From: Natrinema longum
GTDB lineage: Archaea > Halobacteriota > Halobacteria > Halobacteriales > Natrialbaceae
Length of the DNA stretch: 64,000 nucleotides
NCBI RefSeq assembly: GCF_017352095.1
Contig: NZ_CP071463.1
Span: forward strand, 1,054,001 to 1,118,000
Reading direction: 5' to 3'
Shown here in pieces: positions 1 to 64,000 of this stretch; position 1 is the first letter of the stretch; each line of letters starts with the position of its first letter. Position numbers and translations under genes: made by a program. The notes under the pieces are model-generated. The model saw only the letters and a list, made by a program, of their open reading frames with translations. It ran no database searches and was not told the DNA's origin.

Positions 1-3000
1 GTTCTTGAGGACCACCACACGCTCCTGACCGCAAGTACGGGTCGGGGAAAGACCGAGGGATGGCTCATCCCCATCCTCCAGTTCATTACTGAAGCAAAAG
101 CGGGCCAGCACGACGACCATCCACCGGACAGTGTCAAGTGCGTCCTCACATACCCGACAAAAGCACTCGCACAGGACCAGTTGAAACGATTAATCGATTA
201 CCTCTTCACGCTCAACCGGGATCGATCGCCGGACGAGCAAGTAACCGTCGGTATCTACGACGGAGACACTAAGCGTCGCGACCCCGACGAACTCGCGTAC
301 CTCCAGACCACGTTCCAATACTTCGACTGCCCGTGCGACGAGTGTGATTCGTCGCTGACGGTTAGGCAGCGTGACGACGACTCGTTCGTCGTCGAACCGA
401 TGGTGGAACACGAGGACGACCTCACGTTCGATTTCATCAAGGTCACTCGTGACGCCATCGTCGAATCGCCAGCGGACATCCTGTTGACGAACCCGGACAC
501 GATCAACTACAGGCTCTTCAACGTCAACGGTGACGAGGAACAGCAGCGCTTCGTCGCCGAGCCGAAATACTTCGTGTTCGATGAGATCCACGAGTATTCC
601 GAACTCTTCGGTTCGTTCACGTCGACGCTCATGCGCCGGTATATTCGAGAGCGGCAGGAACTCAACGGGTACGAGAGTGAGGCAGACGACGATCTCACCA
701 TCGTCGGTGCGTCGGCGACCGTGGAGAACAAACGGACGGTCTTCCAGCGCATCAATCCATTCGTCGACCCTGACATCGAAGTTGTCGAAGAAGACGAGCG
801 TACCCTCGACGCACCGTTCCCCGTCGACATCCCCGACGAATTTGTTTCGGCAGAAATGAGCGAAGAGGATCTACGTGCCGGGGACACCGATGCCGCGAGG
901 CAAGCACTTGACGCCGCTGCCGTAGAGGACGGTAGTGAGGACGTTGATGATGCGCTCTACGAACATTTAGTCGAGGACGAAGGCGGGCCCCTTGAGTTCG
1001 TCCGCGGGATCTACGCGGCGCTTCGTGAGACCCCACTTCGGCCAGTCGGTCTTCGGGACCGCCTGATCGACGAGACTGGGCTTTCCGAGTCCCAGGCGGA
1101 GACAGTCGTAGCGAACTTCATGACTATCGGCGAGGTGTCGGGTATTCTCGAGCGCCGCGCACACTTGTTCAGTTGGCCGCTCGACGGTTACTATACGTGT
1201 ATTAACTGCGGGACTGTCTACGACACCCCGCAGTCGTCCTGTACTGAGTGCGACCACCACTTCGTAACGAAACTCTCACTATGCAACGAGTGTGGTGAAG
1301 AGTCGCTTGAATCGTGGTTCTGCCCGAACTGTGAGCGTCTCGCACCTCATACCGTCACGTCGGAAGAGGGCCGTTTCGAGTATTTCCAACGAAGAGAATG
1401 TCAGTGTGAAACCGTCGACGGCGAAACACCGGAGATGGTTCGGATTTACTGGCGACCGTACTACGAGTGTACGGACTGTGGCGAGCGTCAGAAGATTGAC
1501 CACCAGCATGACTGTCCCGACTGCGACGCCGCGATGGTCCTCGACGATTCGATGGAGAAGCACGTCTGCACCAACCCAGACTGTGACGGCGAACTCACGG
1601 TTGAGGAAGCACGGGAACCCGAATGTCATTCCTGCCATTCCACTGCGTTAGAGCCGCTTGCAGACGAGGATGTTCAGTATTGCACCGAGTGTGGAGAAGT
1701 CTACGAAGATCCGGAGGGTCAGGAGTGCACTACGGACGACTGTGACGGCGAGCTCACGCCCAAACGGTTCCTCGGATGGACGTGCAGCGACCCCGGGTGC
1801 GACGAAGTGTATTTCGGTAATCCACCCGCATCGTGCAGCTGCAATAAACGGAAACTCGTTCGATCCGCGCTGTTCGACATCAACATGGTCGACGAGTGTC
1901 AGTCCTGCGGGCACGAGTTCCTTCCTAACGGCCCACACAACTGCAACTGCGACGATCCCGAGATTAGCCGCCGGGCGAAGGGCTACGGGAACTTTCGGAT
2001 GGTAGACGATAACGGACGAATTAGGGAAGCGAGTAACTTCCCCGGCGGACTGCCGTGTTACCACGAAGATAGGCGAGAGACCTACGCGAAGAACCGGCGA
2101 TACGACTCGATGCTCCGTGGTCCGGCTAATGCTGCTGTGACGAGCGGGCGCTATTTGTTGCGTTCACTGGCGGATCGCGACGATCCCAGTACCTTCGGAG
2201 AATCGAAGATGCTCTCGTTCGCGGACAGCCAGTCCGACATGAAGGAACTCGAGCGGAACTTCCGCGAACCCGAAGAGTCGTTCTTCTTCGACCAGTTGTT
2301 CGTAGATAGCGTCAGTTCGGAGGCCGACGAATCGGGTTGGGCAACACTGTCCGACGTCGTAGAGTGTGGAGTAGACGATGCTCACCAGTACGAAGGGCAA
2401 TTAGTCGGTAAGGACGGTAACGCCCCGGGGATGTACGAACATCTGACCGGCTACGACCAGTCGGTCGACGAATACCTGACGGAAGAATTAGTGTCTCGCG
2501 TCTTTGAAGGGAAGTACAGTCAGCGTTACCGCAGTAACCAGCTTAGCGACGAGGGACTGGTCGACGTTCGGCTGGACACCGAAATTGACGAACTCAGCGA
2601 GGGCGAACGTGAGTTACTCGTAGAGGCAATCGGTCAAAACCACCATTACGAGCCAAATCTGGTGGACGAGACCGAGGACGGACACGATCATCTCGATTCC
2701 CTCGTCGATCGCGGTATTCTACGTCGCGTCGAAGAGGAGGGGAGTCGGTACGTCATGGTCGACGAAGATGCGGTCGAATGTGCTGTCGTCGACAACGTGA
2801 CGCCGACAAACTACAGTCCGAGCCGAGAGGAATACGCGACCTCGCTCGAAGTCACTCTAGGGCTCGCACCGGATGATGTCATCGAGTTCGGAACGACAAT
2901 AGAGGACCGGTCAGAGTTCTCTCACTCCCACTACTCCCTGACTGCTCAACAGGTTTCGACGTCCGACCCGATGATGTTGCTCGCGCGGGCATACTACGGT

Positions 3001-5130
3001 GAGACTGATCGCGACGAGCGGCGAAAACTGGAGTACCAGTTCCGACAGGGGCGGTATCCACACTTCCTCTCGTCTGGGCCGGCGATGGAGTTAGGTGTCG
3101 ACATCGGCGACCTCAACACGCTCCTCCTGTACGGGACCCCGCCGAACGCCAACTCGTATCTTCAGCGAATTGGACGTGCGGGTCGGGCTTCGGGCAATTC
3201 CCTCATTCACTCGGTCAGCCAGCGGAACCCCATCGATTACTACTACCACGAACACCCAGAGGAACTCATCGCGGCCGACCCCCAGCAGGTTCCGCTCAAC
3301 GAGGTGAACCACGAAGTGCTCCACCAGTCGCTTTCGTGGGCCGTCCTCGACTGGGCTGCGACGACCCGATGGGTCCCATGGCGCCGCGAACAGAGCGGTC
3401 TCGAAGACCTCATCGTCTGTGACAACGAGCCAGTACCGCGAACGGAGCCCCGACCGAACGACGTGATGACGTTCACCGGGGTGCTTTCGTCCACGAACTT
3501 CCAGGTTCAGAGTTGGAACGATGATGCTCCACTCGAAGCACTTCGGAGGCTCCTCGACGAGAACCGGGACGAAATCGAGCAGTGGTTGGAGGACCTCCTG
3601 TCGTTCAGCGTTTGTTCAGCGTGTGGTCGAAAGCACGCCGCTGGCTACGGCGGGGAGTGTCAGCGTAACGACTGTGACGGTGTCGTCGAGTCGGTTCTCG
3701 ATAAGCATGGGGACATCGTCGAAGGGATCCTCGCCGGAACCGAGGACAAACAGAGCTTCGAGGAGACTATCGTCGATCTCTATCGCGACCAGCAAGACGA
3801 CATCTACGACGACATCGATGAACTTGACGAGGAAGTAAGCGATCTACGACGAGAAGAACGGAACACTCGCGATCGCGACGAAAAGCGCCGCCTACGAGAA
3901 CAGCGAGAGCAGGTCGAGCGTCAACTCGACCAACTGAACGACTATCTCGACCGACTCGAGGACATGGACTTCGGTAGCTATCTGAACCGGGAGAGTCCTG
4001 CTGCGTTCGGATTGCGGTCGGTTGGTAGCTCGGTCGATTACCAGCTCGTCGGTGAAGACTTCGAGCACGTCAGCGACGGGTCACGCGAGCGCCGTATCGC
4101 TCTCTCTGAACTCCATCCTGGCGCTGCGTATCTCTACGACAGCGAGACCTACGTCGTGACACAGGTGTACTGGGAGCCGCTGGAATCTGCACGCATCACT
4201 GACGACCTCGAAGATGCGGCTATCTGTCCGACGTGTGCTTCCGAGTACGATAGCGACACCTCCAACTGCGAGTCGTGCGGGACGCGACTAAAGCCGCTCG
4301 TCACTCAGGTCCCGGAGCGAGTGATCGCGTATCAGCACGATCTCCCGCTCAGTTCGACGCCGAGTACCCAGCAACTTCAACCCTCGACGGTCTATCAGAA
4401 CGATACGGAACCCCAGAGCACGTACGCTCCTGTCGAAACCGATGCCGGCGATTCGTTCGAGGCGACGTTCTCCCGGGACATCGTCGACGAAAACGGGACC
4501 GTCCACGGACAGTTCGAGTACGGAGACGTCACGCTACTCGCCTCGACGAGCAAATACTGGGCGACCTACAAGGACGGTGGAGCAGACCCGTTACCGAACG
4601 TGTTTGAGATGTGCGGTGTCGACGGATGTAACGGAGCAATCGCGAAAACTGGAGACTCGGCATACTGTACGAACAACGTCGAACATCCTGTCGATGAGAG
4701 CGAGGCTGTCCGGCCCGCAACGAAGTTCTCTACGAAGGCGGCCCGGGTACGCTTCGACAGCGAAGAACTCGAACACGGCTTCGCTCACGGCCTCCGAGTC
4801 GCACTCCAGTACATCGGCGGCGTTAGCGTCAGGCAGGTTCCGGAATCCATCGAGGACGAAGGAACACTAGTCTACGATTCCGACGAAGGCGGAAGCGGCA
4901 TCACCGTGCTGCTAACTCAAGATGACGGAGAGAAATTCGAACGCGCCGTCGAACTCATGCGTGAGGCGTTTTCACCGGACGAGTCGAAGTGTAACTGCGA
5001 GAATGGATGTCCGTTCTGCCTCTACCAGTATGGGTGTGTAGAGCAGAACGACCCCGAATCGTTTGCAAAGGACGAACTGCTAGACCTGCTATCTCACGAT
5101 CTTCACCTCGAACCGAGGAACGATGAGTAA
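1..5130 (+). CDS. DEAD/DEAH-box helicase with zinc ribbons and DUF1998-type C-terminus (5' end missing), DpdJ-like
   Basis: The reading frame is open from base 1, so the true start lies left of the window; 1709 residues are visible. Numbering from base 1, the Walker A motif STGRGKTE is near residue 12, motif Ia YPTKALAQ near 51, the DEIH box at 194-197, SAT at 238-240 and motif VI QRIGRAGR near 1055. Residues about 395-660 hold many CxxC pairs that look like stacked zinc ribbons. A charged coiled coil runs from about 1264 to 1324. The C-terminus has the Cys-rich signature CENGCPFC typical of DUF1998/MZB helicases. Known relatives are DrmA of DISARM, DpdJ of Dpd clusters and MrfA. The downstream PLD gene overlaps by 8 bases, and TGT-fold genes lie further on, so a Dpd-type restriction role is inferred. 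The exact family cannot be proven without profile searches. Confidence 0.85.
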   Translation, partial: VLEDHHTLLTASTGRGKTEGWLIPILQFITEAKAGQHDDHPPDSVKCVLTYPTKALAQDQLKRLIDYLFTLNRDRSPDEQVTVGIYDGDTKRRDPDELAYLQTTFQYFDCPCDECDSSLTVRQRDDDSFVVEPMVEHEDDLTFDFIKVTRDAIVESPADILLTNPDTINYRLFNVNGDEEQQRFVAEPKYFVFDEIHEYSELFGSFTSTLMRRYIRERQELNGYESEADDDLTIVGASATVENKRTVFQRINPFVDPDIEVVEEDERTLDAPFPVDIPDEFVSAEMSEEDLRAGDTDAARQALDAAAVEDGSEDVDDALYEHLVEDEGGPLEFVRGIYAALRETPLRPVGLRDRLIDETGLSESQAETVVANFMTIGEVSGILERRAHLFSWPLDGYYTCINCGTVYDTPQSSCTECDHHFVTKLSLCNECGEESLESWFCPNCERLAPHTVTSEEGRFEYFQRRECQCETVDGETPEMVRIYWRPYYECTDCGERQKIDHQHDCPDCDAAMVLDDSMEKHVCTNPDCDGELTVEEAREPECHSCHSTALEPLADEDVQYCTECGEVYEDPEGQECTTDDCDGELTPKRFLGWTCSDPGCDEVYFGNPPASCSCNKRKLVRSALFDINMVDECQSCGHEFLPNGPHNCNCDDPEISRRAKGYGNFRMVDDNGRIREASNFPGGLPCYHEDRRETYAKNRRYDSMLRGPANAAVTSGRYLLRSLADRDDPSTFGESKMLSFADSQSDMKELERNFREPEESFFFDQLFVDSVSSEADESGWATLSDVVECGVDDAHQYEGQLVGKDGNAPGMYEHLTGYDQSVDEYLTEELVSRVFEGKYSQRYRSNQLSDEGLVDVRLDTEIDELSEGERELLVEAIGQNHHYEPNLVDETEDGHDHLDSLVDRGILRRVEEEGSRYVMVDEDAVECAVVDNVTPTNYSPSREEYATSLEVTLGLAPDDVIEFGTTIEDRSEFSHSHYSLTAQQVSTSDPMMLLARAYYGETDRDERRKLEYQFRQGRYPHFLSSGPAMELGVDIGDLNTLLLYGTPPNANSYLQRIGRAGRASGNSLIHSVSQRNPIDYYYHEHPEELIAADPQQVPLNEVNHEVLHQSLSWAVLDWAATTRWVPWRREQSGLEDLIVCDNEPVPRTEPRPNDVMTFTGVLSSTNFQVQSWNDDAPLEALRRLLDENRDEIEQWLEDLLSFSVCSACGRKHAAGYGGECQRNDCDGVVESVLDKHGDIVEGILAGTEDKQSFEETIVDLYRDQQDDIYDDIDELDEEVSDLRREERNTRDRDEKRRLREQREQVERQLDQLNDYLDRLEDMDFGSYLNRESPAAFGLRSVGSSVDYQLVGEDFEHVSDGSRERRIALSELHPGAAYLYDSETYVVTQVYWEPLESARITDDLEDAAICPTCASEYDSDTSNCESCGTRLKPLVTQVPERVIAYQHDLPLSSTPSTQQLQPSTVYQNDTEPQSTYAPVETDAGDSFEATFSRDIVDENGTVHGQFEYGDVTLLASTSKYWATYKDGGADPLPNVFEMCGVDGCNGAIAKTGDSAYCTNNVEHPVDESEAVRPATKFSTKAARVRFDSEELEHGFAHGLRVALQYIGGVSVRQVPESIEDEGTLVYDSDEGGSGITVLLTQDDGEKFERAVELMREAFSPDESKCNCENGCPFCLYQYGCVEQNDPESFAKDELLDLLSHDLHLEPRNDE

Positions 5131-7099
5131 TCCACTCAACACCGCGAACGAACTCCGAACGCAGTCACCTGAGCGCCTCTGGGCGCTTTCAGCGGAGAGC
5201 GTGTACTCTGCACTCGCCGCAACAGCAACTGGGGAGCCGATACAGGAACGCCTCGAACCGCATGTTCGGACTGAAATTATCAGAACGAATGACGAACGAG
5301 GCCGCGATCCCGTCGTCTCGATACACGAGTGGCTGCTCGACGAACTCGGTCTCGTCGACAACGGCACCATTTCGCTACTGGGAATGGTAGTGCTAATCTC
5401 GGACGAGCCACAGCCGTTCATCCGAACAGCTACTGTCGCTCGGCTTCAGCCAGCTGAGATGGTGCTTCGCTCGTGCAACGAAATCGAGGAGGATAACGTC
5501 CCGAGACGCGAACTCGACAGCCTGCTCGCCGACGAGTGGGATGAAACCGTTCTTGCTCCCCTCTTAGGGTCGCTCGGGTTCATGACTATCTATCCCGATA
5601 GCGTCGACCTCAATCGAGAACGGATCGACAGTTCGCTGTCGGCCCAGCAGACAATGTCTACCGAGACAGTTGTTGCAGAAGCCTATCGCGACATCCTCTC
5701 TTGCGTCGTCGAATCTGCGGACGCAGCCTGTCTAGAAGACCTCGTGCAGCGATTAATTGGAACAACTCCGACGAAGGGAGAACTGGAGATGGCCGAGGTA
5801 GCAAACCTCGCCAGTACGCAAGCGATCACAGTCGATGAAACGGAAGTCGAAGACGCAGTCCGTAACCAGCGGCAGGAATACGAGGACGAATTCGACCAAG
5901 TGCGATCACTGCTGGTGCCATCAACTGAGGCCGACTTAGAGAGGGTCAACACGGACCAGTCGGTCGGACTCGACGATGTATCGGAAGATGCGGATCTTAG
6001 CGCTGATGAACGGGAGGCAGCTCTCAAAGTCGTCGCCACTGTTGCGGCATACCCCGTTCTGGCGACGTTCGACGTGCACTTCGTTACTGAGCGGTGGCCG
6101 AGCGTAACGCCGTACTCTCTCTACCAAGCACTTTCATCAGTTCCGGGAGTCGAGTGTGAGGTCAGCGACGGCCTCGTCGAATTTGAGGTCGTGCCAGAAG
6201 CTGTCGATGTCGAGGCTGTACGAGACGAATATACGAAACACCTCGTGGAACGCTGTTCGGACATTCAGAGTCGCATCGACACCCTCTCTCAAGAGACGGT
6301 GTCATTCCCACCTGACCCCGTCGCGACCGAGTCGATGGTGGTTCAGGACTACGAGTCGATCGACAGCGGGGCGATCGCACCGACCTACTTCACCTACACG
6401 CTCGTCGATCCGGACGCTCTCGGAGAGCAAAAGATGGACGCCTACGTCGGAGATTCACGTGGACTCGGTAGAGAACGGGCACGTCTCCGCCGCTGGCATG
6501 AGAGGCGCTCGTCGGGACTGAAACCGTACACTGCAATGACCGACCGCTTGTTCAGCCTCGGCCTCGAGCGCGACATAGAGGACAAGGTTTTGCGCATCAT
6601 GACACCGTTCGACGACGACACGTTCAACGAGTACGTGGCCCAAATTCGTCGTCTTCTCGAACATGGCTTCGAGCTTCGTTTGCTCACTCGCCATACGAAG
6701 GAACCCTGGGAGTGGCGGCGGCTTCAACGAAACCTGCTGAGCGAGATCAAAGAACATCGTGATCGAGTGACGGTGCGTTCCTATTCGCGGTTCAAGGAAC
6801 ACCAGCGTGTGACGCCCGATATGGACTTCCGCGATCTCAATGAAATCGGGATTCATGGCAAACTCCAGACGGTCGGTGCACCGGAGGAAGGGGCAGCACT
6901 CCTCGGGTCTGCGAACTTCATGGAGAACAGTTACGACTGGAACCCCGAATGTGGGATCTACACCGAACGAACGCAGTTTGTTGATGCCGCAGTCGAATTC
7001 TTCGACATCGTATGGGACATCTCGGCGGCTGACGAATTATCGATTGAGCGCTTGCAAGAGATTCCCGATCACCAGCTAGTACCAACGTACTATAGCTAG
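5123..7099 (+). CDS. Phospholipase D-fold protein (putative nuclease) with long N-terminal region, DpdK/DrmC-like
   Basis: This is a 658-residue protein whose start overlaps the helicase stop by 8 bases, indicating translational coupling. The C-terminal part holds one HKD-type motif: His578 and Lys580 in IHGKL, followed by GSAN at 595-598, preceded by a strand-rich segment around 530-560 (FELRLLTR) typical of the PLD fold. One HKD copy means an active site would need a dimer. The N-terminal 400 residues are helical and charged and match nothing I recognise; they may hold winged-helix modules. PLD proteins paired with DUF1998 helicases occur in DISARM (DrmC) and Dpd (DpdK), but those are usually much shorter, so the long N-terminus is unusual. 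DNA cleavage is inferred from the fold and context. Confidence 0.75.
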   Translation: MSNPLNTANELRTQSPERLWALSAESVYSALAATATGEPIQERLEPHVRTEIIRTNDERGRDPVVSIHEWLLDELGLVDNGTISLLGMVVLISDEPQPFIRTATVARLQPAEMVLRSCNEIEEDNVPRRELDSLLADEWDETVLAPLLGSLGFMTIYPDSVDLNRERIDSSLSAQQTMSTETVVAEAYRDILSCVVESADAACLEDLVQRLIGTTPTKGELEMAEVANLASTQAITVDETEVEDAVRNQRQEYEDEFDQVRSLLVPSTEADLERVNTDQSVGLDDVSEDADLSADEREAALKVVATVAAYPVLATFDVHFVTERWPSVTPYSLYQALSSVPGVECEVSDGLVEFEVVPEAVDVEAVRDEYTKHLVERCSDIQSRIDTLSQETVSFPPDPVATESMVVQDYESIDSGAIAPTYFTYTLVDPDALGEQKMDAYVGDSRGLGRERARLRRWHERRSSGLKPYTAMTDRLFSLGLERDIEDKVLRIMTPFDDDTFNEYVAQIRRLLEHGFELRLLTRHTKEPWEWRRLQRNLLSEIKEHRDRVTVRSYSRFKEHQRVTPDMDFRDLNEIGIHGKLQTVGAPEEGAALLGSANFMENSYDWNPECGIYTERTQFVDAAVEFFDIVWDISAADELSIERLQEIPDHQLVPTYYS

Positions 7100-8183
7100 C
7101 TTGTCCTGCCTAGCAAGCGCATTTGGATCTCTGCCTCAGAAACATACGTTAGTATACAAGTGGTACAAATATGTATATAGCCCAACTGGCGACTGAAGTT
7201 CTTCGCAAGTTGGCTCAGTCGATTCGTCGCCTTAATGGCTCATAGGCATGGGTTCTTACGGACTCAAAACCACCCTCACGACTCCACTTTTTGCTATATA
7301 AGCGTATTAGAAATGATAATACCCCATCTAATGGCGAGAGAAAGCGTGAGAGGTTTCGACGATTTTTGCCATTGCCGACCTCACACTTTCTAAGGAGTTT
7401 ATAGAAGCCGAAATAGTAATTGGGTTTTTGTTTCCCACTAAAACTGCCGAAAGATAATTCTGGTGACAAATATAGCTTCTCGGGATGACACAAATGTGTG
7501 CAAACTGCCCACATCGGTCTAAAAATCGCAGGCCATCGAGACGACTCTGAAATCATCCAAATGATATTCTGTGTATCATCCTCCGTATTATAAATAATAT
7601 TACCATTATGCAGCACGCTTAGCACACATCATGAGAGAATTTTTACTGTAATGTGGGCAGATTGCCCACAGAGTTCCAGAAATCGCAAGACGAAATCCGA
7701 AACACAATATTCAAAATCAGACATGTGCTAGGTAGCCCACTATACATAAGATGGTTTTTATAACTCAGATTTAATTCGCGCCCGGAATAGTTTGACTGAT
7801 TATCATAATGTGGGCAGATTGCACACATTCCTTGAGAATTGGTGGACGTGGCAAGAGGTATCGTATGAAAATTCAGGTATTAGGATATTTGTCAGTATTA
7901 CATAAACTCCCATACACTATTGGCCACCAAATTGAACTCCATCTGTTATTTCTGCGTTTTCAGACCCCACTGCTATTATTAACTCGTAGGTTCTGGCGAA
8001 TCGCCATACTGTAAGGGGTCTAATGGGTTGGAGTCATCGTGAGAACGTCTAATTGGCTCGCCAATACGGATCCTTCGAGATTGCACACAAGAGCGTTCCA
8101 GCGTGACGTCTTGAGCGACGTGGTTTCCTACCGAAAGTCGCCGCTGCCCAGTGATTCATCAGAGCCAACTCGTACAAAATTGG
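7100..8183. other. A+T-rich spacer without a convincing gene
   Basis: The 1084 bases between the PLD gene and the next small gene are markedly A+T-rich. The longest open frames, at 7215-7625 on the minus strand and 7643-8014 on either strand, have no haloarchaeal acidic bias and no recognisable domain. The notable content is the set of three equally spaced palindromes listed separately. TATA-like stretches such as ctatataagc near 7294 could serve promoters, but none can be assigned to a gene. Confidence 0.5.
7495..7827. repeat. Three 19-bp palindromes at an exact 157-bp pitch
   Basis: The copies are TGTGTGCAAACTGCCCACA at 7495-7513, TGTGGGCAGATTGCCCACA at 7652-7670 (a perfect dyad) and TGTGGGCAGATTGCACACA at 7809-7827. 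Each follows the pattern TGTGNGCA-N3-TGCNCACA. Start-to-start distance is 157 bases both times, close to 15 turns of B-DNA, so all three would face the same side of the helix. Copies 2 and 3 share the preceding taatg, and copies 1 and 2 share a following atcgca about 13-18 bases on, which hints at very diverged tandem units. They look like operator or replication/partition iterons rather than CRISPR, because the intervening DNA is long and the arms are symmetric. Confidence 0.7.
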
Positions 8184-8450
8184 TCATTCGCACCAGCAGC
8201 GAACTCGACTCTCATCCTCTTCGGTTTCGACCTCACACGTGAATGAATCTCCTTCAGGGAACATGATGAACCGATCTTCTTCAACGTTTTTGACGCAGTC
8301 AACGTCCTCTATCTCCCAATTCGCATCTTCACCATCCTCCCATGTGTAGTAGTCATTCTCGCCTTCAACTGCAAAATCAAGGATCCCAGATCCACTCCCG
8401 AGAATGTGTTCAACCTGTTCCAGCGTGGTTGACTGAGAGATTCTTGGCAT
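8184..8450 (-). CDS. Small acidic hypothetical protein
   Basis: This is an 88-residue protein from the ATG at 8450 (MPRISQST); an ATG at 8471 would give 95 residues. It is strongly acidic and rich in E, D and aromatic residues, with a Cys-containing tail ending RCWCE, as expected for a soluble haloarchaeal protein. I do not recognise the family. It sits alone on the minus strand between the helicase-PLD pair and the TGT operon. The acidic composition supports real coding, unlike the overlapping plus-strand frames. A small antagonist or accessory role is possible but unsupported. Confidence 0.5.
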   Translation of the reverse strand: MPRISQSTTLEQVEHILGSGSGILDFAVEGENDYYTWEDGEDANWEIEDVDCVKNVEEDRFIMFPEGDSFTCEVETEEDESRVRCWCE

Positions 8451-8704
8451 GGTCGAGTGTTCTGTGTTCACACAAATTAATACCGGCTACTTTGGCGGCG
8501 CTGTGTCACTATTTCAAAAGGGAAGTTCGTGCCACCGATGGAGGATGGCAACTCCCAAGCTTCCCAGGTGGGGACGACGTAATTTTAGAGCATACCACGC
8601 ATCCCACTACGCGGTAGGCCGTCGTCCACTGGATCAAATGCGGTCAAGAGATAAAGATATTGGCCGCGTAGACTGGTGACTTACTTTATTCTAAAGAGGT
8701 GACC

Positions 8705-9058
8705 TTAGACCGAGATGGCAAGTTGAGCGAGCACAGAGATCGATGCGTACCTCTGGAGACGGGGGGTTACCACTACCTCCTTCGCTGATTCATCGTACTC
8801 AATCAAGCCCTTCGCGCTGAGTTTCGGGAGGTGCGTTTGGATCAGTCCGTTGTAGGCTGATTCGTAATCGCCTGTACTGACCTGCGTGGGCGGGGTTCCG
8901 GTCTCTATCCCTCGAATGACCCTCGCGATGTGACGGACTGTTACAGAGGCGTTCTCCTTGAACAGAGAGAGGTACCGAATGAGTAGGTTACGCCGTTCGT
9001 TGCCGAGGAGTTTGTGAACCGAAGCCGGTCGGGTGTCGACGTCACTCTTAGCTGCCAT
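8705..9058 (-). CDS. DUF7344-type winged-helix protein
   Basis: From the ATG at 9058 (MAAKSDVD) the protein has 117 residues. The core reads LGNERRNLLIRYLSLF, then LPKLSAKGLIEYDES, the arrangement of the haloarchaeal DUF7344 winged-helix domain: a recognition helix after an RR-N-L start and an HLPKL-type turn before a strand. These proteins are presumed DNA-binding regulators. A longer frame from 9097 starts with a Trp/Arg-rich run and is less likely. A 53-codon frame upstream overlaps its start by 11 bases. It may regulate the island, but no operator can be tied to it. Confidence 0.65.
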   Translation of the reverse strand: MAAKSDVDTRPASVHKLLGNERRNLLIRYLSLFKENASVTVRHIARVIRGIETGTPPTQVSTGDYESAYNGLIQTHLPKLSAKGLIEYDESAKEVVVTPRLQRYASISVLAQLAISV

Positions 9059-9209
9059 TCTTCTCCACCTCCGTTGAGGGCAATGCGATAGTTGCATCTA
9101 CTATTCCATCGTCGGACTTTTGCGAATCGTCCTCGACTATGTACATGCTGTCTGCTCCAGACAGCGCGGGTTCGGTGTCTTCACCACCGGGCCCACTTCT
9201 GTGGACCAC
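9048..9209 (-). CDS. Possible 53-residue acidic ORF overlapping the DUF7344 gene
   Basis: A GTG at 9209 opens a 53-codon frame that ends with TAA at 9048, inside the first codons of the DUF7344 gene. The sequence is acidic (PGGEDTEP, YIVEDDSQKSDD), like true haloarchaeal proteins. No domain is recognisable. The 11-base overlap suggests translational coupling. The remaining bases up to 9390 show no other gene. Confidence 0.3.
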   Translation of the reverse strand: MVHRSGPGGEDTEPALSGADSMYIVEDDSQKSDDGIVDATIALPSTEVEKNGS

Positions 9210-9390
9210 CGCGCGTCAAAAATGTGTAGGTCGGGAACCGTCTTAACCGTAGGTAAATCGGCTCAGTGGCCAACAAACCAAGCTTTGGGATTCGCCTCTC
9301 TTAGAGAAACCGGGTTCTGTCAAAATTTTCCCCCAGTTGATAGAACTCGTATGCTGGATAGAGGGGCTATCCTCACTACCGTTAGCAGTC

Positions 9391-10296
9391 TCAGGTAGAA
9401 AAGCTAGGCGAAAATCGGACAAAAAGCGGAGCGTGATCACTGCATTCGAGTCCATCAGCGTCATAATAACAGTCCTCAGGATTCAGGCTCTCTGATGCGA
9501 TCACGTGGTCGAATCGTTTCCCCGTCAGGGTATCACGGTCTCCCGTAGGATGACTGATGTCTAGTGTACCGAGATCACCGTAACCGTAGATCGTTCGAAA
9601 GACATCTACCATCCCAACATCCCCTAGACCTGTCAGAATGTTGTACTCTGCGGCCTGCCATCGCTCCGATAGTGCATCGTCCTTCTCGCTTCGCCACGGA
9701 ATCACCTCACCGTCTTCGGTCTCAGCCTTGGGAGCGTTGAAGTCCCCTGCGAGTATTCGGGGCCCGGTCTCTTTCGCGAGAATGCGGTTGTATACGTTCT
9801 CCAGAATCTTGATCTTTTCCTCCCCGAACATATTCCCAGGCACGGTCCGTACGTTCCAGAGATCAATCGTTGTATCACCGAAATCAACCTCTGCGTTGAG
9901 AATCTTCTCAGGGAAATTTGTATCCCAGTGCTTGCGGGTAGCGTCACCAAACGGGGGCTCACTGATACTTGGCGTCTGTCTACTGAGGTCTTCCAGAGCA
10001 CTATCCTCGTGTATCGCAATGAGATTCCCGTTCACCCCGTTGAAATCTTGGAAGGGGGGCACGTCAAGCTCTCCGAGTTTGCGACTCCAATCCAAGGTAT
10101 CCACGATTTCCGCATACCCGGCAATGCCCTCCAGTTTGTTATACCAGAGTTCACGCCGGTTAGTCGTCACTTCGTTGAGCATCAGGAGATCGGGACAGTC
10201 GGCATTCTCCACAATGAACTGAATCTGCTTGTCAATCCGGTCAGGTGATCCGGCCGGCGGAAACGCACCCTGGACGTTCCACGAAAAAACCTCCAT
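9391..10296 (-). CDS. Endonuclease/exonuclease/phosphatase (EEP) family protein
   Basis: This is a 301-residue protein starting MEVFSWNVQGAF at 10296. Family signatures in order are WNVQG near residue 6, LNEV near 40 (metal-binding Glu), LAGDFNAPK in the middle (catalytic Asp/Asn) and CSDHAPLFV at the C-terminus (Asp-His pair). These are the metal and catalytic residues of the EEP superfamily, which includes AP endonucleases, DNase I-like nucleases and lipid phosphatases. No signal peptide is seen, so it acts in the cytoplasm. It lies between the two halves of the putative Dpd-like system on the opposite strand, so a nuclease role in the same defence context is possible but inferred. Confidence 0.8.
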   Translation of the reverse strand: MEVFSWNVQGAFPPAGSPDRIDKQIQFIVENADCPDLLMLNEVTTNRRELWYNKLEGIAGYAEIVDTLDWSRKLGELDVPPFQDFNGVNGNLIAIHEDSALEDLSRQTPSISEPPFGDATRKHWDTNFPEKILNAEVDFGDTTIDLWNVRTVPGNMFGEEKIKILENVYNRILAKETGPRILAGDFNAPKAETEDGEVIPWRSEKDDALSERWQAAEYNILTGLGDVGMVDVFRTIYGYGDLGTLDISHPTGDRDTLTGKRFDHVIASESLNPEDCYYDADGLECSDHAPLFVRFSPSFST

Positions 10297-10537
10297 ACCG
10301 TCTATATCTGGCTCTAGAATTATAATCCAATCCCAGTATACGCGCGCTGTATTCCAGCACGACCGCTAATCTCCATCACCTGCTGTGGGTTTCAACAAGA
10401 CTAGAAAAGCCCACCTCGGGCTCGGGTACGTCCTAACGTGATAATATTTTCATCCGTTCCGGAACTACACTTCGACGAAGCGGAAAGGGAGATTCATAAG
10501 GAGGAACCAACTTAGCGTAAGACGGTGAATAGAATCT

Positions 10538-13441
10538 GTGAGATTTTACGTTCCTGAGTGGGACGACGCGGTCGATTCCCACTACGATTTCCGACACGAC
10601 GAACTCTCTACTCTCGACCGCCAGGAGCGGGATCTAGATTACATCTGGGATATTTTCGAGCGCGATACAACCCCGATCGATGGCGTGCTAATTTCGCGTG
10701 AACAAGTTGAAGAGACGACTCGCAAAGCAGATCGTCTCGCCGAGTACGGGGTCTACGATGACCCGGTGTTGTCCGTTCCAGAATGGCTTCCTACGATCAG
10801 CGACTGCGGCGCGTGGGGCTACAAGTCACTCCCGTTCCCTCCGTACGGGAACGCCGAGATGCTTGACTTCTACGAAACGCTGGAGGTCACAGTCGGCGTT
10901 ACTATCGATCACCTCGTTTTGGGTTCGGGGAAAGATAAGGGTCGTCTGTACCTCGACGAACGCGCCTTCCATACCGATTTCAAGAAGAGTGACATCCCAG
11001 ACGCACTGACTGACGTCGTCGATTTGATGGTCGACGAGTGGCCCAACGAATGGCCTACTTACGTCGAGGAGTACGAACCGTCCATCTGTACTCAATCGAA
11101 GAAGGAGGTCGAGGCCTTTGCTCCAGAAGACTTCCAGGGTGACGTCGATACGGTACTTGCGCGATTGGCTCGCGATCCCAGAGCGGTGTACCGAGAGGAC
11201 GACGCAGCATTCCGATACGAGCTTACTCTCCGGAACGCTCAGGAGATGTACGACCTGTACCACCGAGGTAACTACCCGTTCCGGCTAATGGTAGCGATCC
11301 AGGGCTGGAACCCCGAGACGTATATCGAGGCCACGGAAGAAGTGCTCGACATTGGATACAATTATCTCGGTATCGGTGGCGTCGCTGGCAGTCCCATCCA
11401 CGACGTCAGGCAAATCGTGAAGGGCGTCGGAAAGACTGTAAAGGAGTTTGAACGCGAGAATAACACTCGCATTGACTCGCACGTCTTCGGGTTTGCGAAG
11501 AGCGAAGGATTCGAGACGGTCGGTCGATCGGGGATGACCAGTTTCGATAGTGCGAGTATGCTCCGTTCGGCATGGACAGGAGGGCAGAATTACCGGCTTG
11601 ACAACAACGAGCGATACGACGCGATTCGGGTTCGTTACCCATCTAACCGCGATTCTCTTGCAGAGGCCGTGGAGAAGTCCCTTCGAGGCCGCGAGACGCT
11701 AGTTGCGTTGAGAGCCTTCGATTCTGAGGAACCCATCGTTGACGCGCTCTATGAGTGGCAGAAGAAAGCAGAAAAGGTCCTTCCAGCCACTCGAGAATAT
11801 CTACGTGAACACCGTCACGACGAGCAATACGACGCTTCGCTACTCCAAGAAGTTGAAACCGCTTTTAGAGACGATTTCGAGTACGCCCGAGAGCTCCAAG
11901 CGAGCTTCAGCGACAATCTTCGAGGAAAGCTGGTCAAACTTCTTCGGAAAGACGATCCCGAAGACCCGGTTAGCTTCGAAGAGTATTCTGATCTACTAAC
12001 CGTCGCACAGCAGGAGTTCGAGCCTTTCCCGCGTATGACTACCATCCTCGAAAACGACGATCCTGAAACTACTTGTGATGCGATTTGGACCGTCGTTCGC
12101 GATTACGCGACGTGGATCGGCGACGAAGACCTCTTAGAAGAGTACCAGCGTACACTGCAAAACCGACCTTGGGAGAAGTGCGATTGCTCGATCTGTACCG
12201 AGAACAGTATCGAGGTCTGTATCTTCCGTGGTAACGACCGCAACCGTCGACGTGGATTCCATAACACCCGACGGTTCTACGACGAGTTCACCGACGAGCT
12301 ACCGAAAATCCTCATCGGAACTCGAGGTACGGCATCTCTGAACGGCTACGAAACTATCGAGGACTACCTTCGAGCCGAGCATCCTGACTTCTGGCAGCAG
12401 GTGCATGATCTCCCAGTTGCCGAAGTTGGCGTTTTGGATGCCGGCGGTGTACGGGAATGGTGGGACGAGACCCCAACCGGCGTTTCGCTTGCCCGGAGTC
12501 GCATGGCTGAAAACCTTGGCCAGCAAGCAGAGCGATACCAGAAGGTGTTCCTCCACACACCTGACGGAGAAATCGACGAGCACATCGTAGATGCCGTGGA
12601 AGAAAGCAACTGCACAATCCAGACGTTCCAAGATCCATCGAAACTGCGCCAGAATGCTTTGGAAGCGTGCGGAGAGAATTACATAGCTGGGGATGACTTC
12701 CTGCCTCACCCACCCAAAATCAACGTCCAGGATGGGCTCGACATTTTGGTTATCGACCAATGTTCTGGCTCGAAGGACATCCCCGAAGGTGCACCCGTCT
12801 TCGATGATAAAGAGACGCTCCAATTCTCGAGAGAAGAGCTCTTGGAGCGCGATAATGTTCCCGGAATCAACGCCAAGGATCTCTACACGGGCCGACAGCA
12901 GGAGTTCGTGAAGGAAGCGGTTAGACGACTCAAAGGAGAAGGTCACGATGTCGAGCGGTACTTCATAAGTGCAGGCTTCGGCCTCGTTTCCGAGGACGAA
13001 CCGTTGCCGCCATATGAAGTGACGTTCAGCTCGATGGGCGTTGCCGACATCAGGGAGCGATCTAAACAACTCAGCATTCAGGCCGACTTAGAGCAGGTGC
13101 TGAACGAGTCAGACTACGATGTAGTCTTCTTCACTCTCGGGAAGGATTACTACACCAGCATTGACATCGATAATATGGTCCAGAACGTTCGTTCTGACCG
13201 TATTGGAGTCGTCTTCAACCGGGAACTCGTCGACGATCAGTTCGATAATATCGTGTCAGTACCTGCCCGCACAGAAGACGCGAAAAACCACGGCACAATC
13301 GTAGTAGGGTTGAAAGGACACTATATGAAGAATTTCGCACACCGTATAGACAGTGTCGAATCACTGGAACCTGAAGCGATTGAGGGCCTCTGTCGTCGTG
13401 TAGAAGAGGAACCTACTCAGATGGCCTTCGAGAAGTATTAG
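10538..13441 (+). CDS. Large TGT-fold protein (DpdA-like) with C-terminal DUF6884-like domain
   Basis: This is a 967-residue protein with a GTG start; an in-frame TAG lies just upstream. The TGT fold is shown by SDCGAWGY with Asp89 (equivalent to the DSGGF motif), the glycine-rich LGIGGVAG near 278-284, SFDSAS with Asp337 (nucleophile position; FDSA is typical of archaeal TGT) and a zinc site of Cys548, Cys550, Cys553 and His575. About 170 extra residues separate the nucleophile from the zinc site. Residues about 730-930 form another domain, starting with VIDQCSGSK (739-746) and continuing AKDLYTG and SAGFGLV, as in DUF6884. Canonical TGTs exchange guanine for 7-deazaguanines in tRNA, whereas DpdA acts on DNA. 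There is no PUA domain. It leads the operon, and preQ0 insertion into DNA is inferred. Confidence 0.75.
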   Translation: MRFYVPEWDDAVDSHYDFRHDELSTLDRQERDLDYIWDIFERDTTPIDGVLISREQVEETTRKADRLAEYGVYDDPVLSVPEWLPTISDCGAWGYKSLPFPPYGNAEMLDFYETLEVTVGVTIDHLVLGSGKDKGRLYLDERAFHTDFKKSDIPDALTDVVDLMVDEWPNEWPTYVEEYEPSICTQSKKEVEAFAPEDFQGDVDTVLARLARDPRAVYREDDAAFRYELTLRNAQEMYDLYHRGNYPFRLMVAIQGWNPETYIEATEEVLDIGYNYLGIGGVAGSPIHDVRQIVKGVGKTVKEFERENNTRIDSHVFGFAKSEGFETVGRSGMTSFDSASMLRSAWTGGQNYRLDNNERYDAIRVRYPSNRDSLAEAVEKSLRGRETLVALRAFDSEEPIVDALYEWQKKAEKVLPATREYLREHRHDEQYDASLLQEVETAFRDDFEYARELQASFSDNLRGKLVKLLRKDDPEDPVSFEEYSDLLTVAQQEFEPFPRMTTILENDDPETTCDAIWTVVRDYATWIGDEDLLEEYQRTLQNRPWEKCDCSICTENSIEVCIFRGNDRNRRRGFHNTRRFYDEFTDELPKILIGTRGTASLNGYETIEDYLRAEHPDFWQQVHDLPVAEVGVLDAGGVREWWDETPTGVSLARSRMAENLGQQAERYQKVFLHTPDGEIDEHIVDAVEESNCTIQTFQDPSKLRQNALEACGENYIAGDDFLPHPPKINVQDGLDILVIDQCSGSKDIPEGAPVFDDKETLQFSREELLERDNVPGINAKDLYTGRQQEFVKEAVRRLKGEGHDVERYFISAGFGLVSEDEPLPPYEVTFSSMGVADIRERSKQLSIQADLEQVLNESDYDVVFFTLGKDYYTSIDIDNMVQNVRSDRIGVVFNRELVDDQFDNIVSVPARTEDAKNHGTIVVGLKGHYMKNFAHRIDSVESLEPEAIEGLCRRVEEEPTQMAFEKY

Positions 13442-13538
13442 ACGAGAAATTACTAAGGTGGACCTCTATACTTCACCTCTTCTGATCGTCTATCGCCCCA
13501 TTATCTAAGTAAGATAACAGCCTATCCGAGCGGGAGGG

Positions 13539-14573
13539 ATGCTGTACAGACAACGAAAACTCGATCTACCCCACGGGGAACTGGATACACCAGTTCTCTT
13601 CCCGGTTCGGAACGTGGGAAAACGATCGAGTGACAACACTCCCAAGTACGTCGGCACTATCCCGGAGTTTTCCGCGGCGATGATTAACGCTCGATCGATA
13701 CGGAACCGGGACCCGATGTGGAATCGGCTAACGAATGGTGTGACTCTCCGCGAAGAGATGGATGTTCCAGAAGAGACCATCATCTTCGCTGATAGCGGTG
13801 GATTCGATTTTTCTGAGCAGGAGATCGACACTACACCGAAAAAGACAATCAAAACTCAACGGAAACTAGATAGCGACATACACGGGACAATAGACATTCC
13901 TTTGTCCAGAGAGAACCGTGCAGCAGAGAATCAACGGCGTATCGATCGAAGCATCGAGTTTGCTCTCGAGGCAAGTGATCTCCATACTGGCGATGCTCTA
14001 CTCTTTGCGAGCGTTCACGGGTACGATCCAGAAACAATTCGGAACAATATCCAGTACCTGGAGAACCACGGGGATTTTGACGGATACGCACTCGGGAGTA
14101 TGGTTCCGATCCGGACGGACTACAAAAAGGTAACAAAGCTGGTACTGGCTGCAAGAAATGCGACTGAGAAACATCTACACGTCTATGGGCTCGGTGGATT
14201 AGTCTATCAACCACTTTTACTTTATCTCGGTGTCGATAGTTTTGACTCGTCGGCGTTCATCAGAAGTGCCGGCAATCGTAACTACCTGATACCTGGTTTT
14301 GGAGGGGAAGAGCTCCACAACATCGAGGACTTAGATCGGTTGCCTTGCCCTTGTCCGATCTGTGGGCAACGGAGCTTAGAGGACATCCGGGAAGATCGAA
14401 CCGCGCTCACTCAGCATAATCTCTGGGCGCTTGCAACGGAGCTTCGGCGATTCAAATACATAGCTGAGTCCGATCGAGATGTCGAGAATTATCTCGATCT
14501 TCGGTTCCAGGGCAACGAAGTCACTAAGCGAGCCTATGAGACCGCAAAACAGCAAGTGAGGAGGCTCACATGA
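13539..14573 (+). CDS. Compact tRNA-guanine-transglycosylase-fold enzyme, DpdA-like
   Basis: This is a 344-residue protein starting at the ATG at 13539, right behind a GGGAGG sequence. It matches the TGT core in order: HGELDTPVLFPV near 12-23, FADSGGF with Asp85, DIPL near 119, GYALGSMVP near 182-190, HVYGLGG near 214, GVDSFDSSAF with Asp236 as the presumed nucleophile, and a zinc site of Cys270, Cys272, Cys275 and His293 (CPCPIC...QHN). Archaeal tRNA TGTs are usually near 500 residues or longer because of PUA-type tRNA-binding domains. This one stops after the catalytic barrel, so another substrate, most likely DNA, is inferred. Its stop overlaps the next start by 4 bases. It is the best DpdA candidate here. 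Confidence 0.85.
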   Translation: MLYRQRKLDLPHGELDTPVLFPVRNVGKRSSDNTPKYVGTIPEFSAAMINARSIRNRDPMWNRLTNGVTLREEMDVPEETIIFADSGGFDFSEQEIDTTPKKTIKTQRKLDSDIHGTIDIPLSRENRAAENQRRIDRSIEFALEASDLHTGDALLFASVHGYDPETIRNNIQYLENHGDFDGYALGSMVPIRTDYKKVTKLVLAARNATEKHLHVYGLGGLVYQPLLLYLGVDSFDSSAFIRSAGNRNYLIPGFGGEELHNIEDLDRLPCPCPICGQRSLEDIREDRTALTQHNLWALATELRRFKYIAESDRDVENYLDLRFQGNEVTKRAYETAKQQVRRLT

Positions 14574-15466
14574 GTGACGAACGAGCGACGATCCGTCCAG
14601 TCACACTGAGTCGTCTGGTCGAACTCACACACGCCTGTGAAGACGGAGATAAAACGACAGAGGACTTCGAGACTGCCCTCGATGTAAGTCATCGACGAGC
14701 GCGAGAAACGGTTCTGGAAGCGAAACGAATCGATCTACTGGACGAACGCGAATCAGATGACGATTCCTATTACGGGACCACCGCTATCGGCGAAGCCTTC
14801 TTAGAGGCGATTCGGGATGAGAACTGGCAGCAAGTGAGTTCAATCCTCGCGACTCGTAGCCCTCACTACGGAACATTTCTCGAGGTTCTGGAGCAGCTCG
14901 AACCGACAGACCTCGATACCCTTCTGGAGTGCCTGGAAGAAAACCAGAAGTATACACCCTATTCCTTCAACCAGACCGGCATAGAGGTCGTCGGTGACTG
15001 GGCCGAACGATTAGGTCGCGTTCAGCGGAATGCCTTCACTGGGAGCTACTATTTGACCAGCCAATCCAGCATTCCGGACAACTTCCCTTTCGTGGTGCTT
15101 GACGCTTATGATCACCTCGAACAGACAGCAGGCGTAGATTTGCGACAGCGCTATCTGTCGATACCGCAACTTCGGGAGGAAGTCTGTGAGCGAATTGGAT
15201 GTTCACGTGCGGGTTTCAACGAGGCACTAGTCGCTCTCTGCCAGCAAAACGTCGGCAAACTCGAGCTTTCGGGAGCTCCGATGGATACGGAGGCTAAAGA
15301 TTCTGCTCTCGGGATCAAGCGGATTTCCGTGGCAGATGAGGGAACGTTAGTCTCCACGTCGCAGTCGACACAGCAGGTGATGTCTGGCGTCGAATTGTAC
15401 GACAAACAATACTACTACCTCGCGGTCCACGACCGCGAGGTCACGTTCCACCAGGAGGATACATAA
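14570..15466 (+). CDS. Winged-helix protein of the TGT operon (DpdG-like?)
   Basis: This is a 298-residue protein with an ATGA overlap to the TGT gene and a 1-base TAATG overlap to the ATPase gene, so the three are co-translated. The N-terminus (RLVELTHACEDGDKTTEDFETALDVSHRRARETVLEAKRIDLL) is shaped like a winged helix, and TTAIGEAFLEAI follows as a second helical unit. Around residues 196-230, LSIPQLREEVCERIGCSRAGFNEAL forms another helix-turn-helix-like element. No catalytic motif is visible. Bacterial Dpd clusters contain DpdG, required for restriction but not modification; equivalence is a guess from size and position. A DNA-binding adaptor between ATPase and substrate is plausible. Confidence 0.7.
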   Translation: MSDERATIRPVTLSRLVELTHACEDGDKTTEDFETALDVSHRRARETVLEAKRIDLLDERESDDDSYYGTTAIGEAFLEAIRDENWQQVSSILATRSPHYGTFLEVLEQLEPTDLDTLLECLEENQKYTPYSFNQTGIEVVGDWAERLGRVQRNAFTGSYYLTSQSSIPDNFPFVVLDAYDHLEQTAGVDLRQRYLSIPQLREEVCERIGCSRAGFNEALVALCQQNVGKLELSGAPMDTEAKDSALGIKRISVADEGTLVSTSQSTQQVMSGVELYDKQYYYLAVHDREVTFHQEDT

Positions 15467-16623
15467 TGGCCGACGCATTCGACATTTCAGACGAACAGCA
15501 AGACTACTCACAGTACGGTCTCGAGGCTAATCCGTTTCCGTACAGTCCGGTTCCCGCAGAGGACCCCGAAATATACTGTGGTCAACAGCACGTCTCCGAA
15601 AAAATCAGTTCCACAGTCTCCACGATGCTTTCGACTGGAAAGTCAAAGCATCTCGTTATCACTGGGAAATACGGCAACGGAAAGTCACATACGCTCAAAT
15701 ATACCCGCTCGCTGTTACGGGACCGGGACGATGTCGTCGTTGGGTACGTCGCTCAACCGGGAGAGGGCTTTCTCGACATCTATCATGAGTTCGTGTACGA
15801 CCTAGGTTTCAATCGAGTCCAAGAGTTGGCCTACGAGTACCTCGCCTCGGTTGCTCGAGATGTCACAGATGCGAATCCAATTAGCGCGAGTGCAATGAAA
15901 TCGCTCATCGATGAGGGAGAAATCCTTCTCTCTGAGATCGTCCCGGAGGCGGTTCGACGGTTAAGCGATGTGACTCACTTTGCCGACTTTGCTCGTGCGA
16001 TCGTACATATGGTGTATGAAGACACCAACCTCTATGCTTGGCAATGGTTGACCGCAGAGGGCATCCGGTATGAGCAGCGCAAGGAGATGGAGATCCACAG
16101 CGCACTCGATGACGATACGATGGGCGTCCGGGCGTTTACCGCTTTCAAGAATATGCTACTCGAGCTCGGTTACACTGGCGTATTCGTTTTCGTCGACGAG
16201 TTCGAGAGTATCGCACGTCTCAGCCCAAAAAACGAGCAGGCTACGCTCAACAGTATTCGACACCTGATGGACCAGAATAGTTCCGGGCTGTGTATGTTGT
16301 TTGGCTGTGCTCCCGAAGTCTGGCAAGACGTCATGAGTGAGTATCATGCCTTCAGTGAGCGAATCGGGGAGGAGGTTGCCCTGAAACCGCTTACGAACGA
16401 GCATCTAAACGACCTGGTATTAGACTACCTCAGTCGAGAACGCAATGGGCCGACCGAAGCTTCTTCGATCGACCCGTTTACTAATGAAGCGTTGGACGTG
16501 ATTCTACAACGTTCACAGGGTAACGTTCGCCAGGCCCTCGCTATCTGTAGCCGCGTGTTGGACTCTGCTATTGAGGAAAACCGAGAGCAGGTCACACCCG
16601 AATTCGTTCAAGAATCGATGTGA
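15466..16623 (+). CDS. AAA-family ATPase of the TGT operon (Orc/Cdc6- or DpdH-like)
   Basis: This is a 385-residue P-loop ATPase. Walker A is GKYGNGKSH near residue 67, Walker B is VFVFVDEFE near 240, a sensor-like LCMLFGCAPE lies near 280, and a C-terminal lid ends in SQGNVRQALAICSRV, the GN-R sensor-2 style of Orc1/Cdc6 and related AAA proteins. The N-terminal phrase YGLEANPFPYSP is typical of ATPases that work with DNA-bound partners. It closes the four-gene operon after a 1-base overlap. It may drive assembly or translocation during modification or restriction. Bacterial DpdH proteins are described as ATPases, but homology cannot be verified by eye. Confidence 0.8.
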   Translation: MADAFDISDEQQDYSQYGLEANPFPYSPVPAEDPEIYCGQQHVSEKISSTVSTMLSTGKSKHLVITGKYGNGKSHTLKYTRSLLRDRDDVVVGYVAQPGEGFLDIYHEFVYDLGFNRVQELAYEYLASVARDVTDANPISASAMKSLIDEGEILLSEIVPEAVRRLSDVTHFADFARAIVHMVYEDTNLYAWQWLTAEGIRYEQRKEMEIHSALDDDTMGVRAFTAFKNMLLELGYTGVFVFVDEFESIARLSPKNEQATLNSIRHLMDQNSSGLCMLFGCAPEVWQDVMSEYHAFSERIGEEVALKPLTNEHLNDLVLDYLSRERNGPTEASSIDPFTNEALDVILQRSQGNVRQALAICSRVLDSAIEENREQVTPEFVQESM

Positions 16624-16693
16624 AAAGTGATCTACTGAACGAACATCCCACTAGTTATGGGGCTTCTGTCCCTCAAACCATCTTGAACCGCGT

Positions 16694-16782
16694 CGAGGAA
16701 TCCTCGTCTCGAATGAGGCGAGCGACCCACGCTGGCTCGTGGGTGCTCTAACCTCGATGCGGTCAGACCAGCTCGACCGCAT
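16694..16782. repeat. Cluster of three inverted repeats after the ATPase gene
   Basis: Three dyads lie within 90 bases downstream of the ATPase stop: CGAGGA-A-TCCTCG at 16694-16706, CCCAC-N8-GTGGG at 16726-16743 and ATGCGGTC-N10-GACCGCAT at 16757-16782. The last two could form stem-loops in RNA. No T-run follows, so a classical terminator is not shown. They may be a processing site or part of a small RNA. The rest of 16624-16868 shows no gene. Confidence 0.4.
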
Positions 16783-16868
16783 GATCCGATACGTACGCAC
16801 ACGTCCTGAATCCTACGCTCGAAGTTGGATGTATCGTAGTCAAAAGAACTCCAAGCAGGAGGGGTCCT

Positions 16869-17252
16869 ATGACCTCTGATGGCGAAGATGAACAAGATAG
16901 GACTGGCCCGCTTGGCAAGGACCAACGGTACTTCGATAACAGTGCCGAGGTCATCGCTGAGAGGGCCAAGTTGTGGACGAATTCCCGCCGTCAGCACGTT
17001 GTGCGGCAGGTGCTAGCTGCTCCAAACAGGGAGATGTCGCTTCGACAACTTGCGCAAAATCTTCGGGACTACATCGATGAACGTTCCGATCAGGATCCTG
17101 ATTACGATGACATTCGTCAGACTCTTCGTCGCCGTCACCTCCCCCTCCTCTCTGAGTACGATGTTATCGACTTCGAAGACAATATAATTCGGCCTGGACC
17201 GGAATTTGGCGCCGCAGTAGAACTGTTAGTTCGCAACGACCCTCGAGTATAA
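16869..17252 (+). CDS. DUF7344-type winged-helix protein
   Basis: This is a 127-residue protein starting at the ATG at 16869 after a ggagggg stretch that could serve as a ribosome site. The middle reads SRRQHVVRQVLAAPNREMSLRQLAQNL, then RRRHLPLLSEYDVIDFED, the DUF7344 pattern of an RR start helix, a recognition helix and an HLPLL turn followed by a strand pair. The N-terminal 30 residues are polar and acidic. It is presumably a transcriptional regulator, and it follows the TGT operon on the same strand at 245 bases. It is the second of three DUF7344 proteins in the island. Confidence 0.7.
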   Translation: MTSDGEDEQDRTGPLGKDQRYFDNSAEVIAERAKLWTNSRRQHVVRQVLAAPNREMSLRQLAQNLRDYIDERSDQDPDYDDIRQTLRRRHLPLLSEYDVIDFEDNIIRPGPEFGAAVELLVRNDPRV

Positions 17253-17367
17253 TCGAGGAATTGGCAATATAGCTTCTTTATTCAGAGGATCTTTCGAAAT
17301 CCGTAGACAGTACAGACTGTACATTCAACAGGCTATTTTAAAGTGAAGAGAGGATTGATAGTGAGCC

Positions 17368-17874
17368 ATGGCAAGCAATTTTGAAGAGCCTGTCGCTATC
17401 GCGTGTCAGAACAATGCCGTTCCATCTGCCTCCCAGAGACAATACATCGCTCGAGGACTATGGGTGGTTGATTTCAATACGGGATATTCCTTCGAAAGTA
17501 GTGATGCTCCCTCGTCCTCTCGAACTGAAGCCGGGGAGGTATTCAATCGATTTGAAGAAGCCTCTCAGGCAGGAGGTATCGGTACCTTGCGTTCAGACGA
17601 CTCCCGGCTAATCGCTGTCGGGCGATTCGGTACGAACGGCATCCGCCTCTTGGACCGAGTTGGAGATAGTGAGAGCAAAAAGAAGGGGCTCCAGTTCTCG
17701 GAATATACTGTTCTGGGTCCCGGAGATCCGAAGTATGAGGAGGCACGAGAGATAGGCGGAACCCTTGGGGGAACAGTTGCGAGCCTCAAGGGCCGTGGCG
17801 ACAAGAAACAGCGTCTGGAGACTCTCCTCCAACAGGTTGAGGATGCAGGTTATCTCCGGAAGCCTGTCCGATAA
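17368..17874 (+). CDS. Hypothetical protein
   Basis: This is a 168-residue protein from the ATG at 17368. A TATA-like ctattttaaag lies about 30 bases upstream. The sequence is soluble, with no membrane segment or metal motif. The first 75 residues are polar and Ser-rich, and the C-terminus is Gly/Lys-rich and then helical (KKQRLETLLQQVEDAGYL). I do not recognise a family. It lies alone between two DUF7344 genes, and its composition is less acidic than core haloarchaeal proteins, fitting the island. Confidence 0.5.
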   Translation: MASNFEEPVAIACQNNAVPSASQRQYIARGLWVVDFNTGYSFESSDAPSSSRTEAGEVFNRFEEASQAGGIGTLRSDDSRLIAVGRFGTNGIRLLDRVGDSESKKKGLQFSEYTVLGPGDPKYEEAREIGGTLGGTVASLKGRGDKKQRLETLLQQVEDAGYLRKPVR

Positions 17875-18213
17875 GCACGCGTAGTTGCTGAACGGAGCGG
17901 TTATATATTAGGTGACTATCAACTGGGGGTATGATATTTTCCGTTTCTAACTGAATCTGCTGACTACAACAGGGTCACCTCAGAGAATTTCGAAGGGTTC
18001 AGCACGTTTAGTTCATTTCCGTGGTGAATTCTTCTAAGCACCCTGTGGGCGAGACCAGTTTTGAATTGCTATATTCCGTATTGTAGTGGGGGTAGAGGGG
18101 CTATAGCGTTGGAGGGTGACTGTGGGCGTCGCTGTTAATGCTACTTCGCTCCACTAACGACCTGGAACAATAGTGGGCTTTTCGAGATCACCCGTCCACT
18201 TTAACCGTCAACT
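17875..18213. other. Intergenic region without recognisable content
   Basis: These 339 bases contain no open frame with protein-like composition. A TATA-like ctttaacc near 18199 could serve the gene at 18214. I see no RNA gene or clear repeat. Confidence 0.4.
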
Positions 18214-18585
18214 ATGACGCAAACCTCGCAACCACCTACACTGGAAAATAGGCAGCACAAACCTCGAAAGACAAAAATTTACTCCATACTAGGAGATTCT
18301 GAACACCGAATTATTCTCCGGGTTCTTGCAGACGCTGATGAACCAGTGTCCCTCGAAGAACTCACTCGCGAAACGCTCCGTGACGAAGAGTATGACAGAG
18401 ACGTTAGCGTGTCGATCTTGGAAGGTCTGATGCTGGACATTTACCTGCCGGTTCTGGACTCAACGGGAGCCATCGAGACCGATGCAGGGTACAACAGGAT
18501 TGGTCCGGGCGAACATCACGAAGCGTATCTCCAAATGGCTGAAGCCCTCGATGAGGTCTACGAACAGCATTTCGGAGGTGTCTAA
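18214..18585 (+). CDS. DUF7344-type winged-helix protein, first gene of a three-gene set
   Basis: This is a 123-residue protein from the ATG at 18214. The core, LGDSEHRIILRVLADADEPVSLEELT followed by DIYLPVLDSTGAIETDAGYNRI, matches the DUF7344 winged-helix layout. It ends one base into the ATG of the next gene (TAATG), so the two are co-translated. The next two genes are of unknown function and on the same strand. In haloarchaea such proteins often sit with signal-output genes of the HalOD type, so a sensory or regulatory set is possible. Confidence 0.65.
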   Translation: MTQTSQPPTLENRQHKPRKTKIYSILGDSEHRIILRVLADADEPVSLEELTRETLRDEEYDRDVSVSILEGLMLDIYLPVLDSTGAIETDAGYNRIGPGEHHEAYLQMAEALDEVYEQHFGGV

Positions 18586-18929
18586 TGCTCGCAACACCCG
18601 TCGGACTCTACGAACTTTCCGACATTCATCTTGATGTCGATGAGTTTGGAGTCCACATCGACAATCCGGTCGTTCTCCTCGGAACGCGGCATGGCAGTGC
18701 AAGTCGTCACAAGCAGGGGTCGAAATCGGTGATCAAGCTCGGTTCAGTACATTATCCCGAATCTATTTTCCGGAATGACGGCTGTAACGCTCTCGACAAT
18801 GCAAATGACATGCTGTACGGCGCTGTGGTCGTATCAGAGGATGATCTGATAGACGATGCGATCACCGCTCTCCGGAAGAGTGGGGGTTCAGTATTCTCAG
18901 ACGTTTCTGACCCAAATGTGCTCTACTGA
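18585..18929 (+). CDS. Hypothetical protein, second of three-gene set
   Basis: This is a 114-residue protein starting within the stop of the DUF7344 gene. It has an alternating strand-helix layout (DIHLDVDEFGVHIDNPVVLLGTR, then AVVVSEDDLIDDAITALRKSG), suggesting a small alpha/beta domain. There is no signal peptide, membrane segment or catalytic motif. I do not recognise the family. Its tight overlap with the upstream regulator implies a joint function. Confidence 0.55.
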   Translation: MLATPVGLYELSDIHLDVDEFGVHIDNPVVLLGTRHGSASRHKQGSKSVIKLGSVHYPESIFRNDGCNALDNANDMLYGAVVVSEDDLIDDAITALRKSGGSVFSDVSDPNVLY

Positions 18930-18934
18930 CCCCA

Positions 18935-19267
18935 GTGAACTTCTCTGTTACTAAAATACAACCCAGCATGAGTTTCAAGGATTTTGCTTCCACCATCGAT
19001 CACGTATTTGACCGATTCGAAGTCGTCGGGAACCCTCTATCAGATTACGATCGACCACTTGACGAACTGTTCGAAGATCCAACTGTAGTCATTCGCTGGT
19101 CTGCTGATCCCCGCGAACAGATACCAGACATCTCTCCGGTGCTAAAGCTTGCTGCACAGGAAGATATGCTCCTCGTCGATCGTACTCTCGAGTATAACGA
19201 GGGCGACGAAAGCCTAAGTGAAACGCCACAGTTGAGCGAATCCTTAGAGTTCGAACACCGCCCTTGA
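18935..19267 (+). CDS. Hypothetical protein, third of three-gene set
   Basis: This is a 110-residue protein from a start at 18935; the ATG at 18968 (MSFKDFAS) would give 99 residues and is an alternative. It has a helix-rich N-terminus (FASTIDHVFDRFEVV), a DPTVVIRWSADP segment, a helix ending in LLVDRTLEYNE, and an acidic tail. No family is recognised. It lies five bases after the preceding stop, so it belongs to the same transcription unit. Confidence 0.5.
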   Translation: MNFSVTKIQPSMSFKDFASTIDHVFDRFEVVGNPLSDYDRPLDELFEDPTVVIRWSADPREQIPDISPVLKLAAQEDMLLVDRTLEYNEGDESLSETPQLSESLEFEHRP

Positions 19268-19379
19268 TTACTGCTACCTGAGAAACTTCTGTAAACCCGT
19301 TTTATTGATGTTGGTTACCTCTACAGATAGCTTCGGGTAAATCGACGAAGAAAAGCGGTTGGCGAGTATAAATCCGATA

Positions 19380-20612
19380 ATGGAGATTCAGTTTCTTGGC
19401 GGAGCACGCGAGATCGGCCGAAGCGCCATTCTCGTGGACGATTCTCTTCTACTCGATTTTGGGATGTTGACGGACAATCCTCCTCAATTCCCGGTGCAAA
19501 CACCGAACCCGGATGCAGTCGTTGTTTCGCACGGGCATCTCGATCATGTTGGTACGATACCGTCCCTGCTTTCCGGTGACGAACGGCCGCCGATTCATTG
19601 GACACCCCCGACGTACGAGCTAACGCTGACGCTTGCGCGAGACACGCTCAAGCTACACGGGGGATCATACAATTGCCCGTTTACTGAGAACGATCTCAAG
19701 CGCGTTACACAGGTGTCGAAAACGCACGGGTATCAGGAAACCTTCGAAGCGGCTGGCTATGACGTGACATTCTATAATGCAGGACACATCCCAGGAAGTG
19801 CTCACGTACTCGTTGACGATGGGGATACACGGTTGCTCTACACGGGAGACTTCCATACTGACGACCAGCGTTTGGTTTCAGGGACGACTGCGCGACCCGA
19901 GGCTGACGTCGTGCTCTGCGAGAGTACCTACTCCGATGTTGAGCATGAGGACCGATCCGTGGTGGAAGAACGATTCGCTGAGAGCATCGAGACGACACTC
20001 TGGGAGGGCGGTACGGTCGTCGTCCCTGCATTCGCGATCGGACGAACGCAAGAGATGATGCTCATCTGTGACGCGTACGACATCCCCTGTTACGTCGACG
20101 GAATGGGAAAGCAGGTAACCGAGATGCTTCAGCAGTATCCCGAGTTCGTTCGCGACGCAGATGCGTTTCGACGAGCAAAATCCCACGCTCGGTTCGTCAC
20201 CGGGCGAAACGGCCAGCGAAAGCGAATCACCGACCAGAAAGCAGCGATCATTACCACCAGTGGAATGCTGTCTGGTGGCCCCGCTATGACCTATATTCCC
20301 GAAATCCGATCCAATCCGGTGAACAAGGTCACGATGACTGGCTATCAGGTTGAAGGCACACCCGGTCGCGATTTACTCGAGACGGGGAGCGCCGAGATCG
20401 ACGGCCGCGTGATGCCTGTTAGTGCCCAAGTCGAACAATATGACTTTTCTGCGCACGCTGATCGCGATAGCCTTCTGGATTTCTTGAAATCGTATGAGGG
20501 ATCATCAATCTTAGTAAACCATGGTGACAAGTGTGACCAATTTGCATCTGACCTCCAAGCAGATGGCTTTGAAGCCACGGCTCCGCAACTCGGCTCCATA
20601 CACGTTATTTAA
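19380..20612 (+). CDS. Beta-CASP metallo-beta-lactamase-fold ribonuclease (island copy)
   Basis: This is a 410-residue protein from the ATG at 19380 (MEIQFLGGAREIG), preferred over an upstream in-frame start at 19359 because the family begins with this strand. The zinc motif SHGHLDH, then GDFHTDDQRLV, the beta-CASP motif VVPAFAIGRTQEMM and the late SAHAD identify an archaeal RNase J/CPSF-like enzyme that would trim or cleave RNA in the cytoplasm. The final 115 residues are about 72% identical by eye to the truncated gene remnant at 24521, yet the codons are more A+T-rich. It therefore looks like a transferred version that replaced the chromosomal gene. It appears intact. Confidence 0.85.
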   Translation: MEIQFLGGAREIGRSAILVDDSLLLDFGMLTDNPPQFPVQTPNPDAVVVSHGHLDHVGTIPSLLSGDERPPIHWTPPTYELTLTLARDTLKLHGGSYNCPFTENDLKRVTQVSKTHGYQETFEAAGYDVTFYNAGHIPGSAHVLVDDGDTRLLYTGDFHTDDQRLVSGTTARPEADVVLCESTYSDVEHEDRSVVEERFAESIETTLWEGGTVVVPAFAIGRTQEMMLICDAYDIPCYVDGMGKQVTEMLQQYPEFVRDADAFRRAKSHARFVTGRNGQRKRITDQKAAIITTSGMLSGGPAMTYIPEIRSNPVNKVTMTGYQVEGTPGRDLLETGSAEIDGRVMPVSAQVEQYDFSAHADRDSLLDFLKSYEGSSILVNHGDKCDQFASDLQADGFEATAPQLGSIHVI

Positions 20613-20670
20613 TATATAATGTCCCATATAATATAAAAATATAGACAGCAGCTGCTATAGTGTCACTATA

Positions 20671-21703
20671 TCTATTCTACGTACGCTCTTGCGTAGTTCA
20701 TTGTTGATTTCAGAGTGTTGCTCGAATAGCGTGTTTGAGTGCGTCTCGTCCCGGTTTTCGATATAGTTCTCGGCGAAGCTGGAACGCTCTGAGATACTGT
20801 GTCAGCTTATCTTTCGAGATACCTCGATGCGGCGAGAGCCACCGTCGCGTCAGCGACGCGTGGCTCTCGCAGGTATTGACGTGGACCTCTTCGTCGGCGT
20901 ATTCACCGTCACCGTGGACGACGTATTCACGGGTGAATGCGTCGTCCGCTTCGAGTGGCTCGTACGCTCGAAAGCCGTCAGTATAGACAGTCAACGACTC
21001 CTCTTGGCGGTCTGCCAAGAGGAGTCGAATCGTCGACTCGTTGGCGGCTTTCGCTGGGATTACGTACCGCTGTCCTGTGCCGCGATCAGCGAGAATGAAC
21101 ACGGGTGGCTTGTCGCCGTCGTATGAACCTCGCCCACGCGTGGACAGGCCACGCGAGCGCGACTCCTGGTCGCGCTCGCGGCCTTTCTTCCCGGCAGAAA
21201 CGTACACTTCATCGATTTCGACCGGGCCGACAAGATCGAGAGAAGGCGCATCGAGCGCTCTGGCGAAGCGCTCGATGCGCCGGTGCATCGTTTTGTGTGT
21301 GACCTCGATTTCGCACTGGAGTTGTCGGAGACTCGTGTTAAACCGGAGAAACGCGTAGATCGAGAACAGCCACCGGCGGAGTACAACCTTCGAGTGAGCG
21401 AAAATCGTGCCCGTCTTGTCGTTGAACGTGCGGTCGCAATCCTTACAGAGATACCGTTGGAACTCTCTGTAGCTGCCGTTTCTGACCGTTCGGTCAGAAC
21501 GGCAGCGGGGACAGGTAACACCGTCACGCCAGCGAACCTGCTGCAACAGGTCCGCTGCGACCGATTCCGACCCAAACACATCGAGTGGAATCATTCGTGT
21601 CGGGCACCGCTGACGCGGTGCCCTTGTCCTCTTTGACTTCACAGCGACCGCTCAGCAGTATCAACAATCTCCTACGGATGAGCGTTCTACGTAAAATAGG
21701 AAA
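20671..21703 (-). mobile_element. IS1595-type insertion sequence
   Basis: The element surrounds a single transposase gene on the minus strand. The two ends carry imperfect inverted repeats: TATTCTACGTACGCTC from 20673 on the left and, read inward on the other strand, TATTTTACGTAGAACGCTC from about 21699 on the right, both continuing imperfectly to a shared TTGTTGAT. Exact outer limits and a target duplication cannot be fixed by eye. It lies between the intact beta-CASP gene and the GHKL ATPase gene, inside the island. Confidence 0.7.
20710..21594 (-). CDS. IS1595-family transposase
   Basis: From the ATG at 21594 (MIPLDVFGSES, the usual family start) the protein has 294 residues; an in-frame ATG at 21642 would add 16. 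A zinc ribbon (CPRC...CKDC) near residues 28-50 is followed by a helix-turn-helix (LRQLQCEIEVTHKTMHRRI) and a DDE nuclease core: Asp in EIDEVYVS, Asp in YTDGFRAY and Glu in NTCESHASLTRRW. It is full length without frameshifts, so the element may still move. It catalyses cut-and-paste transposition. Confidence 0.88.
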   Translation of the reverse strand: MIPLDVFGSESVAADLLQQVRWRDGVTCPRCRSDRTVRNGSYREFQRYLCKDCDRTFNDKTGTIFAHSKVVLRRWLFSIYAFLRFNTSLRQLQCEIEVTHKTMHRRIERFARALDAPSLDLVGPVEIDEVYVSAGKKGRERDQESRSRGLSTRGRGSYDGDKPPVFILADRGTGQRYVIPAKAANESTIRLLLADRQEESLTVYTDGFRAYEPLEADDAFTREYVVHGDGEYADEEVHVNTCESHASLTRRWLSPHRGISKDKLTQYLRAFQLRRELYRKPGRDALKHAIRATL

Positions 21704-21720
21704 GTAGTCTTGTATCGCCG

Positions 21721-23502
21721 TTAGTCGGCGCGTGCTTCGAATCGGACGCCGGCCATGTTGAGTCGGCGGAAGTGGTCGAGTAGCACCTCCTTCCGTTTTT
21801 CAGGCGAGTATTCCTTGACCTCGCCGAGATGCTCGTTCAGAAGTGCGAGTTCGTCGTCTGTGAACTCTGCGAACGAGATGTGCGCCGTTTCGACCGATTC
21901 TTCGTCTTCTTCCTCCTCGTCGTCACCGTCCGGAAGGGTGTCGACGGGTTCGAGCGATTCGATGTCGATGTCGCGATTGTCGGACGCCTCATTTAGTTCG
22001 AGGAGGTAGCGCGGACGCTCCCACTCGGCGAGGTCAGTGTAACGAACACCCTCATTGATATGGTCACGTGCCATCTCCGAGAGACGCTTGCGCTCGGATT
22101 CTCCGCTACGCCCCTCCTGGGTGAAGTCCGGGGGACGACTCTGAAGTTCCTCTAGAGAGTCGAAGCAACCGAACTTCGCACGCTTCGCCTCAGTGAGCGC
22201 GTGGTACGTGGGTCGCATCCACGGTTCCACCCAGTCGAGGTATTCGTATTTGATGCCGAGCTGAGCGTGCGCAGACGCAGTGTCCTGCATGTCGGTGACC
22301 TTCGGGAACCCCTTCGTGGGCTTGTCGTTGATCTGGACCTGCGTGATTTTGCCCTGGCGCATCCGTCGGTAAGTCTCACTCAGGTCTACGACTGCGATGT
22401 CACCACCGTTGGCCGCGTAGCGACTGTCGTCAGTGTACGGTTCGAAGAACGCAGGCTCTACTTCACCGTAGCCCGCGCGCATGTAGCGTTTGACGACCTT
22501 CCGGAGTACGTCCCGAGCGGCTTCAGTCACCGGGTGACGAGCGTGGATGCGCGATTTGTCAGAGTTCCAGGGCATCTCGGACGCGTCGCCCTCGGTGTAG
22601 AGTTCGACTCGTCCCTTCAGGCGCTTTTGCTTGCTCAGGTCGAACTGGGGAAGCTCCTCGTCGAAACCGCTCACCGCGTCCCGGTTCGCTCGTTCGACGA
22701 CGCGTTCTTGGCATACCCAGTCGATGCCAGCTTCGTCCCCGTCCCCAGTCGACAGTAGACCCACTTCGACGCTCATGTGAACCGGCGTCGACACGTGGTC
22801 AGGTTCGAGGATGATGCCGTCGTATCGACGAGGGTAAAGCCCGTCCCACGGCGCGTAGCTGTATGACGGGCGCGCGGGCGGGTGAAGCGGTTCCAGTCCG
22901 CTGGTCTCCTCGTCAGGGAAGAGCAATCGGAGAGTAACCGACGTCTTCCCTCGGAGGTGTAGTTCGTACGTCTGGCTCAGGTCGTCTTCGAGACGACCAC
23001 GCACGTCGGTCCAGTCGAAGTTCAGGTCACGGATCTCGATCTCGGTCGTGCCCGATTCGAGTTCGACTTCGTCTACAGGAACGGTCCACTCGTCGCTGTC
23101 CGCGAGCCAGGACTGTCCGACCGTGTACTCGTACCCGGTACTGGCATCGGTATGACGACTGCGGATTGTGAACTCGTTTCCGAGGCACATCAAGGCCTTC
23201 TTCGCTCCGATGCCGAAGGCACCGATGCTTCCCTCGATGTCGTCCTTCTCACTTTCCCCCAGTGCGAAGACCATGCTCAGTTCTTCGGGCTTCAGACCGC
23301 CGCTGTCATCCTCAATGATTAGCGCGGGCGTGCCGTTACTGTCCGTTTCGTACCGGACTTTGACCGTAACGCTGTCTCGGTTCTGTCGGCGTCCGTTATC
23401 GATACTGTTATCGATGAGTTCCTTGACCGCTGCGTTCTCATCGACGTCCGCTTTAATCGCGGTGTATGCGTCTTTCGTCGGTGTGAGTTTGATTTCGTTC
23501 AT
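21721..23502 (-). CDS. GHKL (Bergerat-fold) ATPase, MORC/Hsp90-like
   Basis: This is a 593-residue protein from the ATG at 23502. The N-terminal Bergerat fold is clear: the N-box VKELIDNSIDN near residues 26-36, G1 IEDDSGG near 60-66 and G2 GAFGIGAKKAL near 93-103. The middle region is reminiscent of an S5-type domain, and the C-terminus holds a very acidic linker (DGDDEEEEDEES). It is not MutL, gyrase B or a histidine kinase, since no matching partner domains are seen. Stand-alone MORC-like ATPases occur near bacterial and archaeal defence genes. It sits at the right end of the island next to the IS, so a defence role is inferred only. Confidence 0.75.
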   Translation of the reverse strand: MNEIKLTPTKDAYTAIKADVDENAAVKELIDNSIDNGRRQNRDSVTVKVRYETDSNGTPALIIEDDSGGLKPEELSMVFALGESEKDDIEGSIGAFGIGAKKALMCLGNEFTIRSRHTDASTGYEYTVGQSWLADSDEWTVPVDEVELESGTTEIEIRDLNFDWTDVRGRLEDDLSQTYELHLRGKTSVTLRLLFPDEETSGLEPLHPPARPSYSYAPWDGLYPRRYDGIILEPDHVSTPVHMSVEVGLLSTGDGDEAGIDWVCQERVVERANRDAVSGFDEELPQFDLSKQKRLKGRVELYTEGDASEMPWNSDKSRIHARHPVTEAARDVLRKVVKRYMRAGYGEVEPAFFEPYTDDSRYAANGGDIAVVDLSETYRRMRQGKITQVQINDKPTKGFPKVTDMQDTASAHAQLGIKYEYLDWVEPWMRPTYHALTEAKRAKFGCFDSLEELQSRPPDFTQEGRSGESERKRLSEMARDHINEGVRYTDLAEWERPRYLLELNEASDNRDIDIESLEPVDTLPDGDDEEEEDEESVETAHISFAEFTDDELALLNEHLGEVKEYSPEKRKEVLLDHFRRLNMAGVRFEARAD

Positions 23503-24520
23503 AGTGGAGTTTTCACTCTAGGCAGATGACTTCGACTCTGTGCCGATCGTGAAGAACGGTATCGCGCTTCTACTTCTCGCTGCAACAGCGTGCAGAGTGC
23601 TGCTGCTGTGAGTGCGAAAAGTTATAGCGCTCCGACGCATACACCCAGATGCAACTCGCTCAAGTCCGGGCGCATACGTGCGCTCTCTTGGGCGCCACCC
23701 GACCGCTCACCGGTCCCTTCCAAAGTCACGGTCCGCGGGTTTGGGTGGACTTACCTTTCATCTCCTCATCGTTCGTACTTCTGAGTATGTTCGGCCGATA
23801 TATAAACCTTGGCAATTTTACATTTTGAAATTATGGGTTTCAGGCCCCAAGGAGCCATGATAACGGGGTTTGGGGATAAAGGTACCAAATCCGAATCATA
23901 AGTATTCATCTGATATATTATATTATGACCTTTGCGGAGGAACATATAATGAGCGAACGAAAACCTCAGAAAGTAGTGGACCTACCCACTTACTCGTCGA
24001 ACACCCAGACAAGAAGTGAAAGGGGAAATAGACGATATGAACCATCTGCTATGTTCTAAACTGCATATCTGGAGATCAGAGAACCCCTATGATTTGAGTG
24101 TCGGAAATCATATCAATTCTCTCTCTTTCCCTTGTTCACTCGTGTATCGACCGAAGAGTAACAATATGTCCCATGTGGCATTAAGTGTTTTGGTCGGCTA
24201 GTGACCTGATCATTGGTTCCCTCAAATACATAAGAACCCTATGGAGAGGATAGATTTACTAGTAAACCGTCACTTCTGGCATAGAAATTCATCATGGTTT
24301 TTCGGACTTCAACCTATAACCCGACGCGGATAATACATATTCAAAATAACACAAATGATTTGTTATATCTGTGATGGTCCTATTTTCATGGGGTTTTGGG
24401 AGTCGCTACATGTGCGACGAGCTCGAATCCGATTGGCGCGAAGGGGGTATCAAAACTCAGTATAGCATAACGGCCGCGTAGTTTCCGGGGAGCAAGACCA
24501 CTTGCACATCTTCGTTTCCG
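23503..24520. other. Degenerate A+T-rich region at the island end
   Basis: About one kilobase between the GHKL ATPase start and the beta-CASP remnant has no convincing gene except a 36-codon frame listed separately. Base composition drifts from mixed to strongly A+T-rich and then switches abruptly to GC-rich at about 24520, where homology to the beta-CASP gene begins. No tRNA or obvious att repeat was found. Confidence 0.5.
23949..24059 (+). CDS. Possible 36-residue ORF
   Basis: An ATG at 23949 follows a good ribosome site (cggaggaac) and opens MSERKPQKVVDLPTY, ending with TAA at 24059. The length and basic C-terminus suggest the truncated head of a larger lost gene. No homologue is recognised. 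Confidence 0.25.
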   Translation: MSERKPQKVVDLPTYSSNTQTRSERGNRRYEPSAMF

Positions 24521-24868
24521 ATGCTCCACGGCGGCCCCGCGATGACCTACGTGCCCGCGATCCGCGCCCATCCGACGAACAAGATCGCCATGACCGGCTA
24601 TCAGGTCGAGGGGACGCCCGGTCGCGATCTCCTCGAGACCGGCAGCGCCGAGATCGACGGCCGAATGATGCCGGTCAGTGCCCAGGTCGAGCAGTACGAC
24701 TTCTCCGCGCACGCGGACCGGGAGGGGCTCGACGCGTTCCTCGAGTCCTACGGAGACACGCGAGTCCTCGTCAATCACGGCGACCGCTGTGAGGCGTTCG
24801 CCGACGAACTGCGCGCCGACGGCTTCGATGCGACCGCCCCGGAACTCGGCGACCGCCTCGAGCTCTGA
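24521..24868 (+). pseudogene. 3' remnant of chromosomal beta-CASP ribonuclease gene
   Basis: The frame encodes the last 115 residues of a beta-CASP enzyme, from MLHGGPAMTYVP through the SAHAD motif to the normal C-terminus. Homology to the intact gene at 19380 starts sharply at base 24521. The N-terminal metallo-beta-lactamase half and all metal ligands upstream are absent, so it cannot be active. Its codons are GC-rich like the chromosome to the right, marking it as the resident copy cut by the island. Confidence 0.85.
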
Positions 24869-24926
24869 TCGGGCCCCATCCGGCACGAGCAACGCCGACC
24901 GTTTTCCGCCGAGCCGCCGATCTCCA

Positions 24927-25319
24927 CTGAGCGACGCCGAACGGGCGGCCCTCCACGAGCTCCAGTAGGGGATCGAGCACGTCTACCGCGCTTCCGGCAC
25001 TTTGCTCGAGTTCCACCACGAACTCGGCCACGCGATGGATCGGATCGGCGAGGCCGAAGATCGTCTCCGCGAGGCCGGCCACGAGGAGTGGGCGAACGAA
25101 CTCCGGGACGACCACCTCCCCGCGGGCGCGATCAGCGACCAGTGGACGTTCGAACTCGTCGAGGAGTTCTCGGGGACGTTCCTCGAGGAGGTTGACGCCT
25201 TCGAGGACATCGTCAGGGACGAACTGGCGGACGGCGTCGATCACGTGACCGAGCGTCGCCGGAAACAACAGCTGCGGGACCGTTCCCACCGAGAGGGGGA
25301 GGCGATCGCCGCGAGGTGA
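24927..25319 (+). pseudogene. Hypothetical haloarchaeal protein gene with lost start and in-frame stop
   Basis: One frame runs from CTG at 24927 (LSDAERAALHELQ) to TAG at 24967, then continues without a shift (GIEHVYRASGTLLEFHHELGHAMDRIGEAEDRL) to the stop at 25319. The residues on both sides of the TAG read as one acidic protein of about 130 residues. An ATG is expected where CTG stands. The part after the stop could still be made from TTG at 25002, giving 105 residues. It lies just inside the chromosome next to the island end. The function is unknown. Confidence 0.55.
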
Positions 25320-25323
25320 GCGG

Positions 25324-26247
25324 CTAGAGGGGGTCGATGATCTCGTCGGCGAACGTCGACAGCGCCGCCTCTCGGTCGTCGTTTTGCAGGCCGATAATCG
25401 CGTGATCGAGTCCGTACGACTCGAGTCGAGCGAAATACTCCCGGAACCACTCGACCCCGGCGTGGAATCCGAGGTGGAGTGGCTCCGGTTCGGCCGTCGG
25501 GTCGTCGGCCAGTTCGACTCGGACGGCGATGGTAAACGGTTTCTCGCCGGCGGTCTCGCGCCAGTCCGTAAGATAGTCCTCGAGCGTCCGTTCGGGCAGG
25601 TGATAGAACAGCCAGCCGTCGCCGTGCTCGGCGATCCACTCGCGGGACTGGCGGGCGTGGCCGGTCGGAAGGAGGGGCAGCGTCTCGGTCGTCGGTTTGG
25701 GAACCACGTCGAGGTCGCCCTCGAGGCTCCCCCACCGGCCCTCGAGGTTCGGGAACTCCTCGCGCCAGATCGTCCGGAGGGCGTCGACGGACTCGCGAAA
25801 CAGCGCGCCGCGGTCCTCGCGGTCGACGTCGAAGGCGGGGTACTCCGGATCGCGGTCGCCGGAGGCGACGCCGAGGACGAGCCGCCCGTCGGAGAGTCGA
25901 TCGACCGTCGCCGCGGATTTCGCGACGTGGAGTGGATGGCGGAGCGTGAGGACGATGCTCGAGGTCCCCAGCGCGATGTCGTCGGTGTGGGCGGCGACGT
26001 GGGAGAGCCACGGCCAGGTGTCGAACGTCTGGCCCGAATCGCCGAACTTCGGCCAGTAGGTCGGGACGTCGCGGGCCCAGAGCCCGTCGAACCCGACCGA
26101 CTCGGCGTGCTGTGCGAGGTGTAGTTCGTCCGCGACGGTCGGCGTCGAGCGGTTCGCTCCCGTGAGCGGGAAGCCGACACCGAAGGTCAGGCCGTCGTGA
26201 TCGAACAGGCGTCGATAGCCAGCGTTCGCGTGTCCACCGGCAGGCAT
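25324..26247 (-). CDS. Luciferase-like (LLM class) flavin-dependent oxidoreductase
   Basis: This is a 307-residue protein from the ATG at 26247. The barrel pattern of the bacterial luciferase family is visible: FGVGFPLTG at strand one, AESVGFDGLWARD near 50, ALGTSSIVLTLRHPLHVAKSAATVDRLSDGRLVLGVASGD near 92-132, and a C-terminal LDHAIIGLQ. Such enzymes use reduced FMN or F420, and F420 is common in haloarchaea. The substrate is unknown. It is convergent with the pseudogene at 24927. Confidence 0.85.
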   Translation of the reverse strand: MPAGGHANAGYRRLFDHDGLTFGVGFPLTGANRSTPTVADELHLAQHAESVGFDGLWARDVPTYWPKFGDSGQTFDTWPWLSHVAAHTDDIALGTSSIVLTLRHPLHVAKSAATVDRLSDGRLVLGVASGDRDPEYPAFDVDREDRGALFRESVDALRTIWREEFPNLEGRWGSLEGDLDVVPKPTTETLPLLPTGHARQSREWIAEHGDGWLFYHLPERTLEDYLTDWRETAGEKPFTIAVRVELADDPTAEPEPLHLGFHAGVEWFREYFARLESYGLDHAIIGLQNDDREAALSTFADEIIDPL

Positions 26248-26420
26248 TCGATCGTGCTATCGGACGGAGCGGTATGACGGTGGCGTTGTCCGCCCGTCGT
26301 TGCCGGTAGCGATGCCCGACGGCGGAGTGGTTGAAACGAGCGCCGGCTCGAGAGCATCGTCACTCGCCGACGAACGAAAAAACGAAAATTGGAACCGGCT
26401 GCCGAGTCGTCGGTGTCCGA

Positions 26421-28394
26421 TCAGTCGTCGGCGGGCGCTGCGCCGCTGCCGCCTTCGGCCTGCTCTTTCGTCCAGGCGAGCTTGCCACCGGCGGCGAGGA
26501 TTGCGCGTTCGCGCTCGGAGGCGTCCAGCGTCGCCGTGTACTCGTCTTCGCCGTTGATGCGGACGGTGAACTCCTCCTGTCCGCTGGTGACGGCGTCGTA
26601 GACGTCGTCGACGATCTCGACGTTGTCGCCCTGGTCGATGTTCTCGTAGGTGTCCTCGTCGATCGTCAGCGGGACGATCCCGAAGTTGAAGAGGTTCGCA
26701 CGGTGGATGCGTGCGAAGCTCTGTGCGAGGACACCCTCGATACCGAGGTACATCGGACAGAGAGCGGCGTGTTCTCGCGAGGAGCCCTGCCCGTAGTTCT
26801 CGCCGGCGACGAGGAAGCCGCCGTCGGCATCCAGTGCACGCTGGGCGAAGGTGTCATCGACGCGGCTGAGGGTGAACTCGCTCAGTTTAGGGACGTTCGA
26901 CCGGTACATCAGGATGTCCTGCGTCGCAGGGATGATGTGGTCGGTCGTGATGTTGTCCTCCATCTTCAGGAGCGCCTCACCCTCGATGTCGGTATCGAGC
27001 TGGTCCTTGAGCGGGACGTCGCCGATGTTCGGGCCCTTGATGAGCTCGTCGTCGACGGCTTCGTCGGGTGCGATGAGGTCGGTCTTCGATCCGTCGTACT
27101 CGTCGGGGAGCTCGACGCCGGGGGCCTCGAGATCGCCGAGTTCGTCTGCCAGGTTGCGCGGGTCGACGATTTCGCCTTTGAGCGACGCTGCGGCGGCGAC
27201 TTCCGGCGAACAGAGGTAGACGTTGTCGTCTTCGATGCCCGAGCGACCCTCGAAGTTGCGGTTGAAGGTACGCAGCGAGACCGAATCCGAGGACGGCACG
27301 TGACCGATGCCGATACAGGCACCACACGTCGCCTCGGAGAAGTTGACGCCGGCGGCCATCATCTCCGCGACCCAGCCCTCGCGGGCGAGCATCTCGGAGG
27401 CCTGCTTGGAGCCGGGTGCGACGATCGTCTCGGTCTCCATCGAGGTTTCGCGGCCCTCGAGCATCTTGGCGACGGGGAGGATGTCCTCGTAGCCGCCGTT
27501 CGTACAGGAGCCGACGATGACCTGCTCGACGGATTCGCCTTCGACTTCGCTGACGGGAACGACCTTGTCCGGCATCGAGGGCTGTGCGATCAGCGGCTCG
27601 AGGTCGGAGAGGTCGACGACGATCTCGTCGTCGTAGTCGGCGTCGTCGTCGGGCTGGAGCTCGACGTACTCGTCGCCGCGGCCGACGCGCTGGAGGTAAT
27701 CCTCGGTCTGCTCGTCGGTCGGGAAGATCGACGTGGTCGCGCCGAGCTCGGTGCCCATGTTGGTGATGGTCATCCGCTCGGGTGCGGTCAGGGTTTCGAC
27801 GCCCGGACCGGTGTACTCGAGGATCTTGCCGACGCCGCCCTTGACCGAGAGGCGACGGAGCATCTCGAGGATGATGTCTTTCGCGGTGGCCCACTCGGGG
27901 AGCTCGCCCTCGAGGCGGACGTTGACGACTTCGGGCATCTCGATGTAGTAGGGAGCGCCGCCCATGGCGACGGTGACGTCGATCCCGCCAGCGCCGATGG
28001 CGAGTTCGCCGAGGCCGCCGGGCGTGGGCGTGTGGCTGTCCGAACCCAGCAGCGTCTTGCCGGGGGCCGCGAAGTTCTCGCGGTGGACGTTGTGGCAGAT
28101 ACCGTTACCGGGTCGGGAGAAGTGAGCGCCGTATTTACCGGCTGCAGAGCGGAGGAAACGGTGGTCGTCGGTATTCTTAAAGTCGAACTGATAAGTCTGG
28201 TGGTCGCAGTACTGCGCTGCGATCTCGGTCTGGACCTCGTCTAGCCCCATCGCTTCGAACTGGAGCCAGACCATGGTCCCGGTCGTGTCCTGCGTAAGTA
28301 CCTGATCGATCTCGATCCCGATTTCCTCGCCGGTCTCGAGTTCGCCCTCGACGAGGTGGTCGTCGAGAATCTTTTCGGTGAGAGTCTGTCCCAT
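26421..28394 (-). CDS. acn: Aconitate hydratase
   Basis: From the ATG at 28394 (MGQTLTEKILDDHL) the protein has 657 residues, the usual length in haloarchaea; longer upstream frames are basic and non-homologous. Cluster ligands are visible in VGSCTNGGYEDI and ATCGACIGIG, and the swivel domain contains NYGQGSSREHAALCP. It isomerises citrate to isocitrate through a [4Fe-4S] cluster in the citric acid cycle. It stands alone, divergent from the dUTPase gene across 277 bases that must hold both promoters. A 637-codon open frame on the other strand is a GC-rich shadow. Confidence 0.96.
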   Translation of the reverse strand: MGQTLTEKILDDHLVEGELETGEEIGIEIDQVLTQDTTGTMVWLQFEAMGLDEVQTEIAAQYCDHQTYQFDFKNTDDHRFLRSAAGKYGAHFSRPGNGICHNVHRENFAAPGKTLLGSDSHTPTPGGLGELAIGAGGIDVTVAMGGAPYYIEMPEVVNVRLEGELPEWATAKDIILEMLRRLSVKGGVGKILEYTGPGVETLTAPERMTITNMGTELGATTSIFPTDEQTEDYLQRVGRGDEYVELQPDDDADYDDEIVVDLSDLEPLIAQPSMPDKVVPVSEVEGESVEQVIVGSCTNGGYEDILPVAKMLEGRETSMETETIVAPGSKQASEMLAREGWVAEMMAAGVNFSEATCGACIGIGHVPSSDSVSLRTFNRNFEGRSGIEDDNVYLCSPEVAAAASLKGEIVDPRNLADELGDLEAPGVELPDEYDGSKTDLIAPDEAVDDELIKGPNIGDVPLKDQLDTDIEGEALLKMEDNITTDHIIPATQDILMYRSNVPKLSEFTLSRVDDTFAQRALDADGGFLVAGENYGQGSSREHAALCPMYLGIEGVLAQSFARIHRANLFNFGIVPLTIDEDTYENIDQGDNVEIVDDVYDAVTSGQEEFTVRINGEDEYTATLDASERERAILAAGGKLAWTKEQAEGGSGAAPADD

Positions 28395-28671
28395 AGCACC
28401 CAGAACTGGGCTTTCCGTCCTGATAAATCCAGCGTGTTTCTGCGAGCGGCGACCGCCGTCAGGGGTCCAAAGCGGAGGGTATCGAGTGAGTATCGCCCAA
28501 CGAGTGACCGTTCGTTCACCGTTGGGAACCGTTCCACCCCATACGTCGCTTCGATCGGGGTGCCGACCGGTCCCGCGCAACGAGTGCGTGTCGAACGGTA
28601 CCGAACTGGTGGGGCGATTCGAACGGATACGCTTTTCTCGTCGCCGCGGCGTTGGGTGGACAGACAACGTC

Positions 28672-29157
28672 ATGTTCCGCTCCGGTGCCTTCGTTGCCGA
28701 CCACGTCTCGCCGACGACCGACGCACAGATCCAGCCAAACGGGGTTGATCTCACCGCGGACGTCGTCTTCGAGCAGCTCGAACCGGGCCGCATCGGCCGG
28801 GACGGCAAGGAGATCGGCGACCGGATCGCCCGCCCGCTCGAGGAACTCGAGCAGAAGCATCCCGACACTTACTACCTGCCCGAGGGCTCCTACGTCGTCC
28901 GCTACGGCGAACGGATCGCGATTCCGAACGGACACGTCGGGTTCGTCTATCCTCGCTCGTCGCTCATGCGCAACTCCTGTATGCTCAATACGGCGGTGTG
29001 GGACGCCGGCTACGAGGGTCGCGGGGAGGGCCTGTTGCAGGTCCACCACGACATCGAACTCGAGCGTGGGGCCCGGATCGCCCAGCTGGTCTTCGCCGAA
29101 GCCGACCACGAGGAGGTCTACGACGGCAGCTATCAGGGCGAGAACCTCGAGTCGTAG
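28672..29157 (+). CDS. dCTP deaminase/dUTPase family protein
   Basis: This is a 161-residue protein from the ATG at 28672 (MFRSGAFVADHV). It contains IQPNGVDLTADVVF near 20, PRSSLMRNSCMLN near 90-102 (the RSSLxR substrate motif) and WDAGYEGRGEGLLQ near 108. This is the trimeric dUTPase/Dcd fold that clears dUTP or deaminates dCTP to limit uracil in DNA. Haloarchaeal members are annotated either way; the two activities cannot be separated by eye. It ends 21 bases before the convergent P-type ATPase. Confidence 0.88.
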   Translation: MFRSGAFVADHVSPTTDAQIQPNGVDLTADVVFEQLEPGRIGRDGKEIGDRIARPLEELEQKHPDTYYLPEGSYVVRYGERIAIPNGHVGFVYPRSSLMRNSCMLNTAVWDAGYEGRGEGLLQVHHDIELERGARIAQLVFAEADHEEVYDGSYQGENLES

Positions 29158-29178
29158 ACGGCCGCCCGCTCGCAGCGA

Positions 29179-31725
29179 TCAGTCCTCGACGAGCGAGCGT
29201 TCCGCGTTTCCAACGATCAGGAAGGTGCTGGCGACGACGGCGACGGTAGTGACGAGCGGGTTGACGGCCCCGAGTACGGCGGCGGGAATCGCGATCGCGT
29301 TGTAGACGAACGCCAGGGCGAGGTTCTGCCGGAGCCGATCGCGTGCAGCCCCTGCCAGGGCGAACGCGTCCTCGACCGCCACGAGGTCGTCGTCGACGAT
29401 CGCGATATCCGCCGCGTCGGCCGCGAGCGCCGTCCCGCTACCCAGCGAGATCCCCAGATCGGCGGCGGCGAGGGCCGGTGCATCGTTCGTCCCGTCTCCG
29501 ACCATCGCCACTCGATTATCCGCTCGCAATCGCTCTACGGCCGCCGTCTTCCCGTTCGGCGGCACGCCGGCGAAGACGTCGTCCACGCCGGAATGGCGTT
29601 CGAACACCTCGGCGGCCGTTCGGTCGTCGCCGGTCAGAACGACGATATCGGTTCCGGACTCGTCCAGCGCCGCGATCGTCTCGTCCCACCCTTCGCGGGG
29701 CTCGTCGCCGACGATCACGACTCCCTCCGCGGTCCCGTCTCGTCCGACGACGACCGGGAGCCGTCCGGCCGCCCGCGCGCGGTCGATCCGCGCCTCGAGG
29801 TCGCCCTCGAGCGTCCAGTCTCGCTCCCGGAAGAGGTCGGGATGACCGACCAGCACCGTCCGGCCGTCGACGGTCCCCTCGACGCCGGTCGCGTGGGTTC
29901 GGAACTCCTCGACCGCCGTGTCGACCGTCGTGGACCCGCCGTCCGCTCGAGTCGCCTCCCCATCTGCCGCGGAATCGGGGGCGAAGGCTTCGGTGATCGC
30001 CGCCGCCGCCGGATGGGCCGCACGCCGCTCGAGGGCGACGGCGGCCGCCAAGAGATCGTCGGGCGCGTCGACCTCGCGAACGGTCATGTCGCCGGTCGTG
30101 AGCGTGCCGGTCTTGTCGAAGACGACGACGTCGACTGCACGAAGGCGTTCGAAGACCGTCTCGTCGAAGACGACGATCCCGCGCTCGAGGGCGGCCTGCA
30201 GGCTCGCGGCGACGGAGTACGACGTGGCGAACCCAAGCGCCCACGGGCTCGCCACCATGAGCGTCATGAGGACGGCCAGCGAGGCGGTCACTCCGGTCTC
30301 CCCGGCGACGAACGACCCACCACCGACGAGGACGGCAGCGACGAGGACGAGCGGGACGATGGTCCCCGCGGCGTCGTCACCGCGGCGGGTGACGCCGTGG
30401 TCCGCGCTCTGGACGTTCCAGACGACCCGCGTGAGCCGATCGATGCTGCTGGTCGTGCGTTCGCCGACGTCGACGACCGCCGCATCGGTCGTCACGACCG
30501 ATCCCCCGACCAGGTCGTCCCCCTCCCGTTTCGTGACCGGGAGCGATTCCCCGGTCACCACGGCCTCGTCGACCGTACACTCGCCGTCCGCCAGCGTCCC
30601 GTCGACGGGGATCCGTTCGCCCTCCCGGACGAGGACGCGATCGCCGGTCTCGAGGTCGGCGACGGGGATATCCGTCGTCGATCCGTCCGAGGCGTACAGC
30701 CGGGCCGTATCGACCTGCGAGACGGTGAGGTCGGTGAGCCGGTCGGTCGCGCGGCGTTTGATCGTCGCCTCGTAGTAGGTCGCGCCCATCACGACCGCGG
30801 CCACGACGATCGTCAGATCGAAGTACAGATCGTTGCGCCCGAGTCCGGAGACGACGATGCTGAAGCCGTACGCACTGAGTACCGTCAGCGCCGCGAGCAG
30901 GTCCGTCGTCGGTCGGCGAAGTTTCAGGCTGACGTACGCACCCCGCAGGAGGGGACCGCCGGTCAGGTAGACGATCGCCCCCGTCATCACGAGAAACAGG
31001 GGCAGATAGAGCGGCCCGCTGAAGCCCGTAAACGCGTCCTCGAAGTGTGCGATGGCTCCCCAGTCGGTAAAGGAGGTCAGGAACATCGGATAGAGAACCG
31101 CCACGAACGGGAGCAAGAGGAAGGATCCGAAGACGACCCCCACCACGTACCGCATCTCGAGCATGTCTTCCGAGCGGCGCTTCCGGAGCCCGGACATCTC
31201 GCGCGAGCGCCGGGTCCCCCCGGTCTCGTCGTCGGCGGTCGCGTCCGCTCGGAGGTACGCCGTGTAGCCGAGTCGACTCAGCACGTCTTCGAGCGCGTCC
31301 GCCGAGATCCGGTCGGGGTCGTGATCGACCCGGACCGTCTCGGTGACGTAACTCGCCTCGGCGTCGGTCACGCCGTCGCGATCCTCGGCGACGGACTCGA
31401 GGAACGCCTCGCAGGTCGCCGAGTGCATCCCGTCGACCCGGAAGAACGTTCGGCTGGCCGCGGGTCCGTCGGGTTCCTCAGTCGGCCGTCGGCCTCGCTC
31501 ACGGCTGTGCCGTTCGCGTATCCGAGGCTGCGAAGCCGCCTCGCCTCGCTCGCTATCGCTCCGGTCGGCAGCGTCGTCGCCGCCCGTCCCGTATTCGGCG
31601 GCGATATCGCGACAGCCGGTCGAACAAAAGCCGTCCGACGCCGTCTCGTCGGTGCGCTCCGGGAGCGCCGTCCCGCAGAGCCGACAGCAGTCGCGTCGGT
31701 CGTTCCCCGCGCGTCGATTACTCAC
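29179..31725 (-). CDS. P1B-type heavy-metal ATPase with altered metal-site motifs
   Basis: The protein is about 848 residues from the GTG at 31725 (an in-frame GTG at 31734 is an alternative). The N-terminus has a Cys-rich segment (CCRLCG...FCSTGC), then an HMA-like domain with GMHSATCEAFLE, where the first Cys of GMxCxxC is Ser. Membrane helices follow, then TGES, the phosphorylation motif DKTGTLT, an HP-like AAHPAAAA and GDGTNDAPAL. The sixth helix has ASPWALGFATS where CPC is expected. The fold and ATPase machinery look intact, so it is probably an active membrane pump of unusual specificity. Metal cannot be predicted. Confidence 0.9.
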   Translation of the reverse strand: MSNRRAGNDRRDCCRLCGTALPERTDETASDGFCSTGCRDIAAEYGTGGDDAADRSDSERGEAASQPRIRERHSRERGRRPTEEPDGPAASRTFFRVDGMHSATCEAFLESVAEDRDGVTDAEASYVTETVRVDHDPDRISADALEDVLSRLGYTAYLRADATADDETGGTRRSREMSGLRKRRSEDMLEMRYVVGVVFGSFLLLPFVAVLYPMFLTSFTDWGAIAHFEDAFTGFSGPLYLPLFLVMTGAIVYLTGGPLLRGAYVSLKLRRPTTDLLAALTVLSAYGFSIVVSGLGRNDLYFDLTIVVAAVVMGATYYEATIKRRATDRLTDLTVSQVDTARLYASDGSTTDIPVADLETGDRVLVREGERIPVDGTLADGECTVDEAVVTGESLPVTKREGDDLVGGSVVTTDAAVVDVGERTTSSIDRLTRVVWNVQSADHGVTRRGDDAAGTIVPLVLVAAVLVGGGSFVAGETGVTASLAVLMTLMVASPWALGFATSYSVAASLQAALERGIVVFDETVFERLRAVDVVVFDKTGTLTTGDMTVREVDAPDDLLAAAVALERRAAHPAAAAITEAFAPDSAADGEATRADGGSTTVDTAVEEFRTHATGVEGTVDGRTVLVGHPDLFRERDWTLEGDLEARIDRARAAGRLPVVVGRDGTAEGVVIVGDEPREGWDETIAALDESGTDIVVLTGDDRTAAEVFERHSGVDDVFAGVPPNGKTAAVERLRADNRVAMVGDGTNDAPALAAADLGISLGSGTALAADAADIAIVDDDLVAVEDAFALAGAARDRLRQNLALAFVYNAIAIPAAVLGAVNPLVTTVAVVASTFLIVGNAERSLVED

Positions 31726-31892
31726 AGGAGCCACTGCGTGTTCGACGGCAATAACAGTGGCCGATCCGACCGATTCGTCGCCCGGCGTCTCCGCTCGGGG
31801 GCGTCCACGCTCAGACGGACACCTGTCGGCCAGTGCCGGCCCAGCCCCGATCCGCTGTGGCGGTGTGCCGGACCCATGACAGCCAAACCGTC

Positions 31893-33269
31893 TCAGCGTC
31901 GTTCGACGACGGTCCCCTCTTCACCAACCGCGACCGCCCGCTCGCCGGCAGTCCCGATCGAAACGGCCAGTAGCGGCTCCGGGACGCGCACGTCGACGAC
32001 CGTCCAGCCGGCCGCCGCGGGGCGCTCGTAGATCGCGCCGTTGGCGTCGCAGGCGATCGTCTCTCCCTCACGGCGAGCGAGGCCACAGATGGCCTCCTCA
32101 CCGACTCGTTCGGGCGTCCACGTCGACCCGCCGTAGCGGTGGACGATCCCGTCGTCCGCGCTCACGAGGCAGTCGCCCAGTCCAAGCGTCGCGGGGGTCT
32201 CGAGGGTCCCACTGGCGTCCCCCAGCCCGACGCGATCGAACGACTCGCCGCCGTCGGTCGTCTCGAAGACGGCGTCGTTCGTATCACAGCAGTAGCCGAC
32301 CGACGCGTCCGCGAGGGCGATCCCGCTCAGACTCGAACCGCTGCCGGGTGTGACCGGCTCGTCCCACGAGCACTCGCCGTCCCCGTATCGACCGCGGAGT
32401 ACCGCGCCGGAGCCGTTGATCAGCAGGACCGTCTCGTCGCCGCTTGGTCCCCCGACAGCGACGCCAAGCCAGTTGTCGGTGATCTCCGCAGGTGCCGTGT
32501 AGTCCGTGTGAAGCCCCGTCTCGGCCTCGAGTCGACCGACCGAACCGCTGTCGCCCGCGATCCAGACCGCTCGGCCGCCGTCGGTCGCGTCGACGCCGTT
32601 GAGTTCGTCGCCCTCGGCGGCCGGCCCGTCCGCGAGGGTGATCGACCACTCGAGGTCGGCCCCGTCACCGTCGGCAGGATCGCCGGTGAGGACCAGGCCG
32701 TCCTCGCCCACGGCGTGGACCGCGCCGCTCTCGGTCACGCAGACGTCACGGAGCGTCGCCTCGGTGGGAACGTCGACGAGACGCCAGCGGCGGGTGCGCT
32801 CGTCCTCGCTCGCCCGGTCGGCGTCGGTCTCGCCGCTCCCCACGACCTCGCCGCTGGCGTCGGCCTCAGCACTGCTCTCGGTCTGGCCGCCCCCGCTACT
32901 GGCGTGCTCGAGGGGTCCGGTCTCCCCGTCCCTCGTTCGCCCGGCAGCTGTCACGTCACGCGCTCGGTCGACCGTCGGTCCGTCAGCCTCCCGATCGGCG
33001 GTGGATCCGTCACCGTCTCGGTCGGCCGCGGGAGCAGCGTCTCGCTCCGCCGTGGACTCGCCGTCGGCTCGATCCGACCGACCCCGAACGTACAGAACGA
33101 TCGGCGGAACGACGTAGGAGGCGAGTGCGAGGACGATGAACCCGCGATGGAAGATCGTCAGCGTTCCGAACGCGGTCAGGCCGGCCGTCGCGACCGCGTG
33201 GATCCACGTCTTCGTATAGCTGCGAAAAAACGAGACGAATCCGTCGCCGGAACGCGAGTGGGTGGCCAT
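31893..33269 (-). CDS. Membrane-anchored beta-propeller protein (YCF48/HCF136-like repeats)
   Basis: This is a 458-residue protein. Residues about 13-62 form two hydrophobic helices. Residues 65-190 are a low-complexity, acidic Asp/Gly/Ala/Thr-rich linker. From about 195 on, repeats such as AVHAVGEDGLVLTGD, AVWIAGDSGSVGRLE and AVFETTDGGESFDRV resemble the YCF48/BNR type of propeller blade. Photosystem assembly cannot be its role here; a scaffold on the membrane is inferred. It is transcribed away from the DUF7127-like gene region and ends 159 bases before the P-type ATPase start. Confidence 0.65.
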   Translation of the reverse strand: MATHSRSGDGFVSFFRSYTKTWIHAVATAGLTAFGTLTIFHRGFIVLALASYVVPPIVLYVRGRSDRADGESTAERDAAPAADRDGDGSTADREADGPTVDRARDVTAAGRTRDGETGPLEHASSGGGQTESSAEADASGEVVGSGETDADRASEDERTRRWRLVDVPTEATLRDVCVTESGAVHAVGEDGLVLTGDPADGDGADLEWSITLADGPAAEGDELNGVDATDGGRAVWIAGDSGSVGRLEAETGLHTDYTAPAEITDNWLGVAVGGPSGDETVLLINGSGAVLRGRYGDGECSWDEPVTPGSGSSLSGIALADASVGYCCDTNDAVFETTDGGESFDRVGLGDASGTLETPATLGLGDCLVSADDGIVHRYGGSTWTPERVGEEAICGLARREGETIACDANGAIYERPAAAGWTVVDVRVPEPLLAVSIGTAGERAVAVGEEGTVVERR

Positions 33270-33447
33270 TGGTCGACTCCCGAGATTCGCATCACCCTAT
33301 CGGAGTAGCGAGCAAAAACGTACTGCAGGCACGTCCGCCGGATCGGCCGATCGATCGCCACGCGCGAGTGTCCCGTGGCTCGTCGATCGACCGACGCCGT
33401 GCGATTCGCCGACTCGTTCGAACTCGAGCGAGACGAGTACCGCCGTC

Positions 33448-33738
33448 TCACCGCCGGTGCGTCTCGAGCGAGACGCTGAGTACGCCGTTGTTGTAGACCG
33501 CGGTTCGCTCGTCGCCGAAGACGAGGTCGGGAGGGAGAGGCGTGACGGTTCGTTCGGCGACGCCGTCGGGCCGGTCGACCGCGATCCGAAGGCGACGCGG
33601 GCCGACTTCGACCGTCACGTCGTCGATAGTCGCGGGAGCGACATCGACGGCGGCGCGAAACCGATCGGCCCGTCCCTCGTACACGAACTGCGTGGGAACG
33701 GGAAACGACGCTGCTTCCGAGGACGGCGGGACAGCCAT
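33448..33738 (-). CDS. Hsp20/alpha-crystallin-like small protein (DUF7127-like)
   Basis: This is a 96-residue protein from the ATG at 33738. It is almost entirely beta-strand: VDVAPATIDDVTVEVGPRRLRIAVDRPDG, then DLVFGDERTAVYNNGVLSVSLETHRR. The terminal NNGVLSVSL mirrors the alpha-crystallin end motif, so a minimal Hsp20 fold is inferred, as in haloarchaeal DUF7127 proteins. It has no IxI tail. The role is unknown, perhaps a chaperone-like binding protein. Confidence 0.6.
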   Translation of the reverse strand: MAVPPSSEAASFPVPTQFVYEGRADRFRAAVDVAPATIDDVTVEVGPRRLRIAVDRPDGVAERTVTPLPPDLVFGDERTAVYNNGVLSVSLETHRR

Positions 33739-33876
33739 GCATCCACGTTTCCACGACGAGTGGAAACTCCCCGGCTGGACAGTTGTACGTTTGATATGTG
33801 GTTTTCGTCGTCTTTCTCGCCGGGTTCGTTGCTCGCGAGCGCCGACGACCCCGTCGACCCCAATCGGTCGACTCCC

Positions 33877-35463
33877 TCACAGATATCCGAGATCGGCCAG
33901 TCGCTCCTTCGTTCCCTCCTGCATCTCCACCTCGCCCGACGCGCCGCTCTCGGCGAGGGGGTCGAATCGCTCCTCGAGTCGCCGCCGTAGCGCCCGGACC
34001 CGCACGGGCTCTTCCTCGCTGCGATCGGTGTGCTCGAACGGATCGGTCGGGACGTGGTGCAGGCGCTCGAAGCCGTCGTCGCCGCGGACGTACTTGTGCT
34101 CGCGCGTACGGACCGCCCGCAGCCGGCGGTCGAATTCTCTGACCCGGTCCGGAACCTCGCCGAACCGCGCCTCGAGACGCTCGATCGAGGGCTGAGGGGC
34201 GACGTACTCGGCGAAGACGGCCTCGCGTGGCTCCGCGTCCGACTCGGGGTGAAGCGACCGACTCGACCACTGGTCGCGTAGCTCGGGGTCGTCGATACCG
34301 GCGGTCTCGAGCAGCGTCGCGGGAAGATCGAGCAAGCTGACGAGCTCGTTGCGTGTGTCGCCGTCGGTAAAGGGGCCGCCGTGACAGACCAGCGGGACGT
34401 TGAGCAGCGTGTCGTAGAGGTTGTACTGGTGGCCGAAAAACCCGTGCTCGCCGACGTGCTCGCCGTGATCGCCACAGACGACGAACAGGGTGTCTTCCCA
34501 CTCGTCGCGGGCCTCGAGCGTGGCCCGAAGCCGGCCGATCTGGTGATCGACGTAGGCGAGTTCGGCCCGGTAGAGCCCCCTGAGGAGGGCGAACTCGTGG
34601 TCGGAGATGTCGTAGTCGCCGCAGTCGTATGCGCGGGGATCCTGCCTGATAGCGGTCGCAGCCTCGTAACTGGCACCGTCGGGGAGGAACCGTTCGGCGT
34701 ACGCCTTCGGCGGGTCGTACTGGACGTGGGGTTCGATGAAGTTACAGAACAGAAAGAACGGTTGGTCGTCGTCCCTGTCCGCGAGCCAGCCGTCGATCCA
34801 GGCCGTCGACCGGCTGGAACCGTCGTCCCCCGCCGGCTGGAACAGTTCGCTGTAGAGGATGTTCGCGGCGTTGACGATCGGATTCCCGTCGAAGAGTCGG
34901 CTGCGGGTCGCGACGAGTTTCTCCCGGAGATCCTCGCCGCGGACGACCGCACCCATGTCGGCGTCGGACTGGACGTACTGCCAGCCCTTGCGAAGGGTCT
35001 CGAATCCGCGATCGAAGCCGAACTCCTCGGTGATCCAGGTGTTGTTCGAGACGCCGACCGTCTCGAATCCCGCGTCGGCGAAGGCTTCGGGGACCGTCCG
35101 GAGGTCGTCGTCGAGATAGGTGTGCCCGCCGTGCGTGCCGTGTTCGGAGGAATAGGTACCGGTAAAAAACGACGCGTGAGAGGGCAGCGTCCAGGGCGCG
35201 GTCGCGAACGCGTTCTCGAACGCGGTTCCCTCCTCGGCGAGTCGCGTCAGCGTCGGCGTCGACCGTGTGCTGACGGGACGGGTACTCGAGCCGGTTCGGT
35301 CACGGGGGACAGATTGCAGTCCGACGTGATCGGGAGTCATCGGTCGGCCGTCCGCAAACCGCTGCACCCCGACGCTTTTCGCCCGGGCCGTATCGAGAAC
35401 CACGAAAACGACGTTCCGCACAGTACGATGTGACTCGTCCTCACGTCCGTTAGCGTCAGACAT
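33877..35463 (-). CDS. Sulfatase-like hydrolase (alkaline phosphatase superfamily)
   Basis: This is a 528-residue protein from the ATG at 35463. It starts with the metal motif NVVFVVLDTARA, then ATAPWTLPSHASFFTG, where the nucleophile lies in WTLPSH rather than the CxPSR of formylglycine sulfatases, and later VCGDHGEHVGEHGFFGHQ with metal Asp/His. Members without the Cys are usually phospho- or sulfo-transferases or hydrolases of uncertain substrate. No signal peptide is seen, so a cytoplasmic or membrane-adjacent role is likely. The C-terminal 150 residues are charged and specific to this group. Confidence 0.85.
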   Translation of the reverse strand: MSDANGREDESHRTVRNVVFVVLDTARAKSVGVQRFADGRPMTPDHVGLQSVPRDRTGSSTRPVSTRSTPTLTRLAEEGTAFENAFATAPWTLPSHASFFTGTYSSEHGTHGGHTYLDDDLRTVPEAFADAGFETVGVSNNTWITEEFGFDRGFETLRKGWQYVQSDADMGAVVRGEDLREKLVATRSRLFDGNPIVNAANILYSELFQPAGDDGSSRSTAWIDGWLADRDDDQPFFLFCNFIEPHVQYDPPKAYAERFLPDGASYEAATAIRQDPRAYDCGDYDISDHEFALLRGLYRAELAYVDHQIGRLRATLEARDEWEDTLFVVCGDHGEHVGEHGFFGHQYNLYDTLLNVPLVCHGGPFTDGDTRNELVSLLDLPATLLETAGIDDPELRDQWSSRSLHPESDAEPREAVFAEYVAPQPSIERLEARFGEVPDRVREFDRRLRAVRTREHKYVRGDDGFERLHHVPTDPFEHTDRSEEEPVRVRALRRRLEERFDPLAESGASGEVEMQEGTKERLADLGYL

Positions 35464-35848
35464 GGATAGACTACTTCAACGGCAGACAGGGAAGGTCACC
35501 GGCCCGGAGTATGCAGGCCCTAATCGAAGCGCGCGCCGGTTTTCGCCGGAAAAACCGTCCGCGTCGACACTGACCGATATCGATCCGAGAACGGCGGTCG
35601 TCAGACGGACCGCTGGCAGTCAGTACCGGCGACCCCCGCGATCCGTCCGTGGGTGGGCCGGTCACTCGGGACAGCAGCCCGTCTCAGTCACCGGTTCGGG
35701 AACGGGTATTCATCTGCCAGTCCAACGTTCATCCGGCCGGCCCGCGTACGCTCCACGAGCGGACGCGAGTGGCCCGACCGGCAGCGAGACCGGACACCCG
35801 GTTTCCCAGTGCCGGCAGCCACCAGCACCGTCGCTCGGAGGGTTTTCG
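35464..35848. other. Divergent intergenic region
   Basis: These 385 bases separate the sulfatase start from the next gene on the opposite strand and should contain both promoters. The open frame that crosses it lacks acidic bias and is a shadow. No repeat or RNA gene is seen. Confidence 0.4.
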
Positions 35849-36628
35849 ATGACACACCACGATCACGACGCGTCGACGGACGTCTCGATGGACGACCCCG
35901 CGGACCTCGAGGACGCCGCGGAACTGACCGAACCGGCCGGGCGAGTCGCACCAGCAGCGTCCGACGCGCTCGCGAGCGGGACGCTGGCGCTGCTCGGTGG
36001 CGGACTCCTGTTGGCAGCCGCCGTTCGGGCACTGGCCAGGAACCGACCACGTGCGATTCCGTTGGGGATCGCCGGCAGCGGACTGATGGGATTCGGGCTT
36101 CACAACCGTCGCTCGAGCGGCGAGTCCGCGGCCGACGACGGCGGGGACATCGAGAGCGGAACCGAGGGGAAAGAAACGTCGGACGAGGCCGCTGCCGCCG
36201 CCACCCGCGTCGATTCCGGTCGTGAATCCGAGATCGGACCCGACGGCGAGGTTTCGGCGGACCCGGGAGTCGACGACGCGGCGGAGTCGGGCTCTCGAGT
36301 CGAGTTCACGGACGACCCGGAAGCCGACGAGTCCCGATCGCGGCCGGATCTCGGCGAGGAGGAAACGGAACCCCGGCGCGAGACCGAGACCGACGACGTC
36401 GCGGTCGACGTCTCCGACACGGCGATGGCCGACGAGACCAGCGAGGCGACGGGGCCCGACCCCACACAGGCCCAGCCAACCCAGACCGCGGACACGGAAC
36501 CCGAGGCGAGCCCCGCGGAGGACGCCTCGGAGAAGAAGGTCGAGCCGCCCGACGAGGGCGAGTCCGAGGCCGAAACGGACGAGGAAGACGCGACAAGGGC
36601 CGACGACTCCGACGAAAGCGACCGCTAA
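35849..36628 (+). CDS. Small membrane protein with long acidic tail
   Basis: From the ATG at 35849 (MTHHDHDAST) the protein has 259 residues; earlier in-frame starts add a basic non-homologous stretch. Residues about 45-87 hold two hydrophobic segments (LALLGGGLLLAAAVRAL and IPLGIAGSGLMGFGL). The remaining 165 residues are low-complexity and highly acidic (Glu, Asp, Ala, Thr). Similar haloarchaeal proteins are uncharacterised. The tail probably lies in the cytoplasm or outside the cell as a disordered polyanion. Nearby genes give no functional clue. Confidence 0.55.
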   Translation: MTHHDHDASTDVSMDDPADLEDAAELTEPAGRVAPAASDALASGTLALLGGGLLLAAAVRALARNRPRAIPLGIAGSGLMGFGLHNRRSSGESAADDGGDIESGTEGKETSDEAAAAATRVDSGRESEIGPDGEVSADPGVDDAAESGSRVEFTDDPEADESRSRPDLGEEETEPRRETETDDVAVDVSDTAMADETSEATGPDPTQAQPTQTADTEPEASPAEDASEKKVEPPDEGESEAETDEEDATRADDSDESDR

Positions 36629-36922
36629 TCCGTCAGCACGAGCACGGACCCGGGGGTCCCACCAGTCGTCGGTCGAGAGAGACGGGACGGCCGGTCCGAT
36701 TCGTCTCGAGGGGCCGACTCGAGGAAGTCCCGTCAGCTACCGGTTCGATGGCTACTACGAAACTCTCGAGGGGTTTTCGACGTCGTAGCACTCGGTTAAA
36801 AGCCATGCCCAGAGCGAGTTGAGTTCACGGTCACGTAGAGACGGACAGGACGCCGAGTTGTGACTCGTTAGTAAACGAAAATCGAACATATTTGATAAGG
36901 TTATTACTACCGGAGAATCCTG

Positions 36923-37987
36923 ATGAGAGTAGAGACCAGTATGGTTGGGCAGAATGTGAGTGTACCCGGGATATTCGATGGGATGACGGTCGGAATTACA
37001 GTACACGACCCAGAAACAGGAGAAATAATCGACATGAACGAGCGGGTAGAGCAATTGTACGGATACTCCAAGAGCGAACTTCGGACGATGTCTATCGAGG
37101 AGTATACTGCGCCCTCGTCGCAATTCACGAAAAAGGAGGCCGTCGACCGAATTCGGACTGCCGCTCGTGGCGATCCACAAACGTTTGAATGGAAAGTCAA
37201 ACGGAAAAACGGAGAGTACCGGTGGATCAGCGTCCACCTGACACGAACGACGATTGGTGGAACGAAGTGTATTATCGCCGAAATCAACGATATTACCGAG
37301 TACAAAACCCGCGAACAACTGATTCAGCTCTTGAATCGTGTCATCCGTCACAATCTCCGGAACGATATGAATCTCCTCATCGGATACGCTGACAGGATCA
37401 AAACAGCCATCCAAAACGATCAACTGCAGGAGGAAGTGGACACTATTTTAAATATCGCATCGGAGGTCGGCACGCTCAGTGATTCGCTAGACCAGATCGA
37501 AAGAATCGTCGAACCTGGGACAACGGAGCGAGAACCCACGAATCTTCGGACGGTCGTCGAAACATGTGCTAGCGAAACGCTATCGGAAAACACAGCGGTC
37601 GACATCTCAGTTACCGGTCCGTCGGATATCTGGGTAACCGCCGACGAAGGATTACGGTACGCGATCGAGCATGGGATCGAGAACGCAGTCACCCATAACG
37701 ATAGCGAGACGCCAACAGTGACGTTGACAGTAACCGAAGACCCGGAGAACGGGTTTGGTGTGGTACGAATCATGGATAATGGACCGCCGATTCCGGATAT
37801 GGAAATCGAGGTGCTAGATGATGAGACGGTGATGAAAAGTACGTACCACGGCTCTGGCGTCGGGTTGTGGGTAATGAAGTGGTGCGTCGATTCGCTTGGC
37901 GGCGAACTCTCGTTCGAAGCGAAGACACCTCGCGGGAACGTCGTTCAGATCGCGCTGCCACAGACGGACCAGCCGCCAATAGAGTAG
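36923..37987 (+). CDS. PAS-domain sensor histidine kinase
   Basis: This is a 354-residue soluble kinase from the ATG at 36923; ATG 36941 is an alternative. A PAS domain spans about residues 18-130 (GITVHDPETGEIIDMNE...FEWKVKRKNGEYRWISVHLT). The phosphoacceptor helix follows with VIRHNLRNDMN near 142, the haloarchaeal H-box. The ATPase domain has HGIENAVTH as N-box, DNGPPIP and GSGVGLWVMKW as G boxes. There is no receiver or membrane domain and no response regulator next to it, so it is an orphan cytoplasmic sensor. Its codons are more A+T-rich than both neighbours, suggesting recent acquisition. Confidence 0.9.
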   Translation: MRVETSMVGQNVSVPGIFDGMTVGITVHDPETGEIIDMNERVEQLYGYSKSELRTMSIEEYTAPSSQFTKKEAVDRIRTAARGDPQTFEWKVKRKNGEYRWISVHLTRTTIGGTKCIIAEINDITEYKTREQLIQLLNRVIRHNLRNDMNLLIGYADRIKTAIQNDQLQEEVDTILNIASEVGTLSDSLDQIERIVEPGTTEREPTNLRTVVETCASETLSENTAVDISVTGPSDIWVTADEGLRYAIEHGIENAVTHNDSETPTVTLTVTEDPENGFGVVRIMDNGPPIPDMEIEVLDDETVMKSTYHGSGVGLWVMKWCVDSLGGELSFEAKTPRGNVVQIALPQTDQPPIE

Positions 37988-38052
37988 CCACTGAACGTCA
38001 CTACACACCGAACGCGACAGGGCGGCGAGTAGTGTGGAACTCGTTTCAGAGC

Positions 38053-38988
38053 CTACTGCGACCCGGATAGCGATCGCTGCCGGAGACGCCGGACGCGCTC
38101 GGTGTGGTACAGTTCGGGGACCGGAACGAGCACCGCGACGGTCACGCCGAGTGCGCCGCTCCCGGCGAGAAGCGAGACGGGCCAGTAGTAGGCGGTGGCA
38201 CCGACGAGGGAGACGATCACGAGTCCCGCGGCGACGGCCCTGACGGCGAGCCGGCGATCGGCTCGGATCGGCCCCTGGCCCGCGTCCAGCCCTCGAGCGA
38301 GGAGCGCGAGCTGCCAGCCCGCGAACGCGCCAAGCGACGCGCCAACGAGGAGAACCGCGTCGGGGTCCGTGCGGCTCGTCACGAGGGCAGCGGCGGCGAT
38401 GCCGACTGCGAGACCGAACCCGAGCGTCCCGCGGTGGGTCGGATAGCGGTTCAGGAGCCCCCACGCGAGGAGGAGGAAGACGAGTCCGACGGCGACACCC
38501 GCGACGACGTCGACGAGGTAGTGGACGCCGAGACCGACTCGAGAGAGGGAGACGGCAGTCACGAGCCCGGCGGCACCGAGGAATCGCCGCCGACGCGTGC
38601 TGACGTCGCTGTACTCGGCCAGGCTCAGGTAGACGATCGTCGACATCAGGGCGTGGCCGCTCGGGAACCCGTAGCCGGTCGCCGTCGCAGTAGCTTCGTA
38701 CAGCGGGTGGACGGCCGCCGGCAGCGCCTCGACCTCTACGAGGACGCGCTCCGGTCGCGGGAGCGCGAAGACGTGTTTCAGCGCCGTGATGAGCGAGAGG
38801 CCCGCCAGCAAGAGCCCGGCGACGGCGGCGATATCGTCCCGGTCGTCGGTTTCGATCCAGTAGAGCGTCCCGACGAGGACGCCCAGAAACCACACGTCGC
38901 CCAGCTGAGTCACCAGCCCGAGCACGACGACGGCCCACTCGGGAACGACCTCGCGGAACGCGTCGAACCAGCCGAGCCCTCGAGTCAT
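38053..38988 (-). CDS. PAP2-family membrane phosphatase
   Basis: From the ATG at 38988 (MTRGLGWFDAF) the protein has 311 residues; the longer frame from 39111 begins with a polar, basic stretch. All three acid-phosphatase motifs are present: KHVFALPRP, the GFPSGHAL segment, and SRVGLGVHYLVDVVAG with the nucleophile His. At least eight hydrophobic segments make it an integral membrane enzyme. It probably removes phosphate from isoprenoid or archaeal lipid phosphates. It is divergent from NuoCD. Confidence 0.9.
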   Translation of the reverse strand: MTRGLGWFDAFREVVPEWAVVVLGLVTQLGDVWFLGVLVGTLYWIETDDRDDIAAVAGLLLAGLSLITALKHVFALPRPERVLVEVEALPAAVHPLYEATATATGYGFPSGHALMSTIVYLSLAEYSDVSTRRRRFLGAAGLVTAVSLSRVGLGVHYLVDVVAGVAVGLVFLLLAWGLLNRYPTHRGTLGFGLAVGIAAAALVTSRTDPDAVLLVGASLGAFAGWQLALLARGLDAGQGPIRADRRLAVRAVAAGLVIVSLVGATAYYWPVSLLAGSGALGVTVAVLVPVPELYHTERVRRLRQRSLSGSQ

Positions 38989-39169
38989 ACCCCATGCTAG
39001 GTCCGACGAGACACATAAACGATTCCGCTCGGCCGGGCGATCGGCCGTCGACCGGCCGGTAGCATCGTTCCACTGTCGACGAGAGTCTCGTTCGCTCGGG
39101 AAAACCCTCATTTCCGCGTCACCTGTAGGCTACTGGAACGCGCCATCGGTCGGCGTCGAGGGGACCCAC

Positions 39170-40855
39170 ATGAGTAACCCATCGGAACCCGAGCGCGAGC
39201 GCATTGATCCGGAGTACGACCACCGCCGCGAGGACGGCGTCGACGAGGGACAACTCGAGGCGCTCCTCGACGAGTACGCGATCGGACGGGACGACCACGA
39301 GAACGCGCCCGCCTTCGTGATCCGACCGAACGACGTCCAGGAGGTGGTCGCCCTCCTGCGCGACGAGGCGGGGTTCGACCACCTCTCGTGTCTCACGCCC
39401 CAGCAGTACGAGGATCGCTACGAGTCGCTCGTCCACATGACGAAGTACGACCGGCGGAGCCACGAGGTGACGTTGATCGTGCCCGTTCCGATCGACGAGC
39501 CCGTCTGTGAGTCCGCCGAACCCGTCTTCCGGACGGCCGACTGGCACGAGCGCGAGGCCTACGATCTCGTCGGGATCGAGTACGAGGAGCATCCCGACCT
39601 CCGTCGGATCCTCCTCCCCGAGCCGTGGCAGGGCCACCCGCTCGCGCTGGACTACGACCAGAACAAGCCACAGCTCGTCCATTACGCCGAACACGCGAAC
39701 CCGCTCCAGGCCGACGGCCACGACGACGAGTCCGATACGATGCTCCTCAACATCGGTCCCCACCACCCGGCGACCCACGGCGTCCTCCACCTCGAGACGG
39801 TGCTGGACGGCGAGTCGGTCGCCGACGTCGAACCCGATATCGGCTATCTCCACCGTTGTGAGGAGCAGATGTGCCAGCAAGGGACCTATCGTCACCAGAT
39901 CATCCCCTACTCGAACCGCTGGGATTACACGGCGAACTTGCCTAACGAGTGGGCGGTCGCCCGCGCGATCGAGGACGTCGCCGACATCGAGGTCCCCGAG
40001 TACGCACAGGTCCTGCGGACGATGGCGACCGAGTTCGGCCGCATGCTCGGCCACTTCCTCGCGGTCTCGACGTTCGCCTTGGACGTCTACGGCGACTTCA
40101 CGGCCATCTTCCAATACGGCATGCGCGACCGCGAAGTCGTCCAGGACATCCTCGAGGACCTCACCGGCCAGCGGATGATGTTCTACTTCTTCCGGCTGGG
40201 CGGGGTCTGCTGGGACCTGCCCGAACCCCGCGAGGAGTTCGTCGAGAAGTGCCGCGATTTCCTCGACGAACTCCCCGCCAAGGTCGACGAGTACCACGAC
40301 CTGCTGACCGGCAACGAGATCTTCCAGATCCGGACGATCGATACCGGAGTGCTCGAGCCAGCGGTCGCCAAGGACTACGGCTGTACGGGCCCCGTCGCCC
40401 GCGGGTCGGGCATCGACTACGACATCCGTCGGGACGACCCCTACGGCTACTACGAGAACCTCGAGTGGAACGTCGTGGTCGAGGACGGCTGTGACAACCA
40501 CGCACGGGTCCTCGTTCGCCTCCGCGAGGTCGAGGAGTCCGCGAAGATCATCGAGCAGTGTCTCGACTTACTTGAGGAGTGGCCCGAGGACGAGCGGACG
40601 GTCCAGAGCAACGTCCCCCGAACGCTCAAACCGGACGCCGGAACCGAGACCTACCGCGCCGTCGAGAGTGCGAAGGGAGAACTCGGGATCTACATCCGTG
40701 CGGACGGGTCGAACTCGCCCGCCCGGTTCAAGATCCGGAGTCCGTGTTTCCATAACCTCTCGGCGCTCCCGGAGATGGCGGAAGGAGAGTACGTCGCCGA
40801 TCTGATCGCGTCGCTTGGCAGTCTCGACATCGTGCTGGGGAGCGTCGATCGCTGA
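39170..40855 (+). CDS. nuoCD: NADH dehydrogenase-like complex subunit CD (fused NuoC-NuoD), stand-alone
   Basis: This is a 561-residue protein. Residues 1-180 are a NuoC domain (AWHEREAYDLVGIEY-like segment near 124, LRRILLPEPWQGHPL). From about 192 it is NuoD: NIGPHHPATHGVLHLE, then YLHRCEEQMC and a C-terminal RSPCFHNL. In haloarchaea these domains are normally fused within a nuoA-N operon that passes electrons to menaquinone. Here no other nuo gene is adjacent; flanks are PAP2 and a YeiH transporter. It is therefore an extra or displaced copy. Key residues appear intact. Confidence 0.9.
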   Translation: MSNPSEPERERIDPEYDHRREDGVDEGQLEALLDEYAIGRDDHENAPAFVIRPNDVQEVVALLRDEAGFDHLSCLTPQQYEDRYESLVHMTKYDRRSHEVTLIVPVPIDEPVCESAEPVFRTADWHEREAYDLVGIEYEEHPDLRRILLPEPWQGHPLALDYDQNKPQLVHYAEHANPLQADGHDDESDTMLLNIGPHHPATHGVLHLETVLDGESVADVEPDIGYLHRCEEQMCQQGTYRHQIIPYSNRWDYTANLPNEWAVARAIEDVADIEVPEYAQVLRTMATEFGRMLGHFLAVSTFALDVYGDFTAIFQYGMRDREVVQDILEDLTGQRMMFYFFRLGGVCWDLPEPREEFVEKCRDFLDELPAKVDEYHDLLTGNEIFQIRTIDTGVLEPAVAKDYGCTGPVARGSGIDYDIRRDDPYGYYENLEWNVVVEDGCDNHARVLVRLREVEESAKIIEQCLDLLEEWPEDERTVQSNVPRTLKPDAGTETYRAVESAKGELGIYIRADGSNSPARFKIRSPCFHNLSALPEMAEGEYVADLIASLGSLDIVLGSVDR

Positions 40856-40964
40856 TACTGTTGGACAGAACGACGTGAAGATCGGTCGCTCCGCTGCGGC
40901 CGTCGCTGGTGGGGACGGCCGCAAATTCGCGATCGACTTCGTATTGACTTCTGTCCGACAGTAT
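40855..40964. repeat. 110-bp imperfect palindrome (MITE-like)
   Basis: The ends are ATACTGTTGGACAGAA at 40855-40870 and TTCTGTCCGACAGTAT at 40949-40964, inverted with one mismatch. Pairing continues inward imperfectly (gaagatcggtcgc against gcgatcgacttcg, then gcggccgtc on both arms), leaving a short loop near 40905-40915. The left end begins on the last base of the nuoCD stop codon. No open frame and no clear target duplication are seen. A miniature inverted-repeat element or a transcription-ending hairpin are both possible. The rest of the gap to 41150 has no gene. Confidence 0.65.
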
Positions 40965-41150
40965 GAGCCAGGGTGGTCGATCGCGGCTGCTGACCGGCCG
41001 AACGGTCGCGGGCGGGGGGTTCTCGAGTGGCTCCCGTGGGGAGACCAGTTCCGACGGTGAACGGCCACCCGTCGCGAGTAGGAGAAATATACTCCGCTAT
41101 CTCCGACGGGAGAGACAACTGTTAACTGTCGCGTGTCCGGACTCGAAGGT

Positions 41151-41294
41151 ATGTCGACGTCGATCAGTAGGTGGCCACGGGCCGGTGCCGTCAGGGCTCG
41201 CTGGGCAGCGCTCGAGCGCGACTGGAAGAGCGTGGTCGTCGGTGCAACGATCGTCACACTCCACAGCGTCTTCGGCGTGCCGATTCCCTGGTAA
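41151..41294 (+). CDS. Small ORF translationally coupled to the YeiH transporter
   Basis: An ATG at 41151 opens a 47-residue frame, MSTSISRWPRAG..., ending in a hydrophobic stretch (SVVVGATIVTLHSVFGVPIPW). Its TAA overlaps the transporter ATG as TAATG. The positive N-terminus plus one membrane-like helix fits a small inner-membrane subunit, as known for some other transporters. It could also be a regulatory leader peptide. The frame has not been matched to a family. Confidence 0.5.
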   Translation: MSTSISRWPRAGAVRARWAALERDWKSVVVGATIVTLHSVFGVPIPW

Positions 41295-42277
41295 TGGGCG
41301 TTCGCCGGCTGCTTCCGGGGTTCGTCGCTCTCTGTGTCGGTGCCGTGGTGGCCCGATCGCTCGCGCGCGTCGTCGGCGTCAATCACTTGCTCGTCGCCAT
41401 CGCGTTGGGCGTCGTCGTCACGAACGCCGTCGGTTTCCCGGACGAACTCGAACCCGGCGTCGCGACGCACAAACTGTGGCTGGGGACCGGTATCGTCCTC
41501 ATGGGGGCGTCGATATCGACCGCGACCGTCCTCGAGGTCGGTGGTCCCGTCTTCCTCGTCGTGATAGCGATCACCGGGAGCACGCTCGCCGTCGTCGAAC
41601 TCCTCGCGCGAAACGTCTTCGGACTGTCCGAACGGCTAGGGACGCTACTCGCCGCCGGTGCGAGCATCTGTGGCGTCTCGGCGGTCGTCGCGGTCGCCGG
41701 TGCCGTCCGGGCACGGGAAGAGGAAGTCGCCTACGCGGCGGCGACGGTCCTGCTGTTCGATGCGATTACGATCGTCGTCTACCCGATCGTCGGCGACCTG
41801 CTCGACCTGTCCGGCGCGGTCTTCGGGACGTGGGCCGGGGTCAGCATGTTCTCGACCGGACCGGCCGTCGCAGTGGGCTTTGCCTACTCCGACGTGGCCG
41901 GCCAGTGGGCGACGATGACGAAACTCTCGCGAAACGCCCTGATCGGCGTCGTCGTCCTCGGATACGCGAGCTACTACGCGGGGAGCGGAGACGGAACCAC
42001 CGCGTCCGTCCGAACCCTCTGGGCGGAGTTCCCGAAATTCGTGCTCGGCTTTCTCGCTCTCGCCGCGCTCTCGAGTCTCGGCGTCTTCTCGTCGGCCCAG
42101 CAGGCCTCGATCGAAAACGCGTACAACTGGCTGTTCCTGCTGGCGTTCGTCGGACTCGGAACCGAAATCCGCCTCGCCGACGTGCGGAATACCGGCGTCG
42201 TGCCCGCGTTCGTCGTGCTGCTGGCGTTGCTCGTCGGAAGCCTGCTCTCGTTGACGATCCTCTCGCTCCTGTTTTGA
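41294..42277 (+). CDS. YeiH/PSE-family membrane transporter (putative sulfate exporter family)
   Basis: From the ATG at 41294 (MGVRRLLPGFVALCVG) the protein has 327 residues with about ten membrane helices. Family marks are GTGIVLMGASIS near 73, LLAAGASICGVSAVVAVAGAVRA near 120 and FVGLGTEIRLADVR near the C-terminus. YeiH proteins are annotated as sulfate exporters, but transport is poorly proven. A longer frame from 41171 is basic and unlikely. The preceding 47-codon ORF overlaps its start. Confidence 0.85.
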   Translation: MGVRRLLPGFVALCVGAVVARSLARVVGVNHLLVAIALGVVVTNAVGFPDELEPGVATHKLWLGTGIVLMGASISTATVLEVGGPVFLVVIAITGSTLAVVELLARNVFGLSERLGTLLAAGASICGVSAVVAVAGAVRAREEEVAYAAATVLLFDAITIVVYPIVGDLLDLSGAVFGTWAGVSMFSTGPAVAVGFAYSDVAGQWATMTKLSRNALIGVVVLGYASYYAGSGDGTTASVRTLWAEFPKFVLGFLALAALSSLGVFSSAQQASIENAYNWLFLLAFVGLGTEIRLADVRNTGVVPAFVVLLALLVGSLLSLTILSLLF

Positions 42278-42439
42278 GTTCGTCGCCGGTCCGCTCGATC
42301 CGGTCTCGTGGGTCGACCCGAAGCGAAACGAGTCGTCGACGATACCGGTAATACTTTCGGCCCGTCCCGACCGAATCGCGCTCACCCGCGATCCAGAGCA
42401 CGGAACTTACTTGACGATGAGTGCGCAACCAACCGGCAT

Positions 42440-43591
42440 ATGTCCAACGGAGAGTTCGAGGGATACGGCGGTCGGCACGTCCCAAAACCGCTTCGAGAGC
42501 CACTCGAGGAACTGGCGACGGCCTACGACGACGTCGCGAAGACCGAGTCGTTCCAGACCGAGTTACGGGGATTGCTCGAGGAGTTCGCCGGTCGACCGAC
42601 GCCGCTGTACTACGCGCGCAACCTGAGCGAGCGTTACGACGCGGAGATCTACCTCAAGCGGGAGGATCTGCTCCACGGCGGGGCCCACAAGATCAACAAC
42701 TGTCTCGGGCAGGCCCTGCTCGCGAAGCGGGCCGGTCGGGAGCGGCTGATCGCCGAAACGGGGGCCGGCCAGCACGGTACCGCGACCGCGATGGTCGGTG
42801 CCCTGCTCGACCTCGAGACGGAGATTTACATGGGGCGGAAAGACGTCGAACGCCAGGAGATGAACGTCTTCCGGATGCGACTCATGGGTGCCGAGGTCAA
42901 CGAGGTCACCCGCGGTGACGAGGGCCTGGCCGACGCCGTCGACGCGGCGCTCGAGGACTTCGCCGAGAACGTCGACGACACCCACTATCTGGTGGGCAGC
43001 GTCGTCGGTCCCGACCCGTTCCCGCGGATGGTCCGGGACTTCCAGAGCGTCATCGGTCGCGAGGCCCGCGAGCAGATACAGGAGCGGACGGGCGACCTGC
43101 CCGACGCCGCCGTCGCCTGCGTCGGCGGCGGCTCGAACGCGATCGGCCTCTTCCACGCGTTCCGGGACGACCCCGTCGACTTCTACGGTGCCGAAGGCGG
43201 CGGCAAAGGATCGAACTCGAGTCGACACGCCGCCCCGCTCGCGAAGGGTACCGACGACGTCATCCACGGGATGAAAACGCGCGTCATCGACGACGACGTC
43301 GAGGTCTACTCCGTCTCCGCGGGGCTGGACTACCCCGGTGTCGGCCCCGAACACGCGATGTATCGGGCCGTCGGTCGCTGTGAGTATCAGGGCGTTACCG
43401 ACGACGAGGCGCTCGCGGCCTTCCGCGAACTGAGCGAGACCGAGGGGATCATCCCCGCTCTCGAGTCCAGCCACGGGATCGCTCGAGCGATCCAACTCGC
43501 GGAGGACGGCGAGCACGACACCATCCTCGTGAATCTCTCGGGACGCGGCGACAAGGACATGGAGACCGCAGCCGCGAAGTTCGATCTCTGA
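42440..43591 (+). CDS. trpB: Tryptophan synthase beta chain, stand-alone
   Basis: From the ATG at 42440 (MSNGEFEGYGGRHVP) the protein has 383 residues. The PLP lysine lies in GGAHKINNCLGQ, the phosphate loop in GGGSNAIG, and the catalytic Glu region in IAETGAGQHG. It matches the TrpB1 type that normally pairs with TrpA to make tryptophan from indole and serine. Neither trpA nor trpC is next to it; haloarchaea usually have a trpCBA operon, so this is probably a second copy or a solo indole-salvage enzyme. Its motifs look intact. Confidence 0.93.
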   Translation: MSNGEFEGYGGRHVPKPLREPLEELATAYDDVAKTESFQTELRGLLEEFAGRPTPLYYARNLSERYDAEIYLKREDLLHGGAHKINNCLGQALLAKRAGRERLIAETGAGQHGTATAMVGALLDLETEIYMGRKDVERQEMNVFRMRLMGAEVNEVTRGDEGLADAVDAALEDFAENVDDTHYLVGSVVGPDPFPRMVRDFQSVIGREAREQIQERTGDLPDAAVACVGGGSNAIGLFHAFRDDPVDFYGAEGGGKGSNSSRHAAPLAKGTDDVIHGMKTRVIDDDVEVYSVSAGLDYPGVGPEHAMYRAVGRCEYQGVTDDEALAAFRELSETEGIIPALESSHGIARAIQLAEDGEHDTILVNLSGRGDKDMETAAAKFDL

Positions 43592-43651
43592 GATCGTCGG
43601 ATCGACCGGTTCCGAGAGCGATCGTCCGGGAGCCGGAACGTGAGAACGCGG

Positions 43652-44059
43652 TCACAGCTGTGTTCGAACGCGGTCCCGCAGTCGCGTCCCCTCGTCGGGA
43701 TCGAGCCGATCGCGTGACAGCGACAGCGTCACGTCGTCGTCGGCAAAGCGCGGCACGAGATGGACGTGTGCGTGGTCGACGGTCCCGACCAGGGGACCGG
43801 AGGTATGAAAGACGCTGAAGCCGGTCGGCTCGAGCGCCGCCTTCAGTGCGTTCCCGACGGTCCGAACCGTCTCGAAGACCGCCATAGAGGTCGATTCGTC
43901 GGTCGTGACGAGTCCCTCTTCGTGGAGCGTGGGAACGACGAGGGTGTGTCCCGTCACGGCGGGGTTCTCGTCGAGAAACGCGACGGTTCGCTCGTCTTCG
44001 TAGAGAACGTGGGCCGGTCGCTCACCGGCGACGATCCGACAGAACTCACAGTCGTCCAT
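43652..44059 (-). CDS. HIT-family nucleotide hydrolase
   Basis: This is a 135-residue protein starting MDDCEFCRIVAGE, with a CxxC pair of the HINT/Fhit branch, and ending with the histidine triad HAHVHLVPR. Such enzymes split nucleotide phosphoramidates or dinucleoside polyphosphates. A TATA-like ctatatg on the minus strand near 44086 lies about 25-30 bases upstream. It is convergent with trpB and follows the glycosyltransferase on the same strand. Confidence 0.93.
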   Translation of the reverse strand: MDDCEFCRIVAGERPAHVLYEDERTVAFLDENPAVTGHTLVVPTLHEEGLVTTDESTSMAVFETVRTVGNALKAALEPTGFSVFHTSGPLVGTVDHAHVHLVPRFADDDVTLSLSRDRLDPDEGTRLRDRVRTQL

Positions 44060-44125
44060 AGCCGCCTTTTCTTGCGATCGAACATATAGGTAACCCTACT
44101 CGAAGCCGGCGCTGGATCGGCGTGA

Positions 44126-45187
44126 CTATAGAAACCCGTACTCCGCCCGTAGCTTGCGGTAGTGCTCGAGATACCGGTCTGCCACCGCCGACCGGTCGTA
44201 GTCGGCGAAGGTATCGTCGTACTCGCGGTGTTCGAGGTCGCCCGCGGCGACGATCGCCTCGGCCAGTTCCGCCTCGCTGGTGGTCCGGAATCCCCGATCC
44301 CACCCCTCGACGAGTTCGTGGGCACTCGAGTTCGTGTGGTACTCGACGATGCCGACACAGCCCGCCGCGATCGCCCACAGCATCTCCGTTGGGAAGACGC
44401 AGTGGTCGGCCGTCTGGACGAAGACGTGGGCCCCGCGATACGCCGCGACCCGTTCCTCGAGATCGAGGTCGCCGACGAACGTCACGCGATCCGCGATCCG
44501 GAGGTCGCTCGCGAGTTCCTCGTAGGCGTCCCGTTCGGGGCCGTCGCCGACGACCGTCGCCTCCCACTCGCGGTCGCGGTGTTCGGCGAGGGCCAACAGC
44601 AGGCTCTCGAGGTTGGCACCCTCGTCGAGCCGTCGGGCGTAGATCACGTCGACCGCGTCGCCGGGCTCCACGTCTCGTATTCGGTCGCAGTCGATCGGAT
44701 TCGGAACGGTCTCGACGACGTCGCCATCGGCCCCGAGTTCGCGGATCCACGTCCCGACGAGCTCCGAGGGAGTGACGATCCGATCCGGTCGCCCGGTCGC
44801 GAACCGCGTCCACCGCGTCTCGGTCACGCCGCCGTCGCCGTACCACTCGAGGACGAGGGGCACTCGAGCGAGCGTCGCGCCCCAGCTGGCCGCGAGAACT
44901 TGACTCGGCGGGCGTGCGCCGACGTGGACCACGTCCGGGCCCGCAGCTGCCAGGACGAACGGGAGTCGACAGAGAAACGAACTCCGGGCTTCTGGGCCGG
45001 TCGAAACCGCGTGATAGGTGATTTCGCCGTCTTCGAACGTGGTCTCCTCGCCGGCCCAGAACCCGCTACAGTACCAGTGGACGTCGTGGCCGCGTTCCGC
45101 CAGCAACTCGAGAACGGTCCGGAACCGCTGGTTCGTCTCAGTATCGTGGTGGTGATCCGTCTTCAACGAGACGAACGCGACGCGCAT
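44126..45187 (-). CDS. Glycosyltransferase family 4 protein
   Basis: This is a 353-residue protein. The N-terminal Rossmann half begins MRVAFVSLKTDHHHDTE and carries AGPDVVHVGARPPSQ. The C-terminal half has the donor-binding pattern of GT-B enzymes: VIYARRLDEGANLESLL, ATVVGDGPERDAYEEL, then GAHVFVQTADHCVFPTEMLWAIAAGCVGIVEYHTNS near 250. It would transfer a sugar from a nucleotide donor, probably in surface glycan assembly. A promoter TATA box (TTTTATAG on the minus strand, 45212-45220) lies about 25-30 bases before the ATG. Confidence 0.88.
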   Translation of the reverse strand: MRVAFVSLKTDHHHDTETNQRFRTVLELLAERGHDVHWYCSGFWAGEETTFEDGEITYHAVSTGPEARSSFLCRLPFVLAAAGPDVVHVGARPPSQVLAASWGATLARVPLVLEWYGDGGVTETRWTRFATGRPDRIVTPSELVGTWIRELGADGDVVETVPNPIDCDRIRDVEPGDAVDVIYARRLDEGANLESLLLALAEHRDREWEATVVGDGPERDAYEELASDLRIADRVTFVGDLDLEERVAAYRGAHVFVQTADHCVFPTEMLWAIAAGCVGIVEYHTNSSAHELVEGWDRGFRTTSEAELAEAIVAAGDLEHREYDDTFADYDRSAVADRYLEHYRKLRAEYGFL

Positions 45188-45281
45188 ACTCGGCCGCCAC
45201 GCAGTCGTGGGCTATAAAATCACTTTTTTCTCGCAGCGTGCCGGCGCAACGTCGTCGTCGCCTCGTGACGAGTGCCCTCGT

Positions 45282-45941
45282 TCAGTCGTCGGTCGCGTCG
45301 TCGAGACCGCGCTCCTCGAGGAACGAATCGACGCCATCGAAAACGCTATCGTCGGTATCGTCCGAGTCGGCATCGGATTCGCCGTCGGTAGTGCCTTCGT
45401 CATCCTCGCCGTCATCCGGTTCGCCGTCGTCCTCGTCCGGTCCATCCTCGCCGTCATCCGGTTCGTCGTCGCCCTCGTCCGATCCATTCTCGCCGTCATC
45501 CGGTTCGTCGTCGCCCTCGTCCGGTCCATCCTCGCCCTCATCCGTGCCGAACGGATCGTCGTCCGTTTCCTCGTCGCTCCCCTCGGACTCGTCTCCGTCC
45601 GTGTCGTCGTCAGCGTCCTCCTCATCGTCGGTATCGAACGGGAACCCACCGTCGCTCTCGGATTCGTCGGCCGGCCCGTCGTCAGTGCTCTCGGTTTCGT
45701 TTCCGGCGGTCGAATTCGCGTCCGATTCGTTGCTCCCGGGAGCGACACCATCGTCTCCGGAGCCGTCACCAGCCGTCGTCTCGAGCGGTTCGGCGTCACT
45801 CTCGGTCTCGGGCTCGTCGAGCGAGTCGGCCACGAACAGTTCCGGACCGACGGCCACAACGGTTAGCCCGAAGACCGCGAGGATGAGGACGGTCGTCACG
45901 AGGACGGTCCCGACCGAGGACGCGTCGGTTTCGCCTTCCAT
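45282..45941 (-). CDS. Single-span protein with acidic Asp/Glu/Gly repeats
   Basis: This is a 219-residue protein from the ATG at 45941. Residues 11-35 form one hydrophobic helix (VLVTTVLILAVFGLTVVAV), suggesting a membrane anchor. The rest is a low-complexity acidic tail with tandem DEPDDGE-type heptad-like units around residues 135-185 (DEGDDEPDDGENG repeated with variation). DNA slippage can change the repeat number. No domain follows. It may be a surface polyanion; the function is unknown. Confidence 0.6.
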   Translation of the reverse strand: MEGETDASSVGTVLVTTVLILAVFGLTVVAVGPELFVADSLDEPETESDAEPLETTAGDGSGDDGVAPGSNESDANSTAGNETESTDDGPADESESDGGFPFDTDDEEDADDDTDGDESEGSDEETDDDPFGTDEGEDGPDEGDDEPDDGENGSDEGDDEPDDGEDGPDEDDGEPDDGEDDEGTTDGESDADSDDTDDSVFDGVDSFLEERGLDDATDD

Positions 45942-46138
45942 TGACCGTCCCTGCCAGATTCGGTCGCTTTGTTAAGCACAGCCATCGCCGACCGTGCCGT
46001 TCCGACGACGGGGCTACGACTCGCCTCCGCTCGAGTCCCGAGACGGACGGCCGATCGGGCGTAACCGGCACCTACTCGCCTCCACGCACCCCACTGGCGA
46101 CCGAAACGACTACGCCGTCGAGTCCGTACGGCTCTGGC

Positions 46139-47959
46139 ATGAGCAGCTACGACATCGAGCGCTATCTGAACGTTCGGAGCGCGTACGGCGCTTCCTTTGG
46201 CCCCGACGGTGAGCGGCTCTCCTTCCTGATGGATACGACCGGCACCGCACAGGTCTGGACCCTCGAGTCGGCCCGTGCCTGGCCCGAGCAGCGGACCTTC
46301 TACGACGAACGGGTGACCTTCGCCTCGTGGTCGCCCGAGCGGCCGGAACTGATCTTCGGGATGGACGAGGGCGGCAACGAGCGCGCACAGCTGTTCCGCC
46401 TCGACGCCGAAACGGGCGAGATCGAGAACGTAACGACGATGCCCACGGCCAAACACCGGTGGGGCGGCTGGAGCCACGACGGCGAGCGGTTCGCCTTCAC
46501 CTCGAACCGTCGCGACGAGTCCGTCTTCGACGTCTACGTGCAGGGTCGCGACGAGACGGGAGACGACGCACGGCTCGTCTACGAGGGCGACGGCTGGCTC
46601 TCGCTGTCGGGCTGGAGGCCCGACGACTCCCGGCTGCTCGTCTCGCAGGCGTACTCCAACTTCGATCAGGACCTGTACGTGCTCGACCTCGCAGCCGACG
46701 AGGGTAACCTCGAGCATCTCACGCCCCACGAGGGCGACGTCCGCTATCAGAGCGCAAGCTGGGCTCCCGACGGCACGGGGATCTATCTGGTCACCGACGA
46801 CGGCGAGGCCGACACGCTGTATCTGGCCTATCTCGACCTCGAGAGCGGCGACCTCGAGACCGTAATCGACGGCGATGGCTGGAACGTCGACGGGATCGCA
46901 CTCGACGACGAGACCGGGCGGTTCGTCTACTCGCGAAACGTCGAGGGCTACACCGATCTGACCGTCGGGGAGTTCGATCCCGACGACCCCACGTCGTTCG
47001 AGACGTTCCCCGAACCGGACCTGCCGGGCGGGGTCTCCGGCGGCGTGAGTTTCGACCCCGACGCCGAACGGTTCGCCCTCTCGACGACCGGCGACACGGT
47101 CAACACGAACGTCTTCGTGGTCGACATCGAGACGGGCGCAACCGAGCGCTGGACGGACGCGCCGACTGCGGGCATCCCCCGCGAATCGTTCGACGGCTCC
47201 GATCTCGTCACCGTCGAGAGCTTTGACGGACTCGATGTGCCGGGCTTTCTCACCCTCCCGGACGAGTATACCGAGGGCGAGACGCCCGTCATCGTCGACA
47301 TCCACGGCGGCCCCGAGAGCCAGCGCCGCCCCTCGTTCTCGAGCGTCAAGCAGTACTTCCTCGACCGGGGCTACGCCTACTTCGAACCCAACGTCCGGGG
47401 CTCGTCGGGCTACGGCGCGGACTACGCGGCGCTGGACGACGTCGAGAACCGGATGGACTCGGTGGCGGATATCGAATCCTGCGTCGAGTGGCTGCGGGAC
47501 CACCCCGCGATCGATCCCGACCGGATCGCCGCCAAGGGCGGCTCCTACGGCGGGTTCATGGTGCTTGCCGCGCTGACCGAGTACCCCGATCTGTGGGCCG
47601 CCGGCATCGACGTCGTCGGCATCGCCAACTTCGTCACCTTCCTCGAGAACACGGGCGACTGGCGGCGCGAGTTGCGAGAAGCCGAGTACGGGAGCCTCGC
47701 CGAGGACCGCGAGTTCCTCGAAGACGTTTCACCGATCAATAACGTCGAGAACATCGAGGCACCGCTGTTCGTCCTCCACGGCGAGAACGACCCCCGTGTC
47801 CCGGTCGGCGAAGCCGAACAGATCGCCGAGAAAGCGGCCGAGCAAGGCGTCCCCATGCGGAAACTGATCTTCGAGGACGAGGGCCATGGCTTCTCGAAAC
47901 TCGAGAACCGCATCGAGGCGTACTCCGCGATCGCGGATTTCCTCGACGAGCACGTTTGA
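46139..47959 (+). CDS. S9-family serine peptidase (acylaminoacyl-peptidase-like)
   Basis: From the ATG at 46139 (MSSYDIERYLNV) the protein has 606 residues. Residues 1-340 are WD-like propeller blades (ARLVYEGDGWLSLSGWRPDDSRLL). The C-terminal alpha/beta hydrolase has oxyanion HGGPESQRR, the nucleophile Ser in GGSYGGFM, Asp in ENDPRVP and His in DEGHGF. It cleaves short peptides in the cytoplasm; no signal peptide is present. The upstream frame from 45941 is a non-coding extension. Confidence 0.92.
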   Translation: MSSYDIERYLNVRSAYGASFGPDGERLSFLMDTTGTAQVWTLESARAWPEQRTFYDERVTFASWSPERPELIFGMDEGGNERAQLFRLDAETGEIENVTTMPTAKHRWGGWSHDGERFAFTSNRRDESVFDVYVQGRDETGDDARLVYEGDGWLSLSGWRPDDSRLLVSQAYSNFDQDLYVLDLAADEGNLEHLTPHEGDVRYQSASWAPDGTGIYLVTDDGEADTLYLAYLDLESGDLETVIDGDGWNVDGIALDDETGRFVYSRNVEGYTDLTVGEFDPDDPTSFETFPEPDLPGGVSGGVSFDPDAERFALSTTGDTVNTNVFVVDIETGATERWTDAPTAGIPRESFDGSDLVTVESFDGLDVPGFLTLPDEYTEGETPVIVDIHGGPESQRRPSFSSVKQYFLDRGYAYFEPNVRGSSGYGADYAALDDVENRMDSVADIESCVEWLRDHPAIDPDRIAAKGGSYGGFMVLAALTEYPDLWAAGIDVVGIANFVTFLENTGDWRRELREAEYGSLAEDREFLEDVSPINNVENIEAPLFVLHGENDPRVPVGEAEQIAEKAAEQGVPMRKLIFEDEGHGFSKLENRIEAYSAIADFLDEHV

Positions 47960-47979
47960 TCGACCGCCGATCGACGAAC

Positions 47980-47997
47980 TAGTTAGTTGAATAACTA
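47980..47997. promoter_or_regulatory. Palindromic operator-like site before the ABC exporter
   Basis: TAGTTA-N6-TAACTA is a perfect 18-base dyad about 55 bases upstream of the ABC ATPase ATG, in a locally A+T-rich stretch. It overlaps or adjoins the expected promoter and could bind a dimeric repressor. No regulator gene is adjacent. Confidence 0.45.
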
Positions 47998-48034
47998 CAA
48001 AAAGTATACATGAAGGGGTCGTGGAGTGTCGGGT

Positions 48035-48973
48035 ATGGCCGCCATTCAGACGACCGGACTCACCAAGCGCTACGGCGAGTCCGTCCTCGCTGTCGACGAC
48101 CTCGATCTCACCGTCGAGAACGGCGAAGTGTTCGGCTTTCTGGGCCCGAACGGGGCCGGGAAGTCGACGACGATCAACATGCTTCTCGATTTCGTCCGGC
48201 CGACCCACGGGACTGCATCGGTGCTCGAACTCGACGTACAGGCCGATACCGACGAGATTCGCCACCGTATCGGCGTCCTCCCCGAAGGAGCGAGCGTCTA
48301 CGATCGACTCACCGCACGCGAACACCTCCAGTGGGTCATCGACACGAAAGGTGCCGACGACGACCCCGACGCCCTCCTCGAGCGGGTCGGCCTCGCCGGC
48401 GACGGTGATCGCGCTGCCGGGGGATACTCGAAGGGGATGACCCAGCGGCTTGGCTTTGGCATGGCGCTGGTCGGCGATCCCGACCTGCTGATCCTCGACG
48501 AACCCTCTTCGGGGCTGGATCCGACAGGAATGCAGGAGATGCGCGAGATCATCACCGAGGAGGCCGATCGCGGAACGTCCGTCTTCTTCTCGAGTCACAT
48601 CCTCGGGGAGGTCGAAGCGATCTGTGACCGCATCGGCATCATGAACGAGGGGCGACTGGTCGCGACCGGCACGCCCGACGACCTCCAGGGCGAACTGGAT
48701 CTCGGCGCACCGATCACGCTCGAGGTCGAGGCCGTTCCCGACGGCCTCGAGCTGGAGCGACTCGAGGGGGTTCGATCGGTCAGCGTCGATGGAACGACGA
48801 TCACCGCGACCTGTGCCGATCCCGCGGTCAAGGTCGACGTCGTCGAACGCGTCGCATCGGCGACTGCCGTCCGCGACATCGTCTCCGAGGACGTCTCGCT
48901 CGAGCAACTGTTCAACACGTACACGAACGGCGAGCGCGAGGAGACGGTCCCGGCCCCGGAGGTGACGGCATGA
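48035..48973 (+). CDS. ABC transporter ATP-binding protein
   Basis: From the ATG at 48035 (MAAIQTTGLTKRYGE) the protein has 312 residues; a GTG nine bases earlier is less likely. Walker A is GPNGAGKSTT, the signature is YSKGMTQRLGF, and Walker B with D-loop is LLILDEPSSGLDPTG. A C-terminal 90-residue extension is usual for export ABC ATPases of the CcmA/NatA type. It overlaps the permease gene by 4 bases (ATGA). The pair resembles drug, sodium or copper-related exporters, and the substrate is unknown. Confidence 0.93.
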   Translation: MAAIQTTGLTKRYGESVLAVDDLDLTVENGEVFGFLGPNGAGKSTTINMLLDFVRPTHGTASVLELDVQADTDEIRHRIGVLPEGASVYDRLTAREHLQWVIDTKGADDDPDALLERVGLAGDGDRAAGGYSKGMTQRLGFGMALVGDPDLLILDEPSSGLDPTGMQEMREIITEEADRGTSVFFSSHILGEVEAICDRIGIMNEGRLVATGTPDDLQGELDLGAPITLEVEAVPDGLELERLEGVRSVSVDGTTITATCADPAVKVDVVERVASATAVRDIVSEDVSLEQLFNTYTNGEREETVPAPEVTA

Positions 48974-49791
48974 GCACGCTCGACGTCGCGCGGAAGGACT
49001 TCCTCGACGTCCGGCGATCCAAGATCGTCTGGTTCGTCGCCGGGCTCTATGCCTTCTTCATGATACTGATGATCTACTTCGGGCAAACCAACGTGTCGAA
49101 CCCCGACATCAAGACCCCGCTGCGGAACCTCACCGGCATCGGTGCGATGTTCATTCCGCTGATCGCCCTCGTCTCGGCGTATCTGGCGATCGCCGGCGAA
49201 CGCGAGTCCGGCGGCATCAAGTACCTCCTGTCGATTCCGAACAGCCGCCGGGACGTCGTTTTCGGCAAGTATCTGACCCGGGCGGCGGTCGTCACGATCT
49301 CGATCCTCGCCGCGTTCCTCCTCAGCGCCGGGCTCGCAGTCCGCTGGTACTCATCACTCGAGATCGGGACCTTCGTCGGGGTCGCGGTACTGACCGTCCT
49401 CTACGCGCTGACGTACGTCGCCGTCGCGATCGGTATCTCGGCCGCGACGGCGTCCCGGTCGCGCGCAATGGGGGGTGCGATCGGCTTCTTCTTCGTGACG
49501 AACGTCTTGAACCTGTTTGGCCCACTTCGCCTCGCGATCAACTACGTGCTCAACGACCTCGCGGGCCTCGATATCGCCGGCAACCAGATCATGTTCGTTC
49601 AGTCGGTGCTCAGTCCGACAGCCTCGTACGTCAACGCCACCAATTTGGTCTTTCCCGACAGTTTCCGTGCCGTTCAATCGGACGTGCCGTGGTTCCTCGA
49701 GGGAGAGATGATGGTCGCCATCCTGCTTGGCTGGATCGTCGTCCCGATGGTACTCGGTCTCTGGCGGTTCGAGCGGGCCGACCTGAGCTGA
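48970..49791 (+). CDS. ABC-2 type transporter permease
   Basis: This is a 273-residue protein with about six hydrophobic segments. It contains LAIAGERESGGIKYLLSIPNSRRDVVFGKYL near 75-105, the cytoplasmic coupling region typical of NosY/ABC-2 permeases, and long outer loops around 180-240. It forms the membrane part of the exporter with the preceding ATPase, whose gene overlaps it by 4 bases. It ends 15 bases before the convergent egsA stop. Confidence 0.9.
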   Translation: MSTLDVARKDFLDVRRSKIVWFVAGLYAFFMILMIYFGQTNVSNPDIKTPLRNLTGIGAMFIPLIALVSAYLAIAGERESGGIKYLLSIPNSRRDVVFGKYLTRAAVVTISILAAFLLSAGLAVRWYSSLEIGTFVGVAVLTVLYALTYVAVAIGISAATASRSRAMGGAIGFFFVTNVLNLFGPLRLAINYVLNDLAGLDIAGNQIMFVQSVLSPTASYVNATNLVFPDSFRAVQSDVPWFLEGEMMVAILLGWIVVPMVLGLWRFERADLS

Positions 49792-49806
49792 GACCCCGAC
49801 GGTGAT

Positions 49807-50868
49807 TCAATCGATGACGCCGGTTTTCGTCGCCACGTCTCGAGCGGCCCGCTCGTTCATCCCGTCGCCGAGGATCGTGTAGCGGTCGCGGATCCGGTGG
49901 CAGGTCGTCAAGGCCTCCACTACGGTCTCGTCGTCGATTCCCAGTTCCGCCGCGGTCGTCGGCGCGTCGATACTCGCCAGTGCGTCCCGAATGTCGCGCC
50001 AGATACCGCGGTCGCCCCCGTGGAGGTAGGCGGTCATGATCGAGCCGACGCCGACCTGGTGGCCGTGGAGGGCCGTTCCGGGTGCTAAGCGGTCGAGTTG
50101 ATGCGAGAAGAGGTGTTCGGCACCGCTGGCCGGTCGAGAGGATCCCGCGATGCTCATCGCGACGCCGGAGGACATCAGCGCCTTGGTCACGACCCAGGCC
50201 GATTCCTCGAGCCCCGGTCGGATGAGGTCGGCGTTGTCGACGAGGATTTCGGCGGTCATCTCCGAGAGCGCGGCGGCGTACTCGGAGTACTCGACGTCTT
50301 TCAATCGCTGGGCGAGTCGCCAGTCCATGACGGCAGTGTAGTTCGAAATGATGTCGGCACAGCCGGCGGTCGTCAGCTCCCAGGGGGCGTCGGCGAGGAT
50401 TCCGGTGTCGGCGACGACCGCCAGCGGCGGTTCCGCGGCGACGCTGTGACGGGAATCCCCGTCCGGAACCGAGCCGCGATTGCTGACGATCCCGTCGTGG
50501 CTCGCCGCCGTCGGCACCGAGAGAAACCCCATATCGAGGTGGTGGCTGGCCATCTTCGCGATGTCGATTGCCTTCCCACCGCCGATGCCGACGAGGTAGG
50601 AGACTGCCTCGGCCTCGGCGACCTCGATCACCCGTTCGACGGCGTCGAAGGTCGCTTTCTCGATCGTGACGATCGCTGGGTCGATCCCCGCGGCTTCGAA
50701 GTCGGCCGCGATGGGGTCGGCAGCGACGGTTCGGGGCGTCGGACTCGTGACGAACAGCGGCCGCCCCTGTAAGTGGAGATCGTCGACTACGTCGACGACC
50801 TCGCTGCGAACGCCGTGGCCGACCACGACGTTTCGCGGGAGACGGATCCACGTCGACTTCTCGAACAT
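49807..50868 (-). CDS. egsA: sn-Glycerol-1-phosphate dehydrogenase
   Basis: From the ATG at 50868 (MFEKSTWIRLPRNVVVG) the protein has 353 residues. It shows the NAD-binding GIGGGKAIDIAK near 102, SVPTAASHDGIVS near 125-137, and zinc ligands in the HQLDRLAPGTALHGHQ region. It reduces dihydroxyacetone phosphate to glycerol-1-phosphate, the backbone of archaeal membrane lipids. It is a core archaeal gene, here monocistronic. The spacing to the next gene, which diverges, is 182 bases. Confidence 0.95.
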   Translation of the reverse strand: MFEKSTWIRLPRNVVVGHGVRSEVVDVVDDLHLQGRPLFVTSPTPRTVAADPIAADFEAAGIDPAIVTIEKATFDAVERVIEVAEAEAVSYLVGIGGGKAIDIAKMASHHLDMGFLSVPTAASHDGIVSNRGSVPDGDSRHSVAAEPPLAVVADTGILADAPWELTTAGCADIISNYTAVMDWRLAQRLKDVEYSEYAAALSEMTAEILVDNADLIRPGLEESAWVVTKALMSSGVAMSIAGSSRPASGAEHLFSHQLDRLAPGTALHGHQVGVGSIMTAYLHGGDRGIWRDIRDALASIDAPTTAAELGIDDETVVEALTTCHRIRDRYTILGDGMNERAARDVATKTGVID

Positions 50869-51020
50869 ACCGGACCTGACACACCCCCGGGACATGTGTT
50901 TTTCCTCGTCGGCGCGTCGATCGACGCGAACCCGCCGTGATCGGTCCCGATGTGATCGACGCGATCGATACCCGAGCGCGTCGCTGAGCCGTCCGCTTCC
51001 GCCGTGGTGAATGCGATAGG

Positions 51021-51028
51021 TTATAAAA
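51021..51028 (+). promoter_or_regulatory. TATA box of the M48-like gene
   Basis: TTATAAAA lies about 23-30 bases before the ATG at 51051, the spacing expected for a leaderless or nearly leaderless haloarchaeal transcript. Confidence 0.6.
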
Positions 51029-51050
51029 TTTCCAACTGTATCCGGCGAAT

Positions 51051-52130
51051 ATGATCGCGGCAGTCGCGTTCTGGCTCGGCTTGCTCGTCGTCGGCCACCT
51101 CGCGGGCCGACTGTACGGCTCGTACACGATGGGCCGCAGCCATGGCGACGATCATCGATCGCGCGGGACGTACCGATTGCTGTCCCTCGTCGGCCTCACG
51201 GCCGTCGTCGGCCTCACACTAGCCGGCCTCGTCGACGCAACCGAGACGGCCCTCTCGTCGATCCATCCGGCGCTGGCCGGTAGACTGGCGGCTCCCCTCG
51301 CCTGGGTCCCGACGGCGATCGGAACGATCGTCGCGGTCCTCGTCACGTACCTCGGCGTCTTTCCGTACGCCCGCGAGCGGCGCGGCCTCGAGATATCGGC
51401 TGCAACTGCGGTCGGTCGTCTCGCAAAGTACCTCGTCGCGATGGCGGTGCTCTGTCTCGGTACGATCGCCCCGCTGATCGTCCTCTTCAGGCTATCGGAT
51501 CCGAGTCCGTTCCTGATTCCGATCCTGTTCGCCGCGCTCCTGGTCTGGGTCTACGTCTGGTCACAGTACAGCGTGCAACTCTCACAGAAGCTCGTCGAGC
51601 CGACGGCCGACCAGCGACGACGACTCGAGGCCGCCGCCGACCGGGCCGACCTGACGGCACCGCTCGCGGGCGTCGTTCCCGGCGAGGAGACCGAAACGGC
51701 CGACCTCTACCTCGGGGGATCGTTCCGGAACCGGCGGTTGTACGCCACCGACCACGCGTTCGACGCCCTCGACGACGGCGAACTGACGGCACTGTGTACA
51801 CGGGCGAACGCGGCCGACGACCTCCGACTCCTCGAGCGCCGAGCACTCGTCGTGTCCCTGCTGTTCGGAGTGGTCCTGACCCTGACCGTCTGGCGATCGA
51901 TGCTCGTCGCGCTCCTCGCGCTGGCCATCGTCTGGCCGCTCCTGTCCTGGCACCTCCAGCGCTGTGAGTTCGCTGCTGACCGTCGCGCCGCTCAGTCGGT
52001 CGGTGCCGACGATCTCGCGAGCGCGTACGAGGCCACCGCGGATCTGGCCGACGATCGCGGACGACTCCACGAACGGCTCGCGTCGAGGCCGTCGACGGCG
52101 CGACGGCTCGAGCGCCTTCGCGATACCTGA
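51051..52130 (+). CDS. M48-like membrane protein lacking the HExxH zinc motif
   Basis: This is a 359-residue protein with four N-terminal membrane helices, a cytoplasmic part and two further hydrophobic helices near 265-305. The soluble region follows the M48 (HtpX/Ste24) layout: LYATDHAFDALDDGELTALCTRANAADDL aligns with the helix that normally carries HExxH, and RCEFAADRRAAQSVGADDLASA matches the third-ligand helix (ExxAD). The catalytic His and Glu are replaced (CTRAN), so it should be proteolytically dead. It may bind membrane proteins or regulate a true HtpX. It abuts the convergent epimerase gene directly. Confidence 0.7.
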   Translation: MIAAVAFWLGLLVVGHLAGRLYGSYTMGRSHGDDHRSRGTYRLLSLVGLTAVVGLTLAGLVDATETALSSIHPALAGRLAAPLAWVPTAIGTIVAVLVTYLGVFPYARERRGLEISAATAVGRLAKYLVAMAVLCLGTIAPLIVLFRLSDPSPFLIPILFAALLVWVYVWSQYSVQLSQKLVEPTADQRRRLEAAADRADLTAPLAGVVPGEETETADLYLGGSFRNRRLYATDHAFDALDDGELTALCTRANAADDLRLLERRALVVSLLFGVVLTLTVWRSMLVALLALAIVWPLLSWHLQRCEFAADRRAAQSVGADDLASAYEATADLADDRGRLHERLASRPSTARRLERLRDT

Positions 52131-53120
52131 TCAGAGCGTTTCGAGGATCCCGAGGACGCGCTCTTCGGCCTCGCGGTCCGGTCCGTTCTCGTTCCCGTCC
52201 CGGTCGCTCTCGAGATGGTCGTCGACCGCCCGCTCCATCGCCTCCTCGAGCGGCGTCGATTCCCAGCCCAGCGCGGCGAGTTTCGCCGTCGAGAGGACGT
52301 GGGGATACTCCCGATAGAGGGGGTAGTCGTCGAGTTCGATCTCGCCGGCCGCGAGCTCTCGCGGACCGGCGTGGACGACGTCGACCGTGGTGGCGAGCGA
52401 CTCGGCGATCAACTCGACCATCTCCTCGAGCGTGACCAGCCGCCGGTCGCCGACGTTGTAGGCCTCGCCGGCCACACCCTGTTCGGCGACGATCCGCAGC
52501 GCGCTGGCGACGTCGTCGACGTACACGCGGTGCCAGACGTTCGTCCCGTCGCCGGGGACCACGACGCGGTCGAACCGGTTCACGCGGTCGATCCACCAGT
52601 CCAGGCGCTCGGTGTAGTCGTGAGGACCGTAGACGATCGGCGGTCGGACCGCCATGGCACGGACCCCGTCCTCGGCTGCCGCGAACACCGCTCGATCACA
52701 CTCGGCTTTGCGATTGCCGTAGGTTTCGGCGGAGTCGTCGGTCGCCTGCTCGGCCGTACAGGGCTCGAGTGGCGTCTCGGTTTCCCGTTTTGGGATCTCC
52801 TCGCGACCGTACGCGGCTCCGCTCGAGACGGAGACGTAGCTCTCACACTCCCCGAAGATCCTGGTCGCGGCGCGGACGTCCTTGGGGTAGTAGGCCACGC
52901 AGTCGAAGACGGCGTCGGGATCGACCGTCGTCGCAGCTGCTTCGAGTGCCGTGTCGTTCGTCCGATCGCCCTCGACGTGGTCGACGCGGTCGTCGTCCGC
53001 GAAGGGGTCGTCGTGGGTCCCCCGATTGAAGATCGTCACGTCGTACTCGTGGTCGAGCAGATCGTCGACGAGGTGGCGGCCGATAAAGCGAGTGCCGCCG
53101 ATAACGAGTGCGCTGTCCAT
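52131..53120 (-). CDS. NAD-dependent epimerase/dehydratase family protein
   Basis: From the ATG at 53120 (MDSALVIGGTRFIGRHL) the protein has 329 residues. The Rossmann GGTRFIG motif, DAVFDCVAYYP, SVSSGAAYG and the following substrate loop (RPPIVYGPHDY) place it in the extended SDR family. The usual YxxxK is shifted: Tyr in AETYGNRKAECD keeps a Y-N-R-K pattern. It resembles haloarchaeal sugar epimerases/reductases, and the substrate is unknown. Its stop is adjacent to that of the M48-like gene. Confidence 0.87.
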   Translation of the reverse strand: MDSALVIGGTRFIGRHLVDDLLDHEYDVTIFNRGTHDDPFADDDRVDHVEGDRTNDTALEAAATTVDPDAVFDCVAYYPKDVRAATRIFGECESYVSVSSGAAYGREEIPKRETETPLEPCTAEQATDDSAETYGNRKAECDRAVFAAAEDGVRAMAVRPPIVYGPHDYTERLDWWIDRVNRFDRVVVPGDGTNVWHRVYVDDVASALRIVAEQGVAGEAYNVGDRRLVTLEEMVELIAESLATTVDVVHAGPRELAAGEIELDDYPLYREYPHVLSTAKLAALGWESTPLEEAMERAVDDHLESDRDGNENGPDREAEERVLGILETL

Positions 53121-53297
53121 ACGTAACCGACAGCCCTCGGGGGGAAAACTGTGGCGAACCGACGGATCACGATCGACGACGAGTCGGCGGCCAAACCGGC
53201 CACCGGCTCGCGAGGTGGTCGCGGTCGGGTCGCGTCCCAGGAGCCACACCGTTCAGGGGAGGGTTCTTTGATGCCGTTCCTCGTAGACGGGGTCGGT

Positions 53298-54293
53298 ATG
53301 TCAACGCAGCTCTGGACGGATCGCACTGCCGAGTATCCACTCGAGTGCGACCACTGTCAGTATCCGATTCCGGGCGACCCCGAAGCGAGCGACGAGGGCC
53401 GATACTGTTCGGTCGCCTGCCGCGACGCCGCCGACGAGTCGACGATGGCCGATCCCGACGCCTACAAGCGGATCCGCAGCGGCGTCGAACCCCTGGACTC
53501 GCTGCTCCCGAACGGCATCCCGGCCGACTCGTTGCTCTTGCTCTCGGGTGAGGAGGGGACCCGTCGCGCCGAACTGGGGATCGAACTCGCCTGGCGCGCC
53601 CTCGAGCGGGGCGAGCCCGCCGTCGTCGTTTCCGTCGCGAATCCGCCGACGGCGACGCTCGAGCGGTTCTACGCGAACGGCTGGAACGTCCTGCCGGCGC
53701 TGGAAAACGACCGACTGCGGATCATCGACTGTTTCACGTATCGACTCGACGACCCCGAGGACTTCCTCGAGAAGCGAAACGACTGGTCGGCGTTCCTCGG
53801 CGAGGCCGCCGCCGACGCCATCGTCGACGTGCGCGATCCGAGCGACCGTCACGAGGTGGCGAACAGCCTGTACGGCGCGCTCGACGACCTCGAGATGACC
53901 GAAACCGGGCTGGTCACGATCGACTCGCTGGACGAACTCGAGTCGTTGCTCCAGGGGCAACTGGTCCGGGACTTCGTCACGGAGATCCGAGCGACGGTCT
54001 CCAAGGCCCGGTTCGTCCCGATCGTCGCCGCCGCGACGGCGGCGGACGAGGACGCTCCCGCGGAGTACGTCTTCGACGGCATCGTCGATCTCCGGCTGAC
54101 CGATCAGTTGACCCCGTCGGCTCGGCTCAAACAGCTCGCCGTTCGCAAACTGGTCGGAGCGCAGTTCCTCCCGCAGTGGGTCACCTACGAGCACGAACCC
54201 GCCCGCGGGTTGTTCGCGTTCGGACCGAATACGGACGCCCGACAGGTCTACGATCTCGGAACCGATCCGTCACGGCCGAACCGTCCGCGCTAG
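53298..54293 (+). CDS. RecA-fold protein with N-terminal zinc finger and degenerate Walker A
   Basis: From the ATG at 53298 (MSTQLWTDRT) the protein has 331 residues. A treble-clef-like zinc finger spans residues 12-40 (CDHC...CSVAC). A KaiC/RadA-like core follows, but the P-loop reads SGEEGTRRAEL, without GK[ST]; Walker B-like LVTIDSLDEL is present. Thus ATP hydrolysis is doubtful. Such haloarchaeal paralogues of KaiC/GvpD type are uncharacterised and may act as regulators. The upstream frame from 53151 lacks support. Confidence 0.75.
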   Translation: MSTQLWTDRTAEYPLECDHCQYPIPGDPEASDEGRYCSVACRDAADESTMADPDAYKRIRSGVEPLDSLLPNGIPADSLLLLSGEEGTRRAELGIELAWRALERGEPAVVVSVANPPTATLERFYANGWNVLPALENDRLRIIDCFTYRLDDPEDFLEKRNDWSAFLGEAAADAIVDVRDPSDRHEVANSLYGALDDLEMTETGLVTIDSLDELESLLQGQLVRDFVTEIRATVSKARFVPIVAAATAADEDAPAEYVFDGIVDLRLTDQLTPSARLKQLAVRKLVGAQFLPQWVTYEHEPARGLFAFGPNTDARQVYDLGTDPSRPNRPR

Positions 54294-54365
54294 TGGTCCA
54301 CGCCTGCATTGCAGGCCGCGGGCGGAACCACCCCGTTTTTGTCGCCGCTCTCCCGACCAGCCGGT

Positions 54366-54773
54366 ATGAGCGGCACGTACGTCCTCGTGATCGACGTGAA
54401 CCGGTCGACGTCCATCCAGGTCGGTGCGATAGGCGAGCGGGAGTTCGCCGCCGGCGCGTACGCGTACGTCGGCAGCGCCTTCGGCCCCGGCGGCTTCAGC
54501 CGCGTCGATCGCCACCGCGAACTCGCCGCCGGCGACCGCGAGACCCGTCACTGGCACGTCGATTACCTGCTCGGTCACGCCGCGACGCAACTCGAGACCG
54601 CGATCACGTTCCCCAACGCCGATCGGGAGTGTGAACTCGCGGGCTCGCTCCCCGGCGAGTCGGTTCCCGGGTTCGGGGCCTCGGACTGTGAGTGCGAGTC
54701 ACACCTCCTCGCGGTCCCGAACGCCGAGACCGTTCTCGAGGCGGCGGTCGATGCCGGCGGTGTCGTCGAGTAG
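54366..54773 (+). CDS. DUF123 (GIY-YIG-like) nuclease-fold protein
   Basis: From the ATG at 54366 (MSGTYVLVIDVN) the protein has 135 residues. AYAYVGSAFGPGG corresponds to the GIY-YIG second half, and HWHVDYLL plus late Cys/His (CECESHLL) are DUF123 marks. In many archaea this domain stands alone or is fused to endonuclease III. A role in DNA repair is inferred. It lies 72 bases after the RecA-fold gene on the same strand. Confidence 0.85.
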   Translation: MSGTYVLVIDVNRSTSIQVGAIGEREFAAGAYAYVGSAFGPGGFSRVDRHRELAAGDRETRHWHVDYLLGHAATQLETAITFPNADRECELAGSLPGESVPGFGASDCECESHLLAVPNAETVLEAAVDAGGVVE

Positions 54774-54821
54774 CCTCGACCCGCCACCTGAATTATTACG
54801 GATGCTTGTGAAACGGTCGCT

Positions 54822-55442
54822 ATGGGTAAGTCAGAACCCGAATCCGAGTCGACGGCCGACGACACACCGGAACTCAGCGACGACGCGATGGGCCGGTTTC
54901 CCGTCCCCGCGTTCGACGACCTCCCCGAGGACCTCCGCGAACGGATCGAAGCAGAGACCGACCGCGCCGGGTTCACGCCGAACGTCTTCTCCGCGTTCGC
55001 GTACAAACCCTCGCACTTCCGGGCCTTTTTCCAGTATCACGACGCACTCGTCGAGGACACGGCCCTCGAGCGCGAGGAGATCGAGATGATCGTCGTCGCG
55101 GTTTCGGGCGTCAATCACTGTTACTACTGCAACGTCGCCCACGGCGCACTCGTACGGATCTACGCCGAGGACCCGACGCTCGCGGATCAGCTGATCGCGA
55201 ACTACCGAACCGCGGATATCAACGCGGCCCACCGGACGATGCTCGACGTCGCGGTCACGCTCACCGAACGGCCGACCGAGATCGAGGAATCCGACCTCGA
55301 GGCGCTGCGGGAGGCCGGCTTCAGCGAGGAGGCGATCTGGGACATCGCAGCCGTGACCGCCTACTACAACATGAGCAATCGGATGGCCACCTTCGCCGAG
55401 ATGCGGCCCAACGACGAGTTCCACACGCTCGGTCGCGAGTGA
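54822..55442 (+). CDS. AhpD-like/carboxymuconolactone decarboxylase family peroxidase-related protein
   Basis: This is a 206-residue protein. The CxxC redox pair lies in HCYYCNVAHGAL near residue 104, preceded by an all-helical AhpD fold and followed by AAVTAYYNMSNRMATF, typical of the peroxidase-related branch (uncharacterised peroxidase-related enzyme). It would reduce organic peroxides using a thiol relay. The N-terminal 25 residues are an acidic extension. It is convergent with gltB. Confidence 0.88.
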   Translation: MGKSEPESESTADDTPELSDDAMGRFPVPAFDDLPEDLRERIEAETDRAGFTPNVFSAFAYKPSHFRAFFQYHDALVEDTALEREEIEMIVVAVSGVNHCYYCNVAHGALVRIYAEDPTLADQLIANYRTADINAAHRTMLDVAVTLTERPTEIEESDLEALREAGFSEEAIWDIAAVTAYYNMSNRMATFAEMRPNDEFHTLGRE

Positions 55443-55571
55443 CGAGTGGGTTCTACCCGGCCCCCGCAGTTCGGGCTTCGGCAGCCGAGCGGCTCGTGAC
55501 CGATTTCGCTATCGAGTGTCGACGCAAAAACGGATGGACGTGGATCGCCGCCCGCTCGAGGCGAACGACCG

Positions 55572-58500
55572 TCAGTCGTCGCTCGCCGCGAACGTGGTGG
55601 ATTCGGCTTCGACGGGCGTCTCGGGTGCGCCCGGCAGTTCGTTGCGGACGTCGTCGCTCCCTTGCTCGGTGATCGCCTCGTAGTAGGCCTCGGGCATGAC
55701 CTTCACGAAGGCCTCGAGGGCACGCTCCCAGTTCTCGAGCAGGAGTTCGCCCCGCTCGGAGCCGGTGTAGGCGACGTGGTTCTCGACGAGCCGGCGAAGC
55801 ATCCGCTCGTCTTTCTCCTCGAGTTCGTCGTGGAGCGAGACCATGCCGGTGTTGGCCTTGGCCGCGAACTCGTCGTCGGGGTCGTAGACGTAAGCGACGC
55901 CACCGGACATGCCGGCGGCGAAGTTCGTGCCGGTCTCGCCGAGGACGGCGACGACGCCGCCGGTCATGTACTCACAGCCGTGGTCGCCGACGCCCTCGAC
56001 GACGGCCGTGGCACCGGAGTTGCGCACCGCGAAGCGCTCGCCGGCGACGCCGTTGACGTACAGCTGGCCGTCGGTCGCGCCGTAGAGGGCCACGTTGCCG
56101 ATCGAGACGTTCTCGGTCGGGTCGTAGGCCGCGGTCTCGGGCGTCCGAATCGTGAGTTTCCCGCCCGACAGGCCCTTGCCGACGTAGTCGTTGGCACTGC
56201 CATCGAGGTGCATCGAGACGCCGCTGGCGAGGAACGCGCCGAAGCTCTGTCCGGCGGTCCCCTCGAGGTCGACCGTGATGGTGTCCTCGGGGAGGCCGGG
56301 TTCGCCGTAGCGGCTGGTGATGCGGTTCGAGAGCATCGCGCCGACGGTGCGGTCGACGTTGGTGACGTCCGTTTCGAGCGAGACCGGTTCCTGCTCCTCG
56401 ATGGCGTCGGCCGCAGCCTCGATGAGGTCGCGATCGAGTTGGTCCTCGAGTTCGTGGTCCTGCTCGCGGATCTTGCGGCGGACGTCGCTGCCGGGGTCGG
56501 CCAGCACTTCCGAGAGGTCGACGTTGCGGGCCTTCGGGTGGTCGACGTCGGTGCGCTGTTCCAAGACGCCGACCCGGCCGATCATCTCGTCGACGGTCTC
56601 GAAGCCGAGTTCGGCCATGATCTCGCGCAGTTCCTGCGCGATGAACGTCATGTAGTTGATGACGTGATCGGGCTCGCCGGGGTAGCGCTTGCGCAGGTCT
56701 TCACGCTGGGTGGCGACGCCGACCGGGCAGGTGTTCTTGTGACACTGCCGGGCCATCACGCAGCCGCCGGTGACGAGCGAGGCGGTCCCGAAGATGTACT
56801 CTTCGGCACCGAGCAGGGCGGCGACGGCAACGTCGCGCCCGGTCTTCATCCCGCCGTCTGCCGAGACGCGGATGCGGTCGCGGAGGCCGGTCGCACAGAG
56901 CATCTGATTCGCTTCGGCGAGGCCCAGTTCCCAGGGGAGACCAGCGCTCTTGATGGAGGTTCGCGGCGAGGCACCGGTCCCGCCGTCGTGGCCCGAGATG
57001 TGGACCACGTCGGCGTTTGCCTTCGCGACGCCCGCGGCGACCGTACCGATGCCGGCCTCGGAAACGAGCTTGACGTTGATGTCTGCCTCCTCGTTTGCGG
57101 CTTTGAGATCGAAGATCAGCTGCTTCAAGTCCTCGATCGAGTAGATGTCGTGCAGCGGCGGCGGCGAGATGAGCCCCACGCCGGGCGTCGACTTGCGGAC
57201 GTGGGCGATCATCTCGTTGACCTTCGACCCGGGGAGGTGACCGCCCTCGCCGGGCTTGGATCCCTGCGCCATCTTGATCTGTAGCTCGTCCGCGTTCGAG
57301 AGATACGTCGAGGTGACGCCGAAGCGGCCCGACGCCACCTGCTTGACGTTACATTCGCGTTCGGTGTTGAACCGCTCGGGCGGTTCGCCGCCCTCGCCCG
57401 AGTTGCTCTTGGCACCGATCCGGTTCATCGCGATCGAGTTGTTCTCGTGGGCCTCCGGCGAGAGCGAGCCAAGCGACATCGCCGCGGTCGAAAAGCGCTC
57501 GACGATGTCCTTGATCGGTTCGACCTCCTCGATCGGGACCGGGTCGCGATCGGAGTCGAACTCGAGTAATCCGCGCAGGGTCTGGAGGTTCTGCTGTTGA
57601 TCGTTTATCTTTGCCGCGAACTCCTGGTATCGCTCGTAGTCGTTCGAGCGGACCGCCTGCTGGAGTGCGCCGACGGTGTCGGGGTTCCACTGGTGGTGGA
57701 TCCCGCCCGACCGGTATTCGAACTCGCCGTGGCGGTCGAGATCGGATTCCGCGCCGTCGTCGCCGAACGCGGTCGCGTGGCGCTCGCGGAGGTCCTCCTC
57801 GATCTCGGCGAGGCCGATCCCCTCGGTTCGGTTTTCGGTCCCCTCGAAGTACTCTTCGACGAGATCCGACTCGAGACCGACGGCCTCGAAGATCTGCGCC
57901 CCCTGGTAGCTCTCGACCGTCGAGATCCCCATCTTGGCCATGATCTTCAGGAGGCCGTCCTCGAGCGCGCCGACGTAGGCGTCGATCGCGACCTCGGTGT
58001 CGGCACCGTCGGGGCCGGCGGTGATGTCCGCGATCGTCTGGTAGGCCAGGTACGGATTGACCGCGCCCGCGCCGTAGCCGACCAGGGTCGCGAAGTGGTG
58101 GACGGTCCGCGGGTCGGCGGACTCGACGACGAGCCCGACGTGGTTGCGCAGCCCGTTGCGGACGAGGTGGTGGTGGACGGCCCCGGTCGCCAGGAGGCTC
58201 GGGATCGCGACCCGATCCTCGTCGACGCCGCGGTCCGAGAGGACGATCACGTCGGTGCCCGATTCGATCGCGTCGACGGTGTCCTCGCGGACGCGTTCGA
58301 TCGCCGCCTCGAGGTCGGTGCCGAGTTCGTCGCTCTCGGGCTCGTAGGTGATGTCGATCGTCGTGGCCGTGATGTCGTTTGCCGAACAGTCACGAACCGA
58401 CTCGAGTTCGGCGTCGGTCAGGATTGGCGAGTCCAGCACGAGCTGGCGGGCGTGTTCGGGCGACTCGTCGAGTAAGTTGCGCTGGAAGCCCAGTCGCGAC

Positions 58501-60128
58501 TCCATCGAGGTGACCAGTTCCTCGCGGATGTAGTCTAACGGCGGGTTGGTAACCTGTGCGAACAACTGTTTGAAGTAGGAAAACAGCGGGCGGTTGAACT
58601 CGGTCAGGACCGACAGCGGCGTGTCGTCGCCCATCGAGCCGACGGGGTCTTTCCCCTTCTGGGTCATCGGCTCGATCAGGTTCTCGAGTTCGTCGTGGGT
58701 GTAGCCGAAGGCGGCCTGGTAGTCCCGGAGCCCCGCGACCGCGTTCTGGGGCGCGCGGTCGTTCGTGGTCCGAATGTCGTCGAGGTGGACCTGCTCCTGG
58801 TCGACCCACTCGCCGTAGCGGTCGTCCGTGAGGTCGTCGAAGACTTCCTCGTCGGGAATGACCCGTCCCTCGTTGGGATCGGCGAGGAAGAGTTGGCCGG
58901 GCTGGAGGCGACCACGTTCCTCGATGGTCTGGGGATCGGTCTCGAGCGCGCCGGCCTCGCTGGCCATGATCAGTCGGTTGTCCGTCGTCACGTCGTACCG
59001 GCAGGGACGCAGCCCGTTCCGATCGAGGACGGCACCGACGCGTTCGCCGTCGGTCGCCGCGACGAGTGCGGGCCCGTCCCACGGCTCGACGAGCGAAGCG
59101 TGGAAGTCGTACCAGTCCTTGCGGTCGGCGTCCATCGCGTCGTCGCCGCGCCAGGCCTCGGGGACGAGCATTCGGAGCGCGTGCTCGAGGTCCCGCCCGT
59201 CCTGCATCAGCAGTTCGAGGGCGTTGTCGACGCTCGCCGTGTCGGACTGCTCGGGGTCGTCGATGATCGGTTTGACCGCCTCGAGGTCGGAGAGGACGTC
59301 GCTCTCGATGTCGGTCTCGCGGGCGCGCATCCAGTTGATGTTGCCCTGAATCGTGTTGAACTCGCCGTTGTGGATGATGTTCCGGTAGGGATGAGCCAGA
59401 TGCCAGGCACCGAGCGTGTTCGTCGAGAACCGCTCGTGGACCATCACGAAGTTCGATGCCATCCGCTCGTCGGTGAGATCGGGGTAGTACGTGGGGACCT
59501 GCACGCCCTTCAACAACCCCTTGTAGACGATCGTCTTCGCGTCCAGCGAGACGACGTAGAAGCGCTCTTTGTTCGGGATGTCGGCGTCCTCGACGGCGTT
59601 CTCGAGGGCACGTCGAGCGACGTAGAGCCGGCGATCGAAGTCCTCGCCGGAGATGTCGTCCGCGGGCGTGACGACGACCTGGTAGACATCGGGTTCGGAG
59701 TCGACGGCCGTCTGCCCGAGGTCGTCGTTGTTCGTCGGAACGTCCCGCCACTCGAGGACGTCGAGATCGTAGGTGTCGAAGGTGTCCTCGACGAGCGAGA
59801 CGAGGGCGTCGCGTGCCTCGTCGTCCTGTGGGAGGAAAAACGAGCCGACGGCATAGGTGTCGGGAAGGGAGACGTCGAGAACGCTTTCGAAGAACGAATC
59901 GGGCGTCTGGAGCATGATCCCCGCTCCGTCGCCGGTGTTTTTCTCCGCACCGGTCGTCCCACGGTGCTCGAGGTTGCGCAGTAGTTCGAGTCCGTCGGCG
60001 ACGATGTCGTGACCCCCATCCCCATCGAGGTCCATGACGACACCGACACCGCAGTTCGACCGCGCGTCAGCAGGGTCGGCGAGACCCTGTGAACGCTCGG
60101 TGGATGACGCTATATGTGGCTGTGACAT
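55572..60128 (-). CDS. gltB: Glutamate synthase large subunit
   Basis: From the ATG at 60128 (MSQPHIASSTER) the protein has 1518 residues; a GTG six bases earlier is also in frame. The N-terminal amidotransferase has its nucleophile in SNCGVGVV near residue 28. The central FMN barrel includes SGHDGGTGASP, the 3Fe-4S cysteines lie in CHKNTCPVGVA, and the C-terminal GxGxG helix ends the chain. It moves the amide of glutamine to 2-oxoglutarate, using reduced ferredoxin or a separate small subunit. No gltD is adjacent. Its promoter TATA-like CTTATAG lies about 20-27 bases upstream on the minus strand. Confidence 0.96.
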   Translation of the reverse strand: MSQPHIASSTERSQGLADPADARSNCGVGVVMDLDGDGGHDIVADGLELLRNLEHRGTTGAEKNTGDGAGIMLQTPDSFFESVLDVSLPDTYAVGSFFLPQDDEARDALVSLVEDTFDTYDLDVLEWRDVPTNNDDLGQTAVDSEPDVYQVVVTPADDISGEDFDRRLYVARRALENAVEDADIPNKERFYVVSLDAKTIVYKGLLKGVQVPTYYPDLTDERMASNFVMVHERFSTNTLGAWHLAHPYRNIIHNGEFNTIQGNINWMRARETDIESDVLSDLEAVKPIIDDPEQSDTASVDNALELLMQDGRDLEHALRMLVPEAWRGDDAMDADRKDWYDFHASLVEPWDGPALVAATDGERVGAVLDRNGLRPCRYDVTTDNRLIMASEAGALETDPQTIEERGRLQPGQLFLADPNEGRVIPDEEVFDDLTDDRYGEWVDQEQVHLDDIRTTNDRAPQNAVAGLRDYQAAFGYTHDELENLIEPMTQKGKDPVGSMGDDTPLSVLTEFNRPLFSYFKQLFAQVTNPPLDYIREELVTSMESRLGFQRNLLDESPEHARQLVLDSPILTDAELESVRDCSANDITATTIDITYEPESDELGTDLEAAIERVREDTVDAIESGTDVIVLSDRGVDEDRVAIPSLLATGAVHHHLVRNGLRNHVGLVVESADPRTVHHFATLVGYGAGAVNPYLAYQTIADITAGPDGADTEVAIDAYVGALEDGLLKIMAKMGISTVESYQGAQIFEAVGLESDLVEEYFEGTENRTEGIGLAEIEEDLRERHATAFGDDGAESDLDRHGEFEYRSGGIHHQWNPDTVGALQQAVRSNDYERYQEFAAKINDQQQNLQTLRGLLEFDSDRDPVPIEEVEPIKDIVERFSTAAMSLGSLSPEAHENNSIAMNRIGAKSNSGEGGEPPERFNTERECNVKQVASGRFGVTSTYLSNADELQIKMAQGSKPGEGGHLPGSKVNEMIAHVRKSTPGVGLISPPPLHDIYSIEDLKQLIFDLKAANEEADINVKLVSEAGIGTVAAGVAKANADVVHISGHDGGTGASPRTSIKSAGLPWELGLAEANQMLCATGLRDRIRVSADGGMKTGRDVAVAALLGAEEYIFGTASLVTGGCVMARQCHKNTCPVGVATQREDLRKRYPGEPDHVINYMTFIAQELREIMAELGFETVDEMIGRVGVLEQRTDVDHPKARNVDLSEVLADPGSDVRRKIREQDHELEDQLDRDLIEAAADAIEEQEPVSLETDVTNVDRTVGAMLSNRITSRYGEPGLPEDTITVDLEGTAGQSFGAFLASGVSMHLDGSANDYVGKGLSGGKLTIRTPETAAYDPTENVSIGNVALYGATDGQLYVNGVAGERFAVRNSGATAVVEGVGDHGCEYMTGGVVAVLGETGTNFAAGMSGGVAYVYDPDDEFAAKANTGMVSLHDELEEKDERMLRRLVENHVAYTGSERGELLLENWERALEAFVKVMPEAYYEAITEQGSDDVRNELPGAPETPVEAESTTFAASDD

Positions 60129-60642
60129 ACACACCCCTAGTGGAAACGACTATAAGAGGCTAATCCATTATGACTAAGCGTATTATTAACACATATATAC
60201 TAATATAAGGAGTGGTGGAGGTCCTTACCCACTACTATCACGGCTCGACGGCGTCGCCACTCCTCCCGAATTTCAGCCGGAAACGTATCGGTTACGTGGC
60301 ACTCAAAACCCCGATCCGGAAAGAACGGCTTCCGGCAGCGGGGAATGTCAGAGGCACGTAGTGTTCACCCACCAGAGTGAACACCACATCCATCCAAACA
60401 CTTTCCGCCCGTAAGGTACCTCGGGTTAAACAATTAGGTTCGAGTGGGAGACACTCACGTAATTTGCCAGTCGATCCGGCTCGAGTCGGGTCCCAACGAA
60501 GTCAGGACAGAACTCCCGTAACCGGCTCTTCGATGTGGGGTCGCTATAGTAGCCCCTGCAAATCATTGCACACCTGACCGAACGACGGCGTTGCGATCAG
60601 TGTGTCAATCGTTTCAGGGGCTACTAGAGGTCGGTGAGTACG
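60129..60642. other. Intergenic region upstream of gltB
   Basis: These 514 bases hold the gltB promoter in an A+T-rich stretch (60150-60220), a small dyad GTGTTCAC-N8-GTGAACAC at 60361-60384 and the palindromic element at 60547-60626. No protein or RNA gene is evident. The minus-strand frame at 60420-60545 has an internal stop and no recognisable domain. Confidence 0.5.
60547..60626. repeat. 80-bp imperfect palindrome (MITE-like)
   Basis: The arms are TAGTAGCCCCTGCAAATC at 60547 and, on the opposite strand from 60626, TAGTAGCCCCTGAAACGA. Pairing continues with attgcacacctgac against attgacacactgat, closing near the centre (gaacgacggcg). There is no open frame. The element ends 16 bases before the proS stop. 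It resembles short non-autonomous elements with TAGCCCCTG ends, or an end-of-transcript hairpin. No target duplication is obvious. Confidence 0.65.
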
Positions 60643-62124
60643 TCAATAGGATTTCGCGAAGTACGCGATCTCGTCGGCAGGATCGCCACAGACGCCACAC
60701 TCGTCGTGGTCGGGTTCGGGGACCTCCCCCGCCGTCTGCCCGCCCTCGTCGGCCAGGGGTTGCATGACGATCTCGGCGGCGATCTTTTCCTTGATGACCT
60801 CCTCGCAGGCCTCGTCGCCACACCACGGCGTCTTCACGTAGCCGCCGTGTTTGCCGATCGTCCCGAGGATCTCCTCGGGGCTGTGGGCTTCCCGGACGTT
60901 GTCTTCCAGGTTCTCTTCGGCCGCATCGTAGAGCTTGTCGAAGATCTCCTCGAGGTGCTCGTCGACGGCGTCGACGATGCCGTCGCGGTCCTCGACGGCC
61001 TCCTCGTTGTCCGGTCGGTGGACGAGGGTAACTTCCTCGTCGTCGACCTCGTAGGGGCCGATCTCGAGTCGGAGTGGCACGCCGTTGAGTTCGTGTTCGT
61101 TGAACTTGAAGCCGGGATTGCGCTCGTCGCGGTCGTCGAGTTCGACGCGGAACCCGGCCGTCTCGAGGTCGTCGGCGATTTCTTCGGAGTACTCGAGGAC
61201 CTCCTCTTTGGTGTCTTCCTGCCAGATGGGGACGATGACGACCTGCGTGGGCGCGACCGTCGGTGGGAGGACGAGCCCCTGATCGTCGGAGTGGGTCATG
61301 ATGAGCGCCCCCAGCGCGCGCCAGGAGAGGCCCCACGAGGTGGTGTAGGCCGTCTGTTCGTCCTCGTTCTCGTCGGCGAACGTGATGTCGAACGCCTCGG
61401 CGAAGCTCTGACCGAGGTTGTGGCTGGTCGCGCCCTGCACGGACTTCCCGTCGGGCATCAGCGCCTCGACGGTCGTCGTGGTGTCCGCGCCGGGGAACTT
61501 GTCGTGTTCGGGCTTCTTACCCCGCAGCACCGGAATCGCCAGCACGTCCTCGTAGACCTTCTCGTACTGGCCCAGTCGAGTCCAGACCTCCTCCCACGCA
61601 CCCTCGTTGCTCGCGTGGGCGGTGTGACCCTCCTGCCACATGAACTCCTTCGTCCGGAAGAACGGCTTCGTCTCCGTCGCTTCCCAGCGGACGACCGAAC
61701 ACCACTGGTTGAGCCGCATCGGCAGGTCGCGGTGGCTTCGCGTCCAGTCGGCCATGAACGGCGCGATGATCGACTCGCTGGTCGGCCGGACGGCCAGTCG
61801 TTCCTCGAGTTCGTCGTGACCGCCCTGGGTCACCCACGCGACCTCGGGATCGAACCCTTCGACGATGTCCTTCTCGCGCTCGAGAAAGCTCTCGGGGATG
61901 AACATCGGGAAGTAGACGTTGTCGACGCCGGTGTCTTTGAACCAGCCGTCGAGTGCGTCCTGGATGGCCTCCCAGAGCGCGTAGCCACGCGGTTTCGTGA
62001 CGATGAACCCACCCATCGGGGCGTAGTCAGCGAGATTCGCCTTCTGGACGACCTCGGCGTACCACTCGCCGGGCTTGTGCGATTTCGACTCGGTGATGCC
62101 GAGTTCTTGACTCTCGTCGCTCAT
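60643..62124 (-). CDS. proS: Prolyl-tRNA synthetase (archaeal/eukaryal type)
   Basis: This is a 493-residue protein from the ATG at 62124. Class II motifs are seen: motif 1 around YFPMFIPESFL, motif 2 NQWCSVVRWEATETKPFFRTKEFMWQEGHTAH and motif 3 in GALIMTHSDDQGLVLPPTVAP. The anticodon domain follows, and the zinc-like C-terminus contains CGVCGDPADEIAYFAKSY, the typical tyrosine-ended tail. It charges tRNA-Pro. It is monocistronic, with a 228-base gap to the divergent quinone oxidoreductase. Confidence 0.96.
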   Translation of the reverse strand: MSDESQELGITESKSHKPGEWYAEVVQKANLADYAPMGGFIVTKPRGYALWEAIQDALDGWFKDTGVDNVYFPMFIPESFLEREKDIVEGFDPEVAWVTQGGHDELEERLAVRPTSESIIAPFMADWTRSHRDLPMRLNQWCSVVRWEATETKPFFRTKEFMWQEGHTAHASNEGAWEEVWTRLGQYEKVYEDVLAIPVLRGKKPEHDKFPGADTTTTVEALMPDGKSVQGATSHNLGQSFAEAFDITFADENEDEQTAYTTSWGLSWRALGALIMTHSDDQGLVLPPTVAPTQVVIVPIWQEDTKEEVLEYSEEIADDLETAGFRVELDDRDERNPGFKFNEHELNGVPLRLEIGPYEVDDEEVTLVHRPDNEEAVEDRDGIVDAVDEHLEEIFDKLYDAAEENLEDNVREAHSPEEILGTIGKHGGYVKTPWCGDEACEEVIKEKIAAEIVMQPLADEGGQTAGEVPEPDHDECGVCGDPADEIAYFAKSY

Positions 62125-62352
62125 TATGTCGACATGCAGGCAGCGCGGGCTTAAACCATGCGAAGGGCGGTTGGGTCCCGACGTACTCGCGTGGCACTAG
62201 CCGCGTCGGCCAGGGGCGGACAGCGGGAATAGAGGTGGCCCGTGCCCCGAGCGATGCCCGCTCGAGGGATACAGCAGTGAATTCAAAACCGCACAATAGT
62301 TTCCCCCGGTTTTCGCACATTTATACGCGTGAGCGGCGTGTGTACTGTTGAT

Positions 62353-63327
62353 ATGAAGGCAATCGAAGTCGACGCCTACGGTGGTAGCGACGAACTCTCG
62401 GTCGTCGACGTCCCCACGCCCGAACCGGACGCCGGCGAGGTCCGAATCGACATCGAAGCGGCCGGCATCAACTTCGCGGACATCATGCAACGCGAGGGCC
62501 AGTATCCCGACGGCCCCGAGGCACCTTACGTACCCGGCATGGAAGCCGCGGGAACGGTCGACGCGATCGGCGACGGCGTCGACGAGTTCTCGGAAGGCGA
62601 CCGCGTCGTCGCGATGCTCGACGGCGGCGGCTACGCCGAGTACGTCACCGCCGACGCGGAGTTGCTCTTCCCCGTCCCCGACGCGATGAGTTTCGACGAG
62701 GCCGCCGGCTTCCCCGTCCAGTTCCTCACCGCCCACGCCTGTCTCTTCGAGTGGGGCGGCCTCGAGCAGGGCGAATCCGTCCTGATCCAGGCCGCAGCCG
62801 GCGGGGTCGGAACCGCCGCCGTCCAGATCGCGTCGAACGCCGGCGCAGAGGTCTTCGGCACCGCGAGCACGCAAGAGAAGCTCGACCTCGCGGCTGAGCT
62901 GGGCTGTGACCACCCGATCAACTACACAGAGACGGACTTCCGCGAGGTCGTCGACGAGGAGACCGACGGCCAGGGCGTCGACCTCGTCCTCGAGAGCGTC
63001 GGCGACGACGTCTTCGATCGTAGCCTCGACGCAATGGCCCACTTCGGCCGCATGGTCACCTACGGCGTCGCCAGCGGCGTCCCTGCTGAAGTCAGCAACC
63101 GACGGCTGCTCTTCGAGAACAAGACCGTCAAAGGGTTCCACCTCGGTCAGGCCTCGTTCCGCGACCCGAGCCGCGTCATGAAGTCCGTCCCCGAACTCAC
63201 CGAAGGGTTCGCCAGCGGCGATCTCGAGATCATCCTCGGGCAGTCGTTCGACCTCGAGGATGCAGCCGAGGCCCACCAGTACATCGAGGACCGGAAGAGC
63301 TCCGGGAAGATCGTCCTGAAGCCGTAA
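62353..63327 (+). CDS. Quinone oxidoreductase-like zinc-free MDR protein
   Basis: This is a 324-residue protein from the ATG at 62353 (MKAIEVDAYGG). It has the medium-chain reductase fold: an N-terminal GroES-like part (GINFADIMQREGQYP), the NADPH motif AAAGGVGTAAVQIA near 150 and C-terminal SSGKIVLKP. Zinc ligands are absent, as in NADPH:quinone reductases. It probably reduces quinones or enals. It is convergent with the NUDIX gene, 42 bases apart. Confidence 0.9.
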   Translation: MKAIEVDAYGGSDELSVVDVPTPEPDAGEVRIDIEAAGINFADIMQREGQYPDGPEAPYVPGMEAAGTVDAIGDGVDEFSEGDRVVAMLDGGGYAEYVTADAELLFPVPDAMSFDEAAGFPVQFLTAHACLFEWGGLEQGESVLIQAAAGGVGTAAVQIASNAGAEVFGTASTQEKLDLAAELGCDHPINYTETDFREVVDEETDGQGVDLVLESVGDDVFDRSLDAMAHFGRMVTYGVASGVPAEVSNRRLLFENKTVKGFHLGQASFRDPSRVMKSVPELTEGFASGDLEIILGQSFDLEDAAEAHQYIEDRKSSGKIVLKP

Positions 63328-63369
63328 CCTGCCGTACTACTCGTCGGAGAGGCCGACGGCAGAAACCGA

Positions 63370-63870
63370 TCAAAACGAGACGTTCCACTCGAGGTCGTGA
63401 TCGACGAAGTCGGCCTCATCGAGCGGTTCCCCGCCCTCGAACCGGAACTCGCCGACCGCGGTGTTGCCCTCGAGGATCCCCGGCAGCCACAGTCGGTCGT
63501 CCTCCCACATCTGGTCGTAGGGCACGTCTTCGACCGAAACCCACTCCGGATGGGCCTCCTCGGACGAGGTCGGTTCGCCGGTAAACGAGCGCGTCCGATA
63601 GACGTGACAGAACGTGTGCGTCTCGCCGTCGAGGCGGAACGTGAGTTCGCCCGCCTTCTCGAGGTCCCGGACCTCGAGGCCGACCTCCTCGCGGGTTTCG
63701 CGGATGGCACATTCGCGTGGCGTCTCGCCGGGTTCACATTTGCCGCCGGGGCCGTTGTACCAGCCTTCGCCGAGTCCGCGGCGTTTCTCGATCAGGAGGA
63801 CCTCGGGATCGGGTTCGACGGCCCTCGTAGGGTCGCCCCGAAGCGGGAAACACAGCGTCGCCTCGATCAT
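63370..63870 (-). CDS. NUDIX hydrolase (8-oxo-dGTP diphosphatase-like)
   Basis: This is a 166-residue protein from the ATG at 63870. The Nudix box GGKCEPGETPRECAIRE followed by TREEVGL is complete, and LLIEKRRGLGEGWYNGPG precedes it as in MutT/MTH1 relatives. It would hydrolyse oxidised or surplus nucleoside triphosphates. The last 130 bases of the window to its right carry no gene. Confidence 0.9.
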   Translation of the reverse strand: MIEATLCFPLRGDPTRAVEPDPEVLLIEKRRGLGEGWYNGPGGKCEPGETPRECAIRETREEVGLEVRDLEKAGELTFRLDGETHTFCHVYRTRSFTGEPTSSEEAHPEWVSVEDVPYDQMWEDDRLWLPGILEGNTAVGEFRFEGGEPLDEADFVDHDLEWNVSF

Positions 63871-64000
63871 AGTCAGCAGTTCGTTTGGAGGAGGAAAAAC
63901 GTGGGTTATTGCTCGAGTCGAACGGGTCCATCCTGGACGCGAGTGGTGACTTCGAAAGAGCGAGTTCGAAGTGTCTCGGGTCGGCTCTCACACTCCGACT

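Follow-up and report, generated by a model that had tools for sequence, protein, structure and literature searches.

BRIGADE systems are Dpd/ARMADA hybrid defence systems of halophilic archaea (PMC12458937). CreTA modules act as toxin-antitoxin RNA guards of CRISPR-Cas in haloarchaea and are located inside cas loci (PMC8501985). The window, a stretch of 64,000 nucleotides from the genome of Natrinema longum, contains an island of BRIGADE-like gene content. Into this island a non-coding cassette is inserted, in which a non-coding unit of ~95 nt is present in three diverged tandem copies, each marked by a palindrome at its start.

Host island and insertion site

The gene content of the window fits a BRIGADE/Dpd-like island (Table 1), with the helicases assigned by profile hits. 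Two large YprA-like helicases with DruE/DpdJ/DrmA matches are adjacent, one of them left of the window. The PLDc_2 match of the PLD nuclease reaches 24.7 bits, under the Pfam cut-off of 27. Of 7-deazaguanine genes, DpdA and TGT are present; a DpdH-like protein and a BrxD-like ATPase are also encoded. A second, more divergent DUF7344 protein is located in the same island at 16869-17252. The palindromes had been placed between two arms of a putative defence system by an initial annotation, and they are indeed flanked by helicase and PLD genes on one side and by DpdA genes on the other.

The slot between the PLD gene and DpdA (7100-10538) is a cargo hotspot, the contents of which differ between islands. 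Elsewhere it is empty, or it carries a pair of 267 and 128 aa (locus L132) or an ADP-ribosylglycohydrolase-like ORF (L133). An Exo_endo_phos gene at 9391-10296 is missing from the otherwise nearly identical islands of genomes G300 and G347 (gap 9363-10344). The segment 8514-8660 is conserved; several islands without the cassette regain homology there, immediately past the variable slot.

The cassette occupies the part of the slot next to the PLD gene. The loci L164 and L166, which lack the cassette, represent the empty site: there the PLD gene lies next to the 95-aa ORF, while here 1,084 bases separate the two, 178 of these belonging to a MITE. Relatives of the MITE are found on eight Natrialbaceae plasmids. 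The AT-rich non-coding cassette of ~0.9 kb is real and conserved and comprises the three units with module A and inverted repeat B upstream. In module A, 6 of 120 columns (7180-7299) are variable in the five-genome alignment, and model R1, built on this module, scores above 16 bits in cassette loci only.

Table 1. Features of the island and of the cassette (positions in the window)
Feature	Position	Strand	Description
YprA/DruE/DpdJ-like helicase	181..5130	+	Helicase_C, MZB; PADLOC DruE/DpdJ; 5' end left of window
PLD-fold nuclease	5123..7099	+	upstream of cassette; PLDc_2, E=2.3e-5
Inserted non-coding segment	7100..8183	.	between PLD stop and 95-aa ORF; ~0.9 kb without MITE
Module A	7163..7298	+	strongly conserved non-coding segment, ~135 nt; possible structured RNA
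Inverted repeat B	7339..7391	.	arms AGAAAGCGTGAG (7339-7350) and CTCACACTTTCT (7380-7391); from sequence and alignments
AATATAGCTTCTCGGGATGA before unit 1	7469..7488	+	conserved; TCTCGGGATGA kept here in all lineages
Unit 1	7485..7580	+	palindrome and ~60 nt conserved 3' flank; alignment A3, model R2 69 bits
Palindrome 1	7495..7513	.	TGTGTGCA-AAC-TGCCCACA; exact match; arms invariant in five orthologues
Unit 2	7642..7737	+	model R2 70 bits
Palindrome 2	7652..7670	.	TGTGGGCA-GAT-TGCCCACA, perfect; exact match
Unit 3	7799..7894	+	model R2 60 bits
Palindrome 3	7809..7827	.	TGTGGGCA-GAT-TGCACACA; exact match
MITE	7989..8166	.	178 bp; TIRs GGYTCTGGYGAATC; 8-bp target duplication AACTCGTA
Acidic 95-aa ORF	8184..8471	-	58% identity in L164, L166; present in cassette-free islands too
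DUF7344 protein	8705..9058	-	Pfam PF24035, E=5.8e-19; distribution does not track cassette
DpdA-like protein with DUF6884	10538..13441	+	PADLOC DpdA, E=3.8e-73
Second TGT-family protein	13539..14573	+	Pfam TGT, E=4.9e-28

Palindromes and units

The initial annotation reported three dyads of 19 bp at an equal spacing of 157 bases, and exact matches were found at all three places. The dyad symmetry holds fully for the middle site only; the outer two are mismatched at the position that had been written as N. The sites share the motif TGTGKGCA-N3-TGCMCACA, and the half-sites TGTGTGCA and TGTGGGCA occur in combination in the array. A search of the whole genome (3,588,874 bases) revealed none of the scattered copies that would have refuted the initial annotation: the three sites are its only matches with 0-1 mismatch, and the window holds no additional site at up to 3 mismatches. 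With up to 2 mismatches, the genome yields six matches of the motif, three of them these sites, versus eight of a reversed control pattern. Exact matching carries the signal and loose similarity does not. Single-palindrome searches across the genome contigs returned scattered unrelated matches, mostly bacterial.

Alignment of the units extended the homology beyond the palindrome, with ~60 nt on its 3' side common to the units. Among nine units from three lineages, the mean pairwise identity amounts to 0.77-0.85 in the palindrome and 0.35-0.54 in the next 60 nt (background 0.26, 99th percentile 0.33). As the conservation is confined to the 3' flank, the unit is directional, in the orientation of the upstream operon. 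Among five aligned genomes, none of the 48 arm positions is variable, against 112 of 464 positions in the rest of 7400-7920 (p=5e-6). The inter-palindrome sequence diverges while the arms do not, and the spacer sequence of the cassette evolves faster than the surrounding genes, unlike the palindromes. No reading frame is conserved in the units. Protein-coding units in the form of ATG-TGK-GCA mini-ORFs were rejected, as stops occur at differing places and changes are not synonymous. Neither an Rfam family nor a tRNA was recognised in the cassette.

Distribution among haloarchaea

The cassette is present in seven of 421 haloarchaeal genomes and represents three lineages, comprising a BRIGADE-like island in five genomes and two BREX loci. 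The spaced-pair pattern matched seven of 392 genomes and its reversed control none; it covered start-to-start distances of 143-173, and wider spacings could escape. A search of 29 further genomes of the family added no cassette. Of the BREX loci, the one in G070 was found by a DNA search without spacing rule and the one in G273 by the spaced-pair pattern. Each of the seven genomes has exactly three units on one strand, just 3' of a helicase-nuclease operon. Model R2, which applies no spacing rule, recovered three units in every one of them, whereas neither eight genomes without the cassette nor 116 sampled ones gave a convincing match. The motif and the spacing are kept in related islands, as the initial annotation had required, and in the two BREX loci: the spacings are 157/157 in G000, G300, G062, G058 and G347, 158/159 in G070 and 146/157 in G273.

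The PLD gene has homologues in 29 of the 392 genomes, five of which carry the cassette. The PLD proteins of these five islands are 96-100% identical and their host genomes span three families (f1, f7, f17). Because of this near-identity across families, the five represent one recently spread island and not deep conservation. Both BREX loci encode BrxA and BrxC, and the G070 stretch additionally encodes BrxB and another BrxC. At both, an AddA-like helicase-nuclease gene ends ~500 bases before the cassette. The two loci (L186, 9722-10333, and L214) share 97% identity as far as the end of repeat B, which is perfect in G273; thereafter, the sequences of G070 (611 bp) and G273 (5.2 kb) are wholly different until 40 bp before brxA. 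The G273 segment carries a Hachiman-like helicase and other genes.

A general AddA-associated element was excluded, as 28 other AddA loci are without palindromes or other cassette motifs. A plasmid or phage origin was also rejected, since phage and plasmid records hold no cassette match. Matches of the spaced-pair pattern in viral contigs were unrelated AT-rich repeats, and the 12 single-palindrome matches are about at chance level by estimate.

Proposed function

The palindromes are tentatively proposed, at somewhat less than even confidence, to be operators that place three tandem promoters of short non-coding transcripts under protein control, forming an optional defence-island module. The binding protein, the promoter role, the transcripts and any connection with infection are inferred. 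A dimeric, two-fold symmetric DNA-binding protein would bind the palindromes via the half-site TGTGKGCA, and every palindrome would overlie the start of a short transcription unit that encodes no protein, three such units lying in tandem. While bound, the protein would keep the three small promoters silent together (or co-activate them); its release, e.g. during infection, would free the transcripts. Module A, repeat B and the units would together form an optional, horizontally moving cassette 3' of helicase-nuclease operons in BRIGADE-like and BREX islands.

In 9 of 12 alignment rows the middle position of the arms is left unpaired without a compensating change, so the half-sites vary independently. 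As the changes do not preserve RNA pairing, the palindromes are read as double-stranded sites for a dimeric protein. Invariant arms and independently varying TGTGKGCA half-sites provide the two-fold symmetry expected of an operator array, and the occurrence beside two unrelated defence systems also counts for the operator model. Haloarchaeal promoters contain a TATA box and a -10 element (PMC4983044). The AT content is highest at -24..-21 and -10..-7 relative to the palindrome and dips in between, in keeping with these two elements, which suggests that each palindrome covers a transcription start. The promoter register is suggestive only, because the signal ranks 7 of 155 offsets and a different offset scores higher. 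The asymmetry of the conserved 3' flank speaks against the model, as a simple dimer site needs none.

No regulator gene was recognised as common to all cassette loci. DUF7344, the candidate checked, had been suggested as binder in the initial annotation, which found no support. It is present in all five cassette-bearing BRIGADE-like loci, but the homologues in the cassette-bearing G070 and G273 are distant, with only 40% and 29% identity, whereas the cassette-free G083, G126, G363 and G223 have homologues of 52-60% on the same contig as the island. DUF7344 follows the island, not the cassette.

Alternative explanations

An RNA-based function was considered rather unlikely. The units would be three tandem small RNAs starting with a hairpin, and module A a fourth structured RNA, together constituting a guard or addiction module like CreTA. 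The directional conservation on the 3' side of each unit and the location inside defence loci, as that of CreTA inside cas loci, agree with this. Module A may be a structured RNA: 10 of 26 pairs of its predicted fold are kept by two-sided changes, exceeding all shuffles for cells changed. However, a single split between two groups provides this support, which disappears when three representatives are used (z=-0.15), and the reverse strand scores equally well. Every shuffle pairs at least as well as the mismatched hairpin stem, and a rare-codon mini-ORF like CreT was not recognised. The independent half-sites TGTGTGCA and TGTGGGCA would fit a dimeric DNA-binding protein better than an RNA hairpin. 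A combined scheme is less probable still: an RNA guard or trigger common to BREX and BRIGADE, in which three protein-repressed small RNA genes and RNA A would respond to a disabled defence. A slightly lower chance is given to three same-face operators, whose bound dimers would loop or cluster and regulate the flanking defence genes. The spacings of 146, 157, 158 and 159 correspond to 13.90, 14.95, 15.05 and 15.14 turns at 10.5 bp per turn. All are within 0.14 turn of a whole number despite the diverged sequence between the sites, which would suit same-face binding and makes helical phasing possible; among these, only the 146-bp interval, shorter by one turn, is informative. The common ancestry of the spacings and the preset range of the pair search speak against taking them as proof of looping. 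Moreover, the array lacks a constant adjoining promoter, as the next gene is brxA in G070, a convergent one in G273 and the convergent 95-aa ORF here, and the proposed binder DUF7344 does not track the cassette.

The array and repeat B could also be recombination sites for swapping defence-island cargo, similar to integron attC sites, although this has little probability. The abrupt loss of identity between G070 and G273 after repeat B and the different cargo of relatives in the PLD-DpdA slot point in this direction. Homologous recombination accounts for the swap, no integrase was noticed among the ORFs read in the examined stretches, every array has three units, and cargo is never found between them. 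Least probable is a neutral relic of passively carried tandem duplications of a 157-bp repeat. The three units are mutually homologous, but the arms are invariant amid diverging neighbouring sequence, and the unit number and the near-constant spacing recur in three lineages; this reading is disfavoured.

Comparison with known systems

From its pattern, the cassette may be a regulatory or RNA component that archaeal defence systems have in common and that surveys based on genes miss. With three sites, one spacing and one deletion, it is a compact test target. Like CreTA, the cassette is a small non-coding module in a defence locus, outside the core genes. Unlike CreTA, it consists of three tandem units, carries no CRISPR-like repeat or recognised tRNA-sequestering mini-ORF, and adjoins BREX or BRIGADE-like systems instead of cas genes; degenerate CRISPR repeats beside cas genes, typical of CreTA, were not found, as no CRISPR-like Rfam match was obtained. 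REP elements and IS200-IS605 hairpin ends resemble the sites in the imperfect palindrome, the mid-stem mismatch and the 3-nt loop, but the cassette has only three copies per genome at a fixed spacing, with no such transposase recognised nearby. The cassette shares with operator arrays of dimeric regulators a palindrome that is repeated at near-constant spacing at one genome location. In contrast to these arrays, each site has a conserved one-sided flank of 60 nt, no target gene is constant, and no adjacent cognate regulator was recognised as common to the cassette loci. The host island resembles BRIGADE in its two YprA-like helicases, PLD nuclease and DpdA/TGT genes. A difference lies in the cassette, which is an optional insertion, absent from most related islands and present in BREX loci too.
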